NCBI GenBank assembly: GCA_903929195.1
Contig: CAIYTT010000085.1
Coordinates: 1 to 38,085 of the forward strand
From: an uncultured Bacteroidota bacterium
GTDB lineage: Bacteria; Bacteroidota; Bacteroidia; Chitinophagales; Chitinophagaceae
Direction of reading: 5' to 3'
Length of the DNA stretch: 38,085 nt
Part shown: positions 1-38,085 of the stretch, piece by piece
How the letters are laid out: each line of letters starts with the position of its first letter
Numbering within the stretch: position 1 is the stretch's first letter
The notes under the pieces: generated by a model
Told to the model about the DNA's origin: nothing
Seen by the model: the letters and a program-made list of their open reading frames with translations, nothing else
The model's database searches: none
Position numbers and translations under genes: made by a program

Positions 1-83
1 AGTTTTTTTAGATAATTAATCCGTTCTTCCGGATTTTCAGCAGGGAATCCGGAAGTATGAATGAACTCCTTTTCCAAAGGCAT
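1..83 (-). CDS. N-terminal fragment of an unknown protein (runs off the left edge)
   Basis: A reading frame on the minus strand starts with ATG at 83 and is open to the window edge, giving 27 residues that begin MPLEKEFIHTSGF. An in-frame TAA lies directly before the ATG, so the start is well bounded. The peptide is hydrophilic with no signal sequence, which suggests a cytoplasmic protein. The gene is divergent from the aquaporin at 263. I do not recognise the family from so short a piece. Confidence 0.5.
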   Translation of the reverse strand, partial: MPLEKEFIHTSGFPAENPEERINYLKK

Positions 84-262
84 TTACTTGACAAAGCTAA
101 ATGAAAGTAGTGAAATTCTTAGCGATATATCCTTTTCATTTATATTCAGTACTTAAAAAAAATAATTTTGGAGATAATGTAATTTTTAAAATAAATTTAT
201 ATTTTTGAACTCTATTAGAAACAAAAACAGAACTAAAACAAATTTAAAAACGAATAATATAT

Positions 263-937
263 ATGAAAAAGTTATTAGCTGAGTTTTTTGGTACTTATTG
301 GTTAGTTCTTGGCGGTTGCGGTAGTGCTGTTTTATCTGCTACTTTTCCAGGTGTAGGCATTGGTTTATTGGGTGTTTCATTGGCTTTCGGCTTAACTGTT
401 TTAACTATTGCCTATTCATTAGGGCATGTTTCCGGTGCACATTTAAACCCTGCCGTATCTATAGGGCTATGGATAGGAGGACGTTTCAACGGTAAAGAAC
501 TGTTACCTTATATTATAGCCCAAATAGTAGGTGGTATTGCCGCAGCAGGTACCTTATATGTTATAGCAACAGGTAACGGAAACCCTGTGGGTAACTTTGC
601 TGCAAATGGTTATGGAGAACACTCACCCGGACATTATAACCTTGTTTCGGCATTGGTAACAGAGATTGTAATGACCTTTATGTTTTTATTGGTAATATTA
701 GGTTCAACAGATGAAAGAGCACCTAAGGGTTTTGCAGGTATTGCTATAGGTTTGGCTTTAACATTAATACACTTAATAAGTATTCCGGTTACCAATACAT
801 CAGTAAACCCGGCACGCAGCATAAGCCAAGCAATCTTTGTTGGTGGCTGGGCAATAGAGCAGCTTTGGCTGTTTATTGTTGCTCCAATAATTGGTGCTAT
901 TTTAGCAGGTATTGTATATAAGATTTTTTCAAAATAG
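263..937 (+). CDS. aqpZ: Aquaporin Z (MIP family water channel)
   Basis: This is a 224-residue inner-membrane water channel of the major intrinsic protein family, close to the usual length for AqpZ. Both NPA boxes are present, at residues 62-64 (HLNPAVS) and 182-184 (SVNPARS). The selectivity-filter residues of the water-specific E. coli AqpZ have counterparts F42, H170, T179 and R185, with the same spacing between the last three, which argues for water rather than glycerol transport. Six membrane segments plus two half-helices can be traced. It is a single-gene unit: the neighbour on the left is divergent and the Rieske gene on the right is convergent, with a long palindrome between. The ATG at 263 gives the typical [11 protein letters not shown] start of the family. 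Confidence 0.95.
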
Positions 938-962
938 GAATACTATTTTATAATAGTGATAT

Positions 963-1008
963 TTATACGTTTAAATTTGTAATTATAATTACAAATTTAA
1001 ACGTATAA
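963..1008. terminator. 46-bp perfect palindrome between convergent genes (likely bidirectional terminator)
   Basis: Every base from 963 to 1008 pairs with its mirror position; the left arm includes ATACGTTTAAATTTGTAATT at 965-984. It lies 25 bp after the aqpZ stop and 42 bp from the Rieske gene stop on the opposite strand. A 23-bp stem in the RNA from either strand would fit transcription termination or 3' end protection. The stem is AT-rich and lacks a clean following T-run, so it is not a textbook intrinsic terminator. Confidence 0.6.
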
Positions 1009-1050
1009 TGCAATTATTGAAAGATGTTAAATTGAAGCTATCTTATATTA

Positions 1051-1467
1051 CTATGATTTGATAGTTAATATAGTTCCACTTTTACTTACAGAATATTTCG
1101 TTAATCCTGATGGTGGCGGACCGCCTAATACATTACCTGTATTGGCATCAAATGTGCCACCATGGCATGGGCATGTAATTGCCATTGACGTAGGATTATA
1201 ATAAACTGTGCATCCGTTATGTGTGCATGTGGCAGATAATGCTGTAAAAGTAGTAGCATTATATCTGGTAATAATTAAACCATTAGATAATATATAACCA
1301 CCTACAGAATTTAATGCTGCATTAGATGCTTGCGATAAATCGATTGTAAAATTTACATTTGAAGGTGCAGCATAGCTTTGCTTGCTACAGCTTTGTAAAA
1401 TGCCGGTCGGTATTGCAGCCAAGCCACACATTGCAAAGGTCGATTTCAAGAAGTCTTTTCTATCCAT
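1051..1467 (-). CDS. Rieske [2Fe-2S] domain protein, exported
   Basis: This is a 138-residue protein with one Rieske domain. The ligands are visible as C81-T-H83 and C99-P-C101-H102, and C86 and C101 match the extra disulfide pair of bc1/b6f-type Rieske proteins. The N-terminus MDRKDFLKS resembles a Tat-type start (R/K-x-F-L-K), followed by a hydrophobic stretch and LQSC at 24-27, which could be a lipobox. I infer folding in the cytoplasm followed by export, perhaps as a lipoprotein. No cytochrome b or oxygenase subunit is adjacent, so its electron-transfer partner is unknown. Small solitary Rieske proteins of this type are common in Bacteroidota. A TAGCTTTG box lies upstream at 1513-1520. 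Confidence 0.88.
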   Translation of the reverse strand: MDRKDFLKSTFAMCGLAAIPTGILQSCSKQSYAAPSNVNFTIDLSQASNAALNSVGGYILSNGLIITRYNATTFTALSATCTHNGCTVYYNPTSMAITCPCHGGTFDANTGNVLGGPPPSGLTKYSVSKSGTILTIKS

Positions 1468-1488
1468 AATTTTTTAAGTTTTAAATAA

Positions 1489-1504
1489 ACATGTAGGTAC
1501 ATGT
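1489..1504. promoter_or_regulatory. Interrupted palindrome in the Rieske gene leader
   Basis: The arms ACATGTA (1489-1495) and TACATGT (1498-1504) are separated by GG. The element lies between the probable -7 box (1513-1520, minus) and the start codon at 1467, so it falls just downstream of the expected transcription start. It may be an operator or a small leader hairpin; no regulator gene is adjacent. Confidence 0.3.
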
Positions 1505-1512
1505 ATTTAACG

Positions 1513-1520
1513 CAAAGCTA
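1513..1520 (-). promoter_or_regulatory. -7 promoter element of the Rieske gene
   Basis: On the minus strand this reads TAGCTTTG, an exact match to the Bacteroidota -7 consensus TAnnTTTG. It is 45 bp upstream of the ATG at 1467. No clear TTG is seen at the expected -33 distance. Confidence 0.5.
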
Positions 1521-1588
1521 CATTTGTTATTACGCTATTGTTTTAGCCTTAACATAATTTTATATTGAATTAGATATTGATAATAAGC

Positions 1589-2809
1589 TTATTGCTTTTT
1601 TATTGCATTGCCGATAGATTTGTATATTAATACCACCAATATAAGTGTGCTTGCTGTAAATGCGCCCCAAACAGGTAAGCCGGGTAGGGTGGGCAACTCT
1701 AAACTTTGCTCTTTTATAATTACAGAGGTAATATACTGTGCAATTAAAGTAATAAGCATAGATATAGAAACCGCACCTAATACTAAAGGCAGAAAGCGTT
1801 TTGTCATAAATGTACTTAAATAGTGTGGGCTATAGCCTACCTGCATTAATAGACTGATTGAGTTTTGTGCTTTTGCAATGGTTAGCTCTATAAATAAAAT
1901 AAATACCAATGTACTTATTCCCATTAATAACAATGCAAGTATTCCTGTGCAAGTAGTTACTACCTCTACAATTGCCCTTACTCTACTCCATTTAAGGTTT
2001 TGGTCGTTAGTGGTGTAATTGTTCTTTTGCAGAAAATCTGCAAATCGGGTGTCTGATGGGTCTTTTGTTTTTAGTATTATTTGTGTTGGTGCAGCATTCG
2101 TATTGTTAAGCGTGTTAGATTTGTTATATGTTTTATTGCCATACTCTATAAAAGATTGTGGTACAAGTATTGCACCACCAATACGGTCGCTAAAACCTAC
2201 AACATGTGCCATAAAAGTTTCATTGTTTTGCTCGCTACCTGCTTTTAGTCTTATAGCGAGAGCCTTTACAGATGACTCTGACAGTTGAGGTAAATTTTGA
2301 CTTGGAGCAAAAACATAATTATAAATATTTAAAAATTGTGTTGAAATAATGATAGGCAAATCGGTACTTCCCGGTTCCCATTTCCATTCTACGGGCAGCT
2401 TATCTATAAATTTATCGGGTACACTCTCTAAGGGCATATCGGTAGCAAAGCCCAAACTACCACCCATCATAGCATATACAGGAAAACGGTTGGAACTGAT
2501 AGTGCCTAAATCTTCCACTTGCGGCACTTTTTTTAATGCTTCAATTTCAGAATCAGTAAAAATGGTTGCCCCTTGTTTTTTCATGGTTTCATTGGTAACC
2601 TTTTTACCAATTATCATAAAAGTACTGCCCAAACTGTCATTATGATTTTTGCCAAATAATAATTCATGAAAATTCCACCAGATAAGTGTAGATATTAATA
2701 ATAAAGTTGTACCAACGCACAATGCAACCAAAGCAGCCCAAAGACGGGAACTATGCCTTGTTTGTAGTAATAGTTTTATTAAGATGTTTTTTTGCAAGGC
2801 ATCATTCAT
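1589..2809 (-). CDS. FtsX-like ABC transporter permease
   Basis: This 406-residue inner-membrane protein has the FtsX/MacB arrangement: one N-terminal membrane helix (about residues 20-45), a large extracytoplasmic domain of roughly 220 residues, and three C-terminal helices (about 285-315, 335-360 and 380-400). Its ATG overlaps the stop of the upstream ATPase gene by four bases (ATGA, 2806-2809), so the two are translationally coupled and very likely form one transporter. The substrate is not evident. Related pairs in Bacteroidota act in lipoprotein release, peptide export or FtsEX-like control of cell-wall hydrolases. Sequence alone does not choose among these. Confidence 0.8.
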   Translation of the reverse strand: MNDALQKNILIKLLLQTRHSSRLWAALVALCVGTTLLLISTLIWWNFHELLFGKNHNDSLGSTFMIIGKKVTNETMKKQGATIFTDSEIEALKKVPQVEDLGTISSNRFPVYAMMGGSLGFATDMPLESVPDKFIDKLPVEWKWEPGSTDLPIIISTQFLNIYNYVFAPSQNLPQLSESSVKALAIRLKAGSEQNNETFMAHVVGFSDRIGGAILVPQSFIEYGNKTYNKSNTLNNTNAAPTQIILKTKDPSDTRFADFLQKNNYTTNDQNLKWSRVRAIVEVVTTCTGILALLLMGISTLVFILFIELTIAKAQNSISLLMQVGYSPHYLSTFMTKRFLPLVLGAVSISMLITLIAQYITSVIIKEQSLELPTLPGLPVWGAFTASTLILVVLIYKSIGNAIKKQ

Positions 2810-3450
2810 AAGTATATTTTTTTAGTATACGGAAAAAAATCGTTTTCATCTAAGTCGGCTAAAAGCATACCTGCTTTATTTTGTGTTACCACTTCGGCAA
2901 TTAAGGAAATAGCTTTTTGTGTATTGGCATGGTCTAAGTGGCTAAAGGGTTCGTCCATAAGCAACCAAGCAAACGGTTGTAATAAAGACCTAATAATGGC
3001 TATTCTTTGTTGTTCACCATAAGAAAGGGTATAACCCAAAGCATTTTTCTTTTCTTTAACCCCCAATCTATCAAGCCAGTCCAGCATTTGCTGTTCGCTT
3101 ATGGTATTAGTTAATCTTCGTTTTATTTCTAGGTTTTCATAAGCTGTTAATTCAGGAAACAAACGCATATCCTGAAAAATAACACTTAGTTGTAATGTTC
3201 TTAAATTAGCAATTTTTTCATTTCCAATTGTTTTTATATTTTCATTGTTCCAGCATATTTCGCCTTCATAATCGGTTCTTAATCCATAAAGCACATGTAT
3301 AAGAGTCGTTTTACCCGTACCGGACGGGGCTTGTATAAATAGGCTTTCCCCCTGATTTATTGTTTGTTTATTATTCCAGATGTCCGATTTTTTTGCCAAT
3401 ATTTTCTCTCGTAAGGGTATGGGTATTACACTGTTTATCGATAGTTGCAT
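2806..3450 (-). CDS. ABC transporter ATPase paired with the FtsX-like permease
   Basis: This is a 214-residue ABC nucleotide-binding subunit. Visible motifs are Walker A APSGTGKTT at 41-49, a Q-loop in FQDMRLFPE, an ABC signature LSYGEQQR and Walker B WLLMDEPFSHLD. Two things are unusual. The signature has Y instead of the first G of LSGGQ, and where LolD/FtsE-type subunits have the H-loop THD, this protein reads LADLDEN, so the switch histidine appears to be missing. It is the first gene of a two-gene operon with the permease at 1589-2809. A good promoter lies at 3472-3500. It belongs broadly to the LolD/FtsE/MacB ATPase group. Confidence 0.85.
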   Translation of the reverse strand: MQLSINSVIPIPLREKILAKKSDIWNNKQTINQGESLFIQAPSGTGKTTLIHVLYGLRTDYEGEICWNNENIKTIGNEKIANLRTLQLSVIFQDMRLFPELTAYENLEIKRRLTNTISEQQMLDWLDRLGVKEKKNALGYTLSYGEQQRIAIIRSLLQPFAWLLMDEPFSHLDHANTQKAISLIAEVVTQNKAGMLLADLDENDFFPYTKKIYL

Positions 3451-3471
3451 AAATAAGATGAATTACGTTTT

Positions 3472-3500
3472 CAAATGTACTATTGAATAGGGTATAACAA
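3472..3500 (-). promoter_or_regulatory. Promoter of the ABC ATPase/permease operon
   Basis: On the minus strand TTG (3498-3500) is followed after 18 bp by TACATTTG (3472-3479). This matches the Bacteroidota sigma-ABfr consensus TTG-N18/19-TAnnTTTG, and the start codon follows 21 bp downstream at 3450. Confidence 0.65.
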
Positions 3501-3720
3501 TAAATGTGCCTGAAATTCTTTTGCCAATTTCTGTTGTCTTGTTTTCATATATGTAACTGATGGCAAAGAATAGGTATTGTACTGAAATTTGCTTAAAATC
3601 ATAATATATATAATCAATCAAAATAAACTATTTATCAGTCTAATAATACTGCTTTTATAAGGAAATGAGTGAACTTTGCATTTTATTTCTTCCGGAATAA
3701 AGTATAAAAAGGGTTATTAA

Positions 3721-6210
3721 ATGAATAGCATAGAGCAAATTAGAATATGGTGTAACGGTGCATGGTTACATAAAAGTGCCGAACATACACTTATTGATGC
3801 TTTGGTAATAGACAGCAGGAGCATTGCAGATGCAAGTCATTCTTTATTTATTGCACTAAAAACAAAATTAAGAGACGGACATTCTTTTATATTGAATGCA
3901 TATACTAAAGGCGTTAGAAATTTTATTGTTTCTAAAACAATAGACAGTACCCAATTTCCGGATGCAAATATTTTGCTTGTAGATGATACATTGCAAGCCC
4001 TACAAAAAATGACTTCTGCATATAGAGAATTATTTACAATGCCCGTAATTGGTATTACAGGCAGTAATGGCAAAACGGTAGTAAAAGAGTGGTTATATCA
4101 ATTACTTGGCAGCAATTATAATATAATTAGAAGCCCTAAAAGTTATAATTCACAAATAGGGGTTCCTTTATCGGTATGGCAATTAAATAAGGAATGTAAT
4201 TTAGGCATTTTTGAAGCCGGTATATCGCAAACACGAGAAATGCAAAAATTAGAGCCAATTATAAAACCGGATATTGGCATCTTTACAAATATCGGCGAAG
4301 CTCACAATGAAGGTTTTTTAGACCTGAAAGAAAAAATAGTTGAAAAAATACAATTATTCCGAAATGCCCATACCCTCATTTATTGCAGCGATTACGATGT
4401 ACTGAACGAATGTGTAGAATCGTTTTTTATAAATAGCAATACTATAAAATTATTTAAATGGTCTAAAAAACAAGCTGCTGATTTACATATAGTACATGTT
4501 GATAAACAAAGCAATAGCACGTTTATTTCTGCACATTATAATGATACTGAAATTAATATAACGATTCCATTTAATGACGATGCTTCAATAGAAAATGCTA
4601 TCAATTGTTGGTGCGTAATGTTGTTGCTTAAATTTAAAATGGAGGATATACGAATACACTTTTTGCAATTGCAACCCGTGTCTATGCGTATGGAATTGAA
4701 GCAGGGAATTAATGATTGTAGTGTAATTAATGATGTATATAATTCAGACCTTACCTCTTTACAAATAGCACTTCATTTTTTAGAACAACAAAAACAACAC
4801 AGTAAAAATACGGTCATATTGTCTGATTTGTTGCAAGTTGGTAAACAAGATTCAGAACTGTATTTAGAAGTAAGTCAATTGATTAATAGGCCTCATATCA
4901 ATAGATTTATTGGTATTGGGAAGGCATTGTATAAGAATAAATCTGTTTTTGCTACCAATCTTAAAATGAAGTGTGTATTTTATAAATCAACAGACGATTT
5001 TCTTAAAAATTTTTATAAACATACTTTCGAGAAAGAGACGATATTATTAAAAGGTGCAAGAATATTTGAATTTGAGAAAATAGGTCTTTTATTAGAGCAG
5101 AAAGTACACCAAACTGTTATGTCGGTAAATCTTTCTAATATACGTCATAATCTTAATGTTTTTAGGGCTCAATTGGCTGAAGGTGTAAAAACAATGGCAA
5201 TGGTTAAAGCGTTTGCTTATGGCAGTGGCAGTTTCGAAATAGCCGGCTTATTGCAAAATGCAGGTGTTAATTATCTTACCGTTGCCTATACCGATGAGGG
5301 TATAGAACTGCGAAAAGCCGGTATAAATATGCCTATTATGGTTATGAGTCCTGATTCCGGTTCGTTTGATAGAATGATTAATTGGAATCTGGAACCGGAG
5401 TTGTTTAATTTTAAATCGTTAGATACATTTATAAAAATAGCACAGACTTTTAGAAAAACAGCTTATCAGGTGCATCTAAAATTAGATACGGGAATGCACC
5501 GCTTGGGTTTTGGAAATGAAGATATACAGGCATTAATAGAAAAAATTGCTGATTCGCCCGAAATAAATATTGCCAGTATTTTCAGCCATTTGGCAGCCAG
5601 TGAAGATGAAAAAGAAGATGTATATACAAAACAACAGGCTAAGCAATTTGATGAAATGAGTAAAAAAATAATTGCTACATTAAACTATATGCCAATATTA
5701 CATTTATGTAATTCGGCAGCGGTAATGCGTTTCGCATCGTTGCATTACAATATGGTGAGGTTGGGCATTGGTCTGTATGGTATTAGCAGCAACATACAAG
5801 TACAAAAAAATCTAAAGCCTATTAATGAACTTAAAACAACTATTGCACAAATAAAAAATATAAAAAAAGGTGAAAACATTGGTTACGGACATCATACAAT
5901 AGCCACAAAAGCTATAAGGATAGCAACCATTTCTATTGGTTATGCCGATGGGTACTTACGTAATTTAGGCAACGGAAATGCATGGGTTCTGATACATAAT
6001 AAACCCGCATACACAATAGGTTCTATTTGTATGGATATGTGCATGGTAGATATTTCGGATATACCGGAAGCAAAAGAGGGTGATGAGGTTTTAGTTTTTG
6101 GCATCTCACTACCTATTAACCTCTTGGCTCAATGGGCAAAAACAATACCTTACGAAATAATGACTGGCATTTCTCAACGTGTAAAACGAGTATATGTAAA
6201 CGAAGAATAA
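3721..6210 (+). CDS. Bifunctional UDP-N-acetylmuramoyl-tripeptide:D-Ala-D-Ala ligase / alanine racemase
   Basis: This 829-residue protein joins two peptidoglycan enzymes. Residues 1 to about 455 are MurF-like: the ATP loop GITGSNGKT is at 111-119, followed by the Mur ligase central and C-terminal domains. Residues from about 465 on are a fold-type III alanine racemase: K496 in MVKAFAYG binds PLP, Y722 in the GYGHH segment matches the second catalytic base (Tyr265 in Geobacillus), and Y741 lies in GYADG. It would convert L-Ala to D-Ala and ligate D-Ala-D-Ala to the UDP-MurNAc-tripeptide in the cytoplasm. This fusion is known across Bacteroidota. The ATG at 3721 follows an in-frame TAA directly. 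A weak -7-like GAACTTTG lies at 3671-3678. The gene ends 11 bp from the convergent ATPase gene. Confidence 0.95.
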   Translation: MNSIEQIRIWCNGAWLHKSAEHTLIDALVIDSRSIADASHSLFIALKTKLRDGHSFILNAYTKGVRNFIVSKTIDSTQFPDANILLVDDTLQALQKMTSAYRELFTMPVIGITGSNGKTVVKEWLYQLLGSNYNIIRSPKSYNSQIGVPLSVWQLNKECNLGIFEAGISQTREMQKLEPIIKPDIGIFTNIGEAHNEGFLDLKEKIVEKIQLFRNAHTLIYCSDYDVLNECVESFFINSNTIKLFKWSKKQAADLHIVHVDKQSNSTFISAHYNDTEINITIPFNDDASIENAINCWCVMLLLKFKMEDIRIHFLQLQPVSMRMELKQGINDCSVINDVYNSDLTSLQIALHFLEQQKQHSKNTVILSDLLQVGKQDSELYLEVSQLINRPHINRFIGIGKALYKNKSVFATNLKMKCVFYKSTDDFLKNFYKHTFEKETILLKGARIFEFEKIGLLLEQKVHQTVMSVNLSNIRHNLNVFRAQLAEGVKTMAMVKAFAYGSGSFEIAGLLQNAGVNYLTVAYTDEGIELRKAGINMPIMVMSPDSGSFDRMINWNLEPELFNFKSLDTFIKIAQTFRKTAYQVHLKLDTGMHRLGFGNEDIQALIEKIADSPEINIASIFSHLAASEDEKEDVYTKQQAKQFDEMSKKIIATLNYMPILHLCNSAAVMRFASLHYNMVRLGIGLYGISSNIQVQKNLKPINELKTTIAQIKNIKKGENIGYGHHTIATKAIRIATISIGYADGYLRNLGNGNAWVLIHNKPAYTIGSICMDMCMVDISDIPEAKEGDEVLVFGISLPINLLAQWAKTIPYEIMTGISQRVKRVYVNEE

Positions 6211-6221
6211 GAACATCTACT

Positions 6222-6908
6222 TTACTTTCCATGGTTACTTACTTCACCATCTGTCATTTCAATAATCCTATCGCTTCGATTAGCAAAGTCTTCATCGTGG
6301 GTTACTGTAATGATTGTTTGTCCAAATTCCTTTGATAGTTTTTGAAACAGGTCGAACACAATGCCTGTGTTTTTACTGTCAAGATTACCTGTTGGTTCAT
6401 CGCCCATAATTATAGCCGGGTCGTTTATTAATGCTCTGGCTATTGCTACTCTTTGTTGCTGGCCACCACTTAATTTGTTAGCTTTTTTAAGTGCTTGTTC
6501 CTCTACACCAAACATTTTTAGTTTCTCATACGCTTTTTCTTCTACTTCTTTATAAGATAATTTGCCTAAACGTAGAGCAGGAATCATTACATTTTTAAGG
6601 CAAGTAAAGTCGGGAAGTAAATAGTGAAATTGGAAAACAAAACCAATAGATGAATTCCTTATGCGTGCAAGGTCATTAAGAGATTTCCCTGTTACTTTTG
6701 TACCATTAATATTTAATTCGCCGGTATAGTCGGTATCCATTGTACTAAGTACATATAATAAGGTAGATTTACCACAACCCGATTTACCCACTATTGAAAC
6801 AAATTCACCTTTAGTTACATCTTTAGAAATATCTTTAAGTACCGGAATTTTTACCGGGTCGTAAAAGAATTTACTTATATTACTTGCGTGTAGTGCTATT
6901 TCTGCCAT
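6222..6908 (-). CDS. ABC exporter ATPase (MacB/LolD-type)
   Basis: This 228-residue ATPase is the last gene of the tetR-led exporter operon. It has all canonical motifs: Walker A GKSGCGKST at 41-49, Q-loop FQFHYLLP, signature LSGGQQQR, Walker B IIMGDEPTGNLD and the H-loop VTHDEDF. These place it in the LolD/MacB/FtsE group. Its ATG shares one base with the stop of the permease gene (TAATG at 6908), so the two are translationally coupled. It energises the permease at 6908-8152, with the adaptor and outer-membrane channel encoded upstream. In contrast to the ATPase at 2806, the switch histidine is intact. Confidence 0.92.
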   Translation of the reverse strand: MAEIALHASNISKFFYDPVKIPVLKDISKDVTKGEFVSIVGKSGCGKSTLLYVLSTMDTDYTGELNINGTKVTGKSLNDLARIRNSSIGFVFQFHYLLPDFTCLKNVMIPALRLGKLSYKEVEEKAYEKLKMFGVEEQALKKANKLSGGQQQRVAIARALINDPAIIMGDEPTGNLDSKNTGIVFDLFQKLSKEFGQTIITVTHDEDFANRSDRIIEMTDGEVSNHGK

Positions 6909-8152
6909 TATCCTCTTATTATGGTTACAGGGTCAACTTTAGATGCTTTACGAGCAGGGAAAAAGCCCGCAGCAATCGTAGTTAATATCCCAAATGATAT
7001 TGCTTGTATATAATGGGGTATATAAAAAGACATAGGCAAATATTTTAATGTACCGGCACCTATATAGATTCTGGATACCATTAATGTTACTAAATAGCCT
7101 ATTATTATACCTATTATGCCCCCCATTAAACCAATATAAACAGCTTGTTGTAAAAAGATACTTGTTACTGCTTGTCCTGAAAACCCTTCGGCTTTAAGTA
7201 TTGCAATTTCTTTTATTTTTTCGTAAATAGTCATATTTAATATATTGTATATCCCAAAGCCGGCAACTAATAATATGACACCAATAACCGAATTTAAAAT
7301 GATGGCTCTTATTTTAAAAGCTGCTTTTAATTGTTCGTTTGCATGCACCCAATCTTCTGCTTTATAACCTGTTATCGTTTCTATATCTCGTGCTACTTTA
7401 GGTGCATTATTATAATCTTTCAAGTTTATCTTAATGTCAGTAACATAACTACGGTCTTTGCCTAATAGATTTTGTGCTTGTATTAAACTTGCATAAGACT
7501 TGGTTTCATCAATTTGTTTTATGGTAGTGGCATAAATACCTACTACTCTCATTATAACAGCGCTGCCTATGCCTGCTCTTACGGTAATATTATCACCAAC
7601 ATGCAGGCTTAATTTATCGGCTATTCCTTTTCCTATCAGTAATCCATTATTTACCCGGTTAATATCTAAAAAATTGCCTTGTAACATGTTCCCTTTCACA
7701 TCAAACATTTTATCTTCTTCAACAATATTTACACCGGCTACAGTTCCTGTTATTTGCACACTACCACTGGTATATAATACCTGTGCAGTAACTTGTGGAG
7801 TAATATTTGCAATTTCAGGATTCTTGTAAAGAGAATTTATAATACCATAGGGATTGGTTAAACCTTGGTTTTGTTGTACTTGTTTGGGATTTGTAAGTAT
7901 TTTAACTGAATTATCGTTTGGTAGGCTATTAAGTAAATGCAAATCTGCAACTACATTTTCATTATAAAGTTTTATATGTGGTGTAGAGCTAAAAGATGAC
8001 TTTTCGAAATAATCATTTGTTCCTTTCATTAAAGACTGCATGAAAATAAACATAGAAATACCAAACATTACCCCCAAAGAAGCAACAATAGTTTGCTTTG
8101 GTCGAGAAAGTAAGTAGGTTAGTGCTATTTCAGTATTTACATTTATTTTCAT
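6908..8152 (-). CDS. ABC exporter permease (MacB/DevC-type FtsX family)
   Basis: This 414-residue inner-membrane permease starts with a helix at about residues 18-42 (KQTIVASLGVMFGISMF), followed by a periplasmic domain of about 230 residues and three C-terminal helices ending in FFPARKASKVDPVTIIRG, the typical FtsX-family tail. It has no fused ATPase, unlike MacB itself, so the architecture matches DevBCA or split MacAB systems. It lies 58 bp after the adaptor gene and overlaps the ATPase gene by one base. Together with the adaptor and the TolC-like protein it would move a substrate from the periplasm or inner membrane to the outside. The substrate is unknown. Confidence 0.9.
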   Translation of the reverse strand: MKINVNTEIALTYLLSRPKQTIVASLGVMFGISMFIFMQSLMKGTNDYFEKSSFSSTPHIKLYNENVVADLHLLNSLPNDNSVKILTNPKQVQQNQGLTNPYGIINSLYKNPEIANITPQVTAQVLYTSGSVQITGTVAGVNIVEEDKMFDVKGNMLQGNFLDINRVNNGLLIGKGIADKLSLHVGDNITVRAGIGSAVIMRVVGIYATTIKQIDETKSYASLIQAQNLLGKDRSYVTDIKINLKDYNNAPKVARDIETITGYKAEDWVHANEQLKAAFKIRAIILNSVIGVILLVAGFGIYNILNMTIYEKIKEIAILKAEGFSGQAVTSIFLQQAVYIGLMGGIIGIIIGYLVTLMVSRIYIGAGTLKYLPMSFYIPHYIQAISFGILTTIAAGFFPARKASKVDPVTIIRG

Positions 8153-8210
8153 GTCATTTATTGTATTTTAACCTTATTATGTTTTATTTTTCTATTTATT
8201 TATAGTATAT

Positions 8211-9311
8211 CTATTTTAATTTTACAAGAATATCGCTCGTTTTTAATCCACTTGTAACCTCAACCCAATCATCAGAAATGATTCCTGTAATTATAGAAAC
8301 GGTATCCATTTTAGTTTCATGTTTAAGTACTACTTTATTGCCTGTACTTATATAAACATGTGGTATCAACATTGCACTTTCTTTTTTTGCAGTAATTATA
8401 TTTGCTTGTAATTGCGTACCGGCAATAAAATTCTTATTATCACCTGTAAATTTTGCTTCTACTTTGTATGACTGTGATGTTTCATTAAAATGTGGATATA
8501 TTTTACTTATTACAGCATTATAAGGTTTGTTTTTTTCAGTATTCAGTTCTATTAGAACTTTTTGTCCTAATGCAATTTTGCTTATGCTTCCTTCATCCAC
8601 ATCTAAATTAATTACTATAGAATCAGGATTTCCTAATTGTGCAACTTGTTCTCCTCTACGTACTAAATCTCCTTGTTTTTTAAATATCTGATATACTTTA
8701 CTCATCCCAATTGCATATAAATTAAAATATTCATTGCCTTCTTGTGCATTTTGTAATTGAGAAATACTATTTGCTAAATCTTGCTTTGCTTTATCATTAG
8801 CACTGTTGTAATTGGCTAAAGCCACTTTATAAGCACTTAATGAAGAGGTGAAATTCATACGCATATTATCAAGATCTTGTTTAGAAACCGAGTTGGTAAG
8901 ATATAAATGCTCATATCTGTTTAGCGTAATTGAGTCTGTTTGTAACTTTACAAGTGCTGCATCTATCTGTGCTTTTATTTGCAAAAGAGTAGGGGAGCTT
9001 GCAGATGCATTTATTTGAGAATATTCCACATTAGTGCGTGCAATATTTACTTGTGTATGCTGTTGCCTATTATCTAATTGAAATAACAATTGGTGGTCAT
9101 GCACCAAATCATTTTCTGTTACAAGGCTTTTTATTATAAAGCCATCAGATAAGGACGTTAGAATGTATGCATCTTTTGGGTCTATACTGCCCGATGCAAA
9201 TACAGCCTCTGTTACCGGTGCTATTTTGGGTGCTATTTCATCATATTTAGGCTTGCACGACAAAACAAGTACGCAAAACAATAAAATTAAAGATAGATTA
9301 TTTAGTTTCAT
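8211..9311 (-). CDS. HlyD/MacA-like periplasmic adaptor, predicted lipoprotein
   Basis: This 366-residue protein is the membrane-fusion component of the tripartite exporter. It begins with a lipoprotein signal ending in LVLSC at about residues 15-19, so it is probably anchored by lipid rather than by a helix. After that come a biotinyl-lipoyl-like half motif near residue 65, a coiled-coil hairpin at about 75-190 rich in A, Q, L and N, the second lipoyl half near 200-225 (KVYQIFKKQGDLVRRGEQ), and a beta-barrel domain to the end. Its ATG overlaps the tolC-like stop by four bases (9308-9311). It would bridge the permease and the outer-membrane channel. Confidence 0.9.
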   Translation of the reverse strand: MKLNNLSLILLFCVLVLSCKPKYDEIAPKIAPVTEAVFASGSIDPKDAYILTSLSDGFIIKSLVTENDLVHDHQLLFQLDNRQQHTQVNIARTNVEYSQINASASSPTLLQIKAQIDAALVKLQTDSITLNRYEHLYLTNSVSKQDLDNMRMNFTSSLSAYKVALANYNSANDKAKQDLANSISQLQNAQEGNEYFNLYAIGMSKVYQIFKKQGDLVRRGEQVAQLGNPDSIVINLDVDEGSISKIALGQKVLIELNTEKNKPYNAVISKIYPHFNETSQSYKVEAKFTGDNKNFIAGTQLQANIITAKKESAMLIPHVYISTGNKVVLKHETKMDTVSIITGIISDDWVEVTSGLKTSDILVKLK

Positions 9312-10630
9312 CTGAATGATTGTTGACGGATTTTAATCATGTATAATTGAACGAGCATATCAGATAAGCTGTTCAGGTATTGGTTTTGATAATTTATATA
9401 ATCAGAAAAAGAATTTAGTCGGTCTTCCAAAGTAGCTATTCCTGAAAAATATCTGTTAGATATATGATTGTAATTATCAAAAGATAAGTCCATAACTTCT
9501 TTTGTGTTGTTCATTAATGCTACTGCTTTTTTATAGGCAATTTTTAAGTTCTCATCATTTATTGCAACCTGTTTTTGAGTGTTTTCAAATAATTCTTTTT
9601 TTTGTTCTTCTGCTATTTTACTTTTTTCTGTTTGAAACCATTTACTGCCGCCACTAAATATATTCCACGAAGCTTTAAGAGTCCAATATGTTGCAGGAAA
9701 CCATTTAGGTCCATCACTTTTAAATGGTTCGTAAATGTTGTCATTCTGTTGTGTAGAATTACTGTATAATATACTTAAAGTGGGTAAATAAGAGCTATTT
9801 GTAATTTTATATTGGCAATGGCTAATTATTGTTTGTTGTTTTGCAATTGTAACAGTAGGGTCTTCGGCAAAAGCAGCTTCCGGTAATAATTCAAAATTAG
9901 TTTCAATTCCGTCTTTTATAGTCATAGAGTCGCCTAATGCGATATTGAGCAGTGATTTAAGATTGTTTTTTGCGGTAATCATTTGGTATTGCGATGTGAT
10001 TGATGTTTGTTTGGCACGCATCAAGTTCATTTTTGCCATATCCACATTAGCTACATTAACCAAACCCTCTTTATATTTATAAGAGATAGATGTAAAAACA
10101 GAATCGGATATTGCCACACTTTTTTCTGCTAATTCTGCCGCTATTTGCATTAAAAGGTAATTATAATATTGTGTTGCTGTTTGCTGAAAAATGCTTTTTC
10201 GCATATTGGCTAATGAATCTTTACTTAATTCTTTATTTTGTTTTGCCAATTCTGCATTAAACCAAGTTTGAATATTTACAATATCCATTTGTGCAGTAAT
10301 ACCGCCATTATAGATATATTTTTGCCCGAATTGCACTGCTTTATACTGTCCCTCCGGCCCGTTAAATATGGCAGCAGGAATTAAAGTAGTCTGTAAAGCT
10401 GTATTATAAGTATAAGTGCCATTAGCAACTACTTGCGGTAAAAAATTACTTATAGATTGCTTTTGTGAAGCAAAAGACTTTCTTAAATCATATACAGCAT
10501 TTTTAATACTTATATTGTTTTCATCAGCATATTTCCAAATATCGCCCAAAGATTTAAAAACAATCTGAGCATTGGAAAAATGAGTTAAAAAAATAAAAAA
10601 GAATACTATTTTTAGGTGTTTATTATACAT
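9308..10630 (-). CDS. TolC-like outer-membrane efflux protein
   Basis: This 440-residue protein has a signal peptide (hydrophobic residues 8-19, ending in SNAQ) and the alternating long-helix pattern of outer membrane efflux proteins. There are two halves, each with paired helical segments rich in A, N, Q and K and short strand-forming stretches such as the area around residues 65-75. It would form the trimeric exit duct of the ABC exporter encoded downstream. It lies 32 bp after the TetR gene and overlaps the adaptor gene by four bases, so all five genes are probably one transcript. The length is typical for Bacteroidota TolC homologues. Confidence 0.9.
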   Translation of the reverse strand: MYNKHLKIVFFFIFLTHFSNAQIVFKSLGDIWKYADENNISIKNAVYDLRKSFASQKQSISNFLPQVVANGTYTYNTALQTTLIPAAIFNGPEGQYKAVQFGQKYIYNGGITAQMDIVNIQTWFNAELAKQNKELSKDSLANMRKSIFQQTATQYYNYLLMQIAAELAEKSVAISDSVFTSISYKYKEGLVNVANVDMAKMNLMRAKQTSITSQYQMITAKNNLKSLLNIALGDSMTIKDGIETNFELLPEAAFAEDPTVTIAKQQTIISHCQYKITNSSYLPTLSILYSNSTQQNDNIYEPFKSDGPKWFPATYWTLKASWNIFSGGSKWFQTEKSKIAEEQKKELFENTQKQVAINDENLKIAYKKAVALMNNTKEVMDLSFDNYNHISNRYFSGIATLEDRLNSFSDYINYQNQYLNSLSDMLVQLYMIKIRQQSFR

Positions 10631-10662
10631 AATATTACTTATTGGCGTATTCTATATTGTTT

Positions 10663-11298
10663 TTAAAAATTTTGACTTTTTATCATCATAAAAATCCATT
10701 CGGGTATTAGTTTTTTTCTTTCTTGCATTAGGTCGTTAAATTTTTCTGTACTAAATCCGGTTCTATTTTTTATCATTGGGCTTGCAGCAAATGGAAAAAT
10801 AGTCAAAGATATTGTATTCATAAAAAGGTGCATTGGATTTACTATTATTATTTTGTTTTCATTTAAGTATTCTTGCCACTGTTGTAGCATATAAGTGTTC
10901 AATATTTGTTTGTTTACACCTAATTTTTCTATTAAATTTTGAGGATTAGCATTTATTTCATTAAAAACGAACATGGGTAAGTCCGGGTTTTTAATCAACA
11001 TATCAATATAGTGACTAATTAATATTTCAATTTTCTCTCTAAAAGTTGTATTCTTATTATTTAGTATTTCAATTATGCTATGTATAAACAATTGCATATT
11101 TTCTATCATTATAAGCTCGTAAAGATTCTCTTTGCTTCTGAAATAATAATTTAATAATGCAATATTAATTCCGGACTCATCTGCAATATCTCTCGTTTTT
11201 GTAGCAGCATAACCTTTTTTCGTAAACATCCGCCTGGCTGTTTCCTTTATTTTTTCTTCAGTAGAAGTATTTGGCAATATATTTACGTTCTCAATCAT
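10663..11298 (-). CDS. TetR/AcrR family transcriptional regulator of the exporter operon
   Basis: This is a 211-residue TetR-type regulator. The N-terminal helix-turn-helix is clear (ARRMFTKKGYAATKTRDIAD, then the recognition helix region NIALLNYYFRSKENLYE), followed by an all-helical ligand domain. I place the start at the ATG at 11298. A longer frame would begin with TTG at 11313, but that TTG lies inside the -7 promoter box TAATTTTG and therefore cannot be translated from that promoter. The gene is first in the operon with the TolC-, HlyD-, permease and ATPase genes and is divergent from an acyltransferase. The likely job is autoregulation and repression of the exporter, relieved by an unknown ligand. 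Confidence 0.9.
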   Translation of the reverse strand: MIENVNILPNTSTEEKIKETARRMFTKKGYAATKTRDIADESGINIALLNYYFRSKENLYELIMIENMQLFIHSIIEILNNKNTTFREKIEILISHYIDMLIKNPDLPMFVFNEINANPQNLIEKLGVNKQILNTYMLQQWQEYLNENKIIIVNPMHLFMNTISLTIFPFAASPMIKNRTGFSTEKFNDLMQERKKLIPEWIFMMIKSQNF

Positions 11299-11310
11299 TA
11301 ATTTCGTTTG

Positions 11311-11318
11311 CAAAATTA
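11311..11318 (-). promoter_or_regulatory. -7 element of the tetR-exporter operon
   Basis: The minus strand reads TAATTTTG, an exact TAnnTTTG match, 12 bp upstream of the ATG at 11298. This implies a very short leader and rules out the alternative TTG start at 11313. The -33 element is not clear. Confidence 0.55.
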
Positions 11319-11402
11319 GTATTGAAAAATTGATTTAAACAGATTTTTAAAAAATATTTTTATATAATTTATTCTGTAAAATAAGAAATTTACTTTAGTA
11401 CA

Positions 11403-12410
11403 ATGGACAAACAAAAAATACAACATATTGCCGGTTTAGATAGTTTAAGATTTATTTTGGCTATGATTGTATTGTTTTCGCATTTGCAGAATCCTTTTGT
11501 ACCCTATTTTAAAGGTTTCAATAATGTGTTTTCAAATACGTTTGCTATAATCATAAATCATCTATTTTGTGGTACAGGTGCTGTTATAGCATTCTTTGTT
11601 ATTTCAGGTTTTGTAATTCATTACCCTTATAAGAATAAAGTTGAATTTAATACCTATAAATTCTTAATAAGACGTTGGATTAGAATAGGATTACCGCTAC
11701 TTTTCATTATTATTTTATCTACTTACTTTGGCGTATTTAAACAGATGCCTATTTGGAGTCTATTTTGTGAATTAATTTATTATACACTCTATCCATTACT
11801 TAGAAAATTAAAACTAAAATTTAAATATTTATTTTATTCTTCATTTGTATTGGCAATTGTAGCCAATATGGTATTAAATTATCAAAATATTCTTTCAGTC
11901 ATTCTCCATTCAAATATAAATTATCATGGCACTTATGCATGTAATGGGCCTTATCTCACTTGGATTATAGGTTTACCCTGTTGGTTATTAGGCGTTGTTT
12001 TAGCCGAAAATACTGATTTTACTAAAAAAGAAGTTACCTATTTTAAATTGCTTTTATTTAGAAGTCTTGTTTTTCTTTTAAGTATCTTGTTTTTTGTTCT
12101 TGAAGCACATTTTTATTTAAGTTATGTTTTATCTATGAACTTTTTTGCTCTTATAATCTATTTCTGGTTACAAAAAGAAATTATATATTATAGTTATAAT
12201 AAAGCAAATGCAACATTAGAATACTTGGGTACATTTTCTTATTCTTTATTTATTTGTCATAAATTGATATTTATATTATTATTAATGTTTTCAGTTTTAA
12301 ATATTTACAACTATATTGTATATGTATTTTTAGCCCTATTAGTATCTTATATCTATTATTTAATTATAGAAAGCCCTGCACATAAAATTGGTAGATTTTT
12401 AGGGAGATAG
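11403..12410 (+). CDS. Acyltransferase 3 family membrane protein (OafA/YrhL-like)
   Basis: This 335-residue integral membrane protein has about ten hydrophobic segments. The N-terminus carries the family hallmark, GLDSLRFILAMIVLFSHL, in which the His of FSHL corresponds to the proposed catalytic histidine. FFVISGFVIHY and the RRWIRIGLP motif follow. Such enzymes transfer acyl groups, often acetyl, to surface sugars, lipids or antibiotics; the acceptor here cannot be read from sequence. It is divergent from the tetR-exporter operon with 104 bp between start codons, so the regulator could also act on it. An imperfect -7 box (TACTTTAG, 11392-11399) abuts the ATG. Confidence 0.88.
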   Translation: MDKQKIQHIAGLDSLRFILAMIVLFSHLQNPFVPYFKGFNNVFSNTFAIIINHLFCGTGAVIAFFVISGFVIHYPYKNKVEFNTYKFLIRRWIRIGLPLLFIIILSTYFGVFKQMPIWSLFCELIYYTLYPLLRKLKLKFKYLFYSSFVLAIVANMVLNYQNILSVILHSNINYHGTYACNGPYLTWIIGLPCWLLGVVLAENTDFTKKEVTYFKLLLFRSLVFLLSILFFVLEAHFYLSYVLSMNFFALIIYFWLQKEIIYYSYNKANATLEYLGTFSYSLFICHKLIFILLLMFSVLNIYNYIVYVFLALLVSYIYYLIIESPAHKIGRFLGR

Positions 12411-12511
12411 ATTTTTATTATATCCTTGATTTGTAAATGCTATTGCTAAAAATAGAATACGCATCAATATTGGTAATATTTTTTGATTGTGTGTAAAGAA
12501 AAAAATAAGTG

Positions 12512-12519
12512 TATTTTTG
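12512..12519 (+). promoter_or_regulatory. -7 element of the APC permease gene
   Basis: TATTTTTG matches TAnnTTTG exactly. Transcription would start around 12525-12527, which makes the first in-frame ATG (12521) unlikely and the ATG at 12527 the probable start, essentially leaderless. No -33 TTG sits at the ideal distance. Confidence 0.45.
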
Positions 12520-12526
12520 AATGTTC

Positions 12527-14281
12527 ATGAAACACGACTTATTCAGAAAGAAAACATTAGAGGATATAAACAGAGATGTGGCAGCAGGGCTTGCTGATGA
12601 GCATGGCACTGGTAAAATGCATAAGGTATTAACCACCCGCGACCTTACTTTAATGGGCATTGCCGCAATTGTAGGGGCCGGTATCTTTTCTACGATTGGT
12701 AAAGCGAGTTTTGATGGTGGTCCGGGTATTATATTATTATTCCTTTTTGTATCTGTGGCATGTGGGTTTTCTGCTATTTGTTATGCAGAGTTTGCAAGTA
12801 TGGTTCCGGTTTCGGGCAGTGCTTATACATATAGCTATGTGGCTTTTGGCGAAATTATTGCTTGGATAATAGGTTGGGATTTATTAATGGAATATGCAAT
12901 TGGCAATATTGCCGTCGCCATTTCTTGGAGCGATTATTTTACTTCTCTCATAAACTCCATACATATTGGCAGTTTTAGGCTGCATATTCCTGAATATCTT
13001 GCTACCGATTATTGGACAGCCAAAAATGGTGCTATAAACACAAAACTTATACATATTATACCTTGGATGGCAGATAAATGGGTTGAATCGAAGGCGGTAA
13101 TAGATACGGCAAATACGGCTTGGATGAATGCACCTGCTATAGGCTCTTTCAGGTTTATTTGTAATCTCCCAGCTTTTTTAATAACCTTTATTATTACCTG
13201 GATTATTTATATAGGTATAAAAGAATCGAGAAAGACAACAAATATTATGGTTATTTTAAAACTGGCAATTATTATATTGGTAATTATTGCAGGTGCTTTT
13301 TATGTACATCCTATTAATTGGCATCCATTTTTACCTAATGGAGTTAAAGGTGTTTTAGCAGGCACTTCAGCAGTGTTTTTCTCTTACATTGGTTTTGATG
13401 CAATAAGTACAACTGCCGAAGAATGTAAAAACCCCCAAAGAGATTTACCTAAAGCAATGTTTAATTCGTTAATTATATGCACCATAATATATGTAGTTAT
13501 TGCATTGGTATTAACAGGTATGGTAAGTTATAAAGAATTAAATATTGGCGACCCCATGTCTTATGTATTTACCGCTATGCATAATAAATATGCCGAATGG
13601 ATTTCGGGCATTATAGCTATAAGTGCCGTAATTGCAATGGCTAGTGTGCTTTTAGTGTATCAATTAGGGCAGCCCAGAATATGGATGAGCATGAGCCGTG
13701 ACGGACTATTACCACCCATATTTGCAAAAATACACCCAAAATATAAAACACCTTCTTTTTCAACAATACTTACAGGCATATTGGTGGGCATACCTGCCTT
13801 ATTTATGAACCTAACAGTTGTGGTAGATTTAACAAGTGTAGGTACTTTATTTGCTTTTGTTTTGGTTTGTGGTGGTATATTAAAATTACAAAATAGTTCG
13901 CATCGCTTGCAGAGTAAATTTAAAACACCTTATGTAAACGGTAAATTTATTATACCTGCAATGTTTGTATTAAGTTTATTTTTGGTATGGAAATTTAGTT
14001 TGGGCAAAATAGTAATCACAAATATTCCTACTAATTTACTACTTGAAAACATGCATTATGTTTTTTTTGGTATTGTATTTTTAATAACCTCCATATTAGC
14101 ATATAAAAATAGTTATTCTTTAATACCGGCATTAGGTTTTTTATGTTGTACTTATTTGCTATGCGAATCAGGCACAACAAACTGGCTTCGTTTTATTATT
14201 TGGTTATTCGTAGGTTTAGCACTGTATTTTGTTTATGGCTATTGGAATTCTAAATTAACTGCTAAGAATAAAAAATATTAA
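12527..14281 (+). CDS. APC family cationic-type amino acid permease
   Basis: This is a 584-residue inner-membrane transporter of the amino acid-polyamine-organocation superfamily, most like the CAT (cationic amino acid transporter) group. TM1 carries the unwound glycine motif in LMGIAAIVGAGIFSTIG, and ASMVPVSGSAYTY with GWDLLMEYAIG is typical of CAT members. At least twelve hydrophobic segments follow. It is longer than the usual twelve-helix permease of about 480 residues, with two extra C-terminal helices, as in CAT proteins. I chose the ATG at 12527 over 12521 because of the promoter at 12512-12519. The actual substrate is not certain. Confidence 0.92.
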   Translation: MKHDLFRKKTLEDINRDVAAGLADEHGTGKMHKVLTTRDLTLMGIAAIVGAGIFSTIGKASFDGGPGIILLFLFVSVACGFSAICYAEFASMVPVSGSAYTYSYVAFGEIIAWIIGWDLLMEYAIGNIAVAISWSDYFTSLINSIHIGSFRLHIPEYLATDYWTAKNGAINTKLIHIIPWMADKWVESKAVIDTANTAWMNAPAIGSFRFICNLPAFLITFIITWIIYIGIKESRKTTNIMVILKLAIIILVIIAGAFYVHPINWHPFLPNGVKGVLAGTSAVFFSYIGFDAISTTAEECKNPQRDLPKAMFNSLIICTIIYVVIALVLTGMVSYKELNIGDPMSYVFTAMHNKYAEWISGIIAISAVIAMASVLLVYQLGQPRIWMSMSRDGLLPPIFAKIHPKYKTPSFSTILTGILVGIPALFMNLTVVVDLTSVGTLFAFVLVCGGILKLQNSSHRLQSKFKTPYVNGKFIIPAMFVLSLFLVWKFSLGKIVITNIPTNLLLENMHYVFFGIVFLITSILAYKNSYSLIPALGFLCCTYLLCESGTTNWLRFIIWLFVGLALYFVYGYWNSKLTAKNKKY

Positions 14282-14404
14282 AACATAATGTAAAAAAAAT
14301 TGTGTGTTGTATAAATTCAATAAAATACTTGTAAGTTCGATTTCAAGGCACTAACCGAATTCTTAAATTCCAATAAAACATTAAATAATGCAGCACTATT
14401 AAAC

Positions 14405-14412
14405 TAACTTTG
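14405..14412 (+). promoter_or_regulatory. -7 element of the Nramp-UspA gene
   Basis: TAACTTTG is an exact TAnnTTTG match, 15 bp before the ATG at 14428. The TTG at 14410, a possible alternative start of the frame, lies inside this box, so translation from it is not expected. Confidence 0.6.
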
Positions 14413-14427
14413 CCTATCTACAAATAT

Positions 14428-16314
14428 ATGAGCCAAAATAAAAGTAGTAAATCTCTAAATGATGTACATGGGTCTGTTTCTGTTTCAGAAGGCACCGGTA
14501 AATTCAGGAAGATTTTTGCTTTTTTCGGGCCTGCATACATGATTAGTGTAGGCTATATGGACCCGGGAAATTGGGCTACCGATATTGAGGGTGGCAGCAA
14601 ATTTGGATATTCTTTAATTTGGGTTTTACTTTTAAGTAATTTAATTGCACTTTTATTACAATCATTAAGTGCCAGATTAGGCATTGTGAGAGGTAAAGAT
14701 TTGGCACAATGCAGTAGAGAAATGTATCCTCCCGCAGTTAATTTTTCTTTATATATTCTTGCCGAAATAGCAATAGCCGCATGTGATTTGGCTGAAGTGT
14801 TAGGTATGGCTATCGGTTTAAATCTGTTGTTTGGCTTCCCTTTAATTTGGGGTGTAGTAGTTACCGTATTTGATGCTATCTTATTAATTTATTTACAGAA
14901 ATTGGGAATCCGCAAATTAGAAGCATTTATTATTGGGTTAATTTCTGTTATAGGCGGTTGTTTTTTGATAGAACTATTTTTAGCAAAGCCTGCTTTTGGC
15001 GAAGTAGTAAAAGGTTTCGCACCTGTATTGCCCAACAAAGATGCATTGTATATAGCAATTGGTATTATAGGGGCAACAGTAATGCCACATAATTTATATT
15101 TACATTCTGCATTAGTGCAAACCAGAAAAATTAAGCAGGATAACTCCTCCATTAAAAAAGCTATTTTTTTTAATACATTAGATAGTACAATTGCATTAAA
15201 TATTGCTTTTTTTGTAAATATGGCAATATTAGTACTTGCAGGAGCCGCTTTTTTTCGTAGTGGTAATAATAATGTTGCCAACTTGCAAGATGCTCATAAA
15301 TTACTTGCTCCCTTATTGGGCAGTAAATGGGCATCTGTTTTATTTGCAATAGCACTTATAGCTGCCGGGCAAAGCTCTACAATTACGGGTACTATGGCAG
15401 GGCAGGTAGTTATGGAGGGTTATTTAAGACTTAGAATTAACCCCGTAATAAGAAGATTACTTACAAGACTACTTGCCATTATACCGGCTTTAATTGTTAT
15501 GGTTTTCTGGGGTAAAAGTGATTCTACCATAGAGCAAATGCTTGTTTTTAGTCAGGTTTTGTTAAGTATGCAATTAGCCTTTGCAGTAATACCTCTTATA
15601 CATTTTGTGAGCAATAAAGCAAAAATGGGTGTTTTTTCTATAAATAGAGCTACGAAAATTGTTTCTTGGTTGGTTGCGATATTTATTTTAGTATTAAATG
15701 GTAATTTATTATATCAAACTGTTATTGATTGGCTCGGTAAAATTGGAAATATTTGGGGACAAAGTTTATTACTTTTAATAATTGCAGGTATTGTTATATT
15801 ATTGTTTATTACAGTGTTTTATCCATTAATATTATTACGAAAGGAGCATAGTATAAATATGCATGTAACAAATACACACAATCTATTGAGTAGTAATGTG
15901 GTAAAACCATTTCATAAAATTGCATTAGCTTTAGATTATAGTGAGCATGACCGGAAAATAATTCAGTATGCGTTACAAGTAGCAAGAAAAGATACTGTTT
16001 TTATTTTAATACATGTTGTAGAAAGTGTATCTGCCACAATGATGGAGAATGAAGCAGATGATTACGAAACTCGTAAAGATGAGGATATATTAAATGAATA
16101 CATTAAAGTAATGGCTTCAACCGGTTATGAAGTTCAGGGAGTTTTAGGTTTTAGAAAACGAACAGATGAAATAGCCAGAATTGTAAAAGAAACGAACACA
16201 GATTTATTAATAATAGGGAGCCATGGACATAAAACATTTAAAGATTGGCTGTTTGGCGAAACAATCAATTCTGTAAGGCACATGATAGATATTCCGGTTT
16301 TTATAGCCAGATAA
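14428..16314 (+). CDS. Nramp family Mn2+/metal transporter fused to a UspA domain
   Basis: This 628-residue protein has two parts. Residues 1 to about 470 are an Nramp (MntH-type) proton-coupled metal transporter: TM1 has the metal-binding DPGN motif in VGYMDPGNWATDIEGG, and TM6 has the MPHNLYLHS motif. The last 135 residues or so are a universal stress protein domain, starting at HKIALALDYSEHD and ending with the nucleotide-loop region IIGSHGHKTFKDWLFGE. The soluble UspA domain probably lies in the cytoplasm and may sense ATP. Nramp-UspA fusions occur in other Bacteroidota. The start at ATG 14428 is preferred over TTG 14410. It converges on the serine dehydratase gene with only 25 bp between. 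Confidence 0.92.
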   Translation: MSQNKSSKSLNDVHGSVSVSEGTGKFRKIFAFFGPAYMISVGYMDPGNWATDIEGGSKFGYSLIWVLLLSNLIALLLQSLSARLGIVRGKDLAQCSREMYPPAVNFSLYILAEIAIAACDLAEVLGMAIGLNLLFGFPLIWGVVVTVFDAILLIYLQKLGIRKLEAFIIGLISVIGGCFLIELFLAKPAFGEVVKGFAPVLPNKDALYIAIGIIGATVMPHNLYLHSALVQTRKIKQDNSSIKKAIFFNTLDSTIALNIAFFVNMAILVLAGAAFFRSGNNNVANLQDAHKLLAPLLGSKWASVLFAIALIAAGQSSTITGTMAGQVVMEGYLRLRINPVIRRLLTRLLAIIPALIVMVFWGKSDSTIEQMLVFSQVLLSMQLAFAVIPLIHFVSNKAKMGVFSINRATKIVSWLVAIFILVLNGNLLYQTVIDWLGKIGNIWGQSLLLLIIAGIVILLFITVFYPLILLRKEHSINMHVTNTHNLLSSNVVKPFHKIALALDYSEHDRKIIQYALQVARKDTVFILIHVVESVSATMMENEADDYETRKDEDILNEYIKVMASTGYEVQGVLGFRKRTDEIARIVKETNTDLLIIGSHGHKTFKDWLFGETINSVRHMIDIPVFIAR

Positions 16315-16339
16315 AATCTATTTTATAAATTTCCCGGTT

Positions 16340-17764
16340 TTAGCAATCACTTAAACTGATAGGTATTTGCACCGCAAGCCCACCCTCTGCTGTTTCTTTA
16401 TATTTATGGTTCATGTCTAATGCAGTCTCCCACATTGTTTTTACAACGTCATCAAGAGTAATTCTTGCATTTTCGGGGTTACTATGTAGTGCCAATTGTG
16501 CTGCTGTAATAGCTTTTATTGCACCCATTGTGTTTCTTTCTATGCAAGGCACTTGCACTAAACCTGCAACCGGGTCGCAGGTTAGCCCTAAATGATGTTC
16601 CATAGCTATTTCGGCAGCCATAAGACATTGCCTTACACTGCCACCCAAAACAGAGGTAAGTCCGGCAGCAGCCATAGAAGAGGAGACACCTATTTCAGCT
16701 TGACAGCCACCCATTGCAGCAGATAAAGTTGCACCTTTTTTAAATATACTGCCAATTTCGGATGCTGTTAAAAGAAACTTGATTATTTTTTCATCTTCAT
16801 AACCATCGCAAAAAGAAATAAAATATTGTAAAACGGCAGGTACAACCCCAGCAGCACCATTGGTAGGTGCAGTTACAACTCTGCTGAAAGACGCATTTTC
16901 TTCATTAACTGCTAAGGCAAAACAACTAACCCAATCAAGTGTGGTTTTAAAAGAATTACCGGTATTGTGAATTATTTTGCACCACTCCTCATAATTATTA
17001 TATACAGTACCTTCAGTATATTTTTGATTTAATTCGGCAGCACGACGTGTTACATTTAAGCCACCCGGTAATATACCAGAAATATGCACCCCTCTGTAAA
17101 TGCAATTACGCATTGCGTCATAAATTTTTAATACTCCTTGCTTTGTTTCATCAATACTTCGCCAAGCTTTTTCGTTTTCCATAACAACATCTGCAATGTC
17201 CAATCCTGATTTTTCACAAGCATTCAATAGGTCTATTTCATTTTCAATCGGATAGGGTAGTACTACATTATGGCTACCATGCCCATCTTCACCTTCTTTT
17301 ACTACAAAACCGCCGCCAATAGAATAAAACGTTTCTGCAATCTCGTCTCCATTTTTTAACTGTGCTAAAAAAGTTAATGCATTCGGATGAAATGGCAAAC
17401 TTTCAGTATATAAAAAGACAATGTCGGTATCTGTATTGAACTTAATTTCTTTTTGTTTGTTGAGTATTATTTTATTTGTGTTTTGTATATGCTCAATACT
17501 TAAGGTTATTTTATTCACATCGAAGGTTACCGGGTCTTCGCCACATAAACCTAATATTACAGCAACATCAGTACCATGTCCTTTACCTGTTTTTGCCAAA
17601 GATCCATATAGTAATATTTTTACACTATTAACTGTTTCAAATCCTTTAGAATTTAAAGTATCTAAAAAACGTAATGCAGCCTTCCACGGACCTAATGTAT
17701 GCGAACTACTTGGTCCAATTCCTATTTTAAAAATATCAAATACTGAAATACTTTCTTGTTTCAT
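16340..17764 (-). CDS. sdaA: L-serine ammonia-lyase (single-chain, iron-sulfur type)
   Basis: This 474-residue enzyme deaminates L-serine to pyruvate and ammonia using a [4Fe-4S] cluster. It carries the fused beta and alpha domains of single-chain (type 2) enzymes. The beta domain begins [19 protein letters not shown]. The cluster cysteines are C354 (GGCQAEIG), C396 (LTCDP) and C407 (QVPC), with the same spacings of 42 and 11 as C343, C385 and C396 of the Legionella enzyme. The final residue is cysteine (C474), the counterpart of the Legionella C-terminal Cys that inserts into the active site as a tail-in-mouth ligand. The promoter box is TACCTTTG at 17803-17810. It stands alone between convergent and same-strand neighbours. 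Confidence 0.95.
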
Positions 17765-17802
17765 TATAAAATTATAATTATGTAATATTACTTTACGAAC
17801 AG

Positions 17803-17810
17803 CAAAGGTA
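17803..17810 (-). promoter_or_regulatory. -7 element of the serine dehydratase gene
   Basis: The minus strand reads TACCTTTG, an exact TAnnTTTG match 38 bp upstream of the ATG at 17764. The nearest upstream TTTG is about 24 bp away, longer than the ideal spacing. Confidence 0.5.
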
Positions 17811-17898
17811 GTTATTGTAAAAAAAATAAACTTACAAAGCTGTGTTAAGTATTATTATTTTGTATATTATATAATGAACTTGATTAAATTAAATAAAT

Positions 17899-17919
17899 AA
17901 ACAATTTTTTTAATTGTTT
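17899..17919 (-). terminator. Small hairpin at the stop codon of the SDR gene
   Basis: AAACAATT (17899-17906) and AATTGTTT (17912-17919) form an 8-bp AT-only stem with a 5-nt loop directly at the end of the SDR gene. It is a weak terminator candidate. Confidence 0.35.
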
Positions 17920-18845
17920 TATCCATTTGCAACAATTTGTTTTACGCCTTCCTGATAGCTTGTTGGTATAAAGTTGAAATATTTTTCAAATTTTGAAGAA
18001 TCAAAAATGTAATCTCTGTCATATTGATACATCATTTCAGGCATTTCTCGCATTAGTGGCATAAATAAGCCAAGTAATTTTAGCATAAACATAGGTAGAA
18101 CCATTACTTTTTTATCGGTATTCATTTCTTTGTTAAAGAGTGCAATCATTTCATTGCCCGTTAATGCATTTTTATCGGTTGGCAAGTGCCATACTGCATT
18201 ATAGGCTTCATTTGTGTTGCCAAGCATTGCAGTTGCTTTTGCGGCATCGGGTGTATAAATAAACGAATGTTTTTTATTGGCATCCATTAACCAATTAGGA
18301 CGTTTACTGTTTTTTAAATTTTTATATACAGTTTCAGTAAGTACACTTTTGTCTGTGTTGGGCCCGTAAAAATCGGGAGCTCTGGCTATTAATGCAGTTA
18401 AGCTACCTTTTGCAACATTATTTAATAACATTTCAGCTATTTGTTTCCTTACCTCACCTTTTTTACTTGGAGGATTCATTTTTGAGTTTTCCGTAATAAA
18501 TCCCATGCAACTACTATCATAAGGATAAATATTATCAAAAAATACTAATTTTGCATTATGTTTTATGCAAGCATCAATAGTAGCCAGCATTAACTTTGGC
18601 CATTTTTCTTGCCAAGTTTTAAGTACATATTCAAAACCAACAACCAAATAAACAATAGATGAACCTTTAATTGCATTTTCTACCTGTGTAGCATCAGTTA
18701 GGTCGGCAGCAAATAGCTCATCACTTTCATTTATTCTTTTAGGATTTCTACTTACCAATCTTATTTCATTGGTATATGTTTTTAGTTCTTTGGCTAATAG
18801 AGTACCAATTGTACCATTTGCGCCTAATATTGTTTGTAAAGCCAT
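17919..18845 (-). CDS. NAD(P)-binding SDR/NmrA-type epimerase-like protein
   Basis: This 308-residue protein has an N-terminal Rossmann fold with the nucleotide loop GANGTIG at about residues 8-14, followed by an extended-SDR-like body (ARAPDFYGP around residue 155). The usual Tyr-x-x-x-Lys catalytic pair is not evident: the aligned region around NIYPYDSS lacks the following lysine, so it may be an atypical SDR or a sensor-like NmrA protein. It is divergent from the GbsR/MarR regulator at 18993, and a 16-bp palindrome sits just upstream of its -7 box. The simplest reading is that the regulator controls this gene. The substrate is unknown; in similar arrangements the product may be a stress-response oxidoreductase. 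Confidence 0.8.
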   Translation of the reverse strand: MALQTILGANGTIGTLLAKELKTYTNEIRLVSRNPKRINESDELFAADLTDATQVENAIKGSSIVYLVVGFEYVLKTWQEKWPKLMLATIDACIKHNAKLVFFDNIYPYDSSCMGFITENSKMNPPSKKGEVRKQIAEMLLNNVAKGSLTALIARAPDFYGPNTDKSVLTETVYKNLKNSKRPNWLMDANKKHSFIYTPDAAKATAMLGNTNEAYNAVWHLPTDKNALTGNEMIALFNKEMNTDKKVMVLPMFMLKLLGLFMPLMREMPEMMYQYDRDYIFDSSKFEKYFNFIPTSYQEGVKQIVANG

Positions 18846-18862
18846 TATGTTTTAATTTATTT

Positions 18863-18870
18863 CAAAATTA
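18863..18870 (-). promoter_or_regulatory. -7 element of the SDR gene
   Basis: The minus strand reads TAATTTTG, an exact TAnnTTTG match 18 bp upstream of the ATG at 18845. The -33 position falls at about 18890, immediately next to the palindrome at 18892-18907. Confidence 0.55.
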
Positions 18871-18891
18871 GAAGATAAAATTGTTCTGTGC

Positions 18892-18907
18892 CTTAACTTA
18901 AGTTAAG
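18892..18907. promoter_or_regulatory. 16-bp perfect palindrome, candidate operator for the GbsR/MarR-type regulator
   Basis: CTTAACTTAAGTTAAG is fully self-complementary and lies in the 147-bp region between the divergent SDR and regulator genes. It abuts the -33 region of the SDR promoter and is about 50 bp upstream of the regulator's -33 element. A dimeric winged-helix repressor typically binds such a 16-bp site. That this regulator binds it is inference. Confidence 0.6.
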
Positions 18908-18957
18908 AAATAAAATAGATAGAATTTTATTTTTTAATAATTTTATTTTCAGTAAAT

Positions 18958-18988
18958 TTTGAAAGTTCGGAAATTAATAGTAGCTTTG
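18958..18988 (+). promoter_or_regulatory. Consensus promoter of the GbsR/MarR-type regulator gene
   Basis: TTTG (18958-18961), a 19-bp spacer and TAGCTTTG (18981-18988) match the Bacteroidota sigma-ABfr consensus exactly. The ATG at 18993 begins only 5 bp after the -7 box, so the transcript should be leaderless or nearly so. Confidence 0.75.
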
Positions 18989-18992
18989 CAGA

Positions 18993-19499
18993 ATGAAATT
19001 AGAAGAAGCGAAATTACAATTTATACAGAATTGGGGTGTTTTGGGCACAGGGTGGGGTATAAACAGAACAATGGCACAAATACATGCCTTGCTTTTAGTA
19101 TCTCAAGAGCCTTTAAGTGCTGATGATATTATGAATGAACTACAAATTAGCAGGGGAAATACGAACATGAATGTTCGCGAATTAATGGATTGGGGTATTG
19201 TAGAAAAAATATTGAAACCCGGAGAGCGCAAAGAGTTTTTTGTTGCTGAAAAAGATATTTGGAAAGTGGCTATGCGCATTATAAAAGAAAGGAAACGTAA
19301 AGAAGTAGAACCAATAATTAAAGTGCTTGGCGAGCTTAAAGAAATTGAAGGAGATAAAAGTGATAAAGAAACACAACAATTTATAGAAACAATTGAGAAC
19401 ATACAAAAATTTGCTCAGCAAGCAAGTAAAGGTGTTGATGGAATGGTTAAAATGGATGAAAATTGGTTTACAGGTACAATACTTAAACTTTTTAAATAA
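18993..19499 (+). CDS. GbsR/MarR-type winged-helix transcriptional regulator
   Basis: This 168-residue protein has the GbsR-family layout: an N-terminal helix (FIQNWGVLGTGWGINRTMAQ), a winged helix with recognition helix in LQISRGNTNMNVRELMDWGI and wing VEKILKPGERKEFF, then a helical dimerisation tail. The family controls osmoprotectant and other stress genes in Bacillus and is common next to its target gene. Here it is divergent from the SDR gene, with a palindromic operator candidate between them. Its promoter gives an almost leaderless mRNA. A good hairpin terminator follows at 19507-19529, so it is monocistronic. Confidence 0.88.
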   Translation: MKLEEAKLQFIQNWGVLGTGWGINRTMAQIHALLLVSQEPLSADDIMNELQISRGNTNMNVRELMDWGIVEKILKPGERKEFFVAEKDIWKVAMRIIKERKRKEVEPIIKVLGELKEIEGDKSDKETQQFIETIENIQKFAQQASKGVDGMVKMDENWFTGTILKLFK

Positions 19500-19506
19500 A
19501 ATAAGA

Positions 19507-19529
19507 AAAGCCGGAAACGGTTTTTTTTT
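19507..19529 (+). terminator. Intrinsic terminator after the regulator gene
   Basis: A 7-bp stem (19507-19513 with 19518-19524, one G-T wobble) closes a GAAA tetraloop and runs into nine T at 19521-19529. It follows the stop by about 10 bp. Confidence 0.85.
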
Positions 19530-19680
19530 GATAATTAAATTTCAAAAATTTCTGAAAATTCTAATAATATAGTATTTTATGAACCATATACATGCTCCTC
19601 CTTAAAAATTGTTCATTATTGATTTTTGTATTTTATTTATTTAAAACAATTATTTTTTAACCACAATTAAATATTATTTT

Positions 19681-20118
19681 ATGAATTACGTAGTATTGCT
19701 TTATGCATTATATATTTTAATAACAATTGCTCTCACAATTTGGGTAGCACGTACTTTGTTCAAAAATGGAAAAGTATTTCTAATAGACATTTTTCATGGT
19801 AATAAAGAATTAGCAGATGCAGTAAATAACTTGCTTCTGGTAGGTTTTTATCTCGTAAATGTTGGTTATGCTGTTTTTACTTTAAAAGTATCTGTATGGA
19901 TAACAACAACGGTATCACTAATAGAAGAGTTAAGTTTAAAAGTTGGTGCAATAATTTTGATTTTAGGCTGCATGCATTTTCTAAATATGTTTATCTTCTT
20001 TAATCTTCGCAAAAGAGCTATGGCTGATAAAAGAAGAGGTTTTAATGACTATACGCCCGACCCGCAAACAATAAAATTTACAGAAAAAGATTACAGAATT
20101 AACACTGAAAAACTTTAG
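19681..20118 (+). CDS. Small integral membrane protein of unknown function
   Basis: This is a 145-residue protein with three clear hydrophobic segments, at about residues 4-26, 50-75 and 86-110. The linker before the second segment (LIDIFHGNKELADAVNNLL) and the basic, hydrophilic C-tail (KRAMADKRRGF, then PDPQTIKFTEKDYRINTEKL) are the most distinctive parts. I recognise it only as the kind of conserved hypothetical membrane protein found in Bacteroidota; no function can be assigned. The next gene starts two bases after its stop, which suggests co-translation with that second membrane protein. The region upstream (19530-19680) is very AT-rich, without a clear consensus promoter. Confidence 0.8.
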   Translation: MNYVVLLYALYILITIALTIWVARTLFKNGKVFLIDIFHGNKELADAVNNLLLVGFYLVNVGYAVFTLKVSVWITTTVSLIEELSLKVGAIILILGCMHFLNMFIFFNLRKRAMADKRRGFNDYTPDPQTIKFTEKDYRINTEKL

Positions 20119-20120
20119 AT

Positions 20121-20558
20121 ATGAAACTATGGATAAAACGCATTGATTTTTATACACAATTGGCAGGTTTTATCCTGCCAATTGTTAAAATTATTAAATT
20201 AAATACCATACAACATTTCTTAAGAGTTGATGTGAGGTATATATTAATGTATTATCAATTTATGATACTTCCAGTTATTTGTTGCATACAGTTATTAAGT
20301 ATATTATTGAATCTATTTTTATTAAAAAGACATGATATTTCAATATTTAGATTGGTAATTAGCATATTGTATATTCTATATTTGCCTTTAGTGTTTTTGG
20401 CATATTATTTTGAATGGAATCTAATTCTTAATTTTTTAATTTCTTTTCTGCCTATTCTATCTGGGATTATGATACTAATATATTTTTATATAACTTACGT
20501 AGATTTTATCCGTTTAAAAAGGTTAGTAAATAGAAAATATTTTTTGGAAAGTATTTAG
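20121..20558 (+). CDS. Second small integral membrane protein of unknown function
   Basis: This 145-residue, strongly hydrophobic protein has three long membrane segments, at about residues 43-68, 75-95 and 100-126, and a weaker one near 12-26. The C-terminus is basic (RLKRLVNRK). It starts two bases after the stop of the preceding membrane protein, so the two probably belong together. I do not recognise a family. A notable feature is a 12-bp perfect inverted repeat (20156-20185) inside codons 12-22; if that hairpin acts as a 3' end for the first gene, the translated part of this frame could be less certain than its length suggests. Confidence 0.65.
   Translation: MKLWIKRIDFYTQLAGFILPIVKIIKLNTIQHFLRVDVRYILMYYQFMILPVICCIQLLSILLNLFLLKRHDISIFRLVISILYILYLPLVFLAYYFEWNLILNFLISFLPILSGIMILIYFYITYVDFIRLKRLVNRKYFLESI
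20156..20185. repeat. 12-bp perfect inverted repeat inside the start of a coding region
   Basis: ACAATTGGCAGG (20156-20167) and CCTGCCAATTGT (20174-20185) pair perfectly around a 6-nt loop. The stem is much more GC-rich than its surroundings and lies 38 bp after the stop of the gene at 19681 and 35 bp into the next frame. There is no following T-run. Confidence 0.75.
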
Positions 20559-20668
20559 AATAAATAGTAGCAAAAAACTGAATTTTATATAAAAGGAAAA
20601 TTAAAAGCAAATACAAAAAATTGATACCAATATAATATAAAGAATACAAAGCTCTGAATTTTGTAGAT

Positions 20669-20676
20669 TACTTTTG
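20669..20676 (+). promoter_or_regulatory. -7 element of the OsmC-family gene
   Basis: TACTTTTG matches TAnnTTTG exactly, 17 bp before the ATG at 20694. No clear -33 TTG is present at the ideal distance. Confidence 0.5.
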
Positions 20677-20693
20677 TTCAAAATCAAAATAAT

Positions 20694-21104
20694 ATGAAAC
20701 GTAACGCAACAGCCGTTTGGAATGGCAGTGGTAAAGAAGGAAAAGGACACTTAACCACACAAAGTACTACACTAAATAAAACTCAATATTCCTACAATAG
20801 CAGATTTGCTGAAGGAGTAGGCACTAATCCGGAAGAATTAGTTGCGGCTGCACATGCAGGATGTTTTACTATGAAATTAACTTTTATTCTGGGTGCAGCC
20901 GGTTTTACACCCGATGAAGTGCAAACCAAATGCGAAATAAACTTAGAAAATGGTACTATTACTAACAGTAATTTAATTGTTACTGCTAAAGTTCCGGGTA
21001 TTACTGAAGAGAAGTTTCAAGAATGCGCAACAGAGGCAAAAAATAATTGTCTTATATCTGTACTATATAATTGCGAAAAAACAATGGTTGCAACTTTAGC
21101 TTAG
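20694..21104 (+). CDS. OsmC family peroxiredoxin
   Basis: This 136-residue protein matches OsmC-type thiol peroxidases in length and order. The first catalytic cysteine is in the motif ELVAAAHAGCFTMKL and the second in the helix ATEAKNNCLISVLYN. The N-terminal strand region KRNATAVWNGSGKEGKG is also typical. It is probably a cytoplasmic homodimer that reduces organic hydroperoxides, often induced by osmotic or oxidative stress. It is monocistronic: its own -7 box is at 20669 and a strong intrinsic terminator follows at 21141-21177. The gene symbol osmC is plausible, but orthology to the E. coli gene was not tested. Confidence 0.93.
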   Translation: MKRNATAVWNGSGKEGKGHLTTQSTTLNKTQYSYNSRFAEGVGTNPEELVAAAHAGCFTMKLTFILGAAGFTPDEVQTKCEINLENGTITNSNLIVTAKVPGITEEKFQECATEAKNNCLISVLYNCEKTMVATLA

Positions 21105-21140
21105 TAGCAATTATTAACTGCAAGAAATATTCTTATTGAA

Positions 21141-21177
21141 AAATACCACCCCAATTATTTGGAGTGGTATTTTTTTT
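21141..21177 (+). terminator. Intrinsic terminator after the OsmC gene
   Basis: AAATACCAC (21141-21149) pairs with GTGGTATTT (21164-21172), continued inward by CCAA/TTGG after one mismatch, and runs into a tract of T through 21177. Confidence 0.88.
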
Positions 21178-21206
21178 AAAAAAATAAAAATAAATTCAAA
21201 AAATAG

Positions 21207-21235
21207 TTGTGGATATAAAATATTTTATAACTTTG
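21207..21235 (+). promoter_or_regulatory. Promoter of the first tandem lipoprotein gene
   Basis: TTG (21207-21209), an 18-bp spacer and TAACTTTG (21228-21235) match the Bacteroidota consensus. The start codon is about 90 bp downstream, leaving an AT-rich leader of about 80 nt, longer than most in this window. Confidence 0.65.
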
Positions 21236-21324
21236 AAGTGTTTATTATCAACAAGATAGATTTTGTTTGTTAGATAGTAAAAAATAAATTTTTTTTATTT
21301 TTAATGCATTTTAATTTTTATTTT

Positions 21325-22161
21325 ATGAAAAAAAACAGTGTATTGTTTAACTCCAAATTTATTATTTTGGCATTTGTATCAGTATTTGTTATTTCTTCAT
21401 GCCATAAACCTGCAACAACCGAAGATACCGGTTATGCAACCGAACAATTTACATCTGAAAAGACATTTAATGATGTACAAACAATTGCAGACCAAGCGTC
21501 TAATTTATCTACTGGCGGTAGTTTAAATTTCCGCACTTCAGGTACAACTTTCGGGCCATGTGCTACCGTTACCAAAACACCCGGAAACATCGTTATTGAT
21601 TTTGGTACTACAGACTGCATCTGTTTAGATGGAAGAACAAGAAGAGGTAAAATATTAATTACTTATACCGGTAATTATGCAGACAGCGGTTCTGTACATA
21701 CAATTACTTTCGATAATTTCTATCAAAATGATAATAAAGTAACCGGTACAAAAACAGTTACAAATATGGGACATAATGCTTTAGGGCAACCTTATTTTAA
21801 TGTTTCGGTTACAGGTTCTGTAACACTTGCCGGTGGCGGTACTATTTATGCTAGCTGGTCAAGAGTTCGTACATGGACAAATGGATATAATACACCAACA
21901 GATTGCAGTGATGATGTATATAGTATTTCAGGAAATGGAAAAATAACTCGTGCAAATGGTACTAATGTTACAACAACTATTTCTAATACAACACCACTAA
22001 TTGTTGCTCATAATTGTAAATGGATAGAAGCAGGAACAATAACATTCACACTTCCCGATGGTTTAAATAGGGTATTAAATTATGGTGATACTCCGAATTG
22101 TGATAATATTGCTATCGTAACATTAGCAAATGGTAAAACTAGAACTATTTCATTACCATAA
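21325..22161 (+). CDS. Predicted lipoprotein, first of two tandem paralogues
   Basis: This is a 278-residue exported protein. The signal peptide starts at MKKNSVLF and ends in a lipobox VISSC, giving a lipid-anchored mature protein. I chose the ATG at 21325 over 21304 because it gives a conventional signal peptide. The mature part is rich in T, N and G with alternating hydrophobic residues, as in a beta-sandwich. The most characteristic segment is DCICLDGRTRRGKI, followed by ITYTGNY, SGSVHTITFDNFYQND and, near the end, VLNYGDTPNCDN. The same features recur in the next gene. I do not recognise a named family, and its function is unknown. It has its own promoter and a very clear terminator at 22185-22214. 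Confidence 0.82.
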   Translation: MKKNSVLFNSKFIILAFVSVFVISSCHKPATTEDTGYATEQFTSEKTFNDVQTIADQASNLSTGGSLNFRTSGTTFGPCATVTKTPGNIVIDFGTTDCICLDGRTRRGKILITYTGNYADSGSVHTITFDNFYQNDNKVTGTKTVTNMGHNALGQPYFNVSVTGSVTLAGGGTIYASWSRVRTWTNGYNTPTDCSDDVYSISGNGKITRANGTNVTTTISNTTPLIVAHNCKWIEAGTITFTLPDGLNRVLNYGDTPNCDNIAIVTLANGKTRTISLP

Positions 22162-22184
22162 TAAAATGAAAATTAAAGTACTCT

Positions 22185-22214
22185 AAAGGCGGATATTTTG
22201 TTCCGCCTTTTTTT
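22185..22214 (+). terminator. Intrinsic terminator between the tandem lipoprotein genes
   Basis: AAAGGCGGA (22185-22193) pairs perfectly with TCCGCCTTT (22202-22210) around an 8-nt loop, with T at 22208-22214. It separates the two paralogues into separate transcripts. Confidence 0.92.
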
Positions 22215-22232
22215 ATATTTTTAATAAAATTG

Positions 22233-22262
22233 TTGCAACATAAATTGGTGTTCGTATATTAG
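22233..22262 (+). promoter_or_regulatory. Promoter of the second tandem lipoprotein gene
   Basis: TTG (22233-22235), a 19-bp spacer and TATATTAG (22255-22262) fit the consensus with one mismatch in the -7 box. The start codon lies about 45 bp downstream. Confidence 0.5.
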
Positions 22263-22308
22263 CGTCAAAATTGTTTTTTTTAAGAAAAAGAGCCAAAATA
22301 ATTAATTT

Positions 22309-23157
22309 ATGAATTGTATTTTGAAAATGAATAAGCGTGTTTTTTTTGTTGTGATTGCCGTAGTATTTTTTGCTGCATCTTGCAAACAGGACAAAAGTAA
22401 CGGTTTAACAGATGTTGATGATAATGGTGGTTATGCATCGGATGCATCGCGTGTAGAACTGATAAATAATGATATAATTTCTATTGCAGATGCTGCCTGT
22501 TTTAATTATAATGGCGCATTTTTACGTACATCGGGGGTAATTGGCACGTGTGCTATTGTTGCCACCGATACAGCAAGTACTCCACACCGTATTCATATTA
22601 GTTTTGGTGCTACAGATTGCGTATGTCTGGATGGAAAAAAACGCAGAGGAAATATTATTATTACTTATAATGGGCATTATATTGATACCGGTTCGGTACA
22701 CACCGTTTCTTTTGAAAATTATTATCAAGATGATATTCAAATATTAGGAAAAATTAATTTCACAAGAGTAGATACTACAATTATTGGTAATTGGTATTAT
22801 TTAGTATCAGTTGATGATTCTCTAAATCCTGCACCTAATCAATATATTGGTTGGAAAGGTACTTTGCTTAGACGATGGATTGCTGGTGCATCTACAGGAG
22901 ATAGAAACGATGATGTGCTATCTATTTCTGGTAATGCAACACTTACAAGGGCAAATTTGCATCAATTCGGTTTCAATATTGCTACTCCATTGAAATTTTC
23001 ACTCGGTATTAATGGTTGTTACTATTGCCAATCGGGTGTAGTTAATGTTGCAGGTTATAATGGTCCAAGAGTTCTTAATTACGGTAATGGTTCTTGCGAC
23101 AATCAAGCGCAATTAAACATTGGCTTAGTACCATATCAGATTTTTTTAACACAATAA
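22309..23157 (+). CDS. Predicted lipoprotein, second of two tandem paralogues
   Basis: This 282-residue protein is a diverged copy of the one before it. The signal peptide ends in FAASC at residue 25. The start may be the ATG at 22309 or the one at 22327; both give a usable signal. Shared with the neighbour, in the same order, are a GTCAIV/PCATV segment, DCVCLDGKKRRGNI, ITYNGHYIDTGSVHT, NYYQDD, a short DDVLSISGN segment and a VLNYGNGSCDN end. Cysteines in these motifs are kept in both copies and may form disulfides in the periplasm. The function is unknown. Separate promoter and terminators suggest independent expression. Confidence 0.82.
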   Translation: MNCILKMNKRVFFVVIAVVFFAASCKQDKSNGLTDVDDNGGYASDASRVELINNDIISIADAACFNYNGAFLRTSGVIGTCAIVATDTASTPHRIHISFGATDCVCLDGKKRRGNIIITYNGHYIDTGSVHTVSFENYYQDDIQILGKINFTRVDTTIIGNWYYLVSVDDSLNPAPNQYIGWKGTLLRRWIAGASTGDRNDDVLSISGNATLTRANLHQFGFNIATPLKFSLGINGCYYCQSGVVNVAGYNGPRVLNYGNGSCDNQAQLNIGLVPYQIFLTQ

Positions 23158-23180
23158 ACAATACGAAGTTATATATAAAA

Positions 23181-23210
23181 AGAGACCTGAGTTTTATTGC
23201 TCAGGTTTCT
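23181..23210. terminator. Bidirectional hairpin between the lipoprotein and VOC genes
   Basis: An 11-bp stem pairs 23181-23191 with 23200-23210 (one G-U), closing an 8-nt loop; the core arms are ACCTGAG and CTCAGGT. It lies 23 bp after the lipoprotein stop and 23 bp beyond the stop of the convergent VOC gene. Confidence 0.75.
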
Positions 23211-23233
23211 GTTATTTATAGGAATCAACTGTC

Positions 23234-23623
23234 TTATTTTTCGCAAAGTTCAATTGGCAATTTATCGGGGTCATTAAAAAAAGTAAAGCGCTTACTGTTT
23301 GTAGTGTTTATTCTAATTGGTTCACAATATATATTGTTTTTATTTAAAAAGTGTATGCTTTCATCTAAGTTTTCTACTTCAAAAGCAATATGCCTAAGTC
23401 CTGTTGCTTCAGGAAACGATAATCTTTCAGGCGGGTTGGGAAAAGAAAAAAGCTCAATAATATAATTCCCATTTAAAGCAAGTTCTAATTTATAAGAATT
23501 TCTTTCAGCTCTATATTCTTCGTCAAGAATTTCGAATCCTAAAATTGTTGTGTAAAATGACTTAGATAATTCGTAATTTGAACAAATAATGGCAATATGC
23601 TGCACCTTTTGTAATTGTAACAT
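23234..23623 (-). CDS. gloA2: VOC family protein, GloA2/YaeR-like
   Basis: This 129-residue single-domain protein of the vicinal oxygen chelate (glyoxalase I/dioxygenase) superfamily closely resembles E. coli YaeR (GloA2) in length and motifs. It has VQHIAIICSNYELSKSFY at the start, a conserved middle (ALNGNYIIELFSFPNPPER, then GLRHIAFEV) and the end KRFTFFNDPDKLPIELCE. Metal-ligand candidates are H9, E57, H78 and E126. The physiological substrate of this subfamily is not well established. It starts 20 bp after the nucleotide cyclase stop, so the two genes are probably cotranscribed. Confidence 0.9.
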   Translation of the reverse strand: MLQLQKVQHIAIICSNYELSKSFYTTILGFEILDEEYRAERNSYKLELALNGNYIIELFSFPNPPERLSFPEATGLRHIAFEVENLDESIHFLNKNNIYCEPIRINTTNSKRFTFFNDPDKLPIELCEK

Positions 23624-23643
23624 TTTATTGCTTTCTATGAATA

Positions 23644-24423
23644 TTATTTGAACATTTTTTTTTCTTCATCCGGTAAATTATCATATTCCTCTTTAAGAAC
23701 CCCTACTAATTCCGATGCTCCAATACCTCTTATTTCAACTTTTTTAATGAGAAACATTTCTTGAATAAAATCATTAACCCCTTTAAAATTGACTCCTCTT
23801 TTAGAAAAACAAAATGACAAAAGGCTCATTTTTTGCAAGCGGGAAGCCATATTGATACATGCACCAATGTAGTCGTTGCCATTACCTACGCTATAAACAA
23901 TACCTCTTGCAACACCACACCTTAATTTTACAGGAGGCGAAATGATAAATTCTGAAATATTATTCACAAACTCGTTTGCGTATTGATAACAGATAAAATT
24001 GAGTGATACAATAACATTACAGACCTCCTCGGCACCCATATTTTCGGTATCCCAAATAAATAAGATACCATCACCCATAAATTTGCAAAAAAAAGGAAGT
24101 TTCGAATAGGTTTTATAACCATACTCATACTTTTCTTTTATTACACTTTCTCTTAGTTCATTAAAAATCCACTTTAAAAAGATACTTAGAAATTCCGGAA
24201 CTTGTAATTGAGGGTCTATTTGATTGCAGAATATGGTGAAACTTTCTAAATCAAAAATAGCAACAAGTGCATTAATTGGTTTTGAAATACTTGTAATATC
24301 TCCTAATTCTAATATGCTTTCATCAAATGTTTCAAAAGATTCTTTTAAATAAATAGGTGAGTCATCATTATTTTCATATTTAATGTCAACTAACTTCAAC
24401 TTCTTCATATCAAATCTACCCAT
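23644..24423 (-). CDS. Compact class III nucleotide cyclase domain protein
   Basis: This is a 259-residue soluble protein, counted from the ATG at 24423. A divergent class III adenylate/guanylate cyclase domain fills most of it. Candidate catalytic residues are all present: metal aspartates D58 (IFDLESFT) and D118 (MGDG), base-selecting K114 and D184, and transition-state N191 and R195 in NMASR. Spacing from D184 to N191 to R195 is the same as in the cyclase at 27379. The Lys/Asp pair is the pattern of adenylate cyclases. There is no transmembrane or sensor domain beyond about 45 N-terminal residues. I moved the start from TTG at 24444, which overlaps the promoter box. It is followed by the VOC gene. 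Confidence 0.75.
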   Translation of the reverse strand: MGRFDMKKLKLVDIKYENNDDSPIYLKESFETFDESILELGDITSISKPINALVAIFDLESFTIFCNQIDPQLQVPEFLSIFLKWIFNELRESVIKEKYEYGYKTYSKLPFFCKFMGDGILFIWDTENMGAEEVCNVIVSLNFICYQYANEFVNNISEFIISPPVKLRCGVARGIVYSVGNGNDYIGACINMASRLQKMSLLSFCFSKRGVNFKGVNDFIQEMFLIKKVEIRGIGASELVGVLKEEYDNLPDEEKKMFK

Positions 24424-24441
24424 AGTAATGCTAATTAACTG

Positions 24442-24449
24442 CAAAATTA
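24442..24449 (-). promoter_or_regulatory. -7 element of the compact cyclase gene
   Basis: The minus strand reads TAATTTTG, an exact TAnnTTTG match 18 bp upstream of the ATG at 24423. The TTG at its end is not a start codon. No ideal -33 element is seen. Confidence 0.5.
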
Positions 24450-24576
24450 AAAATTTACAGAGCTTTATGCCTTAAAAATTAAGAAAATTATGTTAAACCC
24501 TTGTTTTTAGACACTTTTCTGATAAATATTGCATGAAAGTTGTCAAATTATTTTGTGTAAATTCTGAACGTATTTA

Positions 24577-26997
24577 TTATTTTTTCACTTTTGGGGTTGC
24601 TTTTGTACCAAAATCTATTCTGTAATAAAATATTGGTAAAAAACCTAATTGGTATTGAGTAAAAAAGGGATATGCAGCACCCTGCGAAGCTAAATCGGAG
24701 CTATAGGTTAAAGATAGAATATTTTTTGTATTAAATATATTTACAAGGTCAATAGCAATTTCATGCGTTACTTTTTTAGAATTGAACCTCATACCTATTT
24801 TTAAATCTGTTCTGAAATAGGGAGCAAATCTTAATGTATTTCGTTCTTTGTCTATCACAACAATATCGCCTAATGTTTTGCTGGCTTGGGTATCAACAGG
24901 CGAGTAAAGCTTACCGCCTATCCAGGTCATTTTTCCACCTATTGTTAAAGTTTTATATTCGCCCAACTTTTTTTCATAACCACCCAGTATGTTAAACGCA
25001 TAATTACTGTTGTAATCTGTATTGTAATAATTACCATCGTTTCCTTTCGCTTTAGAATCAAATAATGAACCTGTGAACAAGATATAAAAGCCATGACTGA
25101 AACCTTTTTCCAAGGTTAGTTCTAAGCCGTAATTGTAGCCTGTCCCCTTATTTTTAAGTGTATCCGGAAAATCGCGTGAGTAGGACGACCCTTGGTCTAA
25201 TGCAGAATAAGAGGAACCTATTCTGGTTTCAATAGGTACATTAAATAGATATTGATAATAAGTTTCTAATTTAAGGTGTAGTTTAGAAGATAATGCTTTG
25301 TCGTATCCTAAAACAAAATGATGACTTCTTGTAAAATCAATATTGTAATTTTGCATTATGCTTGGTTGATTTTCTGGTAAATGAGCAAAATACTGATATA
25401 AAGGCTGCATTTGACTGTGCAAACCATACCCGGCTGTAATAATATTAGTATGATTTATATTATATTTAATTCCTAAACGAGGCTCTAACGATTTTGATTG
25501 ATTATGAGTAAGGTATTGGGCGTGGAAGCCGGCATTGATTGTAAACTTATCGCTTGGTCTATATTTATATTGTATATAGGCTTGTATTAAATCCGTATTT
25601 CCCAAATAATTTTCTCTTTGCTGCCAATCCATTCTTGATGTAGGGTATTGTCGACTGCTATCAATATAATTTACTGTGTATAGATTATTTACAATGCCAA
25701 ATTTCAATATTTGTTTTGCAGATAATTTTTTATTTAAATACCAATGCATTACAGCAGTTGCAGTATTAAAATCGTAACCTAAGATTGGTTTTAAGGGTGA
25801 ATCAACTACAAAACTTGCATTACGAAATACTTTATCGTGATGTGCCCAAATATCGTTATCAGAAACTGCTAATGTAAATTGAGTATAAGTATTTTTATTG
25901 ATTGTATAATTATAATTAGCACCAATTAGTCCTGTATTTGATTTAAAATATTGGTCTCTATCACTTTCTCCATAAAGTTGTGTGGTTGGTGTAGTTAAGG
26001 TACTCACTATTAGGTTGATACTGCTTAAACCACCCAATCCGAAAAAGGAGAGATTTGCATTTTTTCCTAATGGGAAATTAAATTTAAAACTGGCATCCTG
26101 ATAATTAGGTATTGAAGTAGTACCTATTTTAATATTCATGCCTTGAAAAATCTGTAAAGTAGAGTAGCGATAGTTAACTAAAAAAGAAGAGCCGCTTTTT
26201 TGTGAAATAGGACCCTCGGCAGCCATTTCTGTACCAAGAAGTCCAAGCTGCCCTGTAAATTCATATCTATCATTATTGCCGTTTCTTAATTTTAAATCGA
26301 AAACACCAGCTATTGAATTACCGTATTCCGAGGGAAAAGCACCTGTGAAAAAATCGCTGTTAGATAAGGTTTTGTTGTTAAGCATACTTACCGGACCACC
26401 GGTAGTACCCGGAATTGAAAAGTGATTCGGATTTGGAATATCAATACCCTCCATACGCCAAAGAACACCTTGGGGGCTGTTCCCTCTTATCACAATATCG
26501 TTTCTTGAGTCATCACCGCCTTGTGCACCCGCAAAATTAGATGCCATGCGTGCAGGGTCGCTTCGGCTACCGGCATAGCGTTCTGTTTCTTGTACATCAA
26601 ACGTTTTTACACTTACCATTGCCATTTCATTTATATGCTCTCTTTTGCTTGTAATCGTAACTTCTTTTATTGTGTTTATGTTTTCTTCAAGCTCTACAGG
26701 CAAAATAACTTCGCGTGCTGTAGTAATTAATACATCGGGTAGGGTGCGAGTTTCATACCCCAAATAAGTTATTATTACCGTATGCTTACCTACAGGCACA
26801 TTATAAATAATATATTCACCATTACTATCTGTAACTGTACCTAACGGTGGTTTTATATCACTAATGCCAACAGTGCAACCTATTAAGGGTGTTTTAGTCT
26901 CCTTGTCAACGATTTTTCCTTTTATTACCTGCATTCTCTGGGCAATACAAAAGAATGGAAAAAGTAAAATAATAAATAAAATAGTAGATTTAAACAT
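24577..26997 (-). CDS. TonB-dependent receptor with carboxypeptidase-regulatory-like N-terminal domain
   Basis: This is an 806-residue outer-membrane protein counted from the ATG at 26997, where the signal peptide begins (MFKSTILFIILL, cut near CIAQ). The first mature domain is a CarboxypepD_reg-like beta-sandwich (VIKGKIVDKETKTPLIGCTV, then GTVTDSNGEYII). A plug domain follows (NDIVIRGNSPQGVLWRMEG) and then a large beta-barrel with alternating aromatic strands, ending in FYYRIDFGTK. No SusD-like partner is adjacent, so this is not a SusCD polysaccharide system. The substrate is unknown. The longer frame from 27051 would add 18 residues overlapping a -7-like box TATCTTTT, so I reject it. Confidence 0.9.
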   Translation of the reverse strand: MFKSTILFIILLFPFFCIAQRMQVIKGKIVDKETKTPLIGCTVGISDIKPPLGTVTDSNGEYIIYNVPVGKHTVIITYLGYETRTLPDVLITTAREVILPVELEENINTIKEVTITSKREHINEMAMVSVKTFDVQETERYAGSRSDPARMASNFAGAQGGDDSRNDIVIRGNSPQGVLWRMEGIDIPNPNHFSIPGTTGGPVSMLNNKTLSNSDFFTGAFPSEYGNSIAGVFDLKLRNGNNDRYEFTGQLGLLGTEMAAEGPISQKSGSSFLVNYRYSTLQIFQGMNIKIGTTSIPNYQDASFKFNFPLGKNANLSFFGLGGLSSINLIVSTLTTPTTQLYGESDRDQYFKSNTGLIGANYNYTINKNTYTQFTLAVSDNDIWAHHDKVFRNASFVVDSPLKPILGYDFNTATAVMHWYLNKKLSAKQILKFGIVNNLYTVNYIDSSRQYPTSRMDWQQRENYLGNTDLIQAYIQYKYRPSDKFTINAGFHAQYLTHNQSKSLEPRLGIKYNINHTNIITAGYGLHSQMQPLYQYFAHLPENQPSIMQNYNIDFTRSHHFVLGYDKALSSKLHLKLETYYQYLFNVPIETRIGSSYSALDQGSSYSRDFPDTLKNKGTGYNYGLELTLEKGFSHGFYILFTGSLFDSKAKGNDGNYYNTDYNSNYAFNILGGYEKKLGEYKTLTIGGKMTWIGGKLYSPVDTQASKTLGDIVVIDKERNTLRFAPYFRTDLKIGMRFNSKKVTHEIAIDLVNIFNTKNILSLTYSSDLASQGAAYPFFTQYQLGFLPIFYYRIDFGTKATPKVKK

Positions 26998-27378
26998 GCG
27001 TTCTTTGTGATATTTTTCTGAAAAAGATAAAAATAATAAAAAAACGAACATTAATTGAAACTCTAATTAATTTCTGATACAATAAAGATTTATTTGTCTT
27101 ATTAACTGCAGACAGGCAAAAATATAATATATTATTTCCGTTTAAGCATTTTATATGTATCGATATTTTGCTTAATGCAGTTCACTGTAAGCTTGCCTTT
27201 TTATTTAGGCATAGCATATAGTATTGCCAAAAGCCAATTATATTGGGGTCCTGTTTGGGATAACAATAAAATTGAGAAAAGATACCTTATTTGACGTCCG
27301 TTACTTTATTTTTCTTAAACAATAAGAATACATGTTTGCAAATTGAAAACCAATTAAGTAATCTATAAAGAATATATT
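26998..27378. other. Gene-poor 381-bp interval
   Basis: This interval separates the divergently oriented ends of the receptor gene (start at 26997) and the TPR-cyclase gene (end at 27379). It holds the promoter region of the receptor and one possible 39-codon frame on the plus strand (27175-27294). No RNA gene, repeat or terminator with a convincing stem was found. Confidence 0.6.
27175..27294 (+). CDS. Possible small hydrophobic ORF of unknown function
   Basis: ATG at 27175 opens a 39-codon frame that begins MQFTVSLPFYLGIAYSIAKS and continues with aromatic residues (YWGPVWDNN). The open frame extends upstream without a stop to 27106. Its composition looks protein-like rather than random AT-rich translation, so it could be a small membrane peptide or the remnant of a larger gene. 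There is no convincing promoter and no known homologue comes to mind. Confidence 0.2.
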   Translation: MQFTVSLPFYLGIAYSIAKSQLYWGPVWDNNKIEKRYLI

Positions 27379-29598
27379 TTACTTGCCTTGTTTTAAATCT
27401 ATAACATAATTTAAATGTGGTTCTGCAACATAACCGGTAACAAAATACAATTTTAAATCACCTTTATTTTTTGCATTTATTTCTCCTCTAAATTCACATT
27501 CAAACTTATCTTTTACTAAATTATAAGTAGCTTCGCTAATGTTAATTTTTCCCGGTTCACTATTTTGTTCCATACGCGAAGCCGTATTAACAGTATCGCC
27601 CCAAATATCGTAAGCAAACTTTTTTAAACCAACAATTCCGGCTACTACACTACCGCTATGTATTCCAATTCTTATATCAAAAGTAACCTCTCCTATTTGA
27701 GATTTTCTTTCTTTCATGAATTGTAAAATTTCCATAGCAGCATTTACAACATTATATGCATGTTTTGGGTCCTCGGTTGGCAAGCCGGCAACTGCTAAAT
27801 ATGCATCACCTACAGTTTTTATCTTTTCTATATTATACTTACCAATTATATCATCAAAAGCTTTAAAACAAGTATCCAATTCATTTACTAATTGTTGTGG
27901 CGTAAGTTTTTCTGCTATTGTAGTAAAGCCTTTAAAATCAGTAAAAATAACAGTAACATTATCAAAATATTTAGCATCTGCACTACCTTTATTTTTTAGT
28001 TCATCTGCAACTTCAGAAGGCAAAATATTTAATAATAAATCATCAGACCTTTGTTTCTCTATTTTTAATTGTTTATTATTTGTTTTTTGTGTTTTAAAAC
28101 TTCTAAAAATGATTAGTATTACAATTACCAACAAAACAATACCTATAATAAAAAAGACTCTTTCATTCTTCTTTTTTACAACCTCCAGTTTATCTATCTG
28201 TAATTGTTTATCTTTTAATTCAATATCTTTTTGTTTTAACTCTAAGTCTCTCTGTGTTTCAAGGTTTGTAATTTTTATTTTATTTTGGCTCGAAAAAACT
28301 GAATCTTTTAAAGAAGAATACAACTTGAAATTATGTAACGCATTTAAGTAATCTCCTGCAAGCCAATAGGCATCAGATAGGCTTTTGCTATAGCTGATTA
28401 TAGTAACCAAATTACTTATAGATTGAGATGTTTCAATGCTTTTACTTAAATATTCTATAGCCTTTGCAAGATTTGTTTTTTGTGTATTAAAAACAATGCT
28501 GTCCGGTATAATTTTATCTATACTATCGCGTGCTATTTCTAAATAGGCTTCACCAATAATACCATAACTGGTGGCTACAAAAGTTTGAGCATTTATTTCG
28601 GTACCGTTTTTTATTGCAGCATAACCATATTCTAATGCTTTATGCAAATTTGCAAATTTTGTTTCGAAAATAAGACTGTCTGTTGCTAATTGAGTATTTG
28701 CATTTTTTGCAATTTCAAGATATGTATTACCAATACTGCCCAAAAAATTGGTTATTAAATACTTATCGCCTAATTCTTCAAACGATTTGAGTGCTTGAAA
28801 TTTATATTTTAATGCTTTCGAGAAATCTTTTTGTGCCGTATAAATAGTACCTATTGCTTCTAAATTTCGTGCAATCCCGTTTTTGTCTTGTAATTCTTCA
28901 TTAATTTTCAATGCTTTAAAATACCAATCTAATGATTCAGTACTATTTCCCAACCAATTTTTACAATCACCTATATATTTGTAATTTTTTGCAATTCCAT
29001 ATTTATTACCTAATTCTTCATATATTTTTAGAGATTTATAAATACAATCCATAGCCTTAGTATAATTGGCTAATGAATAATATACAGGCACTAAATCGCT
29101 TAATGTGGCAGCTGCATTATTTTTATCACCTAAATCATCAAATATTTTTATTGCTTTATTATCATAATCTAAGGCTACTGCCGGGCTGCCTTGGTGACAA
29201 TACACCTTCGCAATTGTAGTCATACTTAGAGCAGTACCGTTTTTTTCACCAATTGATTCAAAAGTTTTAAGTGCCTTTAGAGCAAATTCTAATGATGTAC
29301 CGTATTCAGTTTGGGCTAAATAATTTATAGCAAGATTATTTTGTGCCCATCCAATTCCTTTTTTCCATGCTACGCGAGTTGAAATTTCTAATGCTTCTTG
29401 TCCGGTTTTTATTCCTTGGTCTGGGGAAATAGAACTATACGAACCGGATAACATAATTAAAATCAATGCTTTATCAGTATCATTATTTACAGATTTATAT
29501 TCAGTTTGCAAAGAGTCAATAAGTGATTGCCCTTGCTTTTGTGCAAATAAAATTAGATTGTGAAGTAAAAAAACTAAAATAAGTATTATTTTCTTCAT
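27379..29598 (-). CDS. TPR-repeat class III adenylate cyclase
   Basis: This is a 739-residue membrane-associated sensor cyclase. It has a signal peptide (residues 1-19), a periplasmic array of TPR repeats at about 60-430, a coiled-coil segment near 440-475, one membrane helix at about 480-500 and a C-terminal cyclase domain. The key residues are D554 (FTDFKGFT), K594 and D598 (IKTVGDAYL), D664 (YDIWGDT), N671 and R675 (NTASRM). K594 with D664 is the adenylate cyclase pattern, so the product is probably cAMP. The TPR region would sense periplasmic partners, and the segment LLLNILPSEVADELKNKG is the usual linker before such domains. The promoter is at 29631-29660. Confidence 0.92.
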   Translation of the reverse strand: MKKIILILVFLLHNLILFAQKQGQSLIDSLQTEYKSVNNDTDKALILIMLSGSYSSISPDQGIKTGQEALEISTRVAWKKGIGWAQNNLAINYLAQTEYGTSLEFALKALKTFESIGEKNGTALSMTTIAKVYCHQGSPAVALDYDNKAIKIFDDLGDKNNAAATLSDLVPVYYSLANYTKAMDCIYKSLKIYEELGNKYGIAKNYKYIGDCKNWLGNSTESLDWYFKALKINEELQDKNGIARNLEAIGTIYTAQKDFSKALKYKFQALKSFEELGDKYLITNFLGSIGNTYLEIAKNANTQLATDSLIFETKFANLHKALEYGYAAIKNGTEINAQTFVATSYGIIGEAYLEIARDSIDKIIPDSIVFNTQKTNLAKAIEYLSKSIETSQSISNLVTIISYSKSLSDAYWLAGDYLNALHNFKLYSSLKDSVFSSQNKIKITNLETQRDLELKQKDIELKDKQLQIDKLEVVKKKNERVFFIIGIVLLVIVILIIFRSFKTQKTNNKQLKIEKQRSDDLLLNILPSEVADELKNKGSADAKYFDNVTVIFTDFKGFTTIAEKLTPQQLVNELDTCFKAFDDIIGKYNIEKIKTVGDAYLAVAGLPTEDPKHAYNVVNAAMEILQFMKERKSQIGEVTFDIRIGIHSGSVVAGIVGLKKFAYDIWGDTVNTASRMEQNSEPGKINISEATYNLVKDKFECEFRGEINAKNKGDLKLYFVTGYVAEPHLNYVIDLKQGK

Positions 29599-29630
29599 TA
29601 TAGTAGGTACCGATTGTTTTAATTTGAGTG

Positions 29631-29660
29631 TAAAATTATCATTATTTTGATTGAGAACAA
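29631..29660 (-). promoter_or_regulatory. Promoter of the TPR-cyclase gene
   Basis: On the minus strand TTG (29658-29660), a 19-bp spacer and TAATTTTA (29631-29638) fit the consensus with one mismatch at the last -7 base. The ATG at 29598 is 32 bp downstream. Confidence 0.5.
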
Positions 29661-29727
29661 TCGTTTATTAACGAATTAATTAATTGAAATTATTGATAAC
29701 AAAAATACATTCATTTATTGAATAACA

Positions 29728-30987
29728 CTATGCTGTTTTTAAGGTAATATCAAATGTTTTTGCTGCTTTTATTGCCGGATAGATAGCTGCAAAAAATCCT
29801 ACACCAATTATTGTAATTACAACCAATAACATATCTGCTAATTCAATTTTTACAGGGTAAGAATCAATTAGAAAACCTTTTAGCTTTATAAGCTTAAATT
29901 GAAGTTGTAAAAAGCAAATACCACAGCCTAATAACAAGCCTATAATACCACCTGCTAACGACCAAAGCATTCCTTCAAACAAAAAGAGTACTCTTATTTC
30001 TGCATGTTTCATTCCCATAGCCTTTAATATTGCTATATCCTTTTGTTTTTCAAGAACTAACATAGATAAAGCCCCCACCATGTTAAAACTTGCAATAATT
30101 AAAACTAATAATAAAATTGCATATACTGCCCATTTTTCAGCATTCATTACCATATATATTGTTTTATTTTGTTCGTATCTGGTAGCTACTTCATATTTTT
30201 TTCCTAAATACAATTCAATTTGTTTCTTTAGTTCATCTACGTATTCCGGAGCTGCTTTTATTTCTATTGAAGAATAATTTCCTTCTTCATGAAATAGTTT
30301 TTGTGCTAAGGCAAAAGGGGCTAAAATATATTTATTATCAAACTCTTCTTCTACTTTAAAAGCACCTGACGGATGCAATCTAAGCGTTTGATAGGCATTG
30401 GTAGGGTCTAATTCCGGATTTGTAACTTGGGGATTTGGATAATATAATAAAATAAAACTAAATACGTTATTTACGTCAACACCTAAATCAAGCATAATAT
30501 TTTTGCCTAATAATGCTGTATTGGGATTACCTTCTGATACAGAATCTGCTCCACCAACCAATAAATATTTATGAATATCATTTACTTTAAAATAATATTT
30601 ATCAATACCTTTCAACGTAGGTGTAAGCATTTTCTGATTATCTTTTGAATTTGTATGTAGATTATCCTCTTTTGCCAGTACATTATCTTCAATAATAAAA
30701 GAAAGAGCAGTAACCCCCTTTAATCCATAAATATATTTTATATCTAAATCCTGAAGATTAAAAAACTTTCCTTTCACCACACTTATTTTTATATCGGGGT
30801 AAAAAGCTTTATATAAATCTTTAACCAATGCTTCAAATCCGTTAAATACAGAAAATAAGATTATCATAGCTGCACTTGCTACAGCAATGGCAACCATACT
30901 TATTCTGGAAAGAATAGTAGTAGCATTAGCTCTACGTTTTCCAAAAACATATCGCCATGCTACATTTATTATAAGCAAAATATTCAT
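29728..30987 (-). CDS. LolC/LolE-like FtsX-family permease
   Basis: This is a 419-residue inner-membrane permease with LolC/E-type topology. The N-terminal helix sits in a typical context (RVSMVAIAVASAA-like stretch around residues 27-50, followed by SVFNGFEALV). There is a periplasmic domain of about 220 residues and three C-terminal helices ending in IYPAIKAAKTFD. LolCDE releases outer-membrane lipoproteins; this protein is likely the LolC/E component of a Bacteroidota system, but no LolD-type ATPase is adjacent, so it must use one encoded elsewhere. Its ATG overlaps the rbfA stop by four bases (ATGA, 30984-30987), so expression is coupled to a ribosome-assembly gene. Confidence 0.85.
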   Translation of the reverse strand: MNILLIINVAWRYVFGKRRANATTILSRISMVAIAVASAAMIILFSVFNGFEALVKDLYKAFYPDIKISVVKGKFFNLQDLDIKYIYGLKGVTALSFIIEDNVLAKEDNLHTNSKDNQKMLTPTLKGIDKYYFKVNDIHKYLLVGGADSVSEGNPNTALLGKNIMLDLGVDVNNVFSFILLYYPNPQVTNPELDPTNAYQTLRLHPSGAFKVEEEFDNKYILAPFALAQKLFHEEGNYSSIEIKAAPEYVDELKKQIELYLGKKYEVATRYEQNKTIYMVMNAEKWAVYAILLLVLIIASFNMVGALSMLVLEKQKDIAILKAMGMKHAEIRVLFLFEGMLWSLAGGIIGLLLGCGICFLQLQFKLIKLKGFLIDSYPVKIELADMLLVVITIIGVGFFAAIYPAIKAAKTFDITLKTA

Positions 30988-31373
30988 TCGGCTTGTTCGG
31001 TTGATTGTTTAAAAGATTCTCTTTCTTCATTTATTTTTTTAAACAATTCCTCCATTTTAAAGAGATGTTCAACAGTGTCATCATTATAAAAAATCAAGTC
31101 TGGTATTCTACGTAATTGGTTTTTTAATCTCTGCCCCAAAAGTTTTCTGTATTCCCAACCTTGGTCTTTAATTTTTTGTAGTAATGTTTGAATATCTTTT
31201 ACATTAAAAAAACTAAGATAAATTCTTGCTTCCAATAAATCGGGTGTTACCATTACTTTTACAATAGAAACCATTCCACCATTAATAATATTTACACCTT
31301 CACGCTGAAAAATATCACTTATTTCTTCCATAACAAGTTTTGCAACTTGTTTTTGTCGCTTACTTTCTTCCAT
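30984..31373 (-). CDS. rbfA: 30S ribosome-binding factor RbfA
   Basis: This 129-residue protein is a 30S subunit maturation and cold-shock factor. It has the single KH-like domain of RbfA: KQVAKLVMEEISDIFQRE at the start, the strand GGMVSIVKVMVTPDLLEARIY, then a helix and the conserved RRIPDLIFYNDDT segment before a charged tail. The usual length is 110-130 residues. It is the first gene of a two-gene unit with the LolC/E-like permease. An imperfect -7 box (TAACTTTA on the minus strand, 31392-31399) lies 18 bp upstream. Confidence 0.95.
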   Translation of the reverse strand: MEESKRQKQVAKLVMEEISDIFQREGVNIINGGMVSIVKVMVTPDLLEARIYLSFFNVKDIQTLLQKIKDQGWEYRKLLGQRLKNQLRRIPDLIFYNDDTVEHLFKMEELFKKINEERESFKQSTEQAE

Positions 31374-31606
31374 ATTTTTTTATTTATGGGCTAAAGTTAA
31401 AGTAAATAGTCTTAATGAGTTTATAAAGAATATATTGCATAAAAAAAATTCGCATAAAAAATATAATATGTTGCGATTAAAATACAGAATAATATATTAA
31501 AAAATTGCACAACTAACTAAAAAAGATTATAAAAACTAAAAATCCTGCTTTTTTATACTAAAATTTGAAATGTAGGTTGTATATTGCACCGTAAAATCTA
31601 TAAAAC

Positions 31607-31750
31607 ATGAATAATTTAATACTTGGTGCTTTTTACGATACTGTCAATAAAAATGTAGGTCCTACATTAGTATGGTTATTTACTTTATTAATGGGCATAG
31701 AATTGATATATGTTATGATAAAGTACTTAGGTACAGAAGATAAAAAATAA
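31607..31750 (+). CDS. 47-residue single-span membrane peptide upstream of pdxH
   Basis: ATG at 31607 opens a 47-codon frame ending with TAA at 31748-31750. The peptide begins MNNLILGAFYDTVNKNVGP and has one hydrophobic segment (LVWLFTLLMGIELIYVMI) followed by a polar, charged tail (KYLGTEDKK). Glycine and proline placement, a clear transmembrane helix and the 4-bp gap to pdxH all favour a real gene, probably cotranscribed with pdxH. I do not recognise a family. No consensus promoter was found just upstream, in a 233-bp gap after the rbfA promoter region. Confidence 0.55.
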   Translation: MNNLILGAFYDTVNKNVGPTLVWLFTLLMGIELIYVMIKYLGTEDKK

Positions 31751-31754
31751 TACT

Positions 31755-32411
31755 TTGCATAATTCAAAATTGAATCTTGCAGATATTCGTAAAGAGTATA
31801 TGCTATCGGAATTAGATGAAGAAATTGTAGGCGAAGAACCTCTTTCTTTTTTTAATACTTGGTTTCTTGAAGCTGAAAAGGCGGAGATAACCGATGTAAA
31901 TGCAATGACATTAGCCACGGTTGATGCCTTAAATACGCCACATGCTCGCACCGTATTATTGAAAGAATTGGATGATGCCGGGTTTGTTTTTTATACTAAT
32001 TACCTAAGTGCTAAAGGTAATGAAATGAAAAGTAACGTAAATGTGGCTCTTCTTTTTTATTGGAAAGAATTAGAAAGACAAGTTAGGATTGAGGGTACGG
32101 TAGAAAAAGTTACAGATATAGTTAGTGATACTTATTTCAATTCGAGACCGGAGGGTAGTAAATTAGGTGCATGGTCATCGCCACAAAGTAGTGTTATACC
32201 TCACAGAAAAATAATTGAGACTAATTATGCCAAATATGCCGAAGAGTTTTCTAATTTAGATATTCCTCGTCCACCACATTGGGGCGGTTATAGAGTAATA
32301 CCTAAGAGTATTGAGTTTTGGCAAGGTAGGGCTAACCGTATGCATGATAGAATCTTATTTACATTTGACTCTGAGGATAAAAAGTGGTATAAATATAGAC
32401 TTGCACCTTAA
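31755..32411 (+). CDS. pdxH: Pyridoxamine 5'-phosphate oxidase
   Basis: This 218-residue FMN enzyme oxidises pyridoxine/pyridoxamine 5'-phosphate to PLP, the cofactor used, for example, by the alanine racemase domain in this window. Family motifs in order are IRKEY near the N-terminus, ARTVLLKELDDAGFVFYTNY (FMN phosphate region), LERQVRIEGTVEK, RPEGSKLGAWSSPQSS, WGGYRVIPKSIEFWQG and HDRI, ending KYRLAP as in E. coli PdxH. The start is TTG at 31755: there is no ATG between the preceding in-frame stop and this codon, and the next ATG (31800) would lose the conserved IRKEY segment. It begins 4 bp after the small membrane ORF. Confidence 0.95.
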   Translation: MHNSKLNLADIRKEYMLSELDEEIVGEEPLSFFNTWFLEAEKAEITDVNAMTLATVDALNTPHARTVLLKELDDAGFVFYTNYLSAKGNEMKSNVNVALLFYWKELERQVRIEGTVEKVTDIVSDTYFNSRPEGSKLGAWSSPQSSVIPHRKIIETNYAKYAEEFSNLDIPRPPHWGGYRVIPKSIEFWQGRANRMHDRILFTFDSEDKKWYKYRLAP

Positions 32412-32593
32412 AAATATTAATTTTATTTAGTACGCTACTTGGGTTTTATTTATTTTATATAAATATATCAGTCATCCAGTTTGCAATACATATGCCTTAT
32501 TAGGACGTATGTAACACTTATATATAGGTGTTTGTGCTGTCTATTTATAAAATATAAAAAACATATCCAAGCCTATTTTTTATAAATCAAAGA

Positions 32594-32614
32594 AGCAATC
32601 TCAAAGAGATTGCT
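32594..32614 (-). terminator. Hairpin downstream of rpsT
   Basis: AGCAATCTC (32594-32602) and GAGATTGCT (32606-32614) form a perfect 9-bp stem with a 3-nt loop, 35 bp beyond the rpsT stop and in the interval between convergent pdxH and rpsT. On the minus strand it is followed by a T-rich stretch. Confidence 0.75.
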
Positions 32615-32648
32615 AAAAAAATAAAATTATTAAATTTTATAGAAAATA

Positions 32649-32903
32649 TTAAGCTAAAGCATTAATTCTTTTTAAGATACCTGATTTAAGATTACCGGCT
32701 TTATTTTTATGTATTACATTTCTTTTAGCCAATTTGTCTATCATTGATATAACGTTACTTAATTTCTCTTCTGCTTCTGCTTTATTTTCAATAGCTAATA
32801 ATGTACGAATTGCATTACGTGTAGTTCTGCCATAATAACGGTTTCTCTCGCGGCGTGTTTCGCTCTGACGGACATCTTTTTTGGTAGCTTTATGATTTGC
32901 CAT
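32649..32903 (-). CDS. rpsT: 30S ribosomal protein bS20
   Basis: This 84-residue basic protein is ribosomal protein S20, which binds 16S rRNA early in 30S assembly. Typical parts are MANHKATKKDVRQSETRRER at the start, the RNA-binding helix with RNAIRTLL, and the end HKNKAGNLKSGILKRINALA. The length is standard for the family. It is monocistronic: an exact consensus promoter lies at 32927-32957 and a perfect hairpin follows the gene. In E. coli the gene is autoregulated at translation; the 23-nt leader here gives no visible equivalent. Confidence 0.97.
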   Translation of the reverse strand: MANHKATKKDVRQSETRRERNRYYGRTTRNAIRTLLAIENKAEAEEKLSNVISMIDKLAKRNVIHKNKAGNLKSGILKRINALA

Positions 32904-32926
32904 TAATTTACTTTTTTTAAGGACTG

Positions 32927-32957
32927 CAAAGGTATATAAAAATTCTCATCCAACAAA
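32927..32957 (-). promoter_or_regulatory. Consensus promoter of rpsT
   Basis: On the minus strand TTTTG (ending at 32954), a 19-bp spacer and TACCTTTG (32927-32934) match the Bacteroidota consensus exactly. The ATG at 32903 is 23 bp downstream. Confidence 0.78.
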
Positions 32958-33125
32958 AATATTTTTTTATTGGATTCTGTTGCAAAGGTATTTTTTATTG
33001 ATATAAAAACAACAAATTTATTTTTTATAATGCTATTACTGACCCATTTTTTTTGTTTCTGTAATAAATTTTGATTAAATACTTTATTTAACAACAAAGA
33101 ACATAAAGTAAATGACAAAGAACAT

Positions 33126-33133
33126 TACTTTTG
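33126..33133 (+). promoter_or_regulatory. -7 element of the transaldolase-CBS gene
   Basis: TACTTTTG matches TAnnTTTG exactly, 41 bp before the ATG at 33175. No ideal -33 TTG is present. Confidence 0.5.
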
Positions 33134-33174
33134 CTACATACTTTTACTATTAAATTAAATAAAAAATAATTAAA

Positions 33175-34185
33175 ATGGAATTATATCTTGATTCAGCCAA
33201 TATTAAAGAAATTGAAGAAGGCTTTAAATTGGGTTTTCTTACAGGTTTAACTACCACACCTACCTTTATGCAACGCGAAGGCATAACAGATATAGACGGT
33301 ATGATAGTTAGATTATCTAAAATAGCACCCATTTTACAAATTGAAGCTTTGGGCAATACTGCAGAAGATGTTGTAAAGGAAGCACGCCGCCAATTAGATT
33401 TAGGTCTTGACCCTAAGTGTACCGTATTTAAAATACCGGTATCTTTAGAGGGTGTACGTGCCTGTAATTTATTGCGTAAAGAAGGTTTGCTTGTAAATGT
33501 ACATTTAGTTTATACGTTGCAACAAGCCTATATGGCTATGCAAGCAGGTGCAACTTATGTATGCCCATTGGTGGGGCGTTTGCAAGACCAAGGACACGAT
33601 GCTTTAGCTTTGGTGGAGCAATGTGTAACTGCAGTAAATTACTATGGTTACAATACAAAAATTATGTTTAGCTCTGTACGTAATTCCGAACATGTGCGTA
33701 ATGCTATTAATTTAGGTGTACATACTATTACAGTACCTCTTAAAATACTAAAAGGCTTAACAGACAATAATTTTACAACATTAGGTACAGAGCAATTTTT
33801 AAGCGATACCCGCTTAATGACTGTAAAAGTAAAGGATGCAATAAATAATATTAATCCTGTTGTAATTGCATCTACTAATATAAAAGATGCTATTGTTAAA
33901 ATGACTGAATATGGTTTTGGCTCTATTACTGTAGTAAATGCCGATGGTAGTATAAAAGGAGTATTTACAGATGGTGATTTACGTAGATTAATACAAAAGG
34001 GTGGCGAAATTTTAAATTCTAATCTTAATGACCATGAATTTAAAACACCTATTAGTATTGATGCCAATGCATTATTAAATGAGGCATCTATTATCTTTAA
34101 GAAAACAAATGTTGATACCATATTGGTAACTGAAAACGGGTTACCAGTTGGAATGTTAGATATTCAAGATTTAAAAAATGATTAA
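33175..34185 (+). CDS. Transaldolase/fructose-6-phosphate aldolase-like domain fused to a CBS pair
   Basis: This is a 336-residue cytoplasmic protein. Residues 1 to about 215 align with the small transaldolase (FSA/TalC) family: MELYLDSAN start with D6, the Schiff-base lysine in FKIPVSLEG (K85 of FSA), and AGATYVCPLVGR. The motif usually written GVTTNPS reads GLTTTPT here, so the conserved active-site asparagine (N28 in FSA) is replaced. Residues 220-336 form two CBS motifs; GVFTDGDLRRLIQKG and VGMLDIQDL closely resemble the CBS pair of KdsD arabinose-5-phosphate isomerase. The fusion implies allosteric control of a sugar-phosphate lyase or aldolase by a nucleotide or sugar ligand. The activity is uncertain. 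It stands alone with its own promoter. Confidence 0.85.
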   Translation: MELYLDSANIKEIEEGFKLGFLTGLTTTPTFMQREGITDIDGMIVRLSKIAPILQIEALGNTAEDVVKEARRQLDLGLDPKCTVFKIPVSLEGVRACNLLRKEGLLVNVHLVYTLQQAYMAMQAGATYVCPLVGRLQDQGHDALALVEQCVTAVNYYGYNTKIMFSSVRNSEHVRNAINLGVHTITVPLKILKGLTDNNFTTLGTEQFLSDTRLMTVKVKDAINNINPVVIASTNIKDAIVKMTEYGFGSITVVNADGSIKGVFTDGDLRRLIQKGGEILNSNLNDHEFKTPISIDANALLNEASIIFKKTNVDTILVTENGLPVGMLDIQDLKND

Positions 34186-34254
34186 TTAGTACGTTTGTTG
34201 ATGTTTAATTAAATCAACTTGGCATTAATATCATTAATGCATCAAAAGTGACTA

Positions 34255-34297
34255 TTATATCAATTAGATATTTATATAAAATGTCTAATTGATATAA
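34255..34297. terminator. 14-bp stem-loop between convergent genes
   Basis: Perfect 14-bp arms (34255-34268 and 34284-34297; core ATATCAATTAGA) enclose a 15-nt loop, between the stops of the transaldolase-CBS gene (34185) and the minus-strand TPR lipoprotein gene (34394). It is a likely bidirectional terminator or 3' end element; there is no T-run. Confidence 0.55.
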
Positions 34298-34393
34298 ATG
34301 TCGTTTAGCTTAATAAAATAAATGCTATAGATGGTGCCATAAAACAGCATACTTTTTGTTTAGCCACCTACTTTTTATTAATTAAGTATTGGT

Positions 34394-37300
34394 TTATTTG
34401 TAAGCAGTATTGTAAAAAGACAAATAAGGCAATAATTTTTTATCGGCAAATAATTTTTTGTAATTATTACTTGATATTATTAATGCTTGATATTCTTCCG
34501 GTTTATAATCGTGCAATACATCCGCAATTTTTAAGTCGTTCATGTATTTTTTTGCTGTATCTGCATTTGGGAATTTTTTTAATACTATTAATGTTTGTTG
34601 CATTCCATAGAAATCAATATTTATATCTAAAGCAGCATCCGGGTATTTCGTTTTATTAAACGTGGTTAAATTTTGTTTTAAAACACCCGTTCTGCCATCT
34701 AAGCCGGGCAAAACTACAATACAAATATGCTCATCGGCAGGTTTATACGCATAAAAAGAAGGAATATCACTTTTAGGTACTTTTTTTACAGAATCATTTT
34801 TAGCAATCATTTTATCTGTTTTGCCGTCTATTTTATTGTCTTTTTCTCCCGGAGGGGTTTCTTTATACCAAGCAGGGAAACCACTTTTGCGCACAACAGC
34901 AATATATTCTTTTACAGAATTAGACCAAGTACTAAGTGTATCGCCCGGGTATAGTTTGTTAAATTCTAAAAGAGTGGTATCGGCTTTATCATAGTTGCCG
35001 GCACCGGCATAAGCCATTGCTTCTAATATCTTAAATCGTTTGCTAAAAGTAAGATTGTCATATTGCTTTTTAGCAAGTTCTATACGCACCATTGCTTCTG
35101 TATATTGATGTTTCAAAACCATATTATAGGTTTCCTCATAAAATTCTGCAACTTTAACTGTAGAATTCTGTGCTTCCGATTTATTGTTATACTTAGGTCT
35201 TAATATATCCGCATATACCGATTTCGGGAACTTATCTAATAATTGGTCGCTGTAGGTTTGGGCTTTTGCTAATTGATTTTGTGCAAGTGCTATTTGGTAT
35301 CTTAAATATAATTCTTCTTCTTTTTGATTATGATTCGGGAATTTTTTATCTAATAAATCAAGGGTAGTACTTGCTTGCACATAATCTTCCAATTGTTTAA
35401 AATAAGCTTTAGCTAATTGTATATATGCTTTTTGCACTGTTTTGTTCGATATATCTTTTTGGTCCTGTTTATTAGGTATTTTACTTAATAAATATTCTTC
35501 GCTTGGCAAGCCATTATCTTCTGCCGGCGTATTACCAACTGTTTCTTCATTATCATCGGGCTTAGTGCTTACAATATTTTGGTTAGTTGCATGTCGCCAA
35601 TTATCAGTAAGTGGGCGGTTACCCCATTTACGCTTAAATTCTGCACTACCTTGTTGTATTTGTGTTGGGCTTGAAAAATACCAATTGCTTGCTTCTGTAT
35701 TATCGTTTGCCGGCTCTGCTACTGATATTGTATTGCCTGCTAGCATAGCATTATCTATACTGTCTTGTATTATTTGTTGCAAATAGTGTAAATACTTACG
35801 TACGGCAGCCGTTTGTTCTTTTTTACTTAATTGTGCCAAAGCCATTAAGCTGTCTTGGTCATGTATGATATTTGTAGGGCCTACAATTTCATTTAAAACT
35901 TTTCCTCTTTGTATAGAAGCTAAACCGGTTGTGTCTTTAGAGCTACCGGTAGCATATTTTGCGGCACTGTCATACGCATTTTTTGCAACCGGATATTTTG
36001 CAGCACTATAATAAGCATCGCCTAAAGCTGCAAAAGATAGAGCCTTTTGTTTTTTACTTGCTTTTGGTGTACTTATGCTTTTATTTAAATATTTAATGGC
36101 GTCGTCTGTTTTGCCCGCTTTTATTGCTATTTTACCCAAAACATAATATACTTGGTCGTAGTAATTTACATATTTAGCATCATTAAGCACTTTTTTAAGT
36201 GGTCGCATTGCTTCTTCTACATCATTACCTGCCATTAAGGCATTATAAGCAATATTTTTTCTGGCATAAAAATCCATTTCTATTTTAGGGAAATAACTTA
36301 AATTTTTTTCGTAATTTGTTATTGCGGTTGCAAAATCTCCTCTGTTTTGTGCCAGTTGACCATTTAGAAATGCGGCTCTCATTTTTAAATAATCCGGCAA
36401 ATAACCATCTTCAATAACAATATCCAATTGTTTTGATGCCTCTTCATAATTTTGGTTTGCCAAATATGCAAATGCTTTTTCAACGGCTAAACGACCAACT
36501 AAATCATCGGGTAGGTTAGGGTCTCCTTCTAATAAAGAAATAACCATTTCTGCATTTTCAATTTTTTTTGATTCTGTATAGGTTCGAGCAAGCCATAAAA
36601 TAGCTTCATTATGCACTGACTTATGCCTTAGAAAATCAAGTTTTGATTTTTGTTCTTCTTCTAAAATTGATGGCTGTTCTTTAGATTTATTGCCATTGCC
36701 CGAACTAAAAGTTTTAGGAGCATCTTTCTTTTTCTGCTCCTCATCGCTACTTATGATATAACGAAAAGAGGTAGCAGCATTTTCATATCTCCCTTTGTAG
36801 TAATAAGCTTCACCCATTAATAGGAACATATCATTAGCCCATTTTACACGTGGGTCATGTATTTGCAACCCTATCGATGCTTTTCTTACTATGCTGTCCA
36901 TATCCGAAGATAATAATGCCGAGTCTTTATTTGGGTCAAATGGGTATAAGCCAATTAATGAATCTAAATTTTCTTTTTTCGTTCGTTGCATATTTACCAA
37001 TGCATCTTCCATTTTCTTATTGGCATTATAATAATAATTATAATGGGTAAAGGCATTTTGAACTAATCGCCGCTGTGGCGACCACTTTTTTTTCAACATG
37101 GATTTATTGGTCCACTGCTCTCGTTTTGTTTTAAATTTAATTTCTAATTTCAGTTTTAGTTCCTCTTGTTTTTTCTTTTCTTTTGCTTTTGCCAATCGTT
37201 CTTTTTCAGCTTTTACTTTTGCCAAGCTGTCTGTTTTTATTTTACGTACCATTTTTACACTGTCCATATATTTGGTACGCACTAGTTTAGTACTATCTTG

Positions 37301-37891
37301 TATATGTTTACGCACGGTTTTAGTGCTATCCATAATATGCTTACGATAATTACTTATGCTGTCTCTGTTTTTTGTTTGTACAATCTTTATACTATCTGTA
37401 TGATTCCGTTTTACTATAGATACACTGTCTGCAAATCGCTTACTTGCTTTGTATTTTTTTATTCTAAGTAAGCTGTCTGCTTTATTTTTCTGTACTGTTT
37501 TTATGCTGTCTGCTCTACTTTTTCTGGTTTCAGCTAATTGCGAATTTGTTGAATTCCGTATGTTTTTTACAGAGTCTAATGCTTTGGTTCTATTCTGTTT
37601 TATTAGCTCTGCCTTAGCAATTTTAGCTTTGCTTACACTATCTTTATAGTGCTTACTTTCTTTATATTTTTTTGCTTTAGTAAGGCTGTCTGTATGGTTT
37701 TTACGAGCAATTCTAATACTGTCGGCTGTGCGATTATGCGCATCTCTAATACTATCGGTAGTTGTTTTACGAGTAGTATCTGTAGTTTCAAAATCTTCTT
37801 CATCAACAAGCTTCGGCAAAGCATGTGTTGCAGAGAAGCAGTTAAATAAAACTACACTAATAATAAAAAATATAAATATTTTAAATCTCAC
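34394..37891 (-). CDS. PorW/SprE-like TPR lipoprotein with N-terminal 11-residue repeats
   Basis: This is a 1165-residue exported protein. A signal peptide with a lipobox (VLFNC, about residues 14-18) is followed by a highly charged repeat region at about residues 38-230, in which DS recurs every 11 residues (for example DSTKTVRKHIQ, DSTKLVRTKYM, DSVKMVRKIKT), indicating a long hendecad coiled coil. From about residue 330 there are many TPR-like helical repeats. The last 115 residues (HICIVVLPGL, LISSNNYKKLF, YLSFYNTAYK) match the C-terminal domain seen in PorW/SprE proteins of the type IX secretion and gliding machinery. The start codon is GTG at 37891, since no ATG is available upstream before a stop. 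PorW assignment is probable, not certain. Confidence 0.78.
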   Translation of the reverse strand: MRFKIFIFFIISVVLFNCFSATHALPKLVDEEDFETTDTTRKTTTDSIRDAHNRTADSIRIARKNHTDSLTKAKKYKESKHYKDSVSKAKIAKAELIKQNRTKALDSVKNIRNSTNSQLAETRKSRADSIKTVQKNKADSLLRIKKYKASKRFADSVSIVKRNHTDSIKIVQTKNRDSISNYRKHIMDSTKTVRKHIQDSTKLVRTKYMDSVKMVRKIKTDSLAKVKAEKERLAKAKEKKKQEELKLKLEIKFKTKREQWTNKSMLKKKWSPQRRLVQNAFTHYNYYYNANKKMEDALVNMQRTKKENLDSLIGLYPFDPNKDSALLSSDMDSIVRKASIGLQIHDPRVKWANDMFLLMGEAYYYKGRYENAATSFRYIISSDEEQKKKDAPKTFSSGNGNKSKEQPSILEEEQKSKLDFLRHKSVHNEAILWLARTYTESKKIENAEMVISLLEGDPNLPDDLVGRLAVEKAFAYLANQNYEEASKQLDIVIEDGYLPDYLKMRAAFLNGQLAQNRGDFATAITNYEKNLSYFPKIEMDFYARKNIAYNALMAGNDVEEAMRPLKKVLNDAKYVNYYDQVYYVLGKIAIKAGKTDDAIKYLNKSISTPKASKKQKALSFAALGDAYYSAAKYPVAKNAYDSAAKYATGSSKDTTGLASIQRGKVLNEIVGPTNIIHDQDSLMALAQLSKKEQTAAVRKYLHYLQQIIQDSIDNAMLAGNTISVAEPANDNTEASNWYFSSPTQIQQGSAEFKRKWGNRPLTDNWRHATNQNIVSTKPDDNEETVGNTPAEDNGLPSEEYLLSKIPNKQDQKDISNKTVQKAYIQLAKAYFKQLEDYVQASTTLDLLDKKFPNHNQKEEELYLRYQIALAQNQLAKAQTYSDQLLDKFPKSVYADILRPKYNNKSEAQNSTVKVAEFYEETYNMVLKHQYTEAMVRIELAKKQYDNLTFSKRFKILEAMAYAGAGNYDKADTTLLEFNKLYPGDTLSTWSNSVKEYIAVVRKSGFPAWYKETPPGEKDNKIDGKTDKMIAKNDSVKKVPKSDIPSFYAYKPADEHICIVVLPGLDGRTGVLKQNLTTFNKTKYPDAALDINIDFYGMQQTLIVLKKFPNADTAKKYMNDLKIADVLHDYKPEEYQALIISSNNYKKLFADKKLLPYLSFYNTAYK

Positions 37892-37916
37892 AATAAGTTT
37901 GCTCTCAAAAATTAAT

Positions 37917-37940
37917 AAAAATCAATTTGTATTGATTTTT
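37917..37940. terminator. Hairpin upstream of the TPR lipoprotein gene
   Basis: AAAAATCAAT (37917-37926) and ATTGATTTTT (37931-37940) form a perfect 10-bp stem with loop TTGT, flanked by T on both strands. It lies 26 bp upstream of the GTG start. It may terminate a gene to the right of the window, or form part of the leader. From 37941 to the window end I see no gene. Confidence 0.5.
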
Positions 37941-38085
37941 TATCTTTAATAAATAATTTTAATTTTTATCTATAAGTTACTAAAAAATACTAATGCAATA
38001 TACTCTATGTTTTTTAAAAATAATATGCATTACTCCTTTTAGCCCTTATTTTAACTGTTTTGTAATAACGAAGATAAATTAAAAA

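Follow-up and report, generated by a model that had tools for sequence, protein, structure and literature searches.

KdsA requires an aldose phosphate, and CBS pairs of the KdsD type are thought to sense CMP-Kdo, which we take to be the ligand in structure 4o9k. The isomerases that make arabinose 5-phosphate (A5P), namely KdsD, KpsF and GutQ, are described as catalysing the first committed step of Kdo synthesis, and Escherichia coli lacking both kdsD and gutQ as nonviable (PMC10448790). In Shewanella, 8-amino-Kdo (Kdo8N) is reached through KdnA and KdnB, the role of the latter being described in PMC5125639. Aldolases have been led to A5P in another setting. According to PMC9947464 (see also PMC8208507), FsaA of E. 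coli forms only A5P from glycolaldehyde and glyceraldehyde 3-phosphate (G3P), and the TalB variant F178Y forms both A5P and R5P from the same two compounds.

The locus presented here brings together parts of these systems. The window, i.e. the whole 38,085-nucleotide stretch analysed, carries at 33175..34185 (+ strand) a single unbroken frame of 336 aa in which an FSA/TAL-type aldolase barrel is joined to a KdsD-type CBS pair. This fusion is proposed to be the A5P-supplying enzyme of a Kdo/8-amino-Kdo operon, displacing the SIS-domain isomerase KdsD, a role to which a probability of about 0.85 is assigned. Like TalC-type transaldolases and FSA (PF00923; TIGR00875), the fusion has the barrel fold, Asp6, Glu57, Lys86, Asn108, Ser167 and both arginines, but it adds the CBS pair and a fixed set of T28, H110, C130 and L132, and shares no more than 40% identity with any of the 24 canonical paralogues set against it. 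With KdsD/KpsF/GutQ it has in common the type of CBS pair and, as proposed, the product and the pathway slot, and it occurs mostly where KdsD is missing; however, it has no SIS domain and its catalytic domain is unrelated. Its operon carries close homologues of KdnA and KdnB of the Shewanella Kdo8N pathway; here a single operon unites the kdn genes with kdsA, the fusion, a kdsC-like gene and kdsB, and at times also with waaA. Finally, the fold and the reaction proposed would be those of FsaA in the glycolaldehyde assimilation pathway (PMC9947464), where the activity is one put to use by engineers, whereas a dedicated and regulated natural enzyme is proposed here.

If this proposal is true, an unrelated enzyme in the KdsD slot would explain LPS synthesis without KdsD in some Bacteroidota, would change how these genes, which now score as TAL/FSA, are annotated, and would matter for KdsD as a drug target. 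Should the fusion turn out to be an aldolase that binds glycolaldehyde well, it would further match the type of A5P aldolase that pathway engineers name as a means of improving their route (PMC9947464).

The fusion gene and its two domains

The aldolase domain (residues 1-214; 33175..33816, +) is matched by Pfam TAL_FSA (PF00923) over residues 3-202 with E 3.2e-34, and its 119 bits against a gathering score of 27 bits place it in the TAL/FSA superfamily; against the fructose-6-phosphate aldolase equivalog TIGR00875 it reaches 163.4 bits, under the curated cut-off of 245.95. The AlphaFold2 model of the fusion, computed from an alignment of 50 rows (the window protein, 32 other fusions sharing less than 86% identity with one another, and 17 TAL rows out of 24), has a mean pLDDT of 92 and a pTM of 0.70. 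In VIA-align comparisons, the barrel lies nearest to TalC-type transaldolases (3s0c; Z 30.2, rmsd 1.8, 215 residues aligned), with a somewhat poorer match to E. coli FSA (1l6w; Z 28.2, rmsd 2.4, 216 residues), and its fold matches include transaldolases with Schiff bases named in their structure titles.

The C-terminal part (residues 215-336; 33817..34182, +) gives two Pfam CBS stretches (PF00571; E 2.4e-13) and contains GVFTDGDLRR. Its best solved relatives by sequence are the KdsD CBS pairs 4o9k, 3k2v and 3fna; when the pair was modelled alone (14 fusions in the alignment; pLDDT 86), the first five Foldseek rows were again KdsD CBS pairs, from the same three proteins. The likeness to KdsD seen in the sequence-only reading, which had been made from the letters and their translations, thus extends to the fold, and the uninterrupted aldolase–CBS frame that it described stands as well. 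TDGDLRR is common to the fusion CBS pair and the KdsD proteins of the family, at an identity of 26-38%. Against TIGR00393 (KdsD/KpsF) the fusion scores 68.4 bits (cut-off 203.7) in a match that covers profile positions 136-259 only, and no SIS domain is found among the Pfam matches of the protein. Feedback by CMP-Kdo or CMP-Kdo8N may act through this pair.

The same full-length frame, without internal stops, recurs in 32/294 genomes of the family (13/92 genera), and a single long fusion ORF is present at every one of the best 80 of 491 matching stretches in a public genome collection, so that a chance read-through can be set aside. In a phylum-wide draw the fusion was found in 7/392 genomes, three of the seven lying outside the family, and a search of a plasmid collection (E<=1e-30) returned one record, an ordinary Enterococcus FSA. 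No paper on an aldolase–CBS fusion, or on a natural Kdo pathway that employs an aldolase, came up in the open-access literature searched, description elsewhere being possible. The parts and the chemistry are of known kinds; it is their combination in the KdsD slot that was not found there. One of the matching loci (L118, JANLJF010000062.1) is titled Azovibrio restrictus and has a gene order typical of Chitinophagaceae loci; it probably represents a mislabelled or contaminated MAG.

Residues of the pocket

Pocket residues were compared between 86 distinct fusions (from 120 long fusion ORFs, some genomes being repeated) and 24 distinct single-domain TAL paralogues. D6, T26, E57, K86, N108, R135, S167 and R169 are common to all 86 and all 24. 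They include Lys86 (33430..33432, +), located within FKIPVS and, by homology, the putative Schiff-base-forming residue, as well as Glu57 (33343..33345, +), presumably an acid/base residue of the transaldolase type, and the two arginines presumed to form the phosphate site, Arg135 (33577..33579, +) and Arg169 (33679..33681, +). Four other positions are fixed in each group yet different between them (86/86 versus 24/24): Thr28 (33256..33258, +), in the motif GLTTTPT, where relatives carry the Asn of TTNPS; His110 (33502..33504, +) in place of Thr; Cys130 (33562..33564, +) in place of Ser; and Leu132 in place of Phe. In other words, the canonical TalC pocket set of Asn28, Thr110, Ser130 and Phe132 is absent from 86/86 fusions. 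Over the whole barrel, 25 columns are fixed but different between fusions and TAL (including one where TAL has a gap), with identities of at most 39.5% between the two groups, at least 68.5% among fusions and at least 63.3% among TALs.

Because these residues, the unusual ones included, are invariant in 86/86 fusions, the active site reads as conserved but re-shaped, and not as decayed. The replacement of TTNPS by TTTPT and the lysine in FKIPVS had both been seen from the sequence alone. The loss of the asparagine belongs to a group of fixed changes, with T110H, S130C and F132L, and does not indicate decay. A regulatory protein devoid of catalysis, one of the two options of that reading, is disfavoured by the invariance of Lys86 and of the other pocket residues. 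The other option of that reading, a ligand-regulated aldolase with changed specificity, fits overall, the ligand regulation and the specificity itself being what we infer.

In transaldolases, we take N28 and S130 to contact the donor hydroxyls, T110 to hold the catalytic water and the arginines to bind phosphate. With these roles, the changes would fall on the donor side and the phosphate end would be kept, which would suit an altered donor such as glycolaldehyde. At position 57 the fusion has the Glu of transaldolases, FSA having Gln there, and His110 and Cys130 presumably also differ from E. coli FsaA; the activity of FsaA is therefore not simply transferable to the fusion.

Distribution of the fusion and of KdsD

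The fusion and KdsD were searched in an identical set of 294 family genomes, each at least 90% complete. KdsD occurs in 258 of them and the fusion in the 32 mentioned above, with 29 genomes having the fusion only, 255 KdsD only, three both (G103, G140 and G229) and seven neither (G001, G107, G123, G153, G205, G239 and G275). The two enzymes are thus almost mutually exclusive in the family (Fisher p 3.7e-30, a value that overstates independence since the genomes are related). Given this relatedness, a fairer count comes from contrasts within genera, five of which (g11, g56, g57, g64 and g108) each hold fusion-only and KdsD-only species. That the fusion replaces KdsD is a new proposal and goes beyond the sequence-only reading, in which a link to Kdo metabolism was considered possible; this link is now strongly supported by the near-exclusive occurrence and by an operon with kdsA, kdsC-like and kdsB genes.

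The possibility that the fusion-only genomes conceal a KdsD, or an A5P isomerase made of the SIS domain alone, was considered and rejected: a relaxed search with a single KdsD/KpsF model (TIGR00393, E<=1) gave no match above the cut-off in any of 39 genomes (29 fusion-only, the seven with neither enzyme, and three fusion genomes outside the family). Among the matches listed, the strongest fall on the CBS region of this model, and the strongest in its SIS region has E 2.9e-5 over 56 positions.

Genes acting after A5P were retained. In 52 of the 294 genomes (32 with the fusion, seven with neither enzyme and 13 chosen KdsD-only), kdsA was found in 50/52 and kdsB in 50/52, only G001 and G123 being without them; both genes are present in 32/32 fusion genomes, with the kdsA of G027 in broken frames. 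Moreover, waaA is present in 39/39 of the family genomes tested for it (32 fusion, seven neither). With kdsA, kdsB and waaA kept and KdsD missing, the fusion-only genomes seem to depend on A5P and yet lack any recognised enzyme for making it. However, five of the seven genomes with neither enzyme also have kdsA, kdsB and waaA, so that the absence of KdsD is by itself no proof of a substitute. These five (G107, G153, G205, G239 and G275, with completeness rated at 100% for G239 and 99% for G107) may owe this to gaps in their assemblies or to a further source of A5P.

The KdsA linked to the fusion (kdsA2) belongs to a clade of its own, with 41-49% identity to those ordinary KdsA proteins that were compared. 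It lies above the KDO8P synthase cut-off in 31/32 fusion genomes and has the same N-R-[S/T]-S stretch as ordinary KdsA, which we take to mark A5P use. Some genomes combine the two kinds. G103 and G229 have both kinds of kdsA together with both A5P enzymes, KdsD and the fusion. G250 has both kinds of kdsA but no kdsD, so that something else must feed its ordinary kdsA. In G140, kdsA2 is the sole kdsA and is accompanied by kdsD, which suggests that kdsA2 uses A5P. These intermediate genomes fit a stepwise replacement by a cassette in which the fusion and KdsD supply one common intermediate.

Operon and 8-amino-Kdo genes

Neighbourhoods were counted at 80 named loci, the best 80 of the 491 matching stretches, some of whose contigs end early. 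On the strand of the fusion, kdsA2 is found at 54 loci, the kdsC-like HAD gene at 62, kdsB2 at 56, kdnA and kdnB at 47 each, waaA at 22 and sdaA at 8; at least one of kdsA2, HAD and kdsB2 is present at 72/80 loci and none at 8/80. The full order, sdaA-waaA-kdnA-kdnB-kdsA2-fusion-HAD-kdsB2, is seen in Chitinophagaceae bacterium IBVUCB1 (L115). The operon HAD bears only a distant resemblance to KdsC (57.3 and 53.9 bits, with the cut-off at 208). Outside the family, the order is kdsB-kdsA-fusion at L181 (fusion at 61% identity) and kdsA-fusion-HAD at L179, and there is no kdsA beside the fusion at L180. In the window the fusion is on its own, a pdxH-like gene lying upstream of it and a gene for a large TPR-like protein downstream on the opposite strand (both named by eye), and in the window genome the pathway is split, with kdnA-kdnB-kdsA2 on contig C50, HAD-kdsB2 on C19 and the fusion on C85. 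Counting against the proposed role are the three genomes with both enzymes, the 8/80 loci devoid of kdsA2, HAD and kdsB2, and this separation of the fusion (C85) from kdsA2 (C50) in the window genome.

The product of operon kdnB is a close homologue of the 8-oxidase KdnB (5k8c; E 8.5e-124) and that of kdnA a close homologue of KdnA, the transaminase for 8-amino-Kdo (5k8b; E 5.8e-130). A KdnA of at least 72% identity occurs in 28/32 fusion genomes and, among the matches listed, in no other genome. A second KdnA clade, of at most 51% identity, is common in non-fusion genomes, and some KdnA match at E<=1e-100 is present in 191/294 genomes. The family thus has two kinds of KdnA, one bound to the fusion cassette and one common elsewhere, and 8-amino-Kdo could be widespread among its members. 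Since the fusion also occurs in genomes without KdnA (G023, G027, G133 and G170), it is not tied to the amino sugar.

Two loci deserve separate mention. At L124 (Chitinophagaceae bacterium LGM1), two other ORFs (3529-5020) lie between waaA and kdsA2, without kdnA or kdnB, so that the sugar-modification part of the cassette looks exchangeable. At L006 (G027:C29), the kdsA2 adjoining the fusion is broken into two parts that lie in different frames, through assembly error or decay.

Proposed reaction and alternatives

In the mechanism favoured here, Lys86 would form a Schiff base with glycolaldehyde, and the enamine would attack D-glyceraldehyde 3-phosphate bound by Arg135 and Arg169. The A5P released would pass to KdsA of the same pathway, which the KdsC-like phosphatase, KdnB and KdnA (where present), KdsB and WaaA would then complete, and the CBS pair would sense the end product, probably CMP-Kdo or CMP-Kdo8N, and damp the enzyme. 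A class I aldolase yields an aldose only with an aldehyde donor, and the stereochemistry of FSA leads from glycolaldehyde and D-G3P to D-arabinose 5-phosphate. Schiff-base aldol chemistry is favoured because FsaA makes A5P, because A5P is covalently bound in a transaldolase crystal (judging by the title of 3upb), and because an aldehyde donor gives an aldose. That the fusion supplies A5P, and does so by class I aldol chemistry on its lysine, whether with free glycolaldehyde or starting from R5P, is considered rather probable. The weak point of the aldol mechanism is the supply of glycolaldehyde: none of the seven annotated operon families is a glycolaldehyde-making enzyme, and the usual source, dihydroneopterin aldolase, seems too small for the demand of LPS. 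The wider idea of a second, non-isomerase route to A5P, in which a dedicated CBS-regulated aldolase acting by C–C bond formation has displaced KdsD several times in Bacteroidota within a transferable Kdo8N/LPS cassette, is given even odds.

The alternative that survives best, although it is unlikely, is a true isomerase in the KdsD slot, converting ribulose 5-phosphate (Ru5P) into A5P on the aldolase barrel through an enediol proton shift in which Glu57 and His110 would serve as acid/base, Lys86 providing charge only. Such an enzyme would be a drop-in for KdsD without any new metabolite, and the evidence for the role (operon, exclusion, kept kdsA and kdsB) holds equally for it. His110 is fixed and new in a pocket that also has Glu57 and Lys86, and triosephosphate isomerase employs a Lys/His/Glu set. 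It is the fold and the lysine that speak for the aldolase: the best 50 fold matches of each barrel search are transaldolases or aldolases, with no isomerase, and a conserved Schiff-base lysine with its neighbours is unnecessary for an enediol route. The enediol is assumed since an isomerase working through a lysine imine is chemically unlikely, an imine at C1 or C2 leaving a stable amine after the shift.

A sub-variant of the aldol chemistry, regarded as rather improbable, would turn R5P into A5P by retro-aldol and aldol steps at C2 on the lysine, C2 being the sole difference between the two sugars: R5P would be split into G3P and an enamine of glycolaldehyde that stays on the enzyme, and the two would be joined again in the opposite C2 configuration. 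It would remove the problem of glycolaldehyde supply, no free glycolaldehyde being involved, but no family member is known to catalyse this conversion. The formation of both A5P and R5P by TalB F178Y (PMC9947464) indicates that the fold can make both epimers, whereas FsaA is selective for A5P. The aldol, R5P and Ru5P readings all predict A5P and differ in the substrate.

It is also conceivable, with a low probability, that the product of the fusion is a different aldose phosphate, destined for a modified ulosonic acid, and that the fusion-type KdsA takes this compound and not A5P. The separate KdsA2 clade and the matching KdnA clade in 28 of the 32 fusion genomes (among the matches listed) would agree with this. 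Against it stand the KDO8P synthase scores of KdsA2 and its N-R-[S/T]-S stretch, the retention of waaA, the four fusion genomes without that KdnA, the pairing of KdsD with KdsA2 only in G140, and the FSA stereochemistry leading from glycolaldehyde and G3P to A5P.

An ordinary transaldolase or F6P aldolase, or a non-catalytic regulator, merely travelling with the Kdo operon is highly improbable despite transaldolases being the closest folds, since the window genome also encodes a separate canonical TAL (on which a housekeeping transaldolase was rejected), the pocket differs at fixed positions yet is invariant in 86/86 fusions (on which a degenerate or regulatory-only protein was rejected), and the loss of KdsD would be left unexplained.

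Sequence around the gene

An sdaA-like gene (L-serine ammonia-lyase), named by its likeness to L115:41-1465, lies in the window at 16340-17764 (- strand). In 8/80 relatives sdaA is on the strand of the fusion and close to one end of the operon, and the window copy is perhaps a trace of old synteny.

A promoter scan of 32400-34500 gave eight sigma-70-like sites versus a shuffle mean of 14.2, i.e. fewer than in shuffled sequence, and no terminator-like site was found on the + strand of the same interval. Upstream of the fusion, a direct repeat, ACAAAGAACAT, was noticed by eye at 33094-33104 and 33115-33125, its copies 21 bases apart. It is directly followed at 33126-33133 by TACTTTTG, which fits the -7 box of Bacteroidota, taken here to be TAnnTTTG; with this repeat and -7-like box upstream, the fusion gene may have its own promoter and operator.
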